From positions 1 to 46,397 of the forward strand of contig SVBN01000020.1 of the NCBI GenBank assembly GCA_015058875.1: DNA of 46,397 nucleotides, read 5' to 3'. Below the pieces are notes generated by a model, which had not been told where the DNA came from, made no database searches, and saw only the letters and a program-made list of their open reading frames with translations. The stretch comes from Erysipelotrichaceae bacterium (GTDB taxonomy: Bacteria > Bacillota_I > Bacilli_A > Erysipelotrichales > Erysipelotrichaceae). Position numbers and translations under genes: made by a program. How positions within the stretch are numbered: position 1 is the stretch's first letter; each line of letters opens with the position of its first letter. Shown here piece after piece: positions 1-46,397 of this stretch.

Positions 1-396
1 GTCTGGGTGGGTCTGGAATACTTCTGCAATGAAGGCGATCAGCTCTGGTCCATGAGCGATGATGAGTTCGCGCATCTCGGTATCCGGGAGATGATCAAGC
101 TGAATCTGATCGACGGCATTGAAAATGTGCTGGATACCCATGTGGAGCGCGTCAGAAAAGCATATCCCGCATATTTTGATACATATGATGAAATGGATAC
201 GCTGAGAGCATATCTGGATACGATTCCGAATCTGTACTGTGTCGGAAGAAACGGCCAGCACCGCTACAACAACATTGACCATTCCATGTGCACGTCCTTT
301 GAGACGGTAAAGAATATCATCAGCGGTATTACAGACCATTCCAATATCTGGAGCGTCAATACCGAACAGGAATATCATGAAGAGAAAAAGAGTTAA
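1..396 (+). CDS. FAD-dependent oxidoreductase, C-terminal part (5' end outside window)
   Basis: The frame is open from the first base and ends at 396, so only the last ~131 residues are visible. The sequence WVGLEYFCNEGD, the stretch ending RAYLDTIPNLYCVGRNGQHRYNN, and the following DHSMCTSFETVKNI segment resemble the C-terminal FAD-binding end of amine-oxidase or protoporphyrinogen-oxidase-fold flavoproteins. In these, a 'NLYxxGRNGxHRYNNxDHS' stretch closes the FAD site. Such proteins often sit in surface-polysaccharide loci. The stop is 5 bases before the start of the radical SAM gene, so the two are probably co-transcribed. Substrate cannot be told. The family call rests on memory of the motif, without the N-terminal dinucleotide-binding fold in view. 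Confidence 0.6.
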   Translation, partial: VWVGLEYFCNEGDQLWSMSDDEFAHLGIREMIKLNLIDGIENVLDTHVERVRKAYPAYFDTYDEMDTLRAYLDTIPNLYCVGRNGQHRYNNIDHSMCTSFETVKNIISGITDHSNIWSVNTEQEYHEEKKS

Positions 397-401
397 CAGA
401 C

Positions 402-1400
402 ATGCCGATATCAATCAATAACTTTATGGGGAAGTTCGGCTGGAATGCCAGGAAGTATTTCCCGAATCTTGCCAGCAATTCCTATCTGAAGCTGCAGTTT
501 GTGACAAGACACAAAGTGCAGGAACAGTACTGCGATTACTTTATCAATGAAGCGGAAGCACCGATGCCGCATGTGGTGAATATTGAAACGATCAACCGCT
601 GCAATTCGACCTGTTCCTTCTGTACGGCCAATATCCATGATGAAAAGCGTCCGCTGAAGAAGATAGATGATCAGCTGTATTACTCCATCATTGACCAGCT
701 TGCGGACTGGGGCTACCGGGGACATCTGACACTGTACGGAAACAATGAACCGCTGCTTGATACAAGGCTGACGGAGTTCCATAAATATGCAAGAGAAAAG
801 CTCCCGGAAAGCTTTATCTTCATGTCCACCAACGGACTGATCCTGACACTGGATAAGATCAGGGAACTGCAGCCGTATCTGAATCAGCTGATTATCAACA
901 ACTATTCCATGGAAATGAAGCTCCATGACAATATTCAGGAAATCTATGATTATGTCAGCACCCATCCGGAAGAGTTCAAAGATCTGGATATTCAGATCCA
1001 GATGCGCTATCTGAAGGAAGTCCTGACAAACCGTGCCGGCAGTGCACCGAATAAAAAAGCAACGGAAAAAGTGATCAAGGAAACCTGCCTTCTGCCGTTT
1101 ACCGATGCCTGGATCATGCCCAATGGAAAGGTTGGGTTATGCTGCTGCGACAACTTTGAAACGACGGATTTCGGCGATCTGAGCACCACGCCGCTGAGAG
1201 AAATCTGGAATTCGGAGAAGATGCAGAATATGCGCAGAACCATTGCGGCAGGCAGACAGAATTATCCGTTCTGCCGACACTGCGACTTTATCGACGCGGG
1301 CTTCCGCATGCAGGTTGTCAAGAATGTGCTCAGAGGGGACATTGAAGCAGCCCACAGAACCGGCGGCGAAGAAAAGAACAAACGCAGCGCCAGAAAATAG
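402..1400 (+). CDS. Radical SAM / SPASM-domain protein
   Basis: 332 residues. The radical SAM cluster motif CNSTCSFC gives cysteines 67, 71 and 74 (CxxxCxxC), which bind the [4Fe-4S] cluster that cleaves S-adenosylmethionine. GNNEPLL and the STNG strand fit the TIM barrel that follows. A C-terminal SPASM-type region starts near C229, with CCCDN and later a CRHC pair; these cysteines would bind one or two auxiliary clusters. SPASM enzymes modify peptides, or act as dehydrogenases or sugar-processing enzymes, and nothing here fixes the substrate. No small precursor-peptide gene is seen next to it. It lies 5 bases after the flavoprotein gene and is followed by a terminator-like hairpin. Confidence 0.85.
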   Translation: MPISINNFMGKFGWNARKYFPNLASNSYLKLQFVTRHKVQEQYCDYFINEAEAPMPHVVNIETINRCNSTCSFCTANIHDEKRPLKKIDDQLYYSIIDQLADWGYRGHLTLYGNNEPLLDTRLTEFHKYAREKLPESFIFMSTNGLILTLDKIRELQPYLNQLIINNYSMEMKLHDNIQEIYDYVSTHPEEFKDLDIQIQMRYLKEVLTNRAGSAPNKKATEKVIKETCLLPFTDAWIMPNGKVGLCCCDNFETTDFGDLSTTPLREIWNSEKMQNMRRTIAAGRQNYPFCRHCDFIDAGFRMQVVKNVLRGDIEAAHRTGGEEKNKRSARK

Positions 1401-1404
1401 CAGA

Positions 1405-1436
1405 CAGTGAGGAGCACGGACTTCTCACTGTTTTAT
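1405..1436 (+). terminator. Rho-independent terminator after the radical SAM gene
   Basis: Arms CAGTGAG (1405-1411) and CTCACTG (1424-1430) pair perfectly over 7 bp and are followed directly by TTTTATCTTT. The hairpin starts 4 bases after the stop codon. The rest of 1437-1620 shows no gene. Confidence 0.65.
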
Positions 1437-1623
1437 CTTTGCGAAAACTCAGTGCTCAGCCGCAATGAAAGATGTGATATTGAACGGTAAAGACAGCTGA
1501 ATCCGACAGCATGAAAAAGATCTGAAAGAAACATCGATGCAGATTTCACAGGTAAAATGAGACATATTGATCAAAATGTCCGTTGGGAAGTACCCTGTAC
1601 ATGAGATATGCTCCGGAACTGCG

Positions 1624-1629
1624 TATAAT
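1624..1629 (+). promoter_or_regulatory. Possible -10 element for the glycosyltransferase gene
   Basis: A TATAAT lies 40 bases before the ATG at 1670. No good -35 hexamer is found 16-18 bases upstream, so this is a weak call. Confidence 0.3.
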
Positions 1630-1669
1630 AATCTGCGGGTACTGACAATACTGAAAAAGGAGAGAGCTT

Positions 1670-3103
1670 ATGAAGGTCTGCCTTCTGAATGATTCGTTTC
1701 CGCCGGTGATTGACGGCGTCGCGAATGCGGTTCTGAATTATGCGGAAAATCTGAATGAGATGAATGATACGGATGTGATTGTCGGAACACCGTTTTATCC
1801 GGAAGGAAACTATGACACCTATCCGTTCCGCGTGATCCCTTATGACAGTCTGGACACATCTTTCCTGACCGGAGGGTATCGTGCCGGAATGCCGTTCCCG
1901 GTAAGACAGATCAGTGAGATGGCTTCATTCCAGCCTGATATCATTCATACGCACTGCCCGATCTCTTCGTGCTTTGTCGCAAGATCGTTGCGTGACATCA
2001 CGGATGCGCCTGTGGTGCTGACTTATCATACAAAATATGACATTGATATCCGCAATACGGTTCCGACCCGCCTTGCACAGGATGAAAGCATCCGTGCACT
2101 TGTAAATAATGTATCTGCATGCGACGAAGTCTGGACCGTGAGTGCAGGAGCAGGTGAAAACCTCAGATCTCTGGGATATGAAGGGGAATATAAAATTGTT
2201 GTCAACGGAGTGGATTTTCCGAAGGGCAGGGTACCGGATGAAATCGTCCGTGAGACAGTAAAAGAATATGATCTTCCTTCAGACCTCCCGGTGTTTCTGT
2301 TTACCGGAAGACTGATGAAATATAAAGGTCTCCCGATGCTGGTGGATGCACTGCGCATGCTTGCGGAAAAAGAAGACTTCCGCATGGTAATGATCGGACA
2401 GGGCAATGATTCCGGAGAACTGAAACAGATGATCCGGGATAAAGGCCTGAGATATGATGAAACGGATGAAAACGGAATCATCTCCTCGCACGAGGGGGTT
2501 GAAAAAGGAAAGATCATATTTACCGGACCGGTCTGGGACCGGGCGGCGCTCAGGGCATGGAACTGCCGTGCGGATCTGTTCGTTTTTCCTTCCGTATTTG
2601 ATACCAACGGACTGGTGGTGAGAGAGGCGGCAGCCTGCTCGCTGGCCAGCGTGCTGATCAGAGGCTCGTGTGCGGCGGAGGGGATTACGGACGGACGGAA
2701 CGGATATCTGATCGAAGAATCCGCGGATGCACTGGCGGAAATGCTGGAATACGCATGCCGTCACAGAAGCGAACTGAAGCAGACGGGAGAACACGCATCA
2801 GATGAAATCTATCTGTCCTGGCAGGATGCTGTCGCATATGCCCGGAAGCTTTACGGAGAACTTCTGGAAAAGAAAGAATGCGGCTGCCTGACAGGAAAGA
2901 AGCGGATGGCGGATGATCCGCTGTTTGAAATGACTGCCGAAGCCGCAATGAAATATGCGCAGATCAGCGAAACGGATTTTCCCTATCTGGAAGGCATGCT
3001 GGATAACCTGGCAGAGTTTCATCAGAAGCGCAGAGAGAAAATTGTCTCCGAACTGAAAGAAAGCCGGAAGGAATTGGAACGATATCTGCGATTGCTCAGA
3101 TAA
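1670..3103 (+). CDS. Glycosyltransferase family 4 protein (GT-B fold)
   Basis: 477 residues, starting behind a good AAGGAGAG site. The N-terminus (MKVCLLNDSFPPVIDGVANAV) has the glycine-rich loop typical of GT4 enzymes that act on diacylglycerol or phosphatidylinositol. TFGLVVxEA-type donor-site residues appear as DTNGLVVREAAA, and FTGRLMKYKG marks the start of the C-terminal Rossmann lobe. The likely reaction is retaining sugar transfer from a nucleotide sugar to a lipid or glycan at the inner membrane face. The last ~90 residues, after the GT4 core, form an acidic/basic helical tail (HQKRREKIVSELKESRKELE) that is probably coiled coil and not part of the usual fold. It is preceded by its own intergenic region, so it is likely a separate transcription unit. 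Confidence 0.85.
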   Translation: MKVCLLNDSFPPVIDGVANAVLNYAENLNEMNDTDVIVGTPFYPEGNYDTYPFRVIPYDSLDTSFLTGGYRAGMPFPVRQISEMASFQPDIIHTHCPISSCFVARSLRDITDAPVVLTYHTKYDIDIRNTVPTRLAQDESIRALVNNVSACDEVWTVSAGAGENLRSLGYEGEYKIVVNGVDFPKGRVPDEIVRETVKEYDLPSDLPVFLFTGRLMKYKGLPMLVDALRMLAEKEDFRMVMIGQGNDSGELKQMIRDKGLRYDETDENGIISSHEGVEKGKIIFTGPVWDRAALRAWNCRADLFVFPSVFDTNGLVVREAAACSLASVLIRGSCAAEGITDGRNGYLIEESADALAEMLEYACRHRSELKQTGEHASDEIYLSWQDAVAYARKLYGELLEKKECGCLTGKKRMADDPLFEMTAEAAMKYAQISETDFPYLEGMLDNLAEFHQKRREKIVSELKESRKELERYLRLLR

Positions 3104-3131
3104 TATGCTTTATAAAACAGATGGCTGAAGG

Positions 3132-3187
3132 ATCCCGTCAATGCAGATGCACGGTATAAAAAAACCGTATATCCGCAGGGACGGGAT
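3132..3187 (+). repeat. Nested inverted repeat, possible weak terminator
   Basis: ATCCCGTC (3132-3139) pairs with GACGGGAT (3180-3187). Inside it, ACGGT and ACCGT flank an A-rich loop. The T-tract that follows is interrupted (TTATATAT), so termination after the glycosyltransferase gene is possible but weak. Confidence 0.4.
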
Positions 3188-3275
3188 TTATATATGGAAA
3201 GAAAAACAGGAGGTTTTTTCTGGAAATGTCATGCAGATCTGCCATCTGACCTGAAAAATGCATGTGCCGGACAGG

Positions 3276-3293
3276 AATGAAAAAATTTTCATT
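3276..3293. promoter_or_regulatory. Upstream dyad, possible operator 1 of the peptide-transport promoter
   Basis: AATGAAAA-AA-TTTTCATT is a perfect 8-bp inverted repeat around 2 bases. Its half-site AATGAAA/TTTCATT recurs in the dyad at 3455-3487, closer to the promoter. The regulator is unknown. Confidence 0.35.
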
Positions 3294-3454
3294 GATATAA
3301 GCATCCGTCTGAAGATAAAATGTTTTATCTCTGACAGCATAAATAAGAGAAAATCAGCTTTAAATCAATACAGATGTACGCAGGCGTATCTGAAAATATA
3401 ATTACCGGTAATGATTTCAGTGAATCTGAATATCAGGTGAATGAATATGAATGA

Positions 3455-3487
3455 AAAATGAAAGAAATGTCATGGAAATTTCATTTT
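3455..3487. promoter_or_regulatory. Promoter-proximal dyad, possible operator 2
   Basis: AAAATGAAA (3455-3463) and TTTCATTTT (3479-3487) form perfect 9-bp arms separated by 15 bases. The dyad ends 37 bases before the -35 hexamer, a position that would suit an activator or an upstream repressor site. Confidence 0.4.
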
Positions 3488-3524
3488 CCGGAGAAAATTG
3501 AGTGAAAAAGATTACATAAAGGGT

Positions 3525-3553
3525 TTGACATGTTTTTACACGGTTTGTATAAT
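3525..3553 (+). promoter_or_regulatory. Consensus sigma-70/SigA promoter of the binding-protein gene
   Basis: TTGACA (3525-3530), exactly 17 bases, then TATAAT (3548-3553). Both hexamers match consensus and the spacer is optimal. The expected start of transcription is near 3560, giving a leader of only ~23 bases with AAGGAGG (3566-3572). Confidence 0.85.
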
Positions 3554-3582
3554 GCCGTCATACCCAAGGAGGAAAGGAATCT

Positions 3583-5295
3583 ATGAAGAAGTATTTAGGT
3601 TACTTACTGTCCGGTGTTATGGCATTAAGCCTGGCCGGCTGCTCTGGAGGCGGCGGTGATTCTGCAGCAACACCGACACCTGCAAGCGGCGGCAGCACTG
3701 AGACTGCTGCACCTGCGGCATCAACAGAAGGATCTTCCATGACTGTTGCGATCGCAATGCAGTTCGACACACTTGACCCGGCGTTAAGTACTACAGTTTA
3801 CAACGGATATGTCATCAACTCCATTTACAGCGGCATGCTGCGTCTGGGCGATGACGATCTCCCGCATCCGGATCTCTGCACAGACTATGAAATTTCTGAC
3901 GACGGTCTGCAGTGGACGTTCCATCTGAGAGATGACATCACATTCAGTGACGGTACTCCGATCACAGCTGAAAACTTCGTATTCTCTGTACTGCGTGCTC
4001 TGTCCTATGGTGCAGAAAATGCATTCCGTACATCCAGCATATGCGACTATATCGTCGGTGCTGAAGAATACCGTGCAAACGCTGTAGAAGTCGGCGCAAG
4101 CTTCGACTGCCTGACAGAAGATCACAGCAATGTCGGTGTAGAAGCTGTTGATGATCATACAGTTGTTTACACACTGAACACACCTGTTCCGTTCTTCGAC
4201 ATCAACATGTCCGGCGGCGGTGTCTGGTCACCTCTGCCTCTTGATACACCTCAGCATGACTCCGTATGGTCCATCACACCCGGTTATGCAACAAACGGTG
4301 CTTACAACCTCGCATCCATCGATCTGAACGACGCTGCGGTTGTACAGAAGAACCCGACATACTGGAATGCAGACGCTGTCAAGATGGAAGAAATCGTATG
4401 GCAGGTTGTTACAGACCCGAATGCTCAGCTGGCTCAGTTTGAATCAGGCGACATCGACGTTGCTCTGAGCGTACCGACAGAAGCAGTTGCGAAGTACCTC
4501 GACACAGAAAACCTCTGGAGCCTGATGTATCCTTCCTGCTACTCCCTGTGCGTTAACTCCGGTCCGAACGGCCCTGACTATCTGAAGAACAAGAACGTTC
4601 GTAAGGCTCTCTATATCGCGATCGATAAGGAAGCTATCGTCAACGTTATCGGCAACACTGATCTGTACCCGCTCCTCAACGGCTATGTACCGTTCGGTCT
4701 GCCGGGAGCTGACGGCGACTTCCGTACAGAAAGAGATGCTGATGGATATGAACTCCATTATGATCCGGAAGAAGCAGTCAGACTGCTGAATGAAGAAGGC
4801 TACGACGAGAACAACAAACTGCACATCACTTACAAGTACTCCAAGAACAGCTTCCATGAAGATGTTGCTACAGTACTGCAGAGCCAGTGGGGCGCTCTGG
4901 GCTGCGTCGATGTAGACTTCGATGCTACAGAAGGCAACGTTTACTACAGCCAGATCGACGAAGGCGATATCGAAATCGGCCGTTACGGACTCCAGACATC
5001 GGATTCCCCGATGACAATGCTGAAGAACTGGACAACAGGCAACCTCGTTACTCCGCTGCTGAACGAAACAGAAGGTGCTATCTATGATCAGATGATCAAC
5101 GATGCATGGGCAGTAGCTGCTGATCCTGCTGCATTCGCTCAGAAGCTGCACGAAGCTGAAGATTACCTGGTTCAGGAAGAAGTACTGCAGTTCCCGCTGT
5201 TCCAGTTTGCACAGGCTGCTCTGAAACAGTCCAACCTGCATGATGCGAAGTTCCACATCACAACATTTGACTTCCTGAGCTGCTATAAGGACTAA
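3583..5295 (+). CDS. oppA: Peptide/solute ABC transporter substrate-binding lipoprotein (SBP family 5)
   Basis: 570 residues. The N-terminus is a lipoprotein signal peptide with lipobox LAGC; the cysteine would be lipidated, anchoring the protein outside the membrane. A flexible Gly/Ser/Thr/Ala/Pro linker follows (residues ~22-50). The family-5 fold begins at VAIAMQFDTLDPA, with the typical WTFHLRDDITFSDGTPITAENF block near residue 110. It captures oligopeptides, or another family-5 ligand such as nickel-chelate, and delivers them to the permease pair downstream. Codon use is strongly skewed (GCT, ACA, GTT, TAC, AAC) compared with neighbours, which together with the consensus promoter and AAGGAGG site points to very high expression. 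A hairpin follows the stop, as expected where binding protein is made in excess over permease. Confidence 0.92.
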   Translation: MKKYLGYLLSGVMALSLAGCSGGGGDSAATPTPASGGSTETAAPAASTEGSSMTVAIAMQFDTLDPALSTTVYNGYVINSIYSGMLRLGDDDLPHPDLCTDYEISDDGLQWTFHLRDDITFSDGTPITAENFVFSVLRALSYGAENAFRTSSICDYIVGAEEYRANAVEVGASFDCLTEDHSNVGVEAVDDHTVVYTLNTPVPFFDINMSGGGVWSPLPLDTPQHDSVWSITPGYATNGAYNLASIDLNDAAVVQKNPTYWNADAVKMEEIVWQVVTDPNAQLAQFESGDIDVALSVPTEAVAKYLDTENLWSLMYPSCYSLCVNSGPNGPDYLKNKNVRKALYIAIDKEAIVNVIGNTDLYPLLNGYVPFGLPGADGDFRTERDADGYELHYDPEEAVRLLNEEGYDENNKLHITYKYSKNSFHEDVATVLQSQWGALGCVDVDFDATEGNVYYSQIDEGDIEIGRYGLQTSDSPMTMLKNWTTGNLVTPLLNETEGAIYDQMINDAWAVAADPAAFAQKLHEAEDYLVQEEVLQFPLFQFAQAALKQSNLHDAKFHITTFDFLSCYKD

Positions 5296-5335
5296 GTCCG
5301 GCAAATCAGTCAAAGACAGTTAAATAATGCTTCAT

Positions 5336-5370
5336 ATTGAGAGGACGTCCTCCGGGACGCTCCTCTCGAT
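5336..5370 (+). terminator. Strong hairpin after the binding-protein gene (attenuating terminator or 3' stabiliser)
   Basis: ATTGAGAGGA (5336-5345) pairs with TCCTCTCGAT (5361-5370) with one G-U. An inner CGTCC/GGGACG-type stem closes on a 3-base loop. The following T-run is weak (GTTTGTT), so read-through into the permease genes is likely. Confidence 0.65.
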
Positions 5371-5375
5371 GTTTG

Positions 5376-5460
5376 TTAAGAGCAGATCAATCCGGAAGCA
5401 CTTGAATTCAGTGTTTCCGTACTGTAAAGTACAGATACCCGGAATGTGATAAGCTCTTAA
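5376..5460 (+). ncRNA. Candidate structured RNA between the binding-protein and permease genes
   Basis: An outer helix TTAAGAGC (5376-5383) / GCTCTTAA (5453-5460) encloses two hairpins. The first is CGGAAGCAC (5393-5401) with GTGTTTCCG (5411-5419), 9 bp with one G-U. The second is CTGTA (5422-5426) with TACAG (5430-5434). This is a three-way-junction-like fold read by eye, not a recognised riboswitch class. It would lie in the leader of the permease/ATPase message. Confidence 0.4.
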
Positions 5461-5551
5461 GAATCAGCGAAGTTTCATTCTGCAGTAAAAAAAGGATACC
5501 GGGATGGGAGAACAGCAGCGGTATCTGACAGATTCAGAAGGAGGATGGCAT

Positions 5552-6472
5552 ATGCTTAAGTATATAGGAAAGCGTCTGGCGCTCGGTATAGTAACGCTGT
5601 TTGCGCTGATGACGATCACTTTTTTCCTGATGCATATGATTCCCGGTTCGCCGTTTGCCGGTGAACTGCAGGGATTGTCTGCAGCCGCAAAAGAACAGAT
5701 TATTCAGGCTTACCAGCTGGATAAGCCGATCATTGTTCAGTACGGAACATATCTGAAGAACTTCTTCAGCGGACAGCTGGGTACTTCTACTGCCCGTAAA
5801 GGCGTTCCGATCACAATGATTATCGCGAATGGTCTGCCCTACACTGCAAAAGTCGGACTTTCCGCATTCTGTACGGCAATGGTGATCGGTATCTTCCTCG
5901 GTGCGGTATCCGCTTTCTCCAAGAAAAAGTGGATCCAGGGCCTGGCGGCATTCATCGCTACCATCGGCGTCAGTGTTCCGAGCTTCCTGTTCGCACTGTT
6001 CCTGATGTATTCCCTGGGCGTAAATCTGAAGCTTCTGCCGATCATGGGTCTGAAATCCTGGAAGCACTTCATTATGCCTTCCCTGGCTCTGGCACTTTCT
6101 CCGGTCGCGATGATTTCCCGACTGACACGAAGCAGCCTGAGTGAAGAACTGAGACAGGATTATATGATTCTTGCCCTCAGCAAAGGTACTTCCTACCGGT
6201 CGGCGATCTGGAAGCATGCCCTGAAGAATGCGATTATCCCGGTTGTTACCTATGCCGGACCGCTTCTGGCGTCCCTGCTGACAGGTTCATTCGTTATTGA
6301 ATCGATGTTTACGATTCCCGGAATCGGATCGGAATTCGTTGCAAGTGTTTCCGGGCGTGACTATCCGCTGATTATGGCGCTGACAGTTCTTTACGGATCC
6401 CTGGTTATCATTGCGAATATCCTGACGGATATCGTCAGCGCAATGATTGACCCGAGAATCCGTCTGAAGTAA
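5552..6472 (+). CDS. oppB: Peptide ABC transporter permease, OppB type
   Basis: 306 residues from the ATG at 5552, chosen over an upstream in-frame ATG at 5504 because AAGGAGG lies just before it and MLKYIGKRL is the usual OppB opening. There are about six membrane helices. The first carries the family pattern LMTITFFLMHMIPGSPF. The coupling-loop (EAA) region SLSEELRQDYMILALSKGTS, which contacts the ATPases, is intact. It forms the inner-membrane channel with the OppC-type protein 12 bases downstream. Confidence 0.92.
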   Translation: MLKYIGKRLALGIVTLFALMTITFFLMHMIPGSPFAGELQGLSAAAKEQIIQAYQLDKPIIVQYGTYLKNFFSGQLGTSTARKGVPITMIIANGLPYTAKVGLSAFCTAMVIGIFLGAVSAFSKKKWIQGLAAFIATIGVSVPSFLFALFLMYSLGVNLKLLPIMGLKSWKHFIMPSLALALSPVAMISRLTRSSLSEELRQDYMILALSKGTSYRSAIWKHALKNAIIPVVTYAGPLLASLLTGSFVIESMFTIPGIGSEFVASVSGRDYPLIMALTVLYGSLVIIANILTDIVSAMIDPRIRLK

Positions 6473-6484
6473 GGAGGCAGGCAT

Positions 6485-7438
6485 ATGAGTGAACTGGTTG
6501 AAAATGTAAGAAAAGATTTTGCGGATCTTCCTGCAAACGCTTTTGAAAAGCTTCCTGACGACGAAAAGAACAATGAGTTTATCGCAATGAAATCACGTTC
6601 CTATTTCCAGGATGTGTGGTTTCAGTACAAAAAGAACAAGCTGGCAATGGTCAGTCTGGTCTTCATAATCATCATGGTTCTGATGGCGATCTTCATGCCG
6701 ATGTTCTCCAGATACAGCTATGATGCACAGGATCTGGCGAATCCGAATATGATGCCTTCCGCACTGCACTGGTTCGGAACCGACAAGTTCGGAAGAGATA
6801 TCTTCATCCGTGTTATGTACGGCGCCCGCATTTCCCTCTCAGTAGGATTTGCGGCAGCTGCCATCAATCTTGTAATCGGTATTATCTGGGGCGGCATGTG
6901 CGGTTATATCGGCGGCAGATTCGATATGATCCTGATGCGTATCGTTGACATTATCTATTCCGTGCCGACCCTGCTGTATGTCATTCTGATCATGCTGATA
7001 TTCGGCTCGAATATGTTCTCGGTGCTTCTGGCAATCTGCATTTCTTCCTGGATCGGTCTTGCCAGACAGGTCCGTGCCCAGGTTATGGCCCAGAAAGAAC
7101 AGGAATATGCGCTCGCCGCAAGAGTCATCGGCGCGTCCGATATGAGAATCCTGTTCCGTCACCTCGTGAAAAACTCCATCGGTCCGATCATTGTCAATAC
7201 GACGCTGATGGTACCGAGCGCAATCTTTACCGAAGCATTCCTCTCATTCGTCGGTATCGGTATCAGTATTCCGATGGCTTCCTGGGGAACCATGGCGAAT
7301 GATGCGAAGAACATGCTGTTCTCACAGCCGCTGCAGATGGTATGGCCGGTATCGGCGATCTGTCTGACCATGCTGGCACTGAACTTTATCGGTGACGGCC
7401 TGAACCAGGCACTTGACCCGAAGAAGCGTTCGCGCTGA
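6485..7438 (+). CDS. oppC: Peptide ABC transporter permease, OppC type
   Basis: 317 residues with a ~50-residue cytosolic N-terminus, then a first membrane helix (LAMVSLVFIIIMVLMAIFMP) and the family motif HWFGTDKFGRDIFIRVMYGA. The EAA loop reads QEYALAARVIGASDMRILFRH. It pairs with the OppB-type permease. An AAGGAGG lies before the ATG, and the gene ends 1 base before the next ATG (TGATATG), so translation is probably coupled to the extra ATPase gene. Confidence 0.92.
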   Translation: MSELVENVRKDFADLPANAFEKLPDDEKNNEFIAMKSRSYFQDVWFQYKKNKLAMVSLVFIIIMVLMAIFMPMFSRYSYDAQDLANPNMMPSALHWFGTDKFGRDIFIRVMYGARISLSVGFAAAAINLVIGIIWGGMCGYIGGRFDMILMRIVDIIYSVPTLLYVILIMLIFGSNMFSVLLAICISSWIGLARQVRAQVMAQKEQEYALAARVIGASDMRILFRHLVKNSIGPIIVNTTLMVPSAIFTEAFLSFVGIGISIPMASWGTMANDAKNMLFSQPLQMVWPVSAICLTMLALNFIGDGLNQALDPKKRSR

Positions 7439-7439
7439 T

Positions 7440-8213
7440 ATGGGTCTTCTGACAGTCAGGGGATTAACCCTGCACAGCGAGAAGGATGATCAGAAGCAGC
7501 TGCTGCTGAATCATGTTTCTCTCAGCATTCAGCCGGGAGAATGGATTGCACTGATCGGTCCTTCCGGATGCGGCAAGAGCACATTGATGAATGCGATTCT
7601 GGGATTTCTGCAGAAAGATGTATATCTGGATGAAGGCGATATCGCATACGGTGATATCGTCATGACGCCGAAGCATATCGGTCCGGAACTGATTGACAAC
7701 GATCCGTTCGAACAGGTACGCGGCTCCCGTATGACCTGTGTCATGCAGAGCATCGAAAAATCCTTCGATCAGATACAGAAAACCGGAAAGCAGGTGGAAG
7801 AAGTATTCCGGGACGAGCAGAAACGCTCCGTGAGAAAAGAAAAAGCGATGGAACTTCTGGAAACGGTCGGAGTCAATGATCCGAAGAAAGCCTTCAGAAG
7901 CTATCCGATGCAGCTGTCTCCGGGGACACTGCAGAAAATCATGATCGGGATGGCAACTGCCCGGGGACCGGAACTCGTACTTCTCGACGAACCGTTCTCG
8001 GCACTGGATCAGCTGTCCGTACAGCATATGGTACAGCTGCTGAAAAAGACGCGTGAAACATATGGAACTGCCGGCCTGATGGCAACCCATTCATTTGATG
8101 AAGCCGTGCTTATGTGTGACCAATGCTGCTTCATGAGAGACGGAGGTCTCAGCCGTCTGTACCCGATATCTTCTCTTACGGAAGAGGATATGAGAGTACT
8201 GACTGAGGTCTGA
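7440..8213 (+). CDS. Additional ABC transporter ATP-binding protein with altered signature motif
   Basis: 257 residues. The start at 7440 follows the permease stop by one base. Walker A is GPSGCGKST, the Q-loop lies in VMQS, Walker B is ELVLLDEP with a D-loop SALD, and the switch histidine is in MATHSFDEA. The ABC signature reads LSPGT where LSGGQ is normal. It lacks the C-terminal oligopeptide-type (CPF..RC) extension present in the two ATPases that follow. It may act as a third nucleotide-binding subunit, replace one of the pair under some conditions, or belong to another permease. Its location between permeases and OppD/OppF suggests a role in this importer. Confidence 0.8.
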   Translation: MGLLTVRGLTLHSEKDDQKQLLLNHVSLSIQPGEWIALIGPSGCGKSTLMNAILGFLQKDVYLDEGDIAYGDIVMTPKHIGPELIDNDPFEQVRGSRMTCVMQSIEKSFDQIQKTGKQVEEVFRDEQKRSVRKEKAMELLETVGVNDPKKAFRSYPMQLSPGTLQKIMIGMATARGPELVLLDEPFSALDQLSVQHMVQLLKKTRETYGTAGLMATHSFDEAVLMCDQCCFMRDGGLSRLYPISSLTEEDMRVLTEV

Positions 8214-8270
8214 CATACATTAGATTCAAAAGAGAGTTTCTCTGTCAACAGAAAGAGAAAGGTGGAAGTG

Positions 8271-9275
8271 ATGGCACTACTTGAAGTTGAAAACCTGAAA
8301 ACAGAATTCCGCACCGATCAGGGACAGGTTTATGCGGTACGTGATGTCAGCTTTACCCTGGAACAGGGCGAAGCGCTTGGCATTGTCGGAGAATCCGGTT
8401 CCGGAAAGAGCCAGACCATGTATTCGATCATCGGACTTCTGGCAGATAACGGCAAAGTTACCGCAAACAGGATTGCGTTTGACGGAAAGGATATCAATCC
8501 CGGCAGTTTCAAAAGCAAGAAGGATTACGAAGCGCTGATGAAGGATATCCGCGGCAATTCCATGGCGATGATTTTCCAGGATCCGATGACATTCCTGAAC
8601 CCGATTCTGAAGATCGGAAAGCAGCTGACGGAACCGCTTCTGAACCATACCAATATGTCAAAGGAAGAAGCGAGAAAGCGTGCCATTGAACTGATGACGC
8701 TGGTAGGCATTCCTTCCCCTGAAAAGAGAATCGATCAGTATCCGTTCGAATTCTCCGGAGGTATGAGACAGCGTATTATCATTGCGATTGCGCTTGCCAA
8801 CAGCCCGAAGCTGGTGATTGCGGACGAACCGACAACAGCGCTTGACGTTACCATTCAGGCACAGGTGCTTGAACTGATTGATGAACTGAAAAAGAACAGT
8901 AATTCGGCGATTATCATGATTACTCATGACCTCGGCGTCGTCGCAAAGCTTTGCGACAAGCTTGCGATCATGTACGGCGGAAAGATCGTCGAAATGGGCA
9001 CGGATAAAGATATCTTCTATGATCCGAAGCATCCTTATACAAGAGGACTTCTGGGATGCATAGCAAATCCGGATGACGATGAGGAGAAAGAACTGCATCC
9101 GATTGCCGGTTCTCCGCCGGATCTGCTGAATCCTCCGAAGGGCTGCCCGTTTGTGGACAGATGCGATGAAGCACTTCGTGTCTGCAAAGAATATGTTCCG
9201 GAAATGAAACAGTTCTCCGATACACACAGCTGCGCATGCTGGCTCCATGATGAAAGGGTGGTGACTTCAAAATGA
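8271..9275 (+). CDS. oppD: Peptide ABC transporter ATP-binding protein, OppD type
   Basis: 334 residues from the ATG at 8271 (GGTGGAAGTG precedes it). Walker A GESGSGKS, signature FSGGMRQR, Walker B LVIADEPTTALD and the His loop MITHDLGVV are intact. The C-terminus has the oligopeptide-transporter extension with CPFVDRC and later cysteines (RVC, CAC), a region that in several Opp/Dpp ATPases binds a [4Fe-4S] cluster. It pairs with the OppF-type ATPase. Its stop overlaps the next start as ATGA. Confidence 0.92.
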   Translation: MALLEVENLKTEFRTDQGQVYAVRDVSFTLEQGEALGIVGESGSGKSQTMYSIIGLLADNGKVTANRIAFDGKDINPGSFKSKKDYEALMKDIRGNSMAMIFQDPMTFLNPILKIGKQLTEPLLNHTNMSKEEARKRAIELMTLVGIPSPEKRIDQYPFEFSGGMRQRIIIAIALANSPKLVIADEPTTALDVTIQAQVLELIDELKKNSNSAIIMITHDLGVVAKLCDKLAIMYGGKIVEMGTDKDIFYDPKHPYTRGLLGCIANPDDDEEKELHPIAGSPPDLLNPPKGCPFVDRCDEALRVCKEYVPEMKQFSDTHSCACWLHDERVVTSK

Positions 9276-10249
9276 GTGAAAATCCGATTCTGAGTGTCAG
9301 AAACCTGAAAACATATTTTGATGTTACCAAAGGCCTTTTCTCCAAAAAGCAGATTGTCAAAGCTGTTGATGATGTCTCCTTTGATGTCATGCCGAATGAA
9401 ACATTCGGTCTGGTAGGCGAGTCCGGCTGCGGCAAGACAACGCTCGGCAGGACCATTGTCAAGCTGTATGATCCGGTTGCCGGTTCCATTACATTCGAAG
9501 GCAAGGATATTGCCAATCTGAAGGGTAAGGAACTGAAGGCATACCGCAAGGATATGCAGATGATCTTCCAGGATCCTTATGCATCGCTGAATCCCCGTAT
9601 GACTGTCGGTGAAATTATCAAGGAGCCGATGATCATCCACAATATTTATGATTCCGATAAGGAACGTGAAGAAAGAGTTGTCGAACTGCTGAGAATTGTC
9701 GGCCTGAAGCCCGACCATATCCGCAGATATCCGGCGGAATTCTCCGGCGGACAGAGACAGCGTATCGGTATCGCACGTGCTCTGGCCGTGAATCCGAAGT
9801 TTATCGTCTGCGATGAGCCGATTTCCGCACTTGACGTTTCCATTCAGGCTCAGGTTGTAAACCTGCTGAAGAACATTCAGGAAGAGATGGGACTGTCCTA
9901 CCTGTTCATTGCCCATGATCTTTCCATGGTCAAGCATATCTCCGACAGAATCGGTGTTATGTACCTCGGTCATATGGTTGAAATGGGTCCCGGAAACGAT
10001 GTTTACCACCGCCCTCTGCATCCCTATACAACCGCTCTGCTGTCTGCCATTCCGATTCCTGATCCGGATGTTGCGAAAGCAAAGAGCAGAATTATCCTTG
10101 AAGGTGAAATCCCGAGCCCGATCAATCCTCCTGCAGGCTGTCCGTTCTGCACAAGATGTCCGAAGGCTACAGAGAGATGCCATCAGGAAATGCCGAAGCC
10201 GATCCAGGTCGGTACAAGAACCGTTTCCTGCCATCTTTACGAAAAATAA
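9272..10249 (+). CDS. oppF: Peptide ABC transporter ATP-binding protein, OppF type
   Basis: 325 residues; the start overlaps the previous stop (ATGA), so translation is coupled. Walker A GESGCGKTT, signature FSGGQRQR, Walker B FIVCDEPISALD and His loop IAHDLSMVKH are intact. The C-terminal extension has CPFCTRCPKATERC, the cysteine pattern of Opp/Dpp ATPases. It forms the energy-coupling heterodimer with the OppD-type protein. It is the last gene of the operon and is followed by a strong terminator. Confidence 0.92.
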   Translation: MSENPILSVRNLKTYFDVTKGLFSKKQIVKAVDDVSFDVMPNETFGLVGESGCGKTTLGRTIVKLYDPVAGSITFEGKDIANLKGKELKAYRKDMQMIFQDPYASLNPRMTVGEIIKEPMIIHNIYDSDKEREERVVELLRIVGLKPDHIRRYPAEFSGGQRQRIGIARALAVNPKFIVCDEPISALDVSIQAQVVNLLKNIQEEMGLSYLFIAHDLSMVKHISDRIGVMYLGHMVEMGPGNDVYHRPLHPYTTALLSAIPIPDPDVAKAKSRIILEGEIPSPINPPAGCPFCTRCPKATERCHQEMPKPIQVGTRTVSCHLYEK

Positions 10250-10299
10250 AATCCTGTCTGTTGTCTTACGTGAACTCCTTTTTCGAAAACAGACACATC

Positions 10300-10331
10300 T
10301 GCGGCAGTCAGTGTCAGGCTGCCGCATTTTT
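10300..10331 (+). terminator. Rho-independent terminator of the opp operon
   Basis: TGCGGCAG (10300-10307) pairs perfectly with CTGCCGCA (10319-10326), followed by TTTTT. Confidence 0.85.
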
Positions 10332-10345
10332 AATGCGCCGGAATA

Positions 10346-10376
10346 TTGTTTTGAATAGTATGTTGCAATACATAAT
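10346..10376 (+). promoter_or_regulatory. PadR-type operator over a putative promoter
   Basis: TATGTTGCAATACATA (10359-10374) is a dyad of the ATGT-N6-ACAT type, the pattern recognised by many PadR-family repressors. It overlaps a possible -10 (CATAAT, 10371-10376), with a weak -35 (TTGTTT, 10346-10351) 19 bases upstream. It lies 36 bases before the padR ATG, so autorepression is likely. Confidence 0.6.
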
Positions 10377-10409
10377 AGCATGTGATAAATTACAGATGGA
10401 GGAGTTCTT

Positions 10410-10712
10410 ATGGATGCACAGTTAAAGCGGGGAGTACTGGATCTCTGTGTGCTGTCACAGCTGCGCAGAAGAGATATGTACGGATATGAACTGACGGAAA
10501 CCATTGCCGGAGAACTGGATATTACTGCCGGGACTTTGTATCTGGTTTTGAAACGGCTGAAGGACAATGCATACGTGGAAACATATCTGGTGGAATCCAG
10601 CAGCGGACCGGCAAGAAAGTATTATCACATTACGGCAGAAGGCATCCGGTATCAGGAAGCCGGCAGGAAAGAATGGGAAGAATTTGTGGAAAGGACGAAC
10701 AGGCTGTTATGA
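10410..10712 (+). CDS. PadR-family transcriptional regulator
   Basis: 100 residues, the size of the short PadR class. The winged-helix core is clear: LDLCVLSQLRRRDMYGYELTETI, then GTLYLVLKRLKDNAYVETYL and the wing ARKYYHITAEG. A good GGAGG precedes the ATG. Small PadR proteins paired with HAAS/DUF1700 genes usually repress their own operon. The predicted operator just upstream and the ATGA overlap with the next gene support that here. Confidence 0.9.
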   Translation: MDAQLKRGVLDLCVLSQLRRRDMYGYELTETIAGELDITAGTLYLVLKRLKDNAYVETYLVESSSGPARKYYHITAEGIRYQEAGRKEWEEFVERTNRLL

Positions 10713-11836
10713 AAAGGAATGAATATATAAGGGCGCTCAGGGACGCATTGGCAGATATGGATCATGCGTCACGCAATGAGATCATTGAAGAATTTGAACG
10801 CCATTTTGAGGAAGGCGTGCAGAACGGGCTGAGTGAAGAAGAAATTGCGGAGGAGCTCGGAGATCCCCGTGAAGCGGCTGGTGAACTGTCCGGCATGCAG
10901 AATCACAGCAGAACCACTCTGCGTGATCTGCTGTCAGAACTGACTGTTTCGCTTCGCGTATCCAGAAGGGAAGAAGAATCCGGCAGCCCGGAAACCATCT
11001 GCGGACACAGTGACGATCATTTTGAAAAAGTCGTGATTCATGCGGTCAGGGCAAGTGCGGATATGGAAATCCGGACCGGGGAGAGAATTGAGTATATCTT
11101 CCGGAAAGGAAGAAATCTGTTCGGAACAAATAATGTACGCCTGGAAACGGAAACCGGAGATGATACATTCTTCCTTTATATATATGACGGGCACGGTGAT
11201 CTGGATCTGACGCTTCCCTGCTGCACGGATATGCTGGAAATCAGGAATCCCAACGGAGATGTACATATCTCGGAAATGAATCTTGTATCAGCTGATATCA
11301 ATTGCACAAACGGTGATGTCACGATGGAAGAAACCGATGCGGAAAAACTGCATCTCACAGTGAGACATGGCGATGTGACAATGAGCGATGTAAACTCATT
11401 GAATATGGTAATGGAAATGAATGCGGGCGATCTGGAAATGAACCGCTGTTCAGGGAATGCGGAGATACAGACAGCCGCAGGGGATATTGAAATTGAAGGA
11501 CACAGCGGCGAAAAGATCTCCGTTTCCACGAAGTCCGGAGATATCGAACTGGAAACAGATGCACCGGTCATCAGTGTCACAGCTGTCTCCGGTGATATTG
11601 AAATCAGCACTCCGAACAGAATTGATATCCTCGAAGCACATTCCGTGTCAGGAGACATCGATCTTTCCCTGAAGGATCCTGAATGGTGTGCGGAATTGAG
11701 CACGGTCAGCGGAGATATTGAAAACAGGACCGGAAAGCCCGAACTGAGAAGCCGGAAGACAGTGCGGATCGGAGAAGGCAATGTGAATGTGTATGCTTCC
11801 ACCGTATCCGGAGATATTACAGCGGACGAATACTGA
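10709..11836 (+). CDS. HAAS (DUF1700)-DUF4097 fusion protein without membrane segments
   Basis: 375 residues from the ATG at 10709, which overlaps the padR stop (ATGA). Residues 1-75 match the helical HAAS/DUF1700 domain (EIIEEFERHFEEG...LSEEEIAEELGDPREAA). From about residue 105 there is a DUF4097-like right-handed beta-helix with many SGDIE/AGDIE/NGDVT repeats. In most relatives these domains are separated by membrane helices or carried on separate membrane proteins. No hydrophobic segment or signal peptide is visible here, so the protein looks cytosolic. It is probably involved in envelope-stress or adhesion-type sensing with PadR, but the function is unknown. Confidence 0.8.
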   Translation: MKRNEYIRALRDALADMDHASRNEIIEEFERHFEEGVQNGLSEEEIAEELGDPREAAGELSGMQNHSRTTLRDLLSELTVSLRVSRREEESGSPETICGHSDDHFEKVVIHAVRASADMEIRTGERIEYIFRKGRNLFGTNNVRLETETGDDTFFLYIYDGHGDLDLTLPCCTDMLEIRNPNGDVHISEMNLVSADINCTNGDVTMEETDAEKLHLTVRHGDVTMSDVNSLNMVMEMNAGDLEMNRCSGNAEIQTAAGDIEIEGHSGEKISVSTKSGDIELETDAPVISVTAVSGDIEISTPNRIDILEAHSVSGDIDLSLKDPEWCAELSTVSGDIENRTGKPELRSRKTVRIGEGNVNVYASTVSGDITADEY

Positions 11837-11864
11837 AGCGCAGCAGAATCATTTATCAAAGCTG

Positions 11865-11902
11865 AACAGGTTTATGGAAACATTCATGAACCTGTTTTTT
11901 TT
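11865..11902 (+). terminator. Rho-independent terminator after the HAAS-DUF4097 gene
   Basis: AACAGGTTTATG (from 11865) pairs with CATGAACCTGTT (ending near 11896) with one G-U, followed by a run of eight T. Confidence 0.85.
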
Positions 11903-11948
11903 GCTGTTATAGATTTTTTTGAATGGCATCCATATGACATTATGTATT

Positions 11949-11977
11949 TTACCGATAGTGAAATCGCTTTCTATAAT
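11949..11977 (+). promoter_or_regulatory. Putative promoter of the aconitase gene
   Basis: TATAAT (11972-11977) with a weak -35 (TTACCG, 11949-11954) at 17 bases. The 11-mer CTTTCTATAAT spanning the -10 (11967-11977) is repeated exactly at the citrate-type transporter promoter (14175-14185), suggesting a shared regulator. Confidence 0.5.
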
Positions 11978-12005
11978 GAGAGTGAAGAAAAGGGAGAACA
12001 ATCAC

Positions 12006-13982
12006 ATGGGAATGAATCTGACGAGAAAAATCATCTCCTCTCATCTGGCAAAGCCTTCCGAAATGAAGCCGGGTGATGACATTTTTGTAAAAGTCGACCA
12101 GACACTGACGCATGATATCAATGCGGTCATGACCTATCTTGCTTTTGAGGCGATCGGTCTTCCCCGTGCGAGAACTGAGATCAGTGTTTCCAATCTTGAT
12201 CATAATCTGCTTTATATCGATTTCAAAACGCCGGATGATCATATTTATTTGAGAACTGCCGCAGAAAAATACGGCGTCTATGTATCCAGACCCGGCAACG
12301 GCATCTGCCACACCATTCATACTTCAAGATTTGCCGTTCCCGGCAAGCTTCTGATGGGAGGCGACAGCCATACGCCTTCCGGCGGTGCCGTAGGAATGCT
12401 GGCAATCGGCGTCGGCGGAATGGACGTCGCAACAGCCATGACCGGCGTACCGATGCGTCTGACCATGCCGAAGGTAGTAAAAGTCAATCTGACCGGAAAA
12501 CTCAGACCGGGCGTGAATGCCAAGGAAGTTATCCTGGAAATGCTGAGAAGGGAAAGCATTAAGGGCGGACTCGGAAAAGTATATGAATATGTCGGCGAGG
12601 GTGCGGAAAATCTGGAAGTGCCGGAACGTATGACCATTACCAATATGGGTGCCGAGATGGGCGCTACATCTTCCATCTTCCCGGCAGATCATGTCGTAAA
12701 GAGATTCCTGGAAGCGCAGGAACGCGGCGATCAGTTTGTTGAGATGAAACCGGATGAGGATGCGGAATACGATGAGGAAATGACACTGAATCTTTCCGAA
12801 CTCGAACCGCTGGTTGCTCTGCCGCATCAGCCGGACAATGTTATTCCGATGCGCGAGCTGAAAGACCGTCCGCCGGTACAGCAGGTATTCATGGGCAGCT
12901 GCACCAATGCCAGCTATGCCGACCTTGCCAAGGCTGCGCTTGTGATGCAGGGCAGACATGTCAATGAAGGCGTGCAGTGCACATTGGGCATTTCCTCACG
13001 CCAGGTATACAAGCAGCTGATGAAAGACGGATATCTCGGCATGCTGGTGGACGCCGGTGTCCGTATCCTGGAAATTGCCTGTGGTCCGTGCTGCGCGATC
13101 GGCCAGGTACCTCCGACCAACGGCATTGCCGTCCGTACGTCCAACAGAAATTTCCGCGGCCGTGCCGGTTCTCCGAATGCCAATATCTATCTGGTGTCTC
13201 CGGAAACCGCTGCCGCTACGGCAATCACGGGAACATTTGCGACTGCCGAAGAGATAATGGGTGCTGATGTTGCGAAACTTGCGGATATCCATGAACCGCT
13301 TCATTATGAGGTCGATGATTCTCTGCTGATCAGACCGCTGCCCGAGGAAGAAGCCGCAAAGGTTGAAGTTGTCCGCGGTCCGAACATCGCACCGCTGCCG
13401 GTACCGGAAAAACCGGAACAGCATCTGTCATGCGAAGTATCCCTGAAGGGAACAGACAATATTTCCACCGATGATATCACGCCTGCCGGAGCGGAATTCT
13501 CCAGCATGCGTTCCAATATTCCTTTAATGTCCAAATACTGCTATCACCGCTATGATCCGACATTTGCGGAGCGTGCAAGAGCCCTCGGCAGGTCGATCAT
13601 TGTCGGCGGTGAAAACTACGGACAGGGCAGTTCCAGAGAACATGCCGCAATCAATCCGATGTATCTCGGCGTCAAGTGCGTGATTGCCATGAGCATTGCT
13701 CGTATCCATAAAGGAAATCTGATCAACCACGGCATCGTGCCGATGCTGTTTGAAAGCCGGGAAGATTACGAGAAGATTGAACAGGGAGATACGCTGGAAA
13801 TCAACGGATTCCTCGATCAGATCCCGACACGCAGAGTCATTGTCCGCGATGTGACAAAGGACTTTGAATTCCCTGTCAGACTGGAACTGACAGATTCTGA
13901 AATTGAAGTAGTGCTGGCAGGAGGTCAGCTGCGCTATTTGAAGGACCAGCTGGTGAAAGAAGGCGTCATCAGCAAAGCCTGA
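12006..13982 (+). CDS. acnA: Aconitate hydratase (aconitase)
   Basis: 658 residues from the ATG at 12006 (AAGGGAG upstream); an earlier in-frame ATG at 11919 lies before the promoter and is not used. It interconverts citrate and isocitrate through cis-aconitate using a labile [4Fe-4S] cluster. The cluster cysteines are C299 (GSCTN), C359 and C362 (CGPC). The substrate-handling motifs GGDSHTPSGG and, in the C-terminal swivel domain, GGENYGQGSSREHAA are intact. Length fits the shorter ~640-residue aconitases of anaerobes rather than the ~890-residue AcnA. It stands at the head of a block with a 2-hydroxycarboxylate transporter and an isocitrate-type dehydrogenase, so a role in citrate use or glutamate precursor supply is likely. 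Confidence 0.88.
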   Translation: MGMNLTRKIISSHLAKPSEMKPGDDIFVKVDQTLTHDINAVMTYLAFEAIGLPRARTEISVSNLDHNLLYIDFKTPDDHIYLRTAAEKYGVYVSRPGNGICHTIHTSRFAVPGKLLMGGDSHTPSGGAVGMLAIGVGGMDVATAMTGVPMRLTMPKVVKVNLTGKLRPGVNAKEVILEMLRRESIKGGLGKVYEYVGEGAENLEVPERMTITNMGAEMGATSSIFPADHVVKRFLEAQERGDQFVEMKPDEDAEYDEEMTLNLSELEPLVALPHQPDNVIPMRELKDRPPVQQVFMGSCTNASYADLAKAALVMQGRHVNEGVQCTLGISSRQVYKQLMKDGYLGMLVDAGVRILEIACGPCCAIGQVPPTNGIAVRTSNRNFRGRAGSPNANIYLVSPETAAATAITGTFATAEEIMGADVAKLADIHEPLHYEVDDSLLIRPLPEEEAAKVEVVRGPNIAPLPVPEKPEQHLSCEVSLKGTDNISTDDITPAGAEFSSMRSNIPLMSKYCYHRYDPTFAERARALGRSIIVGGENYGQGSSREHAAINPMYLGVKCVIAMSIARIHKGNLINHGIVPMLFESREDYEKIEQGDTLEINGFLDQIPTRRVIVRDVTKDFEFPVRLELTDSEIEVVLAGGQLRYLKDQLVKEGVISKA

Positions 13983-14013
13983 AGACCAACGATTGTGGCC
14001 TCAACCCTTTTGG

Positions 14014-14053
14014 AAGAGATATCCGTACCCATGCGGATATCTCTTCTCTTTTT
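14014..14053 (+). terminator. Rho-independent terminator after aconitase
   Basis: AAGAGATATCCG (14014-14025) and CGGATATCTCTT (14034-14045) form a perfect 12-bp stem with an 8-base loop, followed by CTCTTTTT. Confidence 0.9.
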
Positions 14054-14174
14054 CTGATTGATTAAAAGTAATGAATAGCAGAAGATTCGGTAACCGTAAT
14101 GTATATGGCGAAACAGCATAGAAAAAATCGTATGAAAAGCATACCTTTATATGTATTTTTCTTACATGAAAGCC

Positions 14175-14197
14175 CTTTCTATAATTTGTATAGAAAG
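14175..14197 (+). promoter_or_regulatory. Dyad operator overlapping the -10 of the carboxylate transporter gene
   Basis: CTTTCTATA-ATTTG-TATAGAAAG is a perfect 9-bp inverted repeat. It contains TATAAT (14180-14185), the likely -10; only poor T-rich -35 candidates lie upstream. The CTATA-N5-TATAG core suits LysR-type binding, and a LysR gene lies two genes downstream. The left half with the -10 is identical to the aconitase promoter. Confidence 0.55.
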
Positions 14198-14205
14198 ACA
14201 TAGAA

Positions 14206-14234
14206 AACAGAGGGGATAGAGGAAAATCTCTGTT
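14206..14234 (+). promoter_or_regulatory. 5' leader hairpin before the transporter gene
   Basis: AACAGAG (14206-14212) pairs with CTCTGTT (14228-14234), just before the GAAAGGAG ribosome site and the ATG at 14250. It may tune translation. Confidence 0.35.
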
Positions 14235-14249
14235 GAGAAAGGAGAAAAT

Positions 14250-15566
14250 ATGTCTGAAAAAAAGAAGAGTTTTATCGATGAACTCAAAGAATTTCACGGT
14301 CTGCCCTGGTGGCTTTATCTGGCTATTCTGGCGATTGCCGTCATCACAATGTATCTGGATGTTCTGAACGAAGATCTGATGACATTCATTCTCGTTGCCG
14401 GTGCAATTTCCCTGGGCTTCTATAAGCTCGGTGAGATCCTGCCGATCTGGAATGACTATATCGGCGGCGGCCTCCTGATGGTATTCTTCGGCACAGCTGT
14501 TCTGCAGTATCTCGGCGTGATTCCCGAGAAATACGGCACGCTCGTCAATGAAATGGTAAACGGCGATACCGGTGTTCTGACCGTATTCATCGTCTTCCTG
14601 ATCATCGGTTCCATTCTTGCTCTGGACCGTCAGATTCTGCTGAAGTCCTTTGCCGGATACATTCCTTCCATTCTCGGCGGTCTTGTCGGTGCATCCCTGT
14701 TCGGAATCGCTACCGGACTGCTGTTCGGAGTAGATCCGGCAAGCATGCTGATCAAGTATGTTCTTCCGATCATGGGCGGCGGAAACGGTGCCGGTGCGGT
14801 ACCTCTGTCACAGCTGTATGAGCAGGTTACAGGGGATCCTGCCGCAAGCTATTATTCCTTCGCAATTATCGTTCTGACGATTGCCAACCTGTTCTGCATC
14901 GTTGCAGGTGCACTGCTGAACAAGCTCGGAACTGTAAAGCCTGAATGGACAGGCGACAAGACCAATATCATGCCGGTTGACCAGAACCTGATCAAGGAAG
15001 ATGTCAAGGCTGATGTCAAAATGGGAGACTATGCAGGCGTACTGCTGCTGGGCGGCGCAATCTACGGCGTCGGCAGACTGATCTCCAAGAAGATCCTTCC
15101 GACAATCCTCGGCGCTTCCATCCATTACTTCGCATATGTCATTCTGTTTACGGTCGTTCTTGCTGCAGTCGGAATTATCCCTGCAAAGATGCGTGTTGCC
15201 GCAAAGCATGTCCAGAGCTTCATGACAGCGGTTGTCGGTATCATGATGATGACAGCTATGGGTATTGACTTCGACCTCGGCGAACTTGCTGCTGCAATGA
15301 GCCCGGCAAACCTTCTGATTGCCCTGATGGTAGTTCTCGGCGCGATCGTCGGTTCCGCACTGGTCGGAAAACTTGTCGGCTTCTATCCGATCGATACAGC
15401 TGTTACAGCAGGTCTCTGCATGGCGAACAGAGGCGGTTCCGGTGACATCGCAGTTCTCGGTGCTGCAGACAGACTCGAACTGATCTCCTACGCACAGCTT
15501 TCCAGCCGTGTCGGCGGCGGTATCGTTCTGATCATCGCATCATTCGTATTCTCATTCCTGCTGTAA
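14250..15566 (+). CDS. 2-hydroxycarboxylate transporter family (citrate/malate-type) permease
   Basis: 438 residues with about 11-12 hydrophobic segments. The family-defining GGxG motif is present as MGGGNGAGAVPLSQLYEQVTG near residue 176, and a second one lies in the C-terminal half (CMANRGGSGDIAVLGAADRLEL). Members (CitS, CimH, MleP) move citrate, malate or lactate with Na+ or protons, or by exchange. Its place between aconitase and the dehydrogenase/PrpF genes points to uptake of a tri- or dicarboxylate that feeds them. Start chosen at MSEKKK behind GAAAGGAG. Confidence 0.88.
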   Translation: MSEKKKSFIDELKEFHGLPWWLYLAILAIAVITMYLDVLNEDLMTFILVAGAISLGFYKLGEILPIWNDYIGGGLLMVFFGTAVLQYLGVIPEKYGTLVNEMVNGDTGVLTVFIVFLIIGSILALDRQILLKSFAGYIPSILGGLVGASLFGIATGLLFGVDPASMLIKYVLPIMGGGNGAGAVPLSQLYEQVTGDPAASYYSFAIIVLTIANLFCIVAGALLNKLGTVKPEWTGDKTNIMPVDQNLIKEDVKADVKMGDYAGVLLLGGAIYGVGRLISKKILPTILGASIHYFAYVILFTVVLAAVGIIPAKMRVAAKHVQSFMTAVVGIMMMTAMGIDFDLGELAAAMSPANLLIALMVVLGAIVGSALVGKLVGFYPIDTAVTAGLCMANRGGSGDIAVLGAADRLELISYAQLSSRVGGGIVLIIASFVFSFLL

Positions 15567-15576
15567 AAGGTGAGTT

Positions 15577-16485
15577 ATGATCTGGCGTGAACTTGTTGTA
15601 AGTGAAGAAGACAGACAGCTTGTACAGGAAGTCATTGACTCCGGTGCAGGAAAATCCCTTCCGGAAGAAAAACTCAATGAGTTTCACGCCGGAGAAGAAC
15701 GCAGCTTTGAAATTGAAACTGCTGTCGGAAACACACTTGTGCATTTCTGCCGTCCGGAAGGCAGTGAAGGAAAGACAATTCCTCTGCTGATCAACTTCCA
15801 CGGCGGCGGATTCGTCAAGGGCAGAAGGGATCAGGACATTGTCTTCTCCCGTAAATTCTGCCAGCTTGGAAATATTGCAATACTGGATGTGGACTATGTT
15901 CCGGCACCGCTGATGCGCTATCCCGGCCAGGTATATGCATGCTATGACGTCATGCAGTACTGCTTCGATGAAGTGCATGCTGCAGAGCTTGGAATTGATC
16001 CTCAGAAAATTGCAATGGCAGGCCACAGTGCCGGCGGAAATATTGTCGCGTCCATTGTGACCAGAGCGATTATTGAAGGCGGACATGTTCCTGCACTTCA
16101 GATTCTGGATTATCCGGGGCTGGATCTCAGCAAAAGTGCAAAAGAAAAGCGCAACGGAGATTCCAATCCGCGGATTCCGCTGTGGAAGAGTGATTTCTAT
16201 GACCGGATGTATTCCGATCCGGATCAGAGAACAGAAGTATATGCATCGCCTGCTCTTGCCGGCGATGATGTCGTGGCAAAAATGCCTCCGACTGTCATGC
16301 TGTTCTGTGAGAATGACACGTTCTGCGATGAGGATCATGATTATGCACAGCGGCTGATGAAACTCGGCGTACCGGTGTATGCAAAGTGCTTCCTGCACTC
16401 CGGCCACGGTTTCACCGTACAATGCAGGGACGAGTATCAGACAGCGGAAAAGATGATCTTTGACGCACTCAAAATGTATCTGTAA
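15577..16485 (+). CDS. Alpha/beta hydrolase, hormone-sensitive-lipase-like esterase
   Basis: 302 residues. The oxyanion-hole motif HGGGF and the nucleophile elbow GHSAGG define the HSL/acetyl-esterase family. The charge-relay residues are probably the Asp in CENDTFCDED and the His in HSGHGF. No signal peptide is present, so the enzyme is cytosolic. It starts 10 bases after the transporter stop and is surely co-transcribed. It could release a carboxylate from an ester taken up by the transporter (inference). Confidence 0.85.
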   Translation: MIWRELVVSEEDRQLVQEVIDSGAGKSLPEEKLNEFHAGEERSFEIETAVGNTLVHFCRPEGSEGKTIPLLINFHGGGFVKGRRDQDIVFSRKFCQLGNIAILDVDYVPAPLMRYPGQVYACYDVMQYCFDEVHAAELGIDPQKIAMAGHSAGGNIVASIVTRAIIEGGHVPALQILDYPGLDLSKSAKEKRNGDSNPRIPLWKSDFYDRMYSDPDQRTEVYASPALAGDDVVAKMPPTVMLFCENDTFCDEDHDYAQRLMKLGVPVYAKCFLHSGHGFTVQCRDEYQTAEKMIFDALKMYL

Positions 16486-16510
16486 AAGATATAATTAATC
16501 TGACGTACAA

Positions 16511-16543
16511 ACAGGGAGAACAGCAGTATGATTCTCCCTGTTT
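16511..16543 (+). terminator. Rho-independent terminator after the esterase gene
   Basis: ACAGGGAGAA (16511-16520) pairs with TTCTCCCTGT (16532-16541) around an 11-base loop, followed by TTTC. The T-run is short, so some read-through into the LysR gene is possible. Confidence 0.65.
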
Positions 16544-16575
16544 CTGAAACATCATTGATTCTTCAGGAGGGCATT

Positions 16576-17496
16576 ATGGATTTCAGAGATCTGACTTATA
16601 TTCTTGCTGTTGCAGACAACAGAAGCGTAACCGAAGCCGCAAACAAGCTGTATATTTCACAGCCGTCGCTCAGCTATATCATTTCCAAGGTGGAAGAGGA
16701 ACTGGGCGTCAAGCTGTTTTACCGCAAGACGAATCCGATCACACTGACCTACGCAGGCCAGCTGTATGTGGAAACGGCACGGGAAATCCTGGCAAAAATG
16801 GATAACCTGAAGCGGCAGCTGACGGAAGTCGGCGTCGGTGAAAAGGGTCAGATCAGCATCGGCATCCCGACGGAACGCGCGGGCTATATGATTCCGAAGT
16901 TTATCGGTAAATTTCATGATGCTTTCCCCGAGATGGAACTGAAACTGATGGAAACACGTTCAAAGGAAATCATCAGCGGAATTGACAAAGGCAGAATTCT
17001 TCTGGGAATCCTGCCGGGCAGAGAAGAAGACTATCCTGCCAATATGGCATATGAACTGATCTATAAAGAGAAGATCGTGATGACGGCGCCGGAGGGCATG
17101 ATCACTCCGGAGATGATTACGGGTACCGATGAAAACGGCATCGCTGTGGTGGATCTGAAAAAGATGAAACACCTGCCGTATCTGATTATGCAGCAGGGAC
17201 ATTACAGCCGGAAAAAGACCGACCGGATTTTCAAAAAGGCGGGCTTTGTGCCGAAGAACGTAACTGAAGTCTCCAGCAATATGACGGCGCTGAGCCTCTC
17301 CGCCAATGCCGGTCTGGGAATAACGATTGTACCGGAGCGGGCAGTGGAAACATTTGCGGACAAAGACAAACTGAAGATTTACCGCTACAGCGAACAGCAG
17401 GATACATGGGATATCAATGCTGTGTACAAGAAGGATACGTATCTGGGAAAGGCGGAGCGTGCACTCATTGATATCATTAAGGAAACATTCAACTGA
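16576..17496 (+). CDS. LysR-family transcriptional regulator
   Basis: 306 residues from the ATG at 16576 (AGGAGGGC upstream). An in-frame ATG at 16528 lies inside the preceding hairpin and is rejected. The N-terminal winged helix-turn-helix is typical: SVTEAANKLYISQPSLSYIISKVEEELGVKLF. The rest is the periplasmic-binding-protein-like effector domain (GQISIGIPTERAGYMIP). Its setting among aconitase, carboxylate transporter and dehydrogenase genes recalls CcpC-type citrate-sensing LysR regulators, so a citrate or related ligand is a reasonable guess. The CTATA..TATAG dyad at 14175 is a candidate target. Confidence 0.88.
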   Translation: MDFRDLTYILAVADNRSVTEAANKLYISQPSLSYIISKVEEELGVKLFYRKTNPITLTYAGQLYVETAREILAKMDNLKRQLTEVGVGEKGQISIGIPTERAGYMIPKFIGKFHDAFPEMELKLMETRSKEIISGIDKGRILLGILPGREEDYPANMAYELIYKEKIVMTAPEGMITPEMITGTDENGIAVVDLKKMKHLPYLIMQQGHYSRKKTDRIFKKAGFVPKNVTEVSSNMTALSLSANAGLGITIVPERAVETFADKDKLKIYRYSEQQDTWDINAVYKKDTYLGKAERALIDIIKETFN

Positions 17497-17509
17497 CATA
17501 GAGAAAATC

Positions 17510-17536
17510 ATATATAATACATTGCTTATTATATAT
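17510..17536. promoter_or_regulatory. Long AT-rich dyad upstream of the dehydrogenase gene
   Basis: ATATATAATA (17510-17519) and TATTATATAT (17527-17536) are perfect 10-bp arms around CATTGCT. It starts 14 bases after the LysR stop. It is more likely a binding site than a terminator, since it has no G/C pairs in the arms. Confidence 0.45.
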
Positions 17537-17565
17537 TTTACTTTATGCACTTCGGAAGCTATGTT
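17537..17565 (+). promoter_or_regulatory. Weak putative promoter of the dehydrogenase gene
   Basis: TTTACT (17537-17542), 17 bases, TATGTT (17560-17565). CTATGTTATAG at the -10 carries the same CTAT/ATAG half-sites seen at 14180-14193. Confidence 0.35.
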
Positions 17566-17592
17566 ATAGACAGATAAGAAGAGGTCAGGAAA

Positions 17593-18777
17593 ATGAACAG
17601 AGAAGAAGAAATCAGAATTGCATCGGAAAAATTTGCGGAACTGTTAAGAGGAGAATATGAGCGCATTGAAGCAATGAAAGCAGACAATGAGATGAAGGAC
17701 TTCTCGAAACTGGATAAGATCGTGGTAGGTATCCTGCCGGGCGACGGCATCGGACCGATCATCATGGAACAGGCGCTGCGCGTAGTCAATAACCTGCTGA
17801 AGCCGGAGATTGAATCCGGAAGAGTAGAGATCCGCACCATCGAAGGCATGACCATCGAGCACAGAGTGGAGACGATGCAGTCCCTTCCGGATGAAGTGTT
17901 CGAAGAATGCAAAAAGTGCGATGTACTGGTCAAGGGACCGTTCGTCACACCGCGTGCCGGTGATCCGTATCCGAACCTTGTCAGTGCCAACAGCCTGCTG
18001 AGAAGAGGCCTGAATCTGTATGCGGCGGTACGTCCGATCAGAATCAGGGACAAGGGAATCGACTGGACATTCTTCCGTGAGAATATCGAAGGCGAATATA
18101 TCTGGGGCAACAAGGGAATCCAGGTCAATGAAGACCTGGCAGTGGACTTCAAGGTCATGACAAAACCAGGCGCAGAGCGCATTGCCAGAGCGGCATTTGA
18201 ATTTGCAAGAAAGAACGGCAAGCACAATGTAACGGTTGTAACCAAGGCAAACATCGTCAAGCTGGTCGACGGAAACCTGATCAAGGCAGTACGTGAAATC
18301 GGAGAAAAGGAATATCCGGAAATCGAAGTGCAGGAGAGACTGGTTGATGCGATGGCCGCAAAGATGCTGGATCCGGAATTCAACAAAGGAATCGAAGTCA
18401 TCGTACTGCCGAACCTGTACGGGGATATCGTAACCGATGTAGCGGCAGAACACCAGGGAGGCCTGGGAACGGCATGTTCATCCAATATCGGAAACCAGTA
18501 TGCCCTGTTTGAAGCGATCCACGGAACAGCGCCGTATCTGATGAGCCACGGAAGAGGACATCATGCGGATCCGTGCAGTCTGATCCGTGCGATGGGAGAA
18601 ATGATGGCGCATATCGGATACGGCGACCGGAAGGAAATCCTGTCCGAAGCGCTGGATATCTGCACGGTGACGGAGCGTAAGAAGGTAGTCACAACTCAGC
18701 TGGAAGACGCAAGCGCGGCCGAATTCACGGATTACCTCCTCGAAACAATCGATAAGATCAAGGCCCGGAAGGCTTAA
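17593..18777 (+). CDS. Isocitrate/isopropylmalate dehydrogenase family protein
   Basis: 394 residues. The beta-decarboxylating dehydrogenase core begins at VVGILPGDGIGP (about residue 44). It keeps the catalytic tyrosine (ENIEGEYIWG), the catalytic lysine (TKANIVKL) and the metal-binding aspartates (LVDAMAAK and NLYGDIVTD). It would oxidise and decarboxylate isocitrate, 3-isopropylmalate, homoisocitrate or tartrate-type substrates. With aconitase and a carboxylate transporter nearby, isocitrate is the first guess. The cofactor loop HGTAPYLMSHGRGHHADP differs from the usual NAD and NADP forms, so the cofactor is open. An acidic/helical extension of ~42 residues precedes the core and is unusual for the family. 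Confidence 0.85.
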   Translation: MNREEEIRIASEKFAELLRGEYERIEAMKADNEMKDFSKLDKIVVGILPGDGIGPIIMEQALRVVNNLLKPEIESGRVEIRTIEGMTIEHRVETMQSLPDEVFEECKKCDVLVKGPFVTPRAGDPYPNLVSANSLLRRGLNLYAAVRPIRIRDKGIDWTFFRENIEGEYIWGNKGIQVNEDLAVDFKVMTKPGAERIARAAFEFARKNGKHNVTVVTKANIVKLVDGNLIKAVREIGEKEYPEIEVQERLVDAMAAKMLDPEFNKGIEVIVLPNLYGDIVTDVAAEHQGGLGTACSSNIGNQYALFEAIHGTAPYLMSHGRGHHADPCSLIRAMGEMMAHIGYGDRKEILSEALDICTVTERKKVVTTQLEDASAAEFTDYLLETIDKIKARKA

Positions 18778-18788
18778 GGAGAATTCAG

Positions 18789-19937
18789 ATGCGTAAGTTC
18801 AGAACCGTATTCATGCGCGGCGGCACATCAAAGGGCTGCCTGTTCCACAAAGCAGATCTGCCGGAAGACAGAGCTGAATGGGACAACATCTTTCTCCAGG
18901 TCATGGGAAATCCCGATCCGAAACAGATTGACGGAATGGGCGGAACCGTTTCCTCCAACAACAAGATTGTCATCATCTGGAAGTCCGAAGAAGAGAATGT
19001 CGACATCGAATATCTGGTCGGACAGGTCATCGTCGGAAAGAAACAGGTCGACTATAAATCCAACTGCGGCAATATGACCGCCGCGGTACCGGCATTCGCC
19101 GTGGAAGAAGGTCTGGTTGATATTACCGAACCTGCAACACTGGTCCGGATGCTGAATAAGAATACAGACAAATATATCAATGTCAGCGTACCGATTGATC
19201 CGGAAACACATACATTCGCTCTGACCGGCGACTGCCATATCGCAGGCGTTGACGGAACGGATGCGGAGCTGAATGTCGATTTCCTGGATCCCGCAGGATC
19301 CAAGACCGGCAAGCTGCTTCCGACCGGTAAGGTAAAGGAAACTTTGGATATCCCGGGCTTCGGACCTCTGGAAGCAACGATCCTCGATGTATCCAATCCG
19401 ATCGTATTGGTCAGAGCGGAAGATATCGGCATGAAGGGAACAGAGCTTCCCGAAGAGATCAATGCCAATAAGGAAGTCAGCGATCTGCTGGAAAAGATCC
19501 GCGGCACAGCCTGCGTCATGATGGGATTCGCAAAGGATCTGCAGGATGCGACAGACAACCAGCCGGCAGTTCCGAAGGTCGGATTTGTGACGGTGCCGAA
19601 GGAATATGACGATATCGAAAAGGGATATGTTGATGTGCAGGATATGGATGTCTGTGCAAGAGTCATCTCCGTCTTCAAGTGCCATAAGGCATGCCCTCTG
19701 ACAGCCGCAAGCTCCATTGCGGTAGCCGCAATGCTGGACGGTTCCATCGTCAATGAAATCGTAAAACCTGCGGAAGGTCAGAAGACAGTCAGAATCGGAC
19801 ATCCTTCCGGCGTCATGACCATGGTTCCGACTGTTGTCAAAGAAGGCAGCGACATGAAGGATGCAAAGGTTCCGGGCGTTGCCGTACAGAGAACAGCCAG
19901 ACGCATCATGGACGGATTTGTCTACGTTCGTGACTGA
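18789..19937 (+). CDS. prpF: PrpF-family isomerase (DapF/PrpF fold)
   Basis: 382 residues. The opening FRTVFMRGGTSKGCLFHKADLP is the diagnostic PrpF/LigU/GalD start. DYKSNCGNMTAAVPAFA and CHKACPLTAASSIAVAAML carry the two conserved catalytic-region segments, with the second acid/base position a lysine as in PrpF. Family members move a double bond or cis/trans-isomerise unsaturated tricarboxylates (2-methylaconitate or aconitate, 4-oxalomesaconate, 3-methylitaconate). It starts 11 bases after the dehydrogenase and lies before a second aconitase, so conversion of an aconitate-like acid between the two hydratases is plausible. Confidence 0.85.
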   Translation: MRKFRTVFMRGGTSKGCLFHKADLPEDRAEWDNIFLQVMGNPDPKQIDGMGGTVSSNNKIVIIWKSEEENVDIEYLVGQVIVGKKQVDYKSNCGNMTAAVPAFAVEEGLVDITEPATLVRMLNKNTDKYINVSVPIDPETHTFALTGDCHIAGVDGTDAELNVDFLDPAGSKTGKLLPTGKVKETLDIPGFGPLEATILDVSNPIVLVRAEDIGMKGTELPEEINANKEVSDLLEKIRGTACVMMGFAKDLQDATDNQPAVPKVGFVTVPKEYDDIEKGYVDVQDMDVCARVISVFKCHKACPLTAASSIAVAAMLDGSIVNEIVKPAEGQKTVRIGHPSGVMTMVPTVVKEGSDMKDAKVPGVAVQRTARRIMDGFVYVRD

Positions 19938-19951
19938 AAGATCATAAGATC

Positions 19952-19986
19952 AGGTCTTCCGAACATTCATTCGGAAGACCTTTTTT
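19952..19986 (+). terminator. Rho-independent terminator after prpF
   Basis: AGGTCTTCCGAA (19952-19963) and TTCGGAAGACCT (19970-19981) pair perfectly over 12 bp with a 6-base loop, then TTTTTT. The hydratase ATG lies only 17 bases further. Either read-through feeds the next genes or an overlapping promoter is missed. Confidence 0.85.
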
Positions 19987-20003
19987 GAAAAGAGGAGAAG
20001 ATT

Positions 20004-22205
20004 ATGATTCAGGTGATTAATGAAGGCGTGCTTGTCCGTGACGGCAGACCGGAAATCAGCGATGATACATCATTCCGCAGAGGAACCATGGCCTGGAAAA
20101 TCCTGCAGGCCCACAATACATCGGGTGATCCGATGATGCTGAAACTGAAGTTTGATGCGATGGTTTCCCCGGACAACAACTATGTCAATATTCTGCAGAC
20201 TGCCAGAGCTTCGGGGCTGGAACGTTTTCCGGTTCCGTATGTGCTTTCCAACTGCCACAATACACTGTGTGCGGTCGGCGGAACAATCGCCGAGGATGAC
20301 CATGTGTTCGGCCTGTCCAATGTCCGGAAATACGGCGGTATCTTTGTCCCGCGTTTCCGTGCTGTCCTGCATCAGTACATGCGGGAAATGATGGCAGGCG
20401 GAGGGAAGATGATTCTCGGATCGGATTCCCATACCAGATACGGGGCACTCGGAACCATGGGCGTCGGTGAAGGCGGCGGGGAACTGGTCAAGCAGCTGCT
20501 CGGACAGACCTATGATCTGCCGTATCCGCATATTACCGGAATTAAACTCACAGGAAAACCGAAACCGGGCGTCGGTCCGATGGATGTCGCATTGGAACTG
20601 ATTGCAGAGATATTCGGCACGCCTTCCGCAAAGAATGCCGTGCTGGAATTCTTCGGGGACGGCGTATCCGAACTTTCCATGGAATACCGCATGTGCATTG
20701 ACGCGATGACAACCGAGAGCGGTGCACTGAGCTCGATCTGGACAACCGATGAAAAGACAGAGGAATATCTGAAACAGCATGGCCGTGCATCGGATTACCG
20801 GAAGATGGAACCGGAAGAATGCGCATATTACGATTCCTGTATTGAGATCAATCTTTCCGAAGCGGAATGCATGATCGCATTGCCGTTCCATCCTTCCAAT
20901 GCCGTATCCATTCATGAGTTTAATCAGAATCCGGAAAAATATATCCGGGAGATTGAGGCGGAAGGAAATAAGGCAAAAGGAAGCAGCGGAAAACCGTTCA
21001 CGCTTCAGCACTGTCTGAAAGACGGAGGTTTCTATCCGGATCAGGCACTGATCTCCGGATGTGAGGGCGGACTGCCGGAGAATCTTGCGGCTGCCGCAGA
21101 CATCCTGGACGGCGTATCCATTCCGGCAGACGGACTGAATCTCTATGCCAATCCGGCTTCATTGCCGGTGATGAACGACCTGATGAAGCAGGGCGTTGCC
21201 TCAAGACTGGCTGTTTCAGGTGTGGTGCTGAGAGAGGCAATCTGCGGACCGTGCTTCGGCGTGACCGATACGCCTGCGGACAATCATATCAGCATCCGTC
21301 ATGTGACAAGAAATTATATGACCAGAGAAGGATCCCGTCCCAAAGACGGACAGTTCAGCGCCGTGTGTCTGATGGACGCAAGATCCATCGCTGCTACGGT
21401 CAGAAACAACGGCAGGCTGACGGCCGCATCCGATCTGGATGTTATTTATACCGATTATCATCCGACGTTTGACGCCTCGATTTACAGCGGACAGGTATCC
21501 GATTTCCGCGAAAGAAGAGAACCTGATGCGGAGCTGATTTACGGGCCGAATATTGCGGACTGGCCTGTGATGCAGAACTTGAAGAAATACCTGCTTCTGA
21601 AGGTGACCGGCAGCTATGAAGGCTCCGTGACGACAGACGAGCTGATCCCGAGCGGAGAGGCATCTTCCTGGCGCTCCAATCCGGAAAAGCTGTCCTCTTT
21701 CACATTGGTGAATAAGGATCCTTCCTATGCGCCGGCATGCCGTGAGCTGAGAGAGCAGGCCCGGCAGTTCAATGAGACAGGTATCTGCAGTGAGGAAATA
21801 ATGGCACAGGCGGAAAAGATCGGCTGTGATCTTTCTGAGATTACCATCGGCAGTCTGGTGGTTTCCGACATGATCGGAGACGGATCTTCCAGAGAACAGG
21901 CTGCATCCTGCCAGAAGGTGCTGGGCGGCTTTGCAAATCTGGCAAATGAATATGCGACAAAGCGCTACCGCTCCAATCTGATCAACTGGGGCATCCTGCC
22001 GCTGGAGACAAAAGAGGATGTGCATCTGGCAAAAGGAACCTGGGCTTATATCGATACGGAAGAGCTGATGAGTAAAGGATACGGAATCCTGCATGCGGAA
22101 GACCGTGAGATTTCTGTCACGGCAGGAAGGCTATCCGAAGAAGATAAGGCGATACTGAAAGCAGGATGCCTGATCAATCATTACAGGGAAAAACAGGAGA
22201 AATAA
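20004..22205 (+). CDS. Aconitase-superfamily hydratase (YbhJ-like)
   Basis: 733 residues, a second and divergent member of the aconitase superfamily. GSDSHTRYGALGTMGVGEGG replaces the usual GGDSHTPS block. The first cluster cysteine is C353 in ISGCEGG (normally GSCTN), with C414 and C417 in CGPC. The C-terminal swivel domain has VVSDMIGDGSSREQAA in place of the usual NYGQGSSREHAA. These changes match the uncharacterised 'hydratase' group that includes E. coli YbhJ, rather than true aconitase. The [4Fe-4S] ligands appear present, so activity on a modified tricarboxylate is likely. RBS GAGGAG; the next gene starts one base after the stop. Confidence 0.82.
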   Translation: MIQVINEGVLVRDGRPEISDDTSFRRGTMAWKILQAHNTSGDPMMLKLKFDAMVSPDNNYVNILQTARASGLERFPVPYVLSNCHNTLCAVGGTIAEDDHVFGLSNVRKYGGIFVPRFRAVLHQYMREMMAGGGKMILGSDSHTRYGALGTMGVGEGGGELVKQLLGQTYDLPYPHITGIKLTGKPKPGVGPMDVALELIAEIFGTPSAKNAVLEFFGDGVSELSMEYRMCIDAMTTESGALSSIWTTDEKTEEYLKQHGRASDYRKMEPEECAYYDSCIEINLSEAECMIALPFHPSNAVSIHEFNQNPEKYIREIEAEGNKAKGSSGKPFTLQHCLKDGGFYPDQALISGCEGGLPENLAAAADILDGVSIPADGLNLYANPASLPVMNDLMKQGVASRLAVSGVVLREAICGPCFGVTDTPADNHISIRHVTRNYMTREGSRPKDGQFSAVCLMDARSIAATVRNNGRLTAASDLDVIYTDYHPTFDASIYSGQVSDFRERREPDAELIYGPNIADWPVMQNLKKYLLLKVTGSYEGSVTTDELIPSGEASSWRSNPEKLSSFTLVNKDPSYAPACRELREQARQFNETGICSEEIMAQAEKIGCDLSEITIGSLVVSDMIGDGSSREQAASCQKVLGGFANLANEYATKRYRSNLINWGILPLETKEDVHLAKGTWAYIDTEELMSKGYGILHAEDREISVTAGRLSEEDKAILKAGCLINHYREKQEK

Positions 22206-22206
22206 T

Positions 22207-22611
22207 ATGGTGAAATTTGAATTCGGACACGTCGGCATCAATGCACAGAGTGAAGAAGAAGGAAAGCGGATGAAGGATTTCTTTACGGATGTCATGGGAT
22301 ATGATAACTACCGTGAGATTCCGGCTTCCTATTTCACGGGAGACAACAAAATGGAACTGATGAAGAAAATGGGAAAGGGCACGATGGGCCATCTCGGATT
22401 CTTCGTCGATGATATGCCGGAGGCAATTGCTTACCTGGAATCAAAAGGATATGAAATGGACTATGCGACAGCCAGATATGCGGAGGACGGGAAAACAATC
22501 CGGCTGATCTTCCTGAAGGATGAGATCAACGGATTCCGTATTCATATCACAGTCAAAACTGCACCGTTCTACAAAGAACAGGAAGGCTTTGAACCACTTC
22601 CGGTCAGATAA
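22207..22611 (+). CDS. VOC-superfamily (glyoxalase/dioxygenase-like) protein
   Basis: 134 residues with the paired beta-alpha-beta-beta-beta units of the VOC fold: FGHVGINAQSEEEGKRMKDFF, then GHLGFFVDDMPEAIAYLESKG. Histidines in the first and second modules are candidate metal ligands. It starts one base after the hydratase gene, in AGGAGAAATAATATGG, and is clearly in the same message. Members isomerise, cleave or rearrange small acids and thioesters. The substrate is unknown. Confidence 0.75.
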   Translation: MVKFEFGHVGINAQSEEEGKRMKDFFTDVMGYDNYREIPASYFTGDNKMELMKKMGKGTMGHLGFFVDDMPEAIAYLESKGYEMDYATARYAEDGKTIRLIFLKDEINGFRIHITVKTAPFYKEQEGFEPLPVR

Positions 22612-22622
22612 GGAGAACACAT

Positions 22623-23060
22623 ATGGCAGAAAAGGGAAAGCTGATCCTGGAGATACTTGTTCAGACAGACAAAGAGAGGACAAAAACGATTGAAACACGG
22701 ACCGGCACTGTTAAAATGATTCCTTTCTCCGGGATTGTAAAGAGCGGCATCATGACCGGTATTGTGGAAGATACGGGTGTGGATACCCAGATTACCAATC
22801 AGAACGGTGTCCGGCATATGTCTGCACGGTATATGCTGAGCGGATGCGACAGTGACGGGGAGTCCTGCAATATATATGTGGAAAACAATGCATGGTTTAC
22901 GAACGGGGAGCGTCCGAAGCCGTTCCGCACGGTTCCGACCTTTTATACGGATTCGAAAAAGTATGCGGATTATCTGACGAGAAATGCGTTCATCGGGGAA
23001 GGACTTCGTGATGAGGAAGGTCTCCGGATCCGCTTTTATGAAATGGCAGAAGGAGAATAA
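22623..23060 (+). CDS. DUF3237-like protein
   Basis: 145 residues. A KMIPFSGIVKSGIMTGIVEDTGVDTQ strand region, then HMSARYMLSGCDSDGESCNIYVENNAWF and FRTVPTFYTDSKKYADYLTRNAFIGEG, matches the pattern I remember for DUF3237 (a small beta-barrel family found next to catabolic genes). It has no membrane segment or signal peptide. It lies 11 bases after the VOC gene and 4 bases before the metallo-hydrolase gene. Function is unknown. Confidence 0.6.
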   Translation: MAEKGKLILEILVQTDKERTKTIETRTGTVKMIPFSGIVKSGIMTGIVEDTGVDTQITNQNGVRHMSARYMLSGCDSDGESCNIYVENNAWFTNGERPKPFRTVPTFYTDSKKYADYLTRNAFIGEGLRDEEGLRIRFYEMAEGE

Positions 23061-23064
23061 GCGG

Positions 23065-23913
23065 ATGGGAAAAGAACTGATCACTTCCAGCGCACTGAAG
23101 TTCCGCTGGATCAATGCACAGTGCATTGAAATCAGACTGAACAACGGCAGAACATTGCTGACTGATCCCTGGTATACAGATATGGAAGGAATGGGCATGC
23201 TGGCAGGATGCGCACCGGATCATTTCAGCATCGATGATATCGAAGGTGCGGATTATGTGTTCCTGAATCATACGCACGGGGATCATATCTGGAATCTGCA
23301 GGAAGTTGTTGACCGCTTCCATCCGTACGTGCTGACGCATTCCGCAAATGTATCCGACCTGATGAAGGCATATGACATTCCGGTGACCGATATGTACGCC
23401 CTGGATTATGAAGGAACATATTACTTTGACGGATTTGTTCTGGAGACACATCATGCGACCCACCACAGAAGAAAAGAAACCATGAAAACGGATATGTTCC
23501 ATGCCGGTGATAAAGGTACGGTTATGACGATGGGCGGCGCCTTCAACATGAACTTTGTTCTGACAACGGATCAGGGTATGCGCATCGCATTTATCGGCGG
23601 AAACGATGACGGCATGACAAAGCGTCTTCAGGGTGTCCATAAGCCGAATCTGATCTTCAGAAACAAGATGGGATCTTCCAAAGAAAAGGAAAATGCAGCC
23701 CGGTTATTTGCGGACTGGTTTGCCGAAACGGAATCGCAGATTCTTGTGCCGATGCATTACGAGCAGTGGCTGACGCATGACCCTGAATTCACAGAACAGG
23801 TGTGGAATGAAATGAACGATATTCTGGAAGAAAAGGGTGTCACCGGCAGGGTAGCTCCGCTGGAACGCTGCCGATGGTATTCACTCAATCTTTCCATTAC
23901 CGAATGTGAATAA
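23065..23913 (+). CDS. Metallo-beta-lactamase-fold hydrolase
   Basis: 282 residues from the ATG at 23065 (AAGGAG 14 bases upstream); an earlier in-frame ATG lies within the DUF3237 gene and is rejected. The zinc motif is HTHGDH (HxHxDH), followed by downstream His positions in LETHHATHHRR and VPMHYEQW. DPWY near residue 38 and FIGGNDDGM resemble UlaG/YfiR-type MBL hydrolases that open lactones. A lactonase or ester-hydrolase step in the carboxylate pathway is possible, but this is inference. It is the last gene of the block and is followed by a terminator. Confidence 0.8.
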   Translation: MGKELITSSALKFRWINAQCIEIRLNNGRTLLTDPWYTDMEGMGMLAGCAPDHFSIDDIEGADYVFLNHTHGDHIWNLQEVVDRFHPYVLTHSANVSDLMKAYDIPVTDMYALDYEGTYYFDGFVLETHHATHHRRKETMKTDMFHAGDKGTVMTMGGAFNMNFVLTTDQGMRIAFIGGNDDGMTKRLQGVHKPNLIFRNKMGSSKEKENAARLFADWFAETESQILVPMHYEQWLTHDPEFTEQVWNEMNDILEEKGVTGRVAPLERCRWYSLNLSITECE

Positions 23914-23920
23914 TGATGTC

Positions 23921-23955
23921 AGAGTCTTCTCCGGAAGGCTCTTTCATCTTTTTTC
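23921..23955 (+). terminator. Rho-independent terminator closing the carboxylate block
   Basis: AGAGTCTTC (23921-23929) and GAAGGCTCT (23934-23942) pair with one G-U and a 4-base loop, followed by TTTCATCTTTTTT. Confidence 0.75.
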
Positions 23956-24059
23956 AGAGATTTATTGAAGTGATGGTTTCCCTGTGCATTCAGAGCAGTC
24001 TTATGTGTCCTTCTGTGCTACTATTGCAGTATGGATTTATCAGGGAAGGATCATTCATT

Positions 24060-25454
24060 ATGTTTGCAGAGATTATTGACAAGATCGACGGCTTTGTGTG
24101 GGGCTGGCCGTTAATCATCCTGCTGTTCGGAACGCATATTTTCATGACGGTCCGTACAGGCTTTATTCAGAAAGATATCTTCAGAGCAATCAAAATGTCT
24201 GTGCAGAAGGACGAATACGGGGACGGTGATGTCTCGCAGTTCGGCGCACTGACAACAGCGCTTTCTTCTACGATCGGTACCGGCAATATCATCGGCGTCG
24301 GAACGGCGATTGCCATGGGCGGACCGGGTTCTGTGCTCTGGATGTGGCTCACCGGTATTTTCGGAATTGCAACAAAATATGCGGAAAACCTGATCGCGGT
24401 TAAATATCGTGTAAAAAGTGAAAACGGCACGATGATCGGCGGTGCGATGTATGCGCTGGACCGCGGCCTGCATATGAGATGGCTCGGCATCGTATTTGCA
24501 CTGCTTGCGTCTGTCTGTGCCTTCGGTATCGGAAATATGGTACAGGCTAATGCGGTTGTAACCAATGTGACCCAGAACTTCAATGTCTCGCCGATGCTGG
24601 TGGCAGTCATACTGACCGCGGTGGTCGGCGTTGTGATCCTGGGTGGAATCCAGTCGATTACAAAGGTTTCGGAAGCGCTTGTTCCGTTTATGGCGCTGTT
24701 CTACTTCCTCGGCTGTCTGGTTATTCTGTTCATCAACCGTGATGCACTTCCGGCAACGATATCGGTCATTGTTTCCTCGGCATTTTCTTCACGTGCAGCC
24801 ACAGGCGGATTTGTCGGTGCTGCGGTAATGACGGCATGCCGGTACGGTTTCGCCAGAGGCCTGTTCTCCAATGAGGCTGGCATGGGTTCTGCCCCGCTGG
24901 TCGGTGCGGCAGCCCAGACAGCCAATCCCAAGCGTCAGGCACTGGTATCCATGACCGGCGTCTTCTGGGATACGGTGGTCATCTGTCTGATGAGCGGCCT
25001 GGTTATGGTTTCCAGCATTATCAAATATCCGGGTATCGACGGATTGTCCGGCAACGGTGCGACAGTTGTCACCAACGCATTCTCCGTCATTCCGGGAATC
25101 GGTGTTCCGGTGCTGGTATTCGGCCTGATTACTTTTGCTTTCTCCACGATTCTCGGCTGGTATTACTATGGCGAGCGTGCCGCGGTTTATCTGTTCGGAG
25201 AAAAGGTAATTATCTGGTACAAGGTCCTCTGGGTAATATTTGTCATGCTGGGATCATTGGTTGAGCTGAATCTGGTGTGGAATATCGCGGATATTCTGAA
25301 CGGCCTGATGGCAATTCCGAATATCATTGCCGTGCTTCTTCTGAGCAATGTCATTGCGGATGAGACGAAGAAATACGGCGGTATTCACATCAACGATATT
25401 GACAGGGAAGAGATTCCGGTTCTTGAAAACTCAAAGAAGGGAATTCTCGGCTAG
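24060..25454 (+). CDS. Sodium:alanine (AGCS-family) symporter
   Basis: 464 residues from the ATG at 24060 (GGGAAGGATC upstream). The frame runs further up to 23913, but that part overlaps the terminator. FAEIIDKIDGFVWGWPLIILLFGTHIFMTVRTGFIQ is the classic AGCS start. Family signatures ALTTALSSTIGTGNIIGVGTA and RGLFSNEAGMGSAPLVGAAA are intact. About 10-11 membrane helices. It takes up alanine or glycine with Na+. The gap to the next gene is 14 bases, so the hydrolase behind it is probably in the same message. Confidence 0.92.
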   Translation: MFAEIIDKIDGFVWGWPLIILLFGTHIFMTVRTGFIQKDIFRAIKMSVQKDEYGDGDVSQFGALTTALSSTIGTGNIIGVGTAIAMGGPGSVLWMWLTGIFGIATKYAENLIAVKYRVKSENGTMIGGAMYALDRGLHMRWLGIVFALLASVCAFGIGNMVQANAVVTNVTQNFNVSPMLVAVILTAVVGVVILGGIQSITKVSEALVPFMALFYFLGCLVILFINRDALPATISVIVSSAFSSRAATGGFVGAAVMTACRYGFARGLFSNEAGMGSAPLVGAAAQTANPKRQALVSMTGVFWDTVVICLMSGLVMVSSIIKYPGIDGLSGNGATVVTNAFSVIPGIGVPVLVFGLITFAFSTILGWYYYGERAAVYLFGEKVIIWYKVLWVIFVMLGSLVELNLVWNIADILNGLMAIPNIIAVLLLSNVIADETKKYGGIHINDIDREEIPVLENSKKGILG

Positions 25455-25468
25455 GAAGAAGGTAAACT

Positions 25469-26134
25469 ATGTTTCTGAATGTCAACGGAATATCCATGTA
25501 TTACGAACAGACCGGTGCGGGGAGGCCGCTGATCATGGTGCACGGCAATGGGGAAGATCATACGATCTTTAATGAAGCCGCAGCTGTGCTGAAAGATCAT
25601 TTTACAGTATATGCGGTGGATTCGAGAGACCACGGTCTGTCTTCCAAAGTGAACGGTCTTCATTATCTGGATATGGCAGAGGATCTGCTGGCATTTATGC
25701 AGGCACTGGATCTGAGGAACATTGTGTTCTACGGCTTCAGCGACGGCGGAATTCTCGGACTGATGTGCGCATCGAAAACCAACCGCATCGCAAAGCTGAT
25801 TATCAGCGGTGCCAATATGACGCCCAACGGCGTGAAGAAGCATATGAAACTGATTGTGCAGGGATTCTATTTCTTTTCCAAAGACCAGCAGCTGAAGATG
25901 ATGCTGGAGGAACCGGATCTGAGCGCACAGCAGCTGAATCACATTCAATGCGATACAACCGTGCTTGTCGGATCAAAGGATCTGGTGACAAAAGAAGAGA
26001 CACGTATCATTTCCAACAGCATTCCTCATGCGAAGCTCCGGGTGCTGGAAGGAGAAGGACACGGCAGCTACATTGTTCACAGCACAAAGATCGCGGACCT
26101 GATTCTGGAGGAGACGGAACAGTACCGGCCATGA
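25469..26134 (+). CDS. Alpha/beta hydrolase
   Basis: 221 residues. Motifs: MVHGNGEDHTIF (oxyanion loop), GFSDGG (nucleophile elbow, S in GxSxG), a late Asp in VGSKDLV and the catalytic His in EGHGSYI. The short cap domain and size fit small esterases or lactonases. The substrate is unknown. Its stop overlaps the following start (ATGA), so the two are translationally coupled. Confidence 0.85.
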   Translation: MFLNVNGISMYYEQTGAGRPLIMVHGNGEDHTIFNEAAAVLKDHFTVYAVDSRDHGLSSKVNGLHYLDMAEDLLAFMQALDLRNIVFYGFSDGGILGLMCASKTNRIAKLIISGANMTPNGVKKHMKLIVQGFYFFSKDQQLKMMLEEPDLSAQQLNHIQCDTTVLVGSKDLVTKEETRIISNSIPHAKLRVLEGEGHGSYIVHSTKIADLILEETEQYRP

Positions 26135-26622
26135 AAAAGCTGATTGTCATATCCGATTCCCATATCAATACGGAAGCCATGCCGGTGATTCTGAAACAGG
26201 AAGCGGATTATCATATCCACTGCGGGGATCACATGATGGAACCGGAAGATATGAAAGGGTGGACTGCCGTGGCAGGCAACTGGGATGACCCGCAGAAATT
26301 TCCCCTGCAGATCATCCTTGAAGCAGAAGGGCACCGCATCCTGATTCTTCATGGACATACGCTGTTTCCGTCTTACCGTGTGGACTATCAGGCATTGGTC
26401 AATACCGCAAAGAAGAATGACTGCGATACCATTCTGTTCGGTCACAGTCACGAATTCTGCAATTGGCGGATCGCCGGAATCCGGCTGATCAATCCCGGCT
26501 CTGTCTGGCTCAATGCGGACGGAAGTCCCGGGTGCTATGCGGAAATAACAATCGACCGCAGGAAAATGACAGCGGAGCGCAGAAACTATGCGGATCTGCT
26601 GTATCCTGCAGATAACGGCTGA
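26131..26622 (+). CDS. YfcE/MJ0936-type metallophosphoesterase
   Basis: 163 residues from the ATG at 26131, overlapping the previous stop. The calcineurin-like motifs are all visible: SDSH (DxH), HCGDHM (GD), GNWDD (GN), HGHT and GHSH. They bind two metal ions for hydrolysis of phosphodiesters. The length matches the YfcE family. The stop codon lies within the stem of the terminator that follows. Confidence 0.88.
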   Translation: MKKLIVISDSHINTEAMPVILKQEADYHIHCGDHMMEPEDMKGWTAVAGNWDDPQKFPLQIILEAEGHRILILHGHTLFPSYRVDYQALVNTAKKNDCDTILFGHSHEFCNWRIAGIRLINPGSVWLNADGSPGCYAEITIDRRKMTAERRNYADLLYPADNG

Positions 26623-26637
26623 AAACAGCCGTTTTTT
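26614..26637 (+). terminator. Rho-independent terminator overlapping the phosphoesterase stop
   Basis: AACGGCTG (26614-26621) and CAGCCGTT (26626-26633) pair perfectly around AAAA, then TTTTT. Confidence 0.9.
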
Positions 26638-26713
26638 CGTTGGGGTACACAGAAAAAAAGTGAAAATAGATCATTAATGCGCACGATTTCACATGAAATT
26701 CAGATTCCGAAAG

Positions 26714-26742
26714 TTGCGGCAGACAACAGAAATGGATATAAT
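26714..26742 (+). promoter_or_regulatory. Promoter of the CHAP hydrolase gene, placed at the start codon
   Basis: TTGCGG (26714-26719), 17 bases, TATAAT (26737-26742). The expected transcription start (about 26748-26750) coincides with the first ATG of the gene (26748), and no Shine-Dalgarno lies upstream. The mRNA would be leaderless or nearly so. Confidence 0.6.
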
Positions 26743-26747
26743 CTTAA

Positions 26748-28124
26748 ATGCTTATGAAGAATATTATGAAAAAAACAGCGTTTATATTCGCTGTATTGAT
26801 GTTTGCCGGTGCACAGATTCTTCCGGCAAAGGCGGAGGAACCGGATTATTCCAATACGGATTACTGGAACAGCATGTGCACGAACAATTCAGAGATGACG
26901 GTGGAACAGCAGGCAAGCTGCAGCGCCTATCTTCAGTATATGAAGGAACAGAATGAGGAACTGCAGAAACAGATTGATGAGATCGACTCAAAGAAGAGCG
27001 AGATCTCGGACAACATCGTTGTCTATGCTTCCAAAGCAAATGAATATAACAAGCAGATCCAGGGTCTGAACGCCATGATGCAGGACCTGAATATGCAGAT
27101 TGACGGTGCCCAGATTCAGGCGGATGAGATTGCCCTGACGATTGCGGATTCGGAAGAAAAGATCGAGTTCGAAAAGGCGCAGATTGCATCGCTGAAGGAA
27201 CGTGTGTCCAACCGGATCGCCCAGAGCCAGGGATCGATGCGTCTGAACCAGTATCTCGATGTGATCATGGGCGCGGAGACATTCAGTGACTTTGTCCGTG
27301 TCGTCAGCGGACTTTCGGACATCTACCAGTATGATTCCAATATTCTGGAAGAGATGAATGAAAGCGTAAAGACGCTGAATGAGATGCAGGAAAAACTGCT
27401 GGAAGACCAGGCACAGCTGAAACAGGTACAGATGGACCTGGAGACGGGAAAGAGCCTTCTGACTGCGCAGCAGGCGGCGCTGCTTGCATCGAAATATGAG
27501 ATGGAAGTCGTGCAGAAGACATATCAGGAAAAGCTGAATACAGCCGACAATGATCTGAAGGAAGCATTTGCGGCAGTGACGCAGAATGAAGGAACGATCG
27601 ACAATATTGCGGCAGGAATCGAGGAATCGGAAAAGGTAAATCCTTCTCCGACACCGGAGCCGGAACAGAGCGGAACCAATCCTTCGGCAACAGCGGATGC
27701 ACAGAGCGGCGGAAATGAGAATCAGGACAGCGGCGGAAACAGCAGCTGGTCTACCGGAGGAAACGGAAATCCCGCACAGGGCTCCGGCAGCAACCCCTAC
27801 TATACACCGTATGAATGGGGCAACTGCACATGGAGCGTATGGCAGCTGGTCTACAACAACCTCGGCATTGCCCTGCCCGGCTGGCATTATCCGGTCAGCT
27901 GGATCAGTGAGGCGCAGGCCGCAGGCTATGCGACCGGTTCCGAGCCGGCGCCGAATTCCATCGCCGTATATGTGGGACATGTGGCATTCTGCACGGAAGT
28001 GGGAGACGGACAGATCTATATCAAGGAAGGCAACTATATGGGCAGCTATATGGAACGCTGGGTACCTCTGGATGCTCTGCCGTATACCGGCCAGCAGTGC
28101 CTCGGCTTCATCTATCTTCAGTAA
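26748..28124 (+). CDS. Secreted coiled-coil CHAP-domain peptidoglycan hydrolase (PcsB-like)
   Basis: 458 residues if started at 26748; ATGs at 26754 and 26766 are alternatives, the last giving a textbook signal peptide (MKKTAFIFAVLMFAGAQILPAKA). Residues ~60-290 are a long coiled coil (NEELQKQIDEIDSKKSEI onward), as in PcsB/CwlO-type proteins controlled by FtsEX. A Pro/Gly/Ser/Asn-rich linker (PSPTPEPEQSG...) follows. The C-terminal CHAP amidase/endopeptidase domain spans residues 352-458 with Cys360 (WGNCTW) and His411 (VGHVAFCTEV). It cuts the wall peptide at division. No good ribosome site precedes any of the three ATGs. Confidence 0.9.
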   Translation: MLMKNIMKKTAFIFAVLMFAGAQILPAKAEEPDYSNTDYWNSMCTNNSEMTVEQQASCSAYLQYMKEQNEELQKQIDEIDSKKSEISDNIVVYASKANEYNKQIQGLNAMMQDLNMQIDGAQIQADEIALTIADSEEKIEFEKAQIASLKERVSNRIAQSQGSMRLNQYLDVIMGAETFSDFVRVVSGLSDIYQYDSNILEEMNESVKTLNEMQEKLLEDQAQLKQVQMDLETGKSLLTAQQAALLASKYEMEVVQKTYQEKLNTADNDLKEAFAAVTQNEGTIDNIAAGIEESEKVNPSPTPEPEQSGTNPSATADAQSGGNENQDSGGNSSWSTGGNGNPAQGSGSNPYYTPYEWGNCTWSVWQLVYNNLGIALPGWHYPVSWISEAQAAGYATGSEPAPNSIAVYVGHVAFCTEVGDGQIYIKEGNYMGSYMERWVPLDALPYTGQQCLGFIYLQ

Positions 28125-28131
28125 ACAAAGC

Positions 28132-28162
28132 AATCCGGATGAGAAATCTCACCCGGATTTTT
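28132..28162 (+). terminator. Terminator between the convergent CHAP and rtcB genes
   Basis: AATCCGG-A-TGAG pairs with CTCA-C-CCGGATT around AAAT (28132-28159) with one A/C mismatch; TTTTT follows on the plus strand. Confidence 0.75.
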
Positions 28163-28163
28163 A

Positions 28164-29363
28164 TCATTGTGCCTTGAAATTATAAACCGGCTTCAGTATT
28201 TCAATCACATCCACGGTTTCATGCAGGGATGAGAGAATGCTTTCAATCGGCTTATATGCCATAGGCGCTTCATCCAGCGTACCGGTACTGATCGAGGTCG
28301 TATAGATGCCTGCCATGGCATCCCGGTACTCCTGCATGGAGAGCGTCTGCTTTGCGGCGGATCTGGACATCAGCCTGCCGGCACCGTGCGGTGCGGAATT
28401 ATTCCAGTCGGGATTTCCTTTTCCTCTTGCCAGAATGGATCCGTCTTTCATATTGACGGGGATCAGCACGATCTCGTTTTCATGCGCCGCGATTGCTCCT
28501 TTGCGCAGAATCATTTCATCTGTATCAATGTAGTTGTGAATGGTATGGAAGGCTTCTGCGGCAGATAGACCGGCTTCCTTCAGAATTGTTTCCGCAATAA
28601 CTTCCCGGTTCCGCTTCGCAAAATCCTGACAGATCCGGATATCATGCAGATAATCTTCGAATGCTTCGCCGTACAGCCAGCAGAGATCATCCGGGATTTC
28701 AGAAGCTCTGAATTCCTTTTTCAGCCGGTCCAGAGCGGAGGGAAGATCTTTTTCTTTTCCTGCGGCTTTATATTCTTCAATCAGTTTCTTCTGTTCCTCC
28801 TGCAGGACAGCTTTTCCTTTATGCAGCTGAACGGCGAGATCCTGGTAATACTCCGCTGCCTGCTTGCCGAGATTGCGGGAACCGGAGTGAACGACCAGAT
28901 AATATGTGCCGTCCTCTGAGCGTTCAAGCTCAATGAAGTGATTTCCGCCGCCGAGCGTGCCAAGAGATCGGGCCAGCCGGTCATGGTCTTTCAGGACGGA
29001 AAAGCACCGGAGATCCGACAGGTCAAACGGCTCTCTGATTTTCTCCCATACATTGAATCCGGACGGGACGAGATGGGCTGCCCGGTCGACTGCCGGAAGA
29101 TCGGGGTCTGTTCCGTTCAGGCGCACGCAGTACATGCCGCAGCCGATGTCCACTCCGACGATATTCGGAACAGCCCGGCCGGTGACGGTCATGGTTGTGC
29201 CGACGGTACAGCCTTTGCCGGCATGCACATCCGGCATGATCCGGACCTTGGAACCTTCCGCAAATGCACAGCTGCACATCCTCTGAATCTGACTGACTGC
29301 TTCGGGTTCGCATATTTCCGCATAGCAGACTGCGGTTGTATAAGTGCCTCTGATTTCGAACAT
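28164..29363 (-). CDS. rtcB: RtcB-family RNA ligase
   Basis: 399 residues; the ATG at 29363 is chosen because GGGAGAA lies 8 bases before it and MFEIRG is the normal opening. Metal-site motifs: MPDVHAGKGCTVGTT, GVDIGCGM, LGTLGGGNHFIEL (Cys, Asp, His ligands), and the guanylylated-His region with NSAPHGAGR. RtcB joins 2',3'-cyclic-phosphate or 3'-phosphate RNA ends to 5'-OH ends using GTP and Mn2+, serving RNA repair in bacteria. It lacks a neighbouring archease or RtcA gene. It is 60 bases behind a LacI-type regulator on the same strand. Confidence 0.93.
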   Translation of the reverse strand: MFEIRGTYTTAVCYAEICEPEAVSQIQRMCSCAFAEGSKVRIMPDVHAGKGCTVGTTMTVTGRAVPNIVGVDIGCGMYCVRLNGTDPDLPAVDRAAHLVPSGFNVWEKIREPFDLSDLRCFSVLKDHDRLARSLGTLGGGNHFIELERSEDGTYYLVVHSGSRNLGKQAAEYYQDLAVQLHKGKAVLQEEQKKLIEEYKAAGKEKDLPSALDRLKKEFRASEIPDDLCWLYGEAFEDYLHDIRICQDFAKRNREVIAETILKEAGLSAAEAFHTIHNYIDTDEMILRKGAIAAHENEIVLIPVNMKDGSILARGKGNPDWNNSAPHGAGRLMSRSAAKQTLSMQEYRDAMAGIYTTSISTGTLDEAPMAYKPIESILSSLHETVDVIEILKPVYNFKAQ

Positions 29364-29423
29364 ATGAATTCTCCCAATGCCATTATATGAAAAAAGCAGA
29401 GTGCATTGCACATCTGCCTGGAA

Positions 29424-30437
29424 TTACATTGCGGCTGCGATGCTTTCGCTGTCGCTGACTTCACAGCGGATCCGCTTATGGACCGGCGGGCGCTTGTAGC
29501 TGATCCGGAAGAGAATGTCATTGACGCCTTCCTCCGCAAGCCTTGATATATCCTGGGAAACCGTGGTAAGTCTCGGTACGGTATAGGACGCATAGGTGAT
29601 TCCGTCGTATCCGATCACGGAAATATCTTCGGGGATCTTCTTTCCCAGATCCTTTGCGGCCCGCATGACGCCGATGGCGATCATATCGCTGAGTGCAAAG
29701 ATGCCGGTAATCTCCGGATTGTTCCGGATGATCGGCAGCGTCTTGGAATATCCGTCCTCCATGGAGAAGGTGCTCTCCACATAATCGCTGTTCATCGAGA
29801 ATGAGATGCCGTGCTCACTGAGGGCAGAAACAGCACCGTGCAGACGCTGGGAGGATACCTGACCGGCCTCATCCGAACGGAAGCCGCCGACGATGAGTAC
29901 ATTTTTGTGCCCGCGGGCAATCAGCTGCTCCATGGCTTTCCTTCCGCCTTCATAATCATCGGTGCAGAACGAGGAGAGGTTTTCGAAACCGAGGTCCTCC
30001 GCCCATCCCGAGATCAGCACGCAGGGGATACTGATCTGGCTGAAGTCTTCACGGAAGTTTTCCAATGCTCCGCCGAGAAATATAATTCCTTTCGGATTGC
30101 GTTCCGAACAGATCTGTATGGCCTGCCGTACTTCGTTTTCCTTTTCTTCCGCAAATACGACATTCGCTTCTTCACCGCTGCTGAGCAGATACTGCTGGGT
30201 CTTTTCCAGAAGCGTATTCAGGAAAAGATTGCTGGTTCCTTTGACTATAATCGTGATCGCGGAAGAGCGCACCTGCTTGAGATGCTTGGCATTCCGGTTG
30301 GGCTGGAAGTTTTCCTGCCGGATAATTTCCTGTATCCTTGCCCGGGCTTCATCACTGACGTCGGGGTGGTCATTGATAACGCGGGAAACGGTTCCGATGC
30401 TGTATCCGGAGAGTCTGGCAATATCTTTGATGGTCAT
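29424..30437 (-). CDS. LacI-family transcriptional regulator
   Basis: 337 residues. The N-terminal LacI helix-turn-helix and hinge are intact (MTIKDIARLSGYSIGTVSRVINDHPDVS, then NFQPNRNAKHLK). A periplasmic-binding-type effector domain follows (NPKGIIFLGGALENF, GIFALSDMIAIGVMRAAKDLG, SVIGYDGITYASYTVPRLTTVSQD). The ligand is probably a sugar, yet no sugar genes follow it. The only gene behind it is rtcB, an odd pairing. Confidence 0.92.
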   Translation of the reverse strand: MTIKDIARLSGYSIGTVSRVINDHPDVSDEARARIQEIIRQENFQPNRNAKHLKQVRSSAITIIVKGTSNLFLNTLLEKTQQYLLSSGEEANVVFAEEKENEVRQAIQICSERNPKGIIFLGGALENFREDFSQISIPCVLISGWAEDLGFENLSSFCTDDYEGGRKAMEQLIARGHKNVLIVGGFRSDEAGQVSSQRLHGAVSALSEHGISFSMNSDYVESTFSMEDGYSKTLPIIRNNPEITGIFALSDMIAIGVMRAAKDLGKKIPEDISVIGYDGITYASYTVPRLTTVSQDISRLAEEGVNDILFRISYKRPPVHKRIRCEVSDSESIAAAM

Positions 30438-30470
30438 ACACGTACCTCATCCTGTCAAAAGAACAGTCTA

Positions 30471-30511
30471 ATAATACACGTAATCTGAAATAGTGCAATA
30501 AGAGATTTCAG
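30471..30511 (-). promoter_or_regulatory. Promoter and possible operator of the LacI-rtcB unit
   Basis: On the minus strand TTGCAC (30498-30493), 16 bases, TATTAT (30476-30471). The dyad CTGAAAT (30485-30491) / ATTTCAG (30505-30511) straddles the -35 and could be an autoregulatory site; it does not match the usual LacI consensus. Confidence 0.45.
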
Positions 30512-30578
30512 GTAATTTCACGGAACTGTCATTTTGCCGGAAAAGCGCTGTTTTTACGGGGAATTTTGAAGGTAAATA

Positions 30579-30606
30579 TTGAACTTCACTTGGAATTTGT
30601 TACAAT
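30579..30606 (+). promoter_or_regulatory. Promoter of infA
   Basis: TTGAAC (30579-30584), 16 bases, TACAAT (30601-30606), 42 bases before the TTG start. Confidence 0.55.
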
Positions 30607-30647
30607 GACATCGCAAGAAAACTGTGAAGGAAAGGAGGAATGGGAGA

Positions 30648-30863
30648 TTGAGCAAGGATGAAGCGATCAGTATTGAAGGAACCATCGTCGACACGATGCC
30701 GAGTGCATTCAAGGTGGAACTTGTGAACGGTATGGTGGTGCGTGCAACACTCGCGGGTAAGATGAGAATGAACCACATCAGAGTCCTTCCCGGGGACAGA
30801 GTGACAGTGGAACTTTCACCGTATGATCTGACAACGGGCAGGATTGTTTATAGATTTAAATAA
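30648..30863 (+). CDS. infA: Translation initiation factor IF-1
   Basis: 71 residues, standard length. The TTG at 30648 is the start: AAAGGAGG (30631-30638) is 9 bases upstream and the next residues [17 protein letters not shown] match IF-1. The ATG at 30640 is out of frame. The OB-fold signature [30 protein letters not shown] is intact. IF-1 binds the ribosomal A site with IF-2 and IF-3. In Bacillota infA usually lies in the spc ribosomal-protein cluster next to rpmJ; here it is alone with its own promoter and terminator, so it may be a relocated or second copy. Confidence 0.9.
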
Positions 30864-30882
30864 GGATCAATCCGATGGACAG

Positions 30883-30909
30883 AAAACGGCAGCGCTCAGC
30901 TGCCGTTTT
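30883..30909. terminator. Bidirectional terminator between infA and the S10 peptidase
   Basis: AAAACGGCAGC (30883-30893) and GCTGCCGTTTT (30899-30909) pair perfectly around a 5-base loop. The A- and T-flanks serve both converging genes. Confidence 0.88.
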
Positions 30910-30920
30910 ACTATGGAAAT

Positions 30921-32369
30921 TTATTTTGTCGGATCGTTTCCGAGAATGAACTTGCGGATATCGGCGCACAGCTCATGCACGTTGTCTTCGCCGATATAGA
31001 TCATATGACCGGAATTGTAGCCTTTCCAGAAAACTCTGTCCTTCGGCAGGCTGGCATGATCCAGTGTATGCCATACATATCCGAATTCCGTGCAGAGATC
31101 GAACCATCCGTTGGCGAAGAAGGTCCTCATGCCGGGTCTTCTCATCATTGCTTTTCTCAGCTGGTCGGCAGTTGTGCCCATCGGTGTTTCTCTCTTCCAG
31201 TCTTTGTAATACATGGACAGGCAGACATAATTTCTGTCGAGCTTCACATTCAGATGCGGCATCAGGTCGCCGAGCAGTGCGGAATAGAAATATGTTCCGT
31301 AGCGGTCGTCAGTCGCATCATCCCAGAGTCCTTCTTTTTCTTCCAGTACATCCGGTGCCAGCAGCGGTCTTGTCATTCTGCCGTCGTAGCGGGAAACACC
31401 CTTTCCCTGTGCTTTCAGGACTTCCTGACGGTAGGTGTTGTCATCGATCTTCAGGCCGTTTCTCAGCAGATATTCTTTGGAAACGCCGGTATAATATGTA
31501 ACCTTTTCAATCACATGTTCCTTCGCTTCTTCGGAAAGTGCTTCGCCTTTGTACAGCGCCAGCACATATTCCTCATCCGCCCATGCCTTGGCTTCCATCA
31601 CGAATTCGCTGACGGACTGGTCTGTCGGATGATTGTGGAACCAGTTGACGCCGGCGTAGGTCGGGAAGCCGATGACGGAAGGTTCAACATAGATTTCCCT
31701 GCCGAAATAATTGCCGACAGTGACGGTGTTGCCGATCATGACAATGCCGTCAAAGGATACGCCGTAGCATCTTTCCTTGCCGTTGGTTGCGGCAATGCCG
31801 GCGGCGGTGGCGGAACGTGTGCAGCCGTAGCTTTCACCGACCAGATATTTCGGGGAAAGCGCGCGGTTGTGCTTGCGGATCCACATTTCGATAAAGGAAA
31901 GCAGTGCTTCCGCATCTTCTTCGATGCCGAGGAAGTTTTTTCCTTCCTCTTCATCGATCAGGACGCCGTATCCTGTACCGACCGGATCGACCAGAACAAG
32001 ATCCGCGACATCCAGCAGGCAGTCGGGATTGTCGATGACTTCAAACGGTCCGAAGGCGCTCGGTCTGTCCGGCTCACCGTAGGTGATTCTTCTTGCGCCG
32101 AGGAATCCCGCGTGGACATACATGGAGGAACTGCCCGGGCCGCCGTTATAACCGAAAATAACCGGACGGTTTGCGGTGTCTTCCACATCGGAACGGAAAT
32201 AGGAATACGAGAAGATTGAAGCAATCGGCTTTCCGTCCTTTCCGTAGAATACATTGTCTTCACTGACGGTATGATAAGGGATTTCAACGCCGTTCAGCGT
32301 GATTTTTCCGTCGGACTCAAAGCGCTGGGGCTTGAACTCATCAGCACGGAAGCTTTCTGTTTTGTACAT
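30921..32369 (-). CDS. Serine carboxypeptidase-like (peptidase family S10) protein
   Basis: 482 residues from the ATG at 32369 (AAAGGAG upstream on the minus strand). S10 motifs: NGGPGSSSM (oxyanion hole), GESYG (catalytic Ser), and a C-terminal GYNSGHMIY (catalytic His), with the Asp probably in FFANGWFDLCTEF. No signal peptide or membrane helix is visible at the N-terminus (MYKTESFRADEFKPQRF), so it appears cytosolic, unlike vacuolar or secreted eukaryotic members. It may trim C-terminal residues from imported peptides. Confidence 0.88.
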   Translation of the reverse strand: MYKTESFRADEFKPQRFESDGKITLNGVEIPYHTVSEDNVFYGKDGKPIASIFSYSYFRSDVEDTANRPVIFGYNGGPGSSSMYVHAGFLGARRITYGEPDRPSAFGPFEVIDNPDCLLDVADLVLVDPVGTGYGVLIDEEEGKNFLGIEEDAEALLSFIEMWIRKHNRALSPKYLVGESYGCTRSATAAGIAATNGKERCYGVSFDGIVMIGNTVTVGNYFGREIYVEPSVIGFPTYAGVNWFHNHPTDQSVSEFVMEAKAWADEEYVLALYKGEALSEEAKEHVIEKVTYYTGVSKEYLLRNGLKIDDNTYRQEVLKAQGKGVSRYDGRMTRPLLAPDVLEEKEGLWDDATDDRYGTYFYSALLGDLMPHLNVKLDRNYVCLSMYYKDWKRETPMGTTADQLRKAMMRRPGMRTFFANGWFDLCTEFGYVWHTLDHASLPKDRVFWKGYNSGHMIYIGEDNVHELCADIRKFILGNDPTK

Positions 32370-32571
32370 ATGATTATTTTCTCCTTTGGTCACTATCATA
32401 CTACGCACATTGACTGCTGAAAAAGAAGATATCCTGTCTCCGCATGCAAAGTTCCGGGAACGGGGGAGTTCTCTGAAACAGGTTTCACATGGAAGGCAGG
32501 ATAATCCGCAGGACTGCCTGTATATCGGTGTGTGAACGGCGGCATGTCCTCAATTAAAGAAGGGGAGAAAA

Positions 32572-32596
32572 TCCGCAGAATTGTATCCCCTGCGGA
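32572..32596 (+). repeat. Small hairpin upstream of the zinc-ribbon gene
   Basis: TCCGCAG (32572-32578) / CTGCGGA (32590-32596). The surrounding 32370-32637 interval holds no other clear gene. A possible -10 (TATGAT) lies at about 32611 but without a good -35. Confidence 0.35.
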
Positions 32597-32637
32597 AGAA
32601 ATAAGGAAATATGATAAGATTTCTGCAGGAGATCAAT

Positions 32638-32823
32638 ATGTTCGGGAAAAAGAAGGAAACAGTCATCCTGCCGGAGAATGCAAAGTGTTCAAGGTGCCGG
32701 AAAAAGATCAGAAAAGGCGAAAAGTTTTCGTATATCGGCGGAAAGCTTTACTGCCGGAAGTGCACCGAGGCAAAGAAGGACTGGGATCTTCTGGAAATGA
32801 TGATGATCCTGGATGATGATTGA
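32638..32823 (+). CDS. Zinc-ribbon microprotein
   Basis: 61 residues from the ATG at 32638 (CAGGAGATC upstream). Two CxxC knuckles, CSRC and CRKC, 21 residues apart, make a LIM/zinc-ribbon-like metal site with basic surroundings (CRKKIRKGEKFSYIGGKLYC). An acidic methionine-rich tail follows (LLEMMMILDDD). It probably mediates protein or nucleic-acid contact. It overlaps nothing and sits 26 bases before the M42 peptidase gene, so the two may be co-transcribed. No function can be assigned. Confidence 0.7.
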   Translation: MFGKKKETVILPENAKCSRCRKKIRKGEKFSYIGGKLYCRKCTEAKKDWDLLEMMMILDDD

Positions 32824-32849
32824 AAAAAGTATCTGAAGGAGGAATACAT

Positions 32850-33887
32850 ATGGCTTACAGTGCGGATACTGAATACATGCTCGATGTTCTGAAGCGGCTG
32901 CTCGCGGTGGACAGCCCGACCGGGTTTACGGAGAAGGCAACGGAATTCACCGTGAATGAACTGAAACAGCTCGGCTATGCGTCTTCCGTAACACGCAAGG
33001 GAAGCGTGCTTGCGGAGATCGGCGGAGAGGGCCGCCCGCTGATCCTGACGGCGCATCTGGATACGATCGGCGCGATGGTCGCGCAGGTCAAGGCAAACGG
33101 CAGACTGAAGATCACCAACCTCGGCGGCATCCGGCCGGTGACATGTGAAACCGAAAATGTCAGAATCTATGCAAGAAACGGAAAAGTCTATGACGGCTGC
33201 CTGCAGCTGAACAATCCTTCCGTGCATGTCAACCGCGAAGCGGGAAGCACGGAGCGTACCTATGACAATACGGAGATTGTCATTGACGAGGATGTTCATA
33301 CAAAAGAAGAAACGCTGGCGCTCGGCATCACGAACGGATGCTTTATCTGCTTTGATACAAGAACGGTGCAGACGGAATCCGGATATCTCAAATCAAGATA
33401 TCTGGATGACAAGCTTGCGGCCGCGATCCTGCTGGAACTGGCAAAACGCGTGAAGGAGGGGAAAGCTTCCCTGAACAGAAAAGTATATCTGTTCTTTACA
33501 ACCTATGAGGAAGTCGGACACGGCGGAAAGGGCGGACTGCCTGAAGATGCGGAAGAAATCCTGGCTGTGGATATGGGCTGCATCGGCGAAGGACTGGACG
33601 GCAGTGAGACAAAGGTTTCCATCTGTGCCAAGGATGCCCACGGTCCCTATGATCATTCCGTCACTTCCGGGCTTATACGGCTTGCGGAAGAAAACGGACT
33701 GCAGTACGCGGTGGATGTATATCTGAATTACAGCTCCGATGCCCAGGCGGCAATTGCGGCGGGATATGATCTGAAGCATGCACTGATCGGGCCGGGGGTC
33801 TATGCATCCCACGGCTATGAAAGAAGCCATGTGCGAGGCGCGGAAAACACACTGGCACTGATTGAAGCATATCTGAAGCAGGAGTAA
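32850..33887 (+). CDS. M42-family aminopeptidase
   Basis: 345 residues from the ATG at 32850 (GAAGGAGG upstream; an ATG-less extension before it is not used). Metal and catalytic residues of the M42 dinuclear zinc peptidases: TAHLDTIGAMV, RYLDDKLAAAI, TTYEEVGHGG, DMGC and GPGVYASHGYERSH. These enzymes form tetrahedral dodecamers in the cytosol and trim peptides, often releasing Glu, Asp or hydrophobic residues. Fits a peptide-using organism that carries the Opp importer and an S10 peptidase. The next gene starts 3 bases after its stop. Confidence 0.9.
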   Translation: MAYSADTEYMLDVLKRLLAVDSPTGFTEKATEFTVNELKQLGYASSVTRKGSVLAEIGGEGRPLILTAHLDTIGAMVAQVKANGRLKITNLGGIRPVTCETENVRIYARNGKVYDGCLQLNNPSVHVNREAGSTERTYDNTEIVIDEDVHTKEETLALGITNGCFICFDTRTVQTESGYLKSRYLDDKLAAAILLELAKRVKEGKASLNRKVYLFFTTYEEVGHGGKGGLPEDAEEILAVDMGCIGEGLDGSETKVSICAKDAHGPYDHSVTSGLIRLAEENGLQYAVDVYLNYSSDAQAAIAAGYDLKHALIGPGVYASHGYERSHVRGAENTLALIEAYLKQE

Positions 33888-33890
33888 GTC

Positions 33891-34289
33891 ATGATAAAAG
33901 GGATTCACCACGTGTCCATGCGGTGCAGGGATGCGGGAAAATTTGCGGAAATGAAGCATTTCTACCGGGATGTTCTCGGACTGGAAATCGTCCGGGAATG
34001 GGAGAAGGGATTCATGGCGGAAGCCGGAAACTGCTGGCTGGAGATCATGCTTGGCGGCAATGTCTCTGATCAGACCGGCATCATCCGTCATTTCGCATTC
34101 TTCACGGATCAGCCGGATGAACTGATTGAAACAGTCCGGAAGGCAGGGTATGAGATCATTGAGGAGCCGCATGATATCTGCATTCCTTCCGATCCCGAAA
34201 TACCGGCACGGATTGCTTTCTGCCGGGGTCCGCTCGGGGAAGAAATCGAGTTCTTCTTCGACCGGTCGGAAAACGGAAAACGATTCTGA
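33891..34289 (+). CDS. VOC-family glyoxalase-like protein
   Basis: 132 residues: IKGIHHVSMRCRDAGKFAEMKHFYRDVLGLEIVREW is a typical glyoxalase-fold first module, and RHFAFFTDQPDELIETVRKAG the second. GPLGEEIEFFF carries the last metal-ligand glutamate. Metal-dependent lyase, isomerase or dioxygenase roles are possible; the substrate is unknown. It starts 3 bases after the M42 gene. Confidence 0.82.
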   Translation: MIKGIHHVSMRCRDAGKFAEMKHFYRDVLGLEIVREWEKGFMAEAGNCWLEIMLGGNVSDQTGIIRHFAFFTDQPDELIETVRKAGYEIIEEPHDICIPSDPEIPARIAFCRGPLGEEIEFFFDRSENGKRF

Positions 34290-34294
34290 AACAC

Positions 34295-34325
34295 AGGCAT
34301 CTGTCAGCCGGCAGGTGCCTTTCTT
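34295..34325 (+). terminator. Terminator of the M42-VOC unit
   Basis: AGGCATCTG (34295-34303) and CAGGTGCCT (34312-34320) pair with one G-U, followed by TTCTT. Confidence 0.7.
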
Positions 34326-34327
34326 CA

Positions 34328-34352
34328 TGAAAAAACTGCCGTTTCCGGCAGT
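34328..34352 (-). terminator. Terminator of the GH1 gene (minus strand)
   Basis: On the minus strand ACTGCCG-GAAA-CGGCAGT is followed by TTTTTT (complement of 34328-34334). Confidence 0.8.
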
Positions 34353-34356
34353 CTGT

Positions 34357-35721
34357 TCAGTCCAAATTCTTTCCGTCTGAGCGGATCACTTTCTGAAGCC
34401 ATGCGAAGCTCTTCTTCCTGACCCGCTTCATATCCTTCAGATCATGATTGGTACGGTTGACATAAACAACGCCGTACCGCTTTCTCATATCACCCTGCGA
34501 GGACAGAATATCAATCAGTCCCCAGCCGAGATAGCCCATGACCGGAACGCCGTCGGTTTCCATCGCATCCTTCATGGCCTGAATATGGGCACGGTGATAT
34601 TCGATACGGTAATCATCTTCAATCATATGTTCTCCGTCCCATTCTTCCTGAACACCGATGCCGTTTTCAATCGGGAAGACAGGCATGTGATATCTGCGGT
34701 AAATCGTGCACAGCACCTGCCGGAATCCCAAGGGATCAATCTGCCAGCCCCATTCCGTTGCTTTCAGATTCGGGTTGACCGCTCTGCCGTAATGCATGTA
34801 CCAGTTCGGGGTACAGTTGTCCGGAATATGCTCTGCGCTGATTGCGGAGGAACTGTAATAGCTGAAAGCGATAAAGTCTTCATGGTGATTCCGGAACAGT
34901 TCAAAATCCGACTCCTGCGCTTTCATATCAATCCCGTGTGTACGTACCCACTGCATCATTTCTTCGGAATAATGTCCGTGCGCGAATACTTCCAGCAGCG
35001 TCTGATTGATAAATTCATCCCATTTGCCTGCCGCAAAGATATCTGCGGGGGTGCAGGTCAGAGGATATACCAGGCTGTACGCCAGCATTCCGCCGATCTT
35101 TGCGCCGGAAGTCTCATGGACATAATTGCAGAGACTGACATGGGCGTACATGACATTGTGGAGAATCTGATACAGCTCATCACAGGTCTTTTCACCGTTC
35201 CGGTATCCGGCAATCCGGAAGGCAATCTCCGGATTGTGATACAGATTCTGCTCGTTGAATGTCAGCCAGTACTTCACCCGGTCAGAGAAATGATCAATAA
35301 TGCCTTTCCCGAAGCGGATAAAGTATTCCGAAACTTCACGGGAAAGGAAGCCGTTGTATTTTTCGGCGAGATACAGCGGCATGTCGAAATGATACAGGCA
35401 GACCATCGGCTCAAGACCTCTTGCAATCATTGCATTGATCAGCCGGTCATAGTAGGCAATGCCGGCGTCATTGAATGCACCGCAGCCGTCCTTTACGCAT
35501 CTGGACCATGAAATCTGAATCCGGTACATATTCATGCCGAGCTCCTGCATCAGATCCAGGTCTTCTTCGAAATGATGATAGTTATCGTTCGCGAAATGCC
35601 AGTCGCTCCGGTGCTCGCCCGGTTCGACGATATCATACACGGACAGTGACTTGCCGTCTTCATTCCATCCGCCTTCCGTCTGCATGCTTGAAACGGAATT
35701 ACCCCACCAGAATTTCCCCAT
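34357..35721 (-). CDS. GH1 6-phospho-beta-glucosidase
   Basis: 454 residues, family-typical length. The acid/base glutamate is E157 (TFNEQN) and the nucleophile E352 (PIENGIG). The stretch ILSSQGDMRKRYGVVYV carries the Ser/Lys/Tyr residues that hold the 6-phosphate, and the tail KRVRKKSFAWLQKVI is typical of phospho-beta-glucosidases. It splits PTS-imported cellobiose-6P, salicin-6P and relatives in the cytosol. No PTS gene lies next to it; the orphan IIB gene at 44930 is ~9 kb away. Confidence 0.92.
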   Translation of the reverse strand: MGKFWWGNSVSSMQTEGGWNEDGKSLSVYDIVEPGEHRSDWHFANDNYHHFEEDLDLMQELGMNMYRIQISWSRCVKDGCGAFNDAGIAYYDRLINAMIARGLEPMVCLYHFDMPLYLAEKYNGFLSREVSEYFIRFGKGIIDHFSDRVKYWLTFNEQNLYHNPEIAFRIAGYRNGEKTCDELYQILHNVMYAHVSLCNYVHETSGAKIGGMLAYSLVYPLTCTPADIFAAGKWDEFINQTLLEVFAHGHYSEEMMQWVRTHGIDMKAQESDFELFRNHHEDFIAFSYYSSSAISAEHIPDNCTPNWYMHYGRAVNPNLKATEWGWQIDPLGFRQVLCTIYRRYHMPVFPIENGIGVQEEWDGEHMIEDDYRIEYHRAHIQAMKDAMETDGVPVMGYLGWGLIDILSSQGDMRKRYGVVYVNRTNHDLKDMKRVRKKSFAWLQKVIRSDGKNLD

Positions 35722-35752
35722 AATTCACCTCTTTGTTCCATCATATCAGAAA

Positions 35753-35781
35753 TTGAAAACAAAGCAGGAAACTGTTACATT
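35753..35781 (+). promoter_or_regulatory. Promoter of the macro-domain gene
   Basis: TTGAAA (35753-35758), 17 bases, TACATT (35776-35781), 24 bases before the ATG with GAAGGAAAG between. Confidence 0.6.
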
Positions 35782-35805
35782 TGAGAAGGAAAGACAGGAA
35801 AAATC

Positions 35806-36876
35806 ATGCCGCTGAAAATCATCCGCAATGACATTACCAAAGTACAGGCAGATGCGATCGTAAACACTGCCAACCCGCATCCCGTCATCGGCAGGGGGAC
35901 CGACAGTGCCGTCTATGAAGCTGCCGGCAGAGAACTGCTTCTGGAAGAAAGGAAAAAGATCGGAGATATTGCGGAGGGGAATGCCGCAATTACGCCGGCG
36001 TTTCATCTGGATGCGAAATATATCATCCATACCGTCAGTCCTGTCTGGTATGACGGGAACCGTCTGGAAACATATCTGCTTTCTTCCTGTTATACACAGT
36101 CCCTTGAGCTTGCGCTGAATCATGGCTGCGAAAGCATTGCTTTTCCGCTGCTTGCGGCAGGTTCCAATGCATTTCCGAATGATATTGCCCTGAAGACTGC
36201 ATTGGATACCATTCAGGACTTCCTGATGGATCATGAGATGGATGTGTATCTGGTGGTGCTGGACCGCTCCGCATATGAGCTTTCTTCCAGGATTTTCCAT
36301 GATGTCGCAAGCTATATCGAAGAGCATCAGGCAGCACAGGTATTCGCAAAGGAATATGCTTCCTCATGGCGCGACGAGATGGAGAACACGCAGGATCTGC
36401 GTCCAGCAGCGCCGTCTGCCGCAAAGCGTCCGGAACCCGGCAGTCATGAGAAGAAGCAGTCCGCATTACAGATCAGACCGGCGAAAAAGCCTTCCAAACC
36501 GTCTTTCAGCGATTGGATGGAATCGGTCCGGCTGCCGAAGAAGGAACAGACTTTCCAGGCGCGCCTGCTGAAGCTGATCGATGAATCCGGAGAGACCGAT
36601 CCGCAGATTTATAAACGGGCGAATATCGACCGCAAGCTGTTTGCCAAGATCAGGAAGGATGAAAACTACCGCCCCAGCCGCAAGACAGTCATTGCGCTGG
36701 CACTGGCGCTGCGGCTGAGCATGGACGATGCGGTGGATCTGCTTTCCCGGGCAGGCTTTGCGCTGTCTCCGGCCAGCACCTTTGATCTGATCATCCGCTA
36801 CTGCTTTGAACACAGGGTCTACAACATCATTGAGGTCAATTCCATCCTCTTCGGTTTTGATCAGGAAACGCTTTGA
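35806..36876 (+). CDS. Macro domain protein with C-terminal helical HTH-like domain
   Basis: 356 residues. Residues 1-175 are a macro domain: ADAIVNTANPHPVIGRGTDSAVYEAAG is the ADP-ribose loop 1 (glycines partly changed from the usual GGGVDG), and PLLAAGSNAFP is loop 2. Macro domains bind ADP-ribose and often remove it from proteins or nucleic acids. A Pro/Lys/Ala-rich linker (176-240) leads to a ~110-residue helical domain (FQARLLKLIDESGETDPQIYKRANIDRKLF, then RKTVIALALALRLSMDDAVDLL) that looks like a helix-turn-helix. I remember a similar C-terminal domain in other Firmicutes proteins, but not its function. First gene of the ADP-ribose cluster. Confidence 0.8.
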   Translation: MPLKIIRNDITKVQADAIVNTANPHPVIGRGTDSAVYEAAGRELLLEERKKIGDIAEGNAAITPAFHLDAKYIIHTVSPVWYDGNRLETYLLSSCYTQSLELALNHGCESIAFPLLAAGSNAFPNDIALKTALDTIQDFLMDHEMDVYLVVLDRSAYELSSRIFHDVASYIEEHQAAQVFAKEYASSWRDEMENTQDLRPAAPSAAKRPEPGSHEKKQSALQIRPAKKPSKPSFSDWMESVRLPKKEQTFQARLLKLIDESGETDPQIYKRANIDRKLFAKIRKDENYRPSRKTVIALALALRLSMDDAVDLLSRAGFALSPASTFDLIIRYCFEHRVYNIIEVNSILFGFDQETL

Positions 36877-36879
36877 AAT

Positions 36880-36903
36880 GTCGCCTGCGGGGCGACCTTT
36901 CCA
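36880..36903 (+). terminator. Weak hairpin after the macro-domain gene
   Basis: GTCGCC (36880-36885) / GGCGAC (36891-36896) then CTTTCC. The poor T-run suggests partial read-through into the vWA gene. Confidence 0.4.
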
Positions 36904-36948
36904 TTTTCCGGAACCGGTAATATGTCCTCAGAAAGAGAGGACAGACAG

Positions 36949-37602
36949 ATGAAAAAGAACTTTACGGAAATTATATTCATTCTTGACAGGAGCGGTTCCA
37001 TGTCGGGACTGGAGAAGGATACGATCGGAGGATACAACTCCTTCCTGAGGCGCCAGAAGAAAGAGGAAGGAACGGCAGTTGTTTCAACCGTGCTCTTCGA
37101 TGACTCGTGTGAGGTGCTTCATGACCGCATCCCGCTGGATCAGGTCCCGGAGATCACGGAGAGGGAATACTACGCGCGGGGATGCACGGCATTGCTCGAT
37201 GCGATCGGCGGAGCGATCTATCATATCGGCAATGTTCATAAATATGCCAGAGAGGAAGACCGCCCGGAAAAGACGATTGTCGTCATCACAACCGACGGCA
37301 TGGAGAACGCCAGCCGGCAGTATACCTATGACAGGATCCGCAGAATGGTAGAACGGCAGAAAGAAAAGTACGGATGGGAATTCCTGTTCCTCGGCGCCAA
37401 TATGGATGCGATTGCCGAAGCGGGAAGATTCGGAATTGATGCCGACAGATCCGTCAGCTATATTTCCGATCACATCGGAACAAAGAAAAACTACGCGGCA
37501 ATTTCCAGAGCGGTATCTCGGATGCGCGCCTGCAGCGCGCCGGTCGGGGCGGAATGGAAAGATGAAATAGAAGCGGATTATAAAGCAAGAAAGGGGAAGT
37601 AA
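36949..37602 (+). CDS. TerY-like von Willebrand factor A domain protein
   Basis: 217 residues from the ATG at 36949 (GAGAGGACAG upstream); an upstream ATG at 36922 is possible but has no ribosome site. A full MIDAS site is present: D13-R-S-G-S17, T80 (GCTALLD) and D116 (TTDGMEN), so it should bind a metal and a partner acidic residue. It is cytosolic, with no signal or membrane segment. TerY-type vWA proteins accompany tellurite/phage-stress (ter) genes, but no TerD-like gene is in the window. It ends 1 base before the ADP-ribosylglycohydrolase start, so the two probably act together. Confidence 0.87.
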   Translation: MKKNFTEIIFILDRSGSMSGLEKDTIGGYNSFLRRQKKEEGTAVVSTVLFDDSCEVLHDRIPLDQVPEITEREYYARGCTALLDAIGGAIYHIGNVHKYAREEDRPEKTIVVITTDGMENASRQYTYDRIRRMVERQKEKYGWEFLFLGANMDAIAEAGRFGIDADRSVSYISDHIGTKKNYAAISRAVSRMRACSAPVGAEWKDEIEADYKARKGK

Positions 37603-37603
37603 T

Positions 37604-38419
37604 ATGTTCGGAGCAATTTTGGGAGATATGATCGGAGCACCGTATGAATTCAATAATATTCATACCGAGGACTTCACTTTGTTTACATCCCGGACGGAAT
37701 TCACGGATGATACCGTCATGACGCTCGCGGTTGCGGACGCATTGATGGAAGCGTACGGGAAAGATGAGACGGAGATAAAATACCAGCTTGTCAGGAAAAT
37801 GCAGGCATACGGAAAAAAGTGGCCGCATGCCGGATACGGCGGGATGTTCGCTCAGTGGCTGAGAGAAAAATATCCGGAGCCGTACAACAGCTTCGGCAAC
37901 GGAAGCGCCATGCGTGTCAGTCCTGCCGGATGGCTGTATGACACACTGGAAGAAACACTGCAGAAAGCACAATGGACTGCGGAAGTCACGCACAATCATC
38001 CGGAAGGAATCAAAGGAGCGCAGGCTGCGGCCGCATGCATCTGGATGGCACGGAATCAGTACGGCAAAGATGAGATCATGGCTTATGTCACGGAAACATT
38101 CGGATATGATCTGACCGAGACAACCGATTCCATACGGAAGTGGTATTTTTTCAATGAGACATGCCAGAAGACGGTTCCCCAGGCAATCCGCGTATTCTAT
38201 GAGAGCGGCAGCTTTGAAGAAACCATCCGCAAATCGGTATCGCTCGGCGGCGACAGCGATACACTGGCGTGCATTGCCGGCAGTATTGCGGAAGCGTATT
38301 ACGGCGTTCCGGAGGAAATGAAGCAGGAGGCTTTGAAGCGTCTGGATCCGAGGCTGATCACAGTGCTGGAGAAATTTGAAGCATTCCTGTCGGAAAAGAA
38401 CGGAAAGAAATCAGGGTAA
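37604..38419 (+). CDS. ADP-ribosylglycohydrolase (DraG/ARH family)
   Basis: 271 residues. ARH metal and substrate motifs are intact: GDMIGAPYE (8-16), TDDT (34-37), GNGSAMRVSPAGW, HNHPEG and LGGDSDT (214-220). These hold two Mg2+ or Mn2+ ions and the ribose. The family removes ADP-ribose from Arg, Ser or other acceptors, or cleaves related N- or O-glycosides. It follows the vWA gene by one base, and the ribosome site AAAGGGG lies inside that gene. No nitrogenase genes occur here, so the classic DraG role does not apply. Confidence 0.9.
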   Translation: MFGAILGDMIGAPYEFNNIHTEDFTLFTSRTEFTDDTVMTLAVADALMEAYGKDETEIKYQLVRKMQAYGKKWPHAGYGGMFAQWLREKYPEPYNSFGNGSAMRVSPAGWLYDTLEETLQKAQWTAEVTHNHPEGIKGAQAAAACIWMARNQYGKDEIMAYVTETFGYDLTETTDSIRKWYFFNETCQKTVPQAIRVFYESGSFEETIRKSVSLGGDSDTLACIAGSIAEAYYGVPEEMKQEALKRLDPRLITVLEKFEAFLSEKNGKKSG

Positions 38420-38420
38420 T

Positions 38421-38480
38421 CAGTCAGAACGATTCTTTCAGATACACATCTGCGGCTGAATGTGCATAGGACTCTGACTG
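38421..38480 (+). repeat. Inverted repeat between ADP-ribosylglycohydrolase and hydrolase genes
   Basis: CAGTCAGA (38421-38428) pairs perfectly with TCTGACTG (38473-38480), enclosing CACAT and ATGTG. There is no T-run, so it is a possible RNA structure or binding site rather than a terminator. Confidence 0.4.
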
Positions 38481-38510
38481 ATATCAGTAAAAAAACGGAG
38501 GATAATGCAT

Positions 38511-39269
38511 ATGCATAAATATTATGAAATCAATGAAAAAGGAAATAATATCCGCTGCAAGGTGTATTGCAAAGACAGGCCTGCGGCCCGGAGGGCGGTT
38601 CTTTACTGCACGGGATTTGCCGGCCACAGGGATAACGGTGCGGCGGAAAAATTTGCGGAAAGTGTATTTTCCAGATATAAAGATGTCATTGTAATTGTGT
38701 TCAACTGGCCTTCACACGGCGATGATGTAAAGAAAAAGCTGAACCTGGAAGACTGCAGCACATATCTTGAGCTTGTGATTGAGGATATGAAAACCAGATT
38801 CGGATGCACGGAACTGTACTCATATGCGACCAGTTTCGGCGGATATCTGATCCTGAAATATATCTCCGAACACGGAAATCCGTTCCGGAAGATATCGCTG
38901 CGGTGCCCGGCAGTATACATGTACGACGTGCTGACGCGGTTTATCATGAAAAATGACGAATATGACCGGATCATGAAAGGGAAGGACGTGCAGGTCGGAT
39001 TCGACCGGAAAATCATCGTAACGAAGGCATTGCTGGACGAACTGCAGGCCAATGATATCCGGGAAAGAGATTTCCTGGAATATGCGGATGATATTCTCAT
39101 CCTGCACGGAACAAAGGATGAAGTTGTGCCGTTTGAGAGCTGCCGGGAATTTGCGGAGAACAACGTGATTGAATTGATCCCGGTTGAGAACGCTGATCAC
39201 CGTTTTCAGAATCCTGCCTGCATGAGTCTGGCAAACAGACAGACGATGCAGTTCTTCGGTTTTCAGTAA
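38511..39269 (+). CDS. Alpha/beta hydrolase within the ADP-ribose cluster
   Basis: 252 residues from the ATG at 38511; the ATG at 38505 is too close to GGAGG. The nucleophile elbow is ATSFGG with S108 (an Ala replaces the first Gly of GxSxG). The Asp is in HGTKDEVVP and the His in NADHRF, so the triad is complete. YCTGFAGHRDNGAAEKF forms the oxyanion region. Looks like a cytosolic esterase, thioesterase or peptidase. In this setting it could remove ester-linked groups, but its substrate is unknown. Confidence 0.8.
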   Translation: MHKYYEINEKGNNIRCKVYCKDRPAARRAVLYCTGFAGHRDNGAAEKFAESVFSRYKDVIVIVFNWPSHGDDVKKKLNLEDCSTYLELVIEDMKTRFGCTELYSYATSFGGYLILKYISEHGNPFRKISLRCPAVYMYDVLTRFIMKNDEYDRIMKGKDVQVGFDRKIIVTKALLDELQANDIRERDFLEYADDILILHGTKDEVVPFESCREFAENNVIELIPVENADHRFQNPACMSLANRQTMQFFGFQ

Positions 39270-39320
39270 ACCGCATGCCCGGCAGATTCGGAATATCGGA
39301 AACAGAACAGGAGGAAGAGC

Positions 39321-40580
39321 ATGTCGGAAAGAAGAAAGAGACTGAAAGAGATTTTCCGGGATACGCAGAAACAGTATGCCGGCAATGAAAAACTGCAGAA
39401 GGATGCATTGTACACATATGAGCATAACGAGCTGATCCCGGAAAACGATTATCCGCAGATCAGAAGGATATACCGTCCGGGAAAAGTCAGCGTGAGTGAA
39501 GAGCGCACATTCGAGTGTGCCATGCGGCTGATGAAAGAACATCCGGAATATCATATTGCGGTGCTGAATTTTGCGTCTTCCGTCCATCCGGGCGGCGGCG
39601 TAATCGAAGGCGCATCCGCTCAGGAGGAATGCCTCTGCCGCTGCAGCACATTGTATGCCTCGCTGAATCAGCCGGATATGATGAAACAGTATTATGTCCC
39701 CAACCGGGATGCCATGAATCCGCTGGCCAATGACGGAATCATCTTTTCTCCCGCCGTTACGGTATTCAAATCGGATACGGAATATCCGGAGATCCTGCCG
39801 GAAGAGAAATGGATTCATGCGGATGTGCTGACCTGCGCCGCCCCGAATCTGCGCAGCTGCGGGATTCAGGTGACGGACCGGCAGCTGTATGAGATTCATC
39901 TTCAAAGAGCAGAACACATTCTGCATACGGCAGCCGCGAAGGGATGCGATGCACTCGTGCTCGGGGCGTTCGGATGCGGCGCGTTTGCCAACAATCCGGA
40001 AACCGTTGCCCGGGCATACCGGGATGCGCTGATGGATTACGCATCTTATTTTGAGGAGATTGTCTTCGCGGTTTACTGCACGGACGAAGCGCGTCAGAAT
40101 TACCATGCTTTTGCGGACGAACTGGCGGACTGGAACAGCAGGTACGGCTGTGATGACCGGCTGCTGTGGAAGGCAATGCAGATCGCATGCAGGGCGCATG
40201 AAGGACAGAAAGACAAAGGCGGCAATCCCTACTTCCTGCATCCCGTATTTGTTTCGCAGCATCTGGAAACAATTGCAGAGAAGATCGTGGGACTGCTTCA
40301 TGATGTTGTGGAAGATACGGATATAACGATTGAGGATCTCAGAAAGGAAGGCTTCCCGGAACATGTTCTGGAAGCGGTGGATACCATCACAAAGAAAGAC
40401 GGTGTATCCTATGAAGAATACATTGAAGGCGTGATGAATAATCCGATCGCAAGAGCAGTCAAGATCCAGGATGTCCGGCATAATTCCGATATCTCCAGAA
40501 TCCCGCATCCGACAGAGCATGATCTGAAGCGGCTGGAAAAATACCGGAAGACATTGAAAAAGCTGGAAGGCAGGGAATAA
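39321..40580 (+). CDS. Microbial PARG-type glycohydrolase fused to a RelA/SpoT-like HD phosphohydrolase
   Basis: 419 residues. Residues ~1-265 match the TIGR02452 microbial poly(ADP-ribose) glycohydrolase group. The catalytic signature GGG-x7-QEE is present at 91-103 (HPGGGVIEGASAQEECLCR), with LTCAAPNLR and LGAFGCGAFANNPETVA downstream as ADP-ribose-binding loops. Residues ~282-410 match the HD hydrolase of RelA/SpoT/Mesh1 enzymes: H293 (AHEGQKDKGGNPYFLHP), H327-D328 (LLHDVVEDT) and D384 (KIQDVRHN), the full metal set. That domain removes pyrophosphate from (p)ppGpp or a related nucleotide. RBS GGAGGAAG. Fusion of these two activities is not something I recognise as described. Confidence 0.85.
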   Translation: MSERRKRLKEIFRDTQKQYAGNEKLQKDALYTYEHNELIPENDYPQIRRIYRPGKVSVSEERTFECAMRLMKEHPEYHIAVLNFASSVHPGGGVIEGASAQEECLCRCSTLYASLNQPDMMKQYYVPNRDAMNPLANDGIIFSPAVTVFKSDTEYPEILPEEKWIHADVLTCAAPNLRSCGIQVTDRQLYEIHLQRAEHILHTAAAKGCDALVLGAFGCGAFANNPETVARAYRDALMDYASYFEEIVFAVYCTDEARQNYHAFADELADWNSRYGCDDRLLWKAMQIACRAHEGQKDKGGNPYFLHPVFVSQHLETIAEKIVGLLHDVVEDTDITIEDLRKEGFPEHVLEAVDTITKKDGVSYEEYIEGVMNNPIARAVKIQDVRHNSDISRIPHPTEHDLKRLEKYRKTLKKLEGRE

Positions 40581-40584
40581 TCAG

Positions 40585-40610
40585 AAGGAACAGCGCGGGC
40601 TGTTCCTTTT
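40585..40610 (+). terminator. Terminator of the ADP-ribose cluster
   Basis: AAGGAACAGC (40585-40594) and GCTGTTCCTT (40599-40608) pair perfectly over 10 bp with a 4-base loop, then TT. Confidence 0.85.
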
Positions 40611-40646
40611 ATGCGGAAAAGAACATAAAACAGTATTTTTCGCATA

Positions 40647-40675
40647 TTGATCAAACAGGCATGCGGGTGTATGAT
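40647..40675 (+). promoter_or_regulatory. Promoter of the pyruvate kinase gene
   Basis: TTGATC (40647-40652), 17 bases, TATGAT (40670-40675), 35 bases before the ATG. Confidence 0.6.
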
Positions 40676-40710
40676 GCACAAGGCCTGAAAGAAAGCCACG
40701 AGGAAAACCT

Positions 40711-42126
40711 ATGAGAAAAACAAAGATTATATGCACGATCGGTCCGGCATGCGAGACGGAAGAAACGATCAGGGAATTATGCAGAGCGGGGATGAACGTT
40801 GCCCGTCTGAACTTCTCCCATGGAACGCATGAGGAACACCTGCAGCGGATTCAGACAATCCGGAAGGTCAGGGAAGAGCTGAACCTGCCGATTGCCATCA
40901 TGCTGGATACCAAGGGACCGGAATACAGAATCGGTACATTTGAAAACGGAAAGATTGAACTGAAGGCGGGAGATGTTTTCACATTTACGCCGGAAGAGAT
41001 TTCCGGAACACAGGAAAAGGTTACCGTCAGCTATAAGAATCTTCCGAACGAGCTGGAAGCGGGAGATACCATTCTCCTCAGCAACGGACTGCTGGAATTC
41101 AGAGTTACGGAAATCAGCGGAAACGAAATAAAGACGGAAGTCATCACCGGCGGCGAGCTGTCCGACCGCAAGAGCATGGCATTCCCGGGAAAGCACATCA
41201 GGCAGAAGTATCTGTCTGAAAAGGATATCGATGATATTCTCTTCGGCGTGGAAAACGATATCGACTTCATCGCCTGCTCATTTGTGTCCGTAAAGCAGGA
41301 CCTGGATGATATCCATGATCTGCTCAAAGCGCACGGCAAAGACAATACGGTGGAACTGATTGCCAAGATCGAAAATCAGTGCGGCTATGACCACATTGAA
41401 GAGATCTGCGAATCCTGCGGCGGCATCATGGTTGCCCGCGGCGACATGGGCGTCGAGGTTCCGTTTGAGAATCTGCCGGTCATGCAGAAGGATCTGATTA
41501 CCAAATGCCGCATGATGGGCAAGCGTGTCATCGTTGCGACGGAAATGCTGGAATCCATGATTCACAATCCGCGTCCGACCAGAGCCGAGACAAGCGACGT
41601 CGCGAATGCGGTGTTCGACGGAACAAGCGCAATCATGCTGTCGGGAGAAACGGCAGCCGGCAAATATCCGGTGCTGGCCGTGCGCACAATGGCAAAGATT
41701 GCCGAAACAGCCGAAAACAGCATTGATTATGCAGAGCGCTTCAGAAGCTATGATTTCCTGATCCAGGATGATGTGGATGCGATTTCCCATTCTGCCTGCG
41801 GTATGGCAATTGACCTGCATGCAAAAGGCATCGTTGCCTGCACACTGTCCGGCAGTACGGCCCGCATGGTGTCCAGATTCCGTTCACCTGCCGATATCAT
41901 CGGTCTGACAACGGATGAAAAAACATACCGTTCCCTGGCTCTTTCCTGGGCGGTAACGCCGGTGAAGTGTGAGATCTTCCCTTCCACCGACGTGCTGTTC
42001 TACAGCGCCAAGAAAGTAGCTGAGGATGTCTTCCATCCGGAAAAAGGCGAGCACGTAATTATTACCGGCGGCGTGACAAACGGCAGCTCCGGTAATACCA
42101 ACCTGCTGAAAATCGAATCATTCTGA
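40711..42126 (+). CDS. pyk: Pyruvate kinase
   Basis: 471 residues. It converts phosphoenolpyruvate and ADP to pyruvate and ATP. Motifs: KIICTIGPA, GMNVARLNFSHG, MLDTKGPEYRIG, KIENQCGYDHIEEI (catalytic Lys region), MVARGDMGVEVPFENLP, and TRAETSDVANAVFDGTSAIMLSGETAAGKYP. The B and C domains are complete, but the extra PEP-utiliser-like C-terminal domain of some Bacillus enzymes is absent. It is alone between its own promoter and terminator. Differences such as KGPEYR for KGPEIR and GDMGVEVPF for GDLGVEIPA hint at a divergent, perhaps second, copy. Confidence 0.95.
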   Translation: MRKTKIICTIGPACETEETIRELCRAGMNVARLNFSHGTHEEHLQRIQTIRKVREELNLPIAIMLDTKGPEYRIGTFENGKIELKAGDVFTFTPEEISGTQEKVTVSYKNLPNELEAGDTILLSNGLLEFRVTEISGNEIKTEVITGGELSDRKSMAFPGKHIRQKYLSEKDIDDILFGVENDIDFIACSFVSVKQDLDDIHDLLKAHGKDNTVELIAKIENQCGYDHIEEICESCGGIMVARGDMGVEVPFENLPVMQKDLITKCRMMGKRVIVATEMLESMIHNPRPTRAETSDVANAVFDGTSAIMLSGETAAGKYPVLAVRTMAKIAETAENSIDYAERFRSYDFLIQDDVDAISHSACGMAIDLHAKGIVACTLSGSTARMVSRFRSPADIIGLTTDEKTYRSLALSWAVTPVKCEIFPSTDVLFYSAKKVAEDVFHPEKGEHVIITGGVTNGSSGNTNLLKIESF

Positions 42127-42135
42127 TCATCAGAC

Positions 42136-42164
42136 AGATCATCCTGCGGGATGGTCTTTTTTTT
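42136..42164 (+). terminator. Rho-independent terminator after pyk
   Basis: AGATCATCC (42136-42144) and GGATGGTCT (42149-42157) pair with one G-U; eight T follow. Confidence 0.88.
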
Positions 42165-42176
42165 GATAAACCGGCA

Positions 42177-42202
42177 GATATTTAGAAAAAATTCTAAATA
42201 TC
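42177..42202. promoter_or_regulatory. Operator O1 of the CPBP-SdpR-SdpI operon
   Basis: Perfect 10-bp arms GATATTTAGA / TCTAAATATC around AAAAAT. Its core ATTTAGAAAAAATTCTAAAT (42180-42199) differs from O2 by one base. It ends 2 bases before the -35 hexamer. Confidence 0.7.
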
Positions 42203-42204
42203 AG

Positions 42205-42233
42205 TTGACAGAATACTTTCCCGGATATATGTT
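42205..42233 (+). promoter_or_regulatory. Promoter of the CPBP-SdpR-SdpI operon
   Basis: TTGACA (42205-42210), 17 bases, TATGTT (42228-42233), lying exactly between the two operators. Confidence 0.7.
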
Positions 42234-42234
42234 G

Positions 42235-42256
42235 TATTTAGATAAAATTCTAAATA
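42235..42256. promoter_or_regulatory. Operator O2 of the CPBP-SdpR-SdpI operon
   Basis: TATTTAGA / TCTAAATA arms around TAAAAT, starting 1 base after the -10 and covering the start of transcription. Centre-to-centre distance to O1 is 56 bases. Confidence 0.7.
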
Positions 42257-42266
42257 GAGGTGCGCT

Positions 42267-43136
42267 ATGAAAAGGTATTATCTCTTCGCATTCGGCATCA
42301 GCTGGGTGATTATGATATTTGCATCGCTGTATGCGGTCCGCTTCGGGAGACAGGTATTTCAGCTCGTGCTTGCCGGCGTGATGTTTGTGCCGGTTCTCTC
42401 GGTGCTGCTTTCCGGAGGCTCTCTGAAAGGGATGGGCTGGAAGCCTTCCTTCAGCGGGAAGAAAAAATATTATGCGATTGCCTGGTTTCTTCCGGGAATC
42501 GTTGTGACAGCCGGCGCTGCATTGTTCTGCCTGATCTTTCCGGGAAGCCTGGATCTTTCCGGAAGTGCAATGGCTGCCCAGGCCGGGCAGGAGGTGCTGG
42601 ATGCGATACAGGCACAGGGCATGTCCTATTCCATGTATCTGGCTGTCAGTGCATTGCAGTGCCTGACGATTGTGCCGCTGATCAATATGATCCCGGCCTG
42701 CGGTGAGGAGAGTGCCTGGAGAGGATATATGACGCCGCATCTGAAAGAGAAATACGGCAGGGAAAAAGGTCTTGTGATTTCCGGCATCATCTGGGGCGTC
42801 TGGCACTGGCCGCTGATCATTCTTGCGGGTTACGAATACGGCGTGCAGTATTTCGGAGCGCCGTTCCTGGGACCGCTGCTGTTCTGCCTGATCACGATTG
42901 CTCTCGGGATCCTGACGGATTATGTTTATGAGCGGACGCAGTGCATCTGGGTGCCGGCAATCATGCACGGATCCTTCAATGCCTGGGCGACGCTTCCGGC
43001 TGCGGCAGTCAGTCCTTCTTATGCAATGTACAGTGTTCTTGGGCCGGCACCTGTCGGCCTGATCTCAGCACTGCCCATGATGCTGTGTGCATATATGATT
43101 TTCAGAAAGAGAGGAAAGCTGTATGGGCTTCGCTGA
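42267..43136 (+). CDS. CPBP-family intramembrane metalloprotease
   Basis: 289 residues with about eight membrane helices. Abi/CPBP motif 1 is E147-E148-S-A-W-R152 (CGEESAWRGY), motif 2 is in WGVWHWP and motif 3 in HGSFN, giving the Glu/His metal set. Family members cut membrane peptides or provide bacteriocin self-immunity. It heads an operon with an ArsR/SdpR-type repressor and an SdpI-type immunity protein, which favours a role in resistance to a membrane-active peptide. The next gene starts inside its last codons (overlap 14 bases). Confidence 0.88.
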   Translation: MKRYYLFAFGISWVIMIFASLYAVRFGRQVFQLVLAGVMFVPVLSVLLSGGSLKGMGWKPSFSGKKKYYAIAWFLPGIVVTAGAALFCLIFPGSLDLSGSAMAAQAGQEVLDAIQAQGMSYSMYLAVSALQCLTIVPLINMIPACGEESAWRGYMTPHLKEKYGREKGLVISGIIWGVWHWPLIILAGYEYGVQYFGAPFLGPLLFCLITIALGILTDYVYERTQCIWVPAIMHGSFNAWATLPAAAVSPSYAMYSVLGPAPVGLISALPMMLCAYMIFRKRGKLYGLR

Positions 43137-43407
43137 AACATTCAAAGCGCTATCGGATCCGGTCAGAAGGGAAATCCTGACGATGCTGAAGGAGGGAAGA
43201 ATGTCTGCCGGTGATATCGGTTCACATTTCGATATGACCGGCGCGACGATTTCCTACCACCTGAGCATTCTGAAAAAGGCGGATCTGGTGTTTGAAACAA
43301 AAGAAAAGAATTATATCTTTTACGAACTGAATACTTCGGTCATTGAAGAAGTCATGCTGTGGCTCAGTGAACTGAAAGGAGTGAATGAAAATGAAGAAAG
43401 TAAGTAA
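43123..43407 (+). CDS. sdpR: ArsR/SdpR-family transcriptional repressor
   Basis: 94 residues. Winged helix of the ArsR type: MGFAETFKALSDPVRREILTMLKEGRMSAGDIGSHF, then TGATISYHLSILKKADLVFETKEKNYIFYELN. There are no Cys/His metal-sensor sets, as in SdpR, which is controlled by sequestration to membrane SdpI rather than metal. It overlaps both neighbours. The twin ATTTAGA..TCTAAAT operators before the operon are its likely targets. Confidence 0.87.
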   Translation: MGFAETFKALSDPVRREILTMLKEGRMSAGDIGSHFDMTGATISYHLSILKKADLVFETKEKNYIFYELNTSVIEEVMLWLSELKGVNENEESK

Positions 43408-44038
43408 GCAGACAATGATCATAACATTTCTTCTGACGGCGGCGCCGATGCTGGCGGGAGTGATTCTCTGGAACCGCCTGCCGGAACGGGTGCCGGTCCA
43501 TTTCGGATTTGACGGTCAGCCGGACAGCTGGAGCAGCCGCTCGTTTGCGGTCTTTGCCATGCCCGCATTTCTGCTGGCAATACATGCGGCGTGCATTAAA
43601 ATTACTTCCCTGGATCCGAAAGCTGAAAATATCAGCACCAAAGTGCACAGCCTGGTGCTCTGGACCGTCCCGGCAGTTTCTTTGTTTGCGGCATGTCTGA
43701 CCTATGGGACAGCGCTGGGATATCCGGTGAATGCAAACCGCTTTGCTTTAGTGCTGATGGGAGTGCTGTTCATTGCCGTCGGGAATTATCTTCCGAAGTG
43801 CCGTCAGAGTTATACGGTAGGCATCAGGATTCCATGGACGCTGGCAGATGAGGAAAACTGGAACAGAACGCACCGTATGGCCGGACCGCTGTGGATAGCC
43901 GGCGGATTGATCTTCCTGATTTCCGGGTTTATTAAAGTGGATTCCGGAGTCATCATGTTTCCTGTCATCATCCTGATGGTGCTGGTACCGTGCGTTTATT
44001 CCTATCTGCTGTTCCGCAGAAAGAAAGCAGAAAACTGA
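43391..44038 (+). CDS. sdpI: SdpI-family immunity / signal-transducing membrane protein
   Basis: 215 residues from the ATG at 43391 (AAAGGAG 9 bases upstream; the ATG at 43385 is too close). The N-terminal DUF1648 part has LPERVPVHFGFDGQPDSW after the first helix. The C-terminal SdpI part has NYLPKCRQSYTVGIRIPWTLADEENWNRTHR. About six membrane helices. In Bacillus subtilis SdpI gives immunity to the SdpC toxin and holds SdpR at the membrane when toxin is present. No sdpC-like toxin gene is in view, so this may be a defence-only or orphan module. Confidence 0.88.
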   Translation: MKKVSKQTMIITFLLTAAPMLAGVILWNRLPERVPVHFGFDGQPDSWSSRSFAVFAMPAFLLAIHAACIKITSLDPKAENISTKVHSLVLWTVPAVSLFAACLTYGTALGYPVNANRFALVLMGVLFIAVGNYLPKCRQSYTVGIRIPWTLADEENWNRTHRMAGPLWIAGGLIFLISGFIKVDSGVIMFPVIILMVLVPCVYSYLLFRRKKAEN

Positions 44039-44046
44039 ATGATGAA

Positions 44047-44080
44047 ATGAAAAAGTGATGCGGAATGCATCATTTTTCAT
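44047..44080. terminator. Bidirectional terminator between sdpI and the MerR gene
   Basis: TGAAAAAGTGATGC / GCATCATTTTTCA pair around GGAAT with one bulged G. A-run and T-run serve both strands; it overlaps the MerR stop. Confidence 0.7.
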
Positions 44081-44858
44081 CTTCCAAAGGCAGATATGCT
44101 TCAAAATAGCGGTGCATCTGTCCGTCTTCATGAATGCTGACAAGCTGCCGCATGATGAGGGGACCGGCCGGTTCAAAACGGTGTTCCTGTGCATAGCGGA
44201 TCAAAGACCGGCAGCAGCCTGTATGGAAATCCCATTCCCTTCCCGTATCAATGACGGTGCGCAGGGCATTTGCGGCAGGGATAACTGTTCCTCCCGGTAT
44301 GATGTCTGAGCTGTCAGACTGCCGGAGGCCGAATCCCCACTCATATTCATCTTCTGCATAGTCCGGGAACACGGCCATCATGAAACTGTGCTGAAGCCTG
44401 GCCATGAGAATTCTGCCTGCCTCCGCATGTACGGAATCGGTATACAGGGTTCTTCCGCTTTTCTGTGCCGCGAAACAGATCGGACGCAGATAAACTGTCT
44501 GAATCTTGTTCAGATCACTGCGTATGTTTTTCAGCCGGTCTGCATACACTGAGTTTTCATCCGCAAGAGAATGATAATAATCCGCTTTTTCCCGGAAAGA
44601 ATCCGTTCTGGCTTCCATACGGCTGATGTATGTATCCAGAGAATCGTTTCCCAGCATCTCCCTGATTTCCTTTAAGGAGAATTCGTTTGCCTGATACCGT
44701 TTGCATTCCGCAATCAGATACATCTGATAATCGTCATAATAACGGTAGCGGTTATCCGGGCTGATCTCGGGAATGATCAGCCCCTGACGTTCATAATGCC
44801 GCAGCGTTTCTCTTGTGATGTTCAGAATTGTGCATATATCCTTCTGTGTATATTTCAT
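44070..44858 (-). CDS. MerR-family transcriptional regulator with effector domain
   Basis: 262 residues. The N-terminal MerR winged helix is intact: MKYTQKDICTILNITRETLRHYERQGLIIP, followed by NRYRYYDDYQMYLIAECKRYQANEFSLKEI. A coiled-coil dimer helix spans ~75-115. The C-terminal ~150 residues look like a GyrI/BmrR-type ligand-binding domain rather than a cysteine metal site, so it probably senses an organic compound. It is transcribed away from the PTS IIB gene, and the shared 71-base gap contains a MerR-type promoter facing IIB. Confidence 0.88.
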   Translation of the reverse strand: MKYTQKDICTILNITRETLRHYERQGLIIPEISPDNRYRYYDDYQMYLIAECKRYQANEFSLKEIREMLGNDSLDTYISRMEARTDSFREKADYYHSLADENSVYADRLKNIRSDLNKIQTVYLRPICFAAQKSGRTLYTDSVHAEAGRILMARLQHSFMMAVFPDYAEDEYEWGFGLRQSDSSDIIPGGTVIPAANALRTVIDTGREWDFHTGCCRSLIRYAQEHRFEPAGPLIMRQLVSIHEDGQMHRYFEAYLPLEDEK

Positions 44859-44879
44859 AAAAAACCCCTGAAAATGATA

Positions 44880-44910
44880 TTGACCTGGTTGTCACAACCA
44901 CCTTTATGAT
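44880..44910 (+). promoter_or_regulatory. MerR-type promoter with 19-bp spacer and central operator
   Basis: TTGACC (44880-44885), 19 bases, TATGAT (44905-44910). The spacer holds the perfect dyad TGGTTGT-C-ACAACCA (44886-44900). The over-long spacer with an internal dyad is the hallmark of promoters that MerR proteins activate by untwisting DNA. Confidence 0.82.
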
Positions 44911-44929
44911 GTGAACGGAGGCTGAGGAT

Positions 44930-45343
44930 ATGATTAAGATAATGATAACATGCGGAGGCGGATTTTCTTCCAGCGCACTGGTGGGACATCTGAATGCGGA
45001 AACGATTGAAAAGAATCTGACGGACAGGGCGGAATTCATTTACTGTCCGTATGACTTCGGAGGTATCGGCGGCGATGTGGATAAAGTGGATATTGTAATG
45101 CTTTGCCCGCATCTTGCGTTCCAGTCAAAGGAACTGGCAAAAAAATATCCGCATAAACCGTTTTACATCATACCGACCAGACTGTACGGACTGATGGCGG
45201 CGGAAGAATTCATCGAGGATGCGGAAGACTGCATTGAAGGCTGGAAGAAAACAGGAATGAATCCCTTCCATTTCGAAGGGGAGAATAATCCGCTGAGAAT
45301 CACAAGAACAATTTCACACAGAAAATGGCTTCAGGAAAAATAA
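44930..45343 (+). CDS. PTS lactose/cellobiose-type EIIB-like protein, orphan
   Basis: 137 residues. The phosphocysteine loop ITCGGGFSSSAL (Cys8) matches the CxxGxSS P-loop of cellobiose/lactose IIB proteins, and the alternating strands (IVMLCPHLAF, FYIIPTRLYG) fit the fold. Typical IIB proteins are ~100-105 residues; here ~32 extra residues follow (EGWKKTGMNPFHFEGENN onward). No IIA or IIC gene is adjacent: a MerR gene lies on one side and a terminator and IS on the other. It could work with distant PTS parts or as a phosphorylation-dependent regulator. RBS GGAGG. Confidence 0.8.
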   Translation: MIKIMITCGGGFSSSALVGHLNAETIEKNLTDRAEFIYCPYDFGGIGGDVDKVDIVMLCPHLAFQSKELAKKYPHKPFYIIPTRLYGLMAAEEFIEDAEDCIEGWKKTGMNPFHFEGENNPLRITRTISHRKWLQEK

Positions 45344-45367
45344 ACCGGAGCCGGATACGGACATATC

Positions 45368-45394
45368 GGGCGGAATAATATTTCCGTCCTTTTT
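45368..45394 (+). terminator. Terminator after the IIB gene
   Basis: GGGCGGAA (45368-45375) and TTCCGTCC (45382-45389) pair with one G-U, then TTTTT. Confidence 0.75.
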
Positions 45395-46397
45395 CATTTT
45401 GTAACGCTCTTTTCAAAGAATTAGTTGATAAATGAGAAAATGCCATAATGATATTCTCCATACGCAGTAAACAAATTGATAGGTAATGGAATCCGGGTGA
45501 TTTCATTACATCTGAAAGGAATCTGTTCCATCATTGTGGTCATATACGCTTCAGATTTCCACTTTCTCATATCCAGTGTGTATTTCAACTTCTTGCGCAG
45601 CACCAGCCAGTCCAGATATCCCTGAAGATGCCGTGTACTGATTCCACGCTTCCATCTGATCAGACTTTTCAGTTCTGTATGAAGTTCATCGGTTGAAGAT
45701 ACCGTTTTACCACTCGGCGTTGCAGTTCCGTTTGAAGGAATTATTTCACTTTTGAGTTTATTATCACTCACGAAGGTCTGAATGCTGTGGCTGTCATCGC
45801 TGATAATCGTTGAGATGAGAGAGAAATGATCACGGAAACGATTAAGAATATCTGCACTCTCGCGTCCAAGACCTCCGACTTTATAAAGAATGTTGTCGTT
45901 TTCGTCGATTGCCGTCACAATACACACTTTGTGATGATTGATCCCGCGCAGTTTACTGGATGATGTGCTTTTCCTGGATTTTCCTCTATGTTTGGAATAG
46001 CGCGGCATATTCTTTGGTTTCGTTCCTTTCAGATTGATCGATGTATATGTCGGATCCAGCTCGATATTTCCACTGAGAACCACTTCATTTTGAATCTTGG
46101 AGGCTGCTTTATAAAGCTTGTGTCTCATATTGAAGCATGTTGTCTTTGACAAACCGGTGGCCACACTCTGCTGTTCTAATGTAAGGCAGTTTAGTTCACC
46201 TGCGATAAATGTCGACCATTTGTCGAAACTCGTCTTTGAATGGGTAAACATTGTACCTGTGGTTGCCATGAATACACTTTTGCAGTCTTTACATCTGTAT
46301 TTCTGTCTGTGGTGAGGATTGAATCCGTTTTTGACAAATCTTTCGGATCCGCAATGCGGACAGCACGTGACGTGGGCTGATACATTTTCATAGTTTG
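45395..46397 (-). mobile_element. Part of an IS1595-family insertion sequence
   Basis: Contains the transposase above. The inner end should lie between the IIB terminator and 45420 (GTAACGCTCTTTTCAAAG is a candidate end), but the other end is outside the window, so inverted repeats and target duplication cannot be checked. Confidence 0.5.
45421..46397 (-). CDS. IS1595/ISXO2-like transposase, 5' end outside window
   Basis: The frame is open to the window edge on the minus strand and ends at 45421, giving at least 325 residues. The visible N-terminus is a zinc ribbon (CCPHCGSERFVKNGFNPHHRQ, then YRCKDC), followed by a helix-turn-helix-like part (LTLEQQSVATGLSKTTCFNMRHKLY). The DDE-type catalytic core has IELDPTY (usual form DETY), IISDDSHS and LHTELKSLIRWKRGISTRHLQGYLDW. 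The internal ATG at 46269 is not the real start, since it lies after the zinc ribbon. Whether the copy is intact cannot be told. Confidence 0.82.
   Translation of the reverse strand, partial: NYENVSAHVTCCPHCGSERFVKNGFNPHHRQKYRCKDCKSVFMATTGTMFTHSKTSFDKWSTFIAGELNCLTLEQQSVATGLSKTTCFNMRHKLYKAASKIQNEVVLSGNIELDPTYTSINLKGTKPKNMPRYSKHRGKSRKSTSSSKLRGINHHKVCIVTAIDENDNILYKVGGLGRESADILNRFRDHFSLISTIISDDSHSIQTFVSDNKLKSEIIPSNGTATPSGKTVSSTDELHTELKSLIRWKRGISTRHLQGYLDWLVLRKKLKYTLDMRKWKSEAYMTTMMEQIPFRCNEITRIPLPINLFTAYGEYHYGIFSFIN

Follow-up and report, generated by a model that had tools for sequence, protein, structure and literature searches.

A macro-HTH/vWA gene pair and its variable ADP-ribose erasers in Erysipelotrichaceae: a possible antidote cluster

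The window analysed here is a stretch of 46,397 nucleotides (contig SVBN01000020.1) from a gut-type Erysipelotrichaceae bacterium. Five open reading frames lie on its plus strand between positions 35806 and 40580. They encode a macro-HTH protein (35806..36876), a vWA protein (36949..37602), an ARH/DraG-type ADP-ribosylglycohydrolase (37604..38419), an alpha/beta hydrolase (38505..39269) and a PARG-HD fusion (39321..40580). All five were recovered from the reading frames, the Pfam and TIGR02452 matches and the motifs just as an earlier note on this DNA had described them, including the single base between the vWA and ARH genes. The same note counted three unrelated ADP-ribose folds. This count has to be revised because PARG is itself macrodomain-type, its catalytic domain belonging to the macrodomain superfamily, and the three erasers therefore represent two folds. 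PARG is also called a macrodomain in the available text of PMC11833690.

The vWA frame is open from 36922 as well, but the more likely start is the ATG at 36949, 7 nt past AGAGAGGA. The gap between the macro-HTH and vWA genes holds the inverted repeat GAAATGTCGCC/GGCGACCTTTC (36875..36901, plus strand), a weak terminator- or attenuator-like hairpin. There is no evidence that it functions, since terminator-like sites in the region equal those in shuffles (5 against 5.1). A stem-loop with a perfect stem of 10 bp and a short run of T (40585..40608, plus strand) lies ahead of pyruvate kinase and possibly marks the end of the five-gene run; a terminator scan found it terminator-like on the minus strand only. 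The region has 12 promoter-like sites against 5.4 (sd 2.7) in shuffles, several of them intragenic, and the one directly upstream of macro-HTH (35753-35781) is not counted as evidence.

The macro domain occupies residues 1-165 of the macro-HTH protein (Pfam Macro, E 2e-28) and carries the motifs NTAN and GRGTD. It is of the MacroD/YmdB type, and a search against structures with the macro part as query also found it YmdB-like; the YmdB family is annotated as O-acetyl-ADP-ribose deacetylase. SirTM/Zn-macro operons likewise place a macro domain in an ADP-ribosylation context. Unlike those operons, the window cluster has no sirtuin, and its macro domain scores 88.7 bits with the NCBIfam protein-ADP-ribose hydrolase model, far under the 272-bit cut-off. 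The C-terminal part (about residues 247-353) is predicted to be a Cro/C1-like helix-turn-helix with two additional helices, on the basis of a Pfam match under the cut-off and a structure model.

The vWA protein has a weak Pfam match below the gathering score (VWA_CoxE, 23.2 against 26.4 bits). The motifs DRSGS, TALLD and TDG are all present, so the MIDAS is intact, as the earlier note had it. The MIDAS positions are invariant across 25 sequences and invariant or at least 90% conserved across 35, the window included. The protein matches the phage family phrog_7371 (E 1e-59), and a comparison of its profile with solved structures by sequence gave no match. It does not match vWA-TerF; the more distant vWA protein of locus L162 has a vWA-TerF-like match above the cut-off.

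The motifs of the enzymes contain what we take, from the protein families, to be the catalytic residues. ARH has TDDT and GDSDT (Pfam 1e-40), and its nearest solved relatives are ARH3-like (2e-18). The alpha/beta hydrolase has Ser-Asp-His motifs, TSFGG, DEVVP and ADH (Pfam about 1e-7). Its profile matched nothing else in the profiled loci than the window gene itself, present twice, and it is probably a passenger. In the PARG-HD protein, the bacterial-type PARG half (about residues 1-270) is recognised by Pfam PARG_cat_microb (6e-34), by TIGR02452 (176 bits, cut-off 50), by the structure 3sig (E 6e-34) and by the GGG-QEE motif expected of bacterial PARG (PF10021/TIGR02452). The HD half (about 280-419) is of the small-alarmone-hydrolase type, with the motifs FLHP, HDVVED and KIQDVRHN and a Pfam HD_4 match (2e-6). 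Its best match is 7smg, a '(p)ppApp hydrolase' (E 7e-36). This similarity points towards a further type of substrate, and the fusion may accordingly combine two erasers, each for its own class of toxin product. Among the listed matches, ordered by E value, from 115 genomes of the family and 392 of the phylum, no other protein matched both halves, and the search pattern for PARG-HD had no match in viral contigs.

The cluster has erasers and no recognisable writer, as previously described: in Pfam and NCBIfam, the five proteins have no match to any transferase or sirtuin family. Around the relatives, 24 families of neighbours recur, and no transferase or sirtuin was recognised among them when their first 60 residues were inspected. 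The genome has one sirtuin, on a separate contig. The cluster differs from DarTG in that no DarT adjoins it; DarT is absent among its Pfam matches and was not found in the genome, in a search whose control matched in 1 of 14.

Neighbourhoods were compared in the 115 family genomes and in 80 named loci, the best 80 of at least 591 confirmed. Macro-HTH and vWA are the conserved core of a modular cluster. In the family, 38 of 48 vWA matches have a macro-HTH or HTH-only gene no more than 500 bp away, the window included (40 macro matches were kept after HTH-less matches were dropped and pieces merged, and 9 HTH-only genes were set apart). The same proximity is seen in 52 of 71 named loci from the best 80, with macro in 50 of those 52. 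After weak or partial ARH rows were dropped and split hits merged, 12 of the 30 strong family matches lay within 2 kb of the core, again with the window included (simple binomial about 5e-19), and ARH is found within 3 kb in 14 of the best 80 named loci. On a tree of 122 vWA rows, which are distinct sequences although one species may appear twice, the 21 ARH-linked rows require at least 19 changes. The grouping of macro-HTH, vWA and ARH is thus beyond chance. PARG, HD and a translesion-polymerase pair are occasional additions, and the hydrolase does not recur. The co-conservation suggested earlier is accordingly upheld for macro-HTH and vWA and, in part, for ARH. It is weak for PARG and HD and fails for the hydrolase, and the TIGR02452-HD fusion did not prove to be the anchor of the neighbourhood.

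The added erasers occur in several combinations. ARH is fused to vWA in L123, to SseB together with a macro match slightly under the cut-off in L126, and to PARG in L165 and L166. ARH, PARG and macro are consecutive in L280, and macro-HTH, HD, ARH and vWA occur together in L205. The vWA gene is patchily distributed: 43 of the 115 genomes of the family have it, as does one of three from the same genus. Relative to L186, the module proteins (macro-HTH 58%, vWA 71%, PARG 49% identity) are more divergent than the S10 peptidase (86%) and a TtcA-like protein (79%). This comparison alone is weak evidence because the best match of the RluA-like protein of L186 is just 48%.

The module is also found in phages. 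The complete gut phage PV036457 carries macro-HTH, vWA and HD flanked by restriction-modification genes. Among 20 viral-contig loci, vWA lies near macro-HTH in 13 and ARH in 7. A Y-family polymerase (Pfam IMS, searched in the polymerase members of L192, L198, L260 and L298) with a YolD-like partner stands beside or inside the module in five of the best 80 named loci (L192, L198, L204, L210 and L260) and in two of the 20 viral loci (L298 and L309), adjoining macro-HTH and vWA or lying between them. L260 has a relaxase downstream.

By analogy, the cluster is a variant, from Bacillota, of systems predicted before, the ARG-centred operons proposed to counter viral ADP-ribosylation (PMC9503650). 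As far as the available text of that paper goes, the two have in common an ARG/ARH enzyme, the lack of a coupled ART or sirtuin (here at the level of the cluster), an alarmone-type HD phosphatase (here the HD half), a sensor-HTH regulator, an extra macro domain and variable modules. A coupled phosphatase, HD included, is reported there in little over 55% of systems. The vWA, SseB or TY chaperone of those systems corresponds to vWA in the window and SseB in L126. They differ in the regulator, which is Nudix-HTH or WYL-HTH in over 42% of the ARG-centred systems, hence not universal, and macro-HTH here; in the organisms, actinobacteria, planctomycetes and proteobacteria being named there; and in the place of ARH, which is accessory here to the macro-HTH/vWA core. 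The main text of PMC9503650 does not use the abbreviation PARG.

Other relatives share single parts. According to the available text of PMC11833690, a bacterial-type PARG protects in vivo from the RNA ADP-ribosylating toxin RhsP2; that text mentions neither an HD fusion nor macro-HTH or vWA partners ('vwa' and 'hd domain' are both absent from it). In the part of PMC11699363 at hand, an ARH and a (p)ppApp hydrolase are the immunity proteins of two MuF toxins. The ARH enzyme BAH reverses ADP-ribosylation but adjoins its cognate toxin Bxa, and none is present in the window cluster. The (p)ppApp hydrolase Aph1 and small alarmone hydrolases (7smg; PMC12226406 and PMC11782079, in the portions available) have the HD motif set and the top sequence similarity to the HD half. 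They are immunity proteins or antitoxins beside a toxin, whereas the window HD is fused to PARG in a cluster with no synthetase.

The reading we favour is that the five genes form an inducible antidote operon that would reverse foreign ADP-ribosylation. The genes would be co-transcribed under macro-HTH, proposed as an ADP-ribose-responsive regulator: a repressor-like protein whose macro domain would bind ADP-ribose or an ADP-ribose adduct. Once molecules of the cell are ADP-ribosylated by a toxin from outside or by a phage enzyme, this ligand would relieve repression. The vWA protein may, in a Mg-dependent manner, bind modified or misfolded targets or serve as a scaffold for the erasers. ARH would take ADP-ribose off proteins or phosphates, and the PARG half would take off O-linked ADP-ribose, for example at RNA 2'-OH or 5'-phosphate ends. 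Adenosine products, for instance (p)ppApp or the pyrophosphorylated end of a tRNA, would lose their 3'-pyrophosphate to the HD half, and the cell would be protected. The earlier note had suggested such a joint function; the grouping behind it is borne out by the recurrent core and the recurrent added erasers, and the detoxifying role is still a proposal. We doubt a narrower version, in which PARG-HD would be a bifunctional eraser on ribose hydroxyls (RNA 2'-OH ADP-ribose for PARG, the 3'-pyrophosphate of (p)ppApp or tRNA 3' ends for HD) within a Bacillota and phage-borne module that uses macro, not Nudix or WYL, as its transcription-factor sensor.

Several results count against the antidote operon. 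The complete five-gene set was found at this locus only, and in the family 18 of the 30 ARH matches (at 2 kb) and 28 of the 31 HD matches (at 5 kb; window included, long RelA/SpoT and weaker rows dropped) lie away from the core. The basis of the HTH identity counts against it as well. No shared palindromic operator was found in 100 upstream regions, where the best arm pair occurred in 3 and in up to 2 in shuffles. None of the five proteins matches a PADLOC model at 0.01. Proteins encoded no more than two genes from the core matched 98 PADLOC families at 1e-10 and those five or more genes away matched 80 (random samples, 140 of 225 and 140 of 402), no clear excess in a rough comparison that counts families and not proteins. 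It is an unlikely but real competitor that the macro-HTH/vWA pair is the sole unit and that ARH, hydrolase and PARG-HD are merely adjacent, with no joint function. The single occurrence of the full set, the non-recurrent hydrolase and the dispersed HD matches fit this reading, but ARH, PARG and HD repeatedly adjoin or are fused with the core and one another in different genera.

The polymerase/YolD-like pair suits repair of DNA lesions at least as well, and for this reason our confidence in the antidote operon was lowered from an even chance to slightly below it. The module would then clear ADP-ribose from DNA or serve a damage response beside translesion synthesis, in place of acting on protein or RNA toxins. 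According to the available text of PMC11833690, DNA damage induces SCO6735 as well as the PARG operon of D. radiodurans, and the pair adjoins or interrupts macro-HTH/vWA in the seven loci named above. However, these loci are few, the pair is absent from the window, and such pairs may travel on the same mobile elements, as the relaxase of L260 suggests; we regard this explanation as rather improbable. We give still less credence to a phage-derived counter-defence that would erase host-made signals or marks based on ADP-ribose or (p)ppApp. The phage and viral-contig copies argue for it, yet chromosomal copies are common in a range of genera, contigs in IMG/VR may be prophages or include host DNA, and restriction-modification neighbours suit defence too. 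Two readings are very improbable. The erasers could clean ADP-ribose or phosphate remnants from RNA ends, or by-products of tRNA processing, for the cell's own RNA repair; an RtcB ligase is encoded in the window (28164-29411), but 6 kb off on the opposite strand, and the D. radiodurans PARG has an RNA/DNA ligase beside it as well as an HD-kinase protein (PMC11833690, in its available text). Equally improbable is that macro-HTH senses O-acetyl-ADP-ribose or ADP-ribose released when the cell turns over its own NAD, and that the enzymes recycle it. The sirtuin and the YmdB-like macro domain are compatible with this, but a patchily distributed vWA and a changing set of accessory erasers do not look like housekeeping.

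Bacteria face many ADP-ribosylating and (p)ppApp-making toxins, and operons that reverse such modification without a toxin of their own are largely predictions. The module described here offers a compact, testable case in common gut Bacillota and in phages, with a candidate ADP-ribose-sensing regulator. If the narrower proposal is true, macro-HTH would be a type of ADP-ribose-responsive regulator, and the fused PARG-HD enzyme would connect two toxin chemistries.

The cluster lies at 35806-40580 on the forward strand of the window, which is the whole of contig C40 in a 3.03 Mb genome of 125 contigs. Five ORFs on one strand encode a macro-HTH protein, a vWA protein, an ADP-ribosylglycohydrolase (ARH), an alpha/beta hydrolase and a PARG-HD fusion (39321-40580), each with the family-typical motifs read from its sequence. 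The earlier note listed these five genes and domains, and all are present, including the single base between vWA and ARH. The successive gaps are 72, 1, 85 and 51 bases (vWA start set at 36949), and a perfect 10-bp stem-loop is found directly 3' of the PARG-HD gene. The three unrelated ADP-ribose folds that the note counted are reduced to two because PARG is a macrodomain-type enzyme. The note's statement that the cluster has no ADP-ribosyltransferase stands, as no such writer occurs among the five proteins, though the genome may encode one elsewhere; none of the five has a PADLOC match. The HTH domain of macro-HTH (36550-36873) matches the C-terminal end of phrog_4031 (3e-5), a large phage protein family of 626 positions with no assigned function. 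Elsewhere in the window are an RtcB-type RNA ligase gene (28164-29411, minus strand), about 6 kb from the cluster and on the opposite strand, and near the contig end an ORF judged transposase-like by eye (45421-46269, minus strand; no Pfam match at 1e-5).

The macro-HTH and vWA genes constitute the conserved core. Among 115 genomes of the family, macro-HTH is matched in 67 (macro-only matches counted in), vWA in 43, ARH in 40 (weak matches counted in) and PARG recognisably in 6 among the matches listed. By position in these genomes, a macro-HTH or HTH-only gene is found within 500 bp of 38/48 vWA matches, and vWA within 500 bp of 33/40 macro-HTH genes. Strong ARH matches lie near the core in 12 of 30 cases at up to 2 kb and 14 of 30 at up to 5 kb; under a simple binomial (5 kb margin) the probability of 12 core-near ARH genes is 5e-19, a rough guide only because the genomes are related. 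The 80 named loci, the best 80 of at least 591 with vWA, are mostly from Clostridia (e.g. Lachnospiraceae and Oscillospiraceae), and in 71 of them the sequence upstream of vWA extends for 1300 bp or more. An HTH gene is near vWA in 52 (500 bp or less) and 61 (2 kb or less) of these 71. Within 3 kb of vWA, the best 80 contain ARH in 14, HD in one and PARG in three, of which L223 has a 72-residue fragment and L233 a PARG-ARH-like ORF that looks interrupted. In a tree built from 122 distinct vWA rows, explaining the 21 with ARH nearby takes at least 19 changes, so the ARH-vWA link has been gained or lost many times. Co-conservation of the cluster holds for the core, partly for ARH and weakly for PARG and HD; the hydrolase recurs in none of the other loci profiled.

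The erasers are combined in many ways. Fusions join ARH to vWA in L123, and to SseB and a macro match just below cut-off in L126; PARG-ARH fusions occur in L165 (8246-10453) and L166 (3723-5861), the latter directly downstream of an XRE-HD gene. Gene sets include macro-HTH, vWA and PARG (L186) and macro-HTH, HD, ARH and vWA (L205). In L280, which belongs to a different family within the class, the ARH, PARG and macro genes are consecutive. PARG itself is found in 8/296 genomes of the class. No second match spanning PARG and HD appears among the matches listed for 115 family and 392 phylum genomes (overlapping sets), and no hydrolase appears in the other profiled loci, both matches being the window's own gene. 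HD adjoins macro-HTH on its upstream side in L129 and L131, and there the HD gene is overlapped by one (7180-7914 in L129) for a protein resembling DUF5131, a Gp37/Gp68-like family. Labels read from the proteins place one or two Sir2-like genes beside PARG in L274, L278 and L279, possibly a writer-eraser set distinct from the window cluster, and a NudC-like gene beside PARG in L273. Two vWA genes adjoining ARH genes, in L162 (8397-9620) and L159 (10079-11428), encode tails of similar look: the C-terminal part of the L162 protein matches retropepsin-like aspartyl proteases weakly (about 0.001, below cut-off), and the L159 tail has no such match.

Compared with L186 (Solobacterium sp. RGIG2523), a close named relative by its vWA, macro-HTH is 58%, vWA 71% and PARG 49% identical. 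The S10-like peptidase encoded at window 30921-32408 and its counterpart next to the L186 vWA share 86% identity, which points to a gut bacterium, probably Erysipelotrichales-like, as the source. Identity is 79% for a TtcA-like protein and 48% for an RluA-like protein that is perhaps not an ortholog. The fast divergence of the cluster genes would suit a role in conflict and is not decisive. The module is also carried by phages. PV036457, a complete-genome phage record from human faeces, encodes macro-HTH, a 154-residue protein without a Pfam match, vWA and an HD protein (L292, 4423-7302), flanked by a ResIII helicase gene on one side and by HsdM- and HsdS-type genes on the other. Macro-HTH and vWA are also encoded on one further phage scaffold; of two more, one has a PARG and the other an HD. 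At 20 viral-contig loci, some of which may hold host DNA, vWA is near macro-HTH in 13 and ARH in 7 (the main match of L301 is outside the stretch read). PADLOC families show no clear excess of defence genes among neighbours of the chromosomal core relative to distant genes, and no shared operator was found upstream of the core.

Some loci suit a different, less likely explanation, in which the module would clear ADP-ribose from DNA or serve a damage response together with translesion synthesis. In 5/80 named loci (L192, L198, L204, L210 and L260, the last with a relaxase gene downstream) and 2/20 viral loci (L298 and L309), the module has a Y-family polymerase (Pfam IMS) and a YolD-like gene next to it or between macro-HTH and vWA; the YolD-like member of L198 scores just below the Pfam cut-off, and those of L204 and L298, which have no Pfam match, are grouped with it by similarity. 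Shared mobile elements would also account for the pair, and it is absent from the window. Because of this link, reversal of foreign ADP-ribosylation is rated lower than it would otherwise be. The HD half of PARG-HD points to a further substrate. Among solved structures this half is closest to 7smg, named a (p)ppApp hydrolase (7e-36, 126.6 bits); RelA/SpoT chains follow at 52 bits or less. In the available parts of the sources, Aph1 hydrolyses pppApp to ATP, with mostly partial cross-protection in that assay (PMC12226406), the SAH antitoxin aTfaRel promiscuously neutralises toxSAS products (PMC11782079), and a toxSAS is reported to pyrophosphorylate tRNA ends (PMC11559606). An ARH counters one MuF toxin that has ADP-ribosyltransferase activity, and a hydrolase is described as acting against a second MuF toxin, which is a (p)ppApp synthetase (PMC11699363, in part). 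Given this nearest relative and these reported pairs, a single operon carrying antidotes to both ADP-ribosylation and (p)ppApp is plausible, short of proof.

ARG-centred operons without a writer have been predicted (PMC9503650, section 3.8). As far as that section goes, over 42% have Nudix- or WYL-HTH regulators, and the operons as a group include phosphatases (alarmone-type HD among them), vWA or SseB chaperones and an extra macro domain. The window cluster fits this template, and differs from the operons described there in its macro-domain sensor, its Bacillota host and its macro-HTH/vWA core. A PARG is reported, in the part of the source available, to protect against an RNA ADP-ribosylating toxin (PMC11833690). 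Among the papers listed by searches of an open-access library, we recognise no description of the macro-HTH/vWA core. The cluster is real and conserved as a module. New here is a macro-sensor, Bacillota form of the predicted ARG-type operon, with macro-HTH/vWA as its core. The mechanism proposed from sequence is plausible, and at slightly less than even confidence we favour an inducible antidote operon that would reverse foreign ADP-ribosylation, with macro-HTH as its proposed ADP-ribose-responsive regulator.
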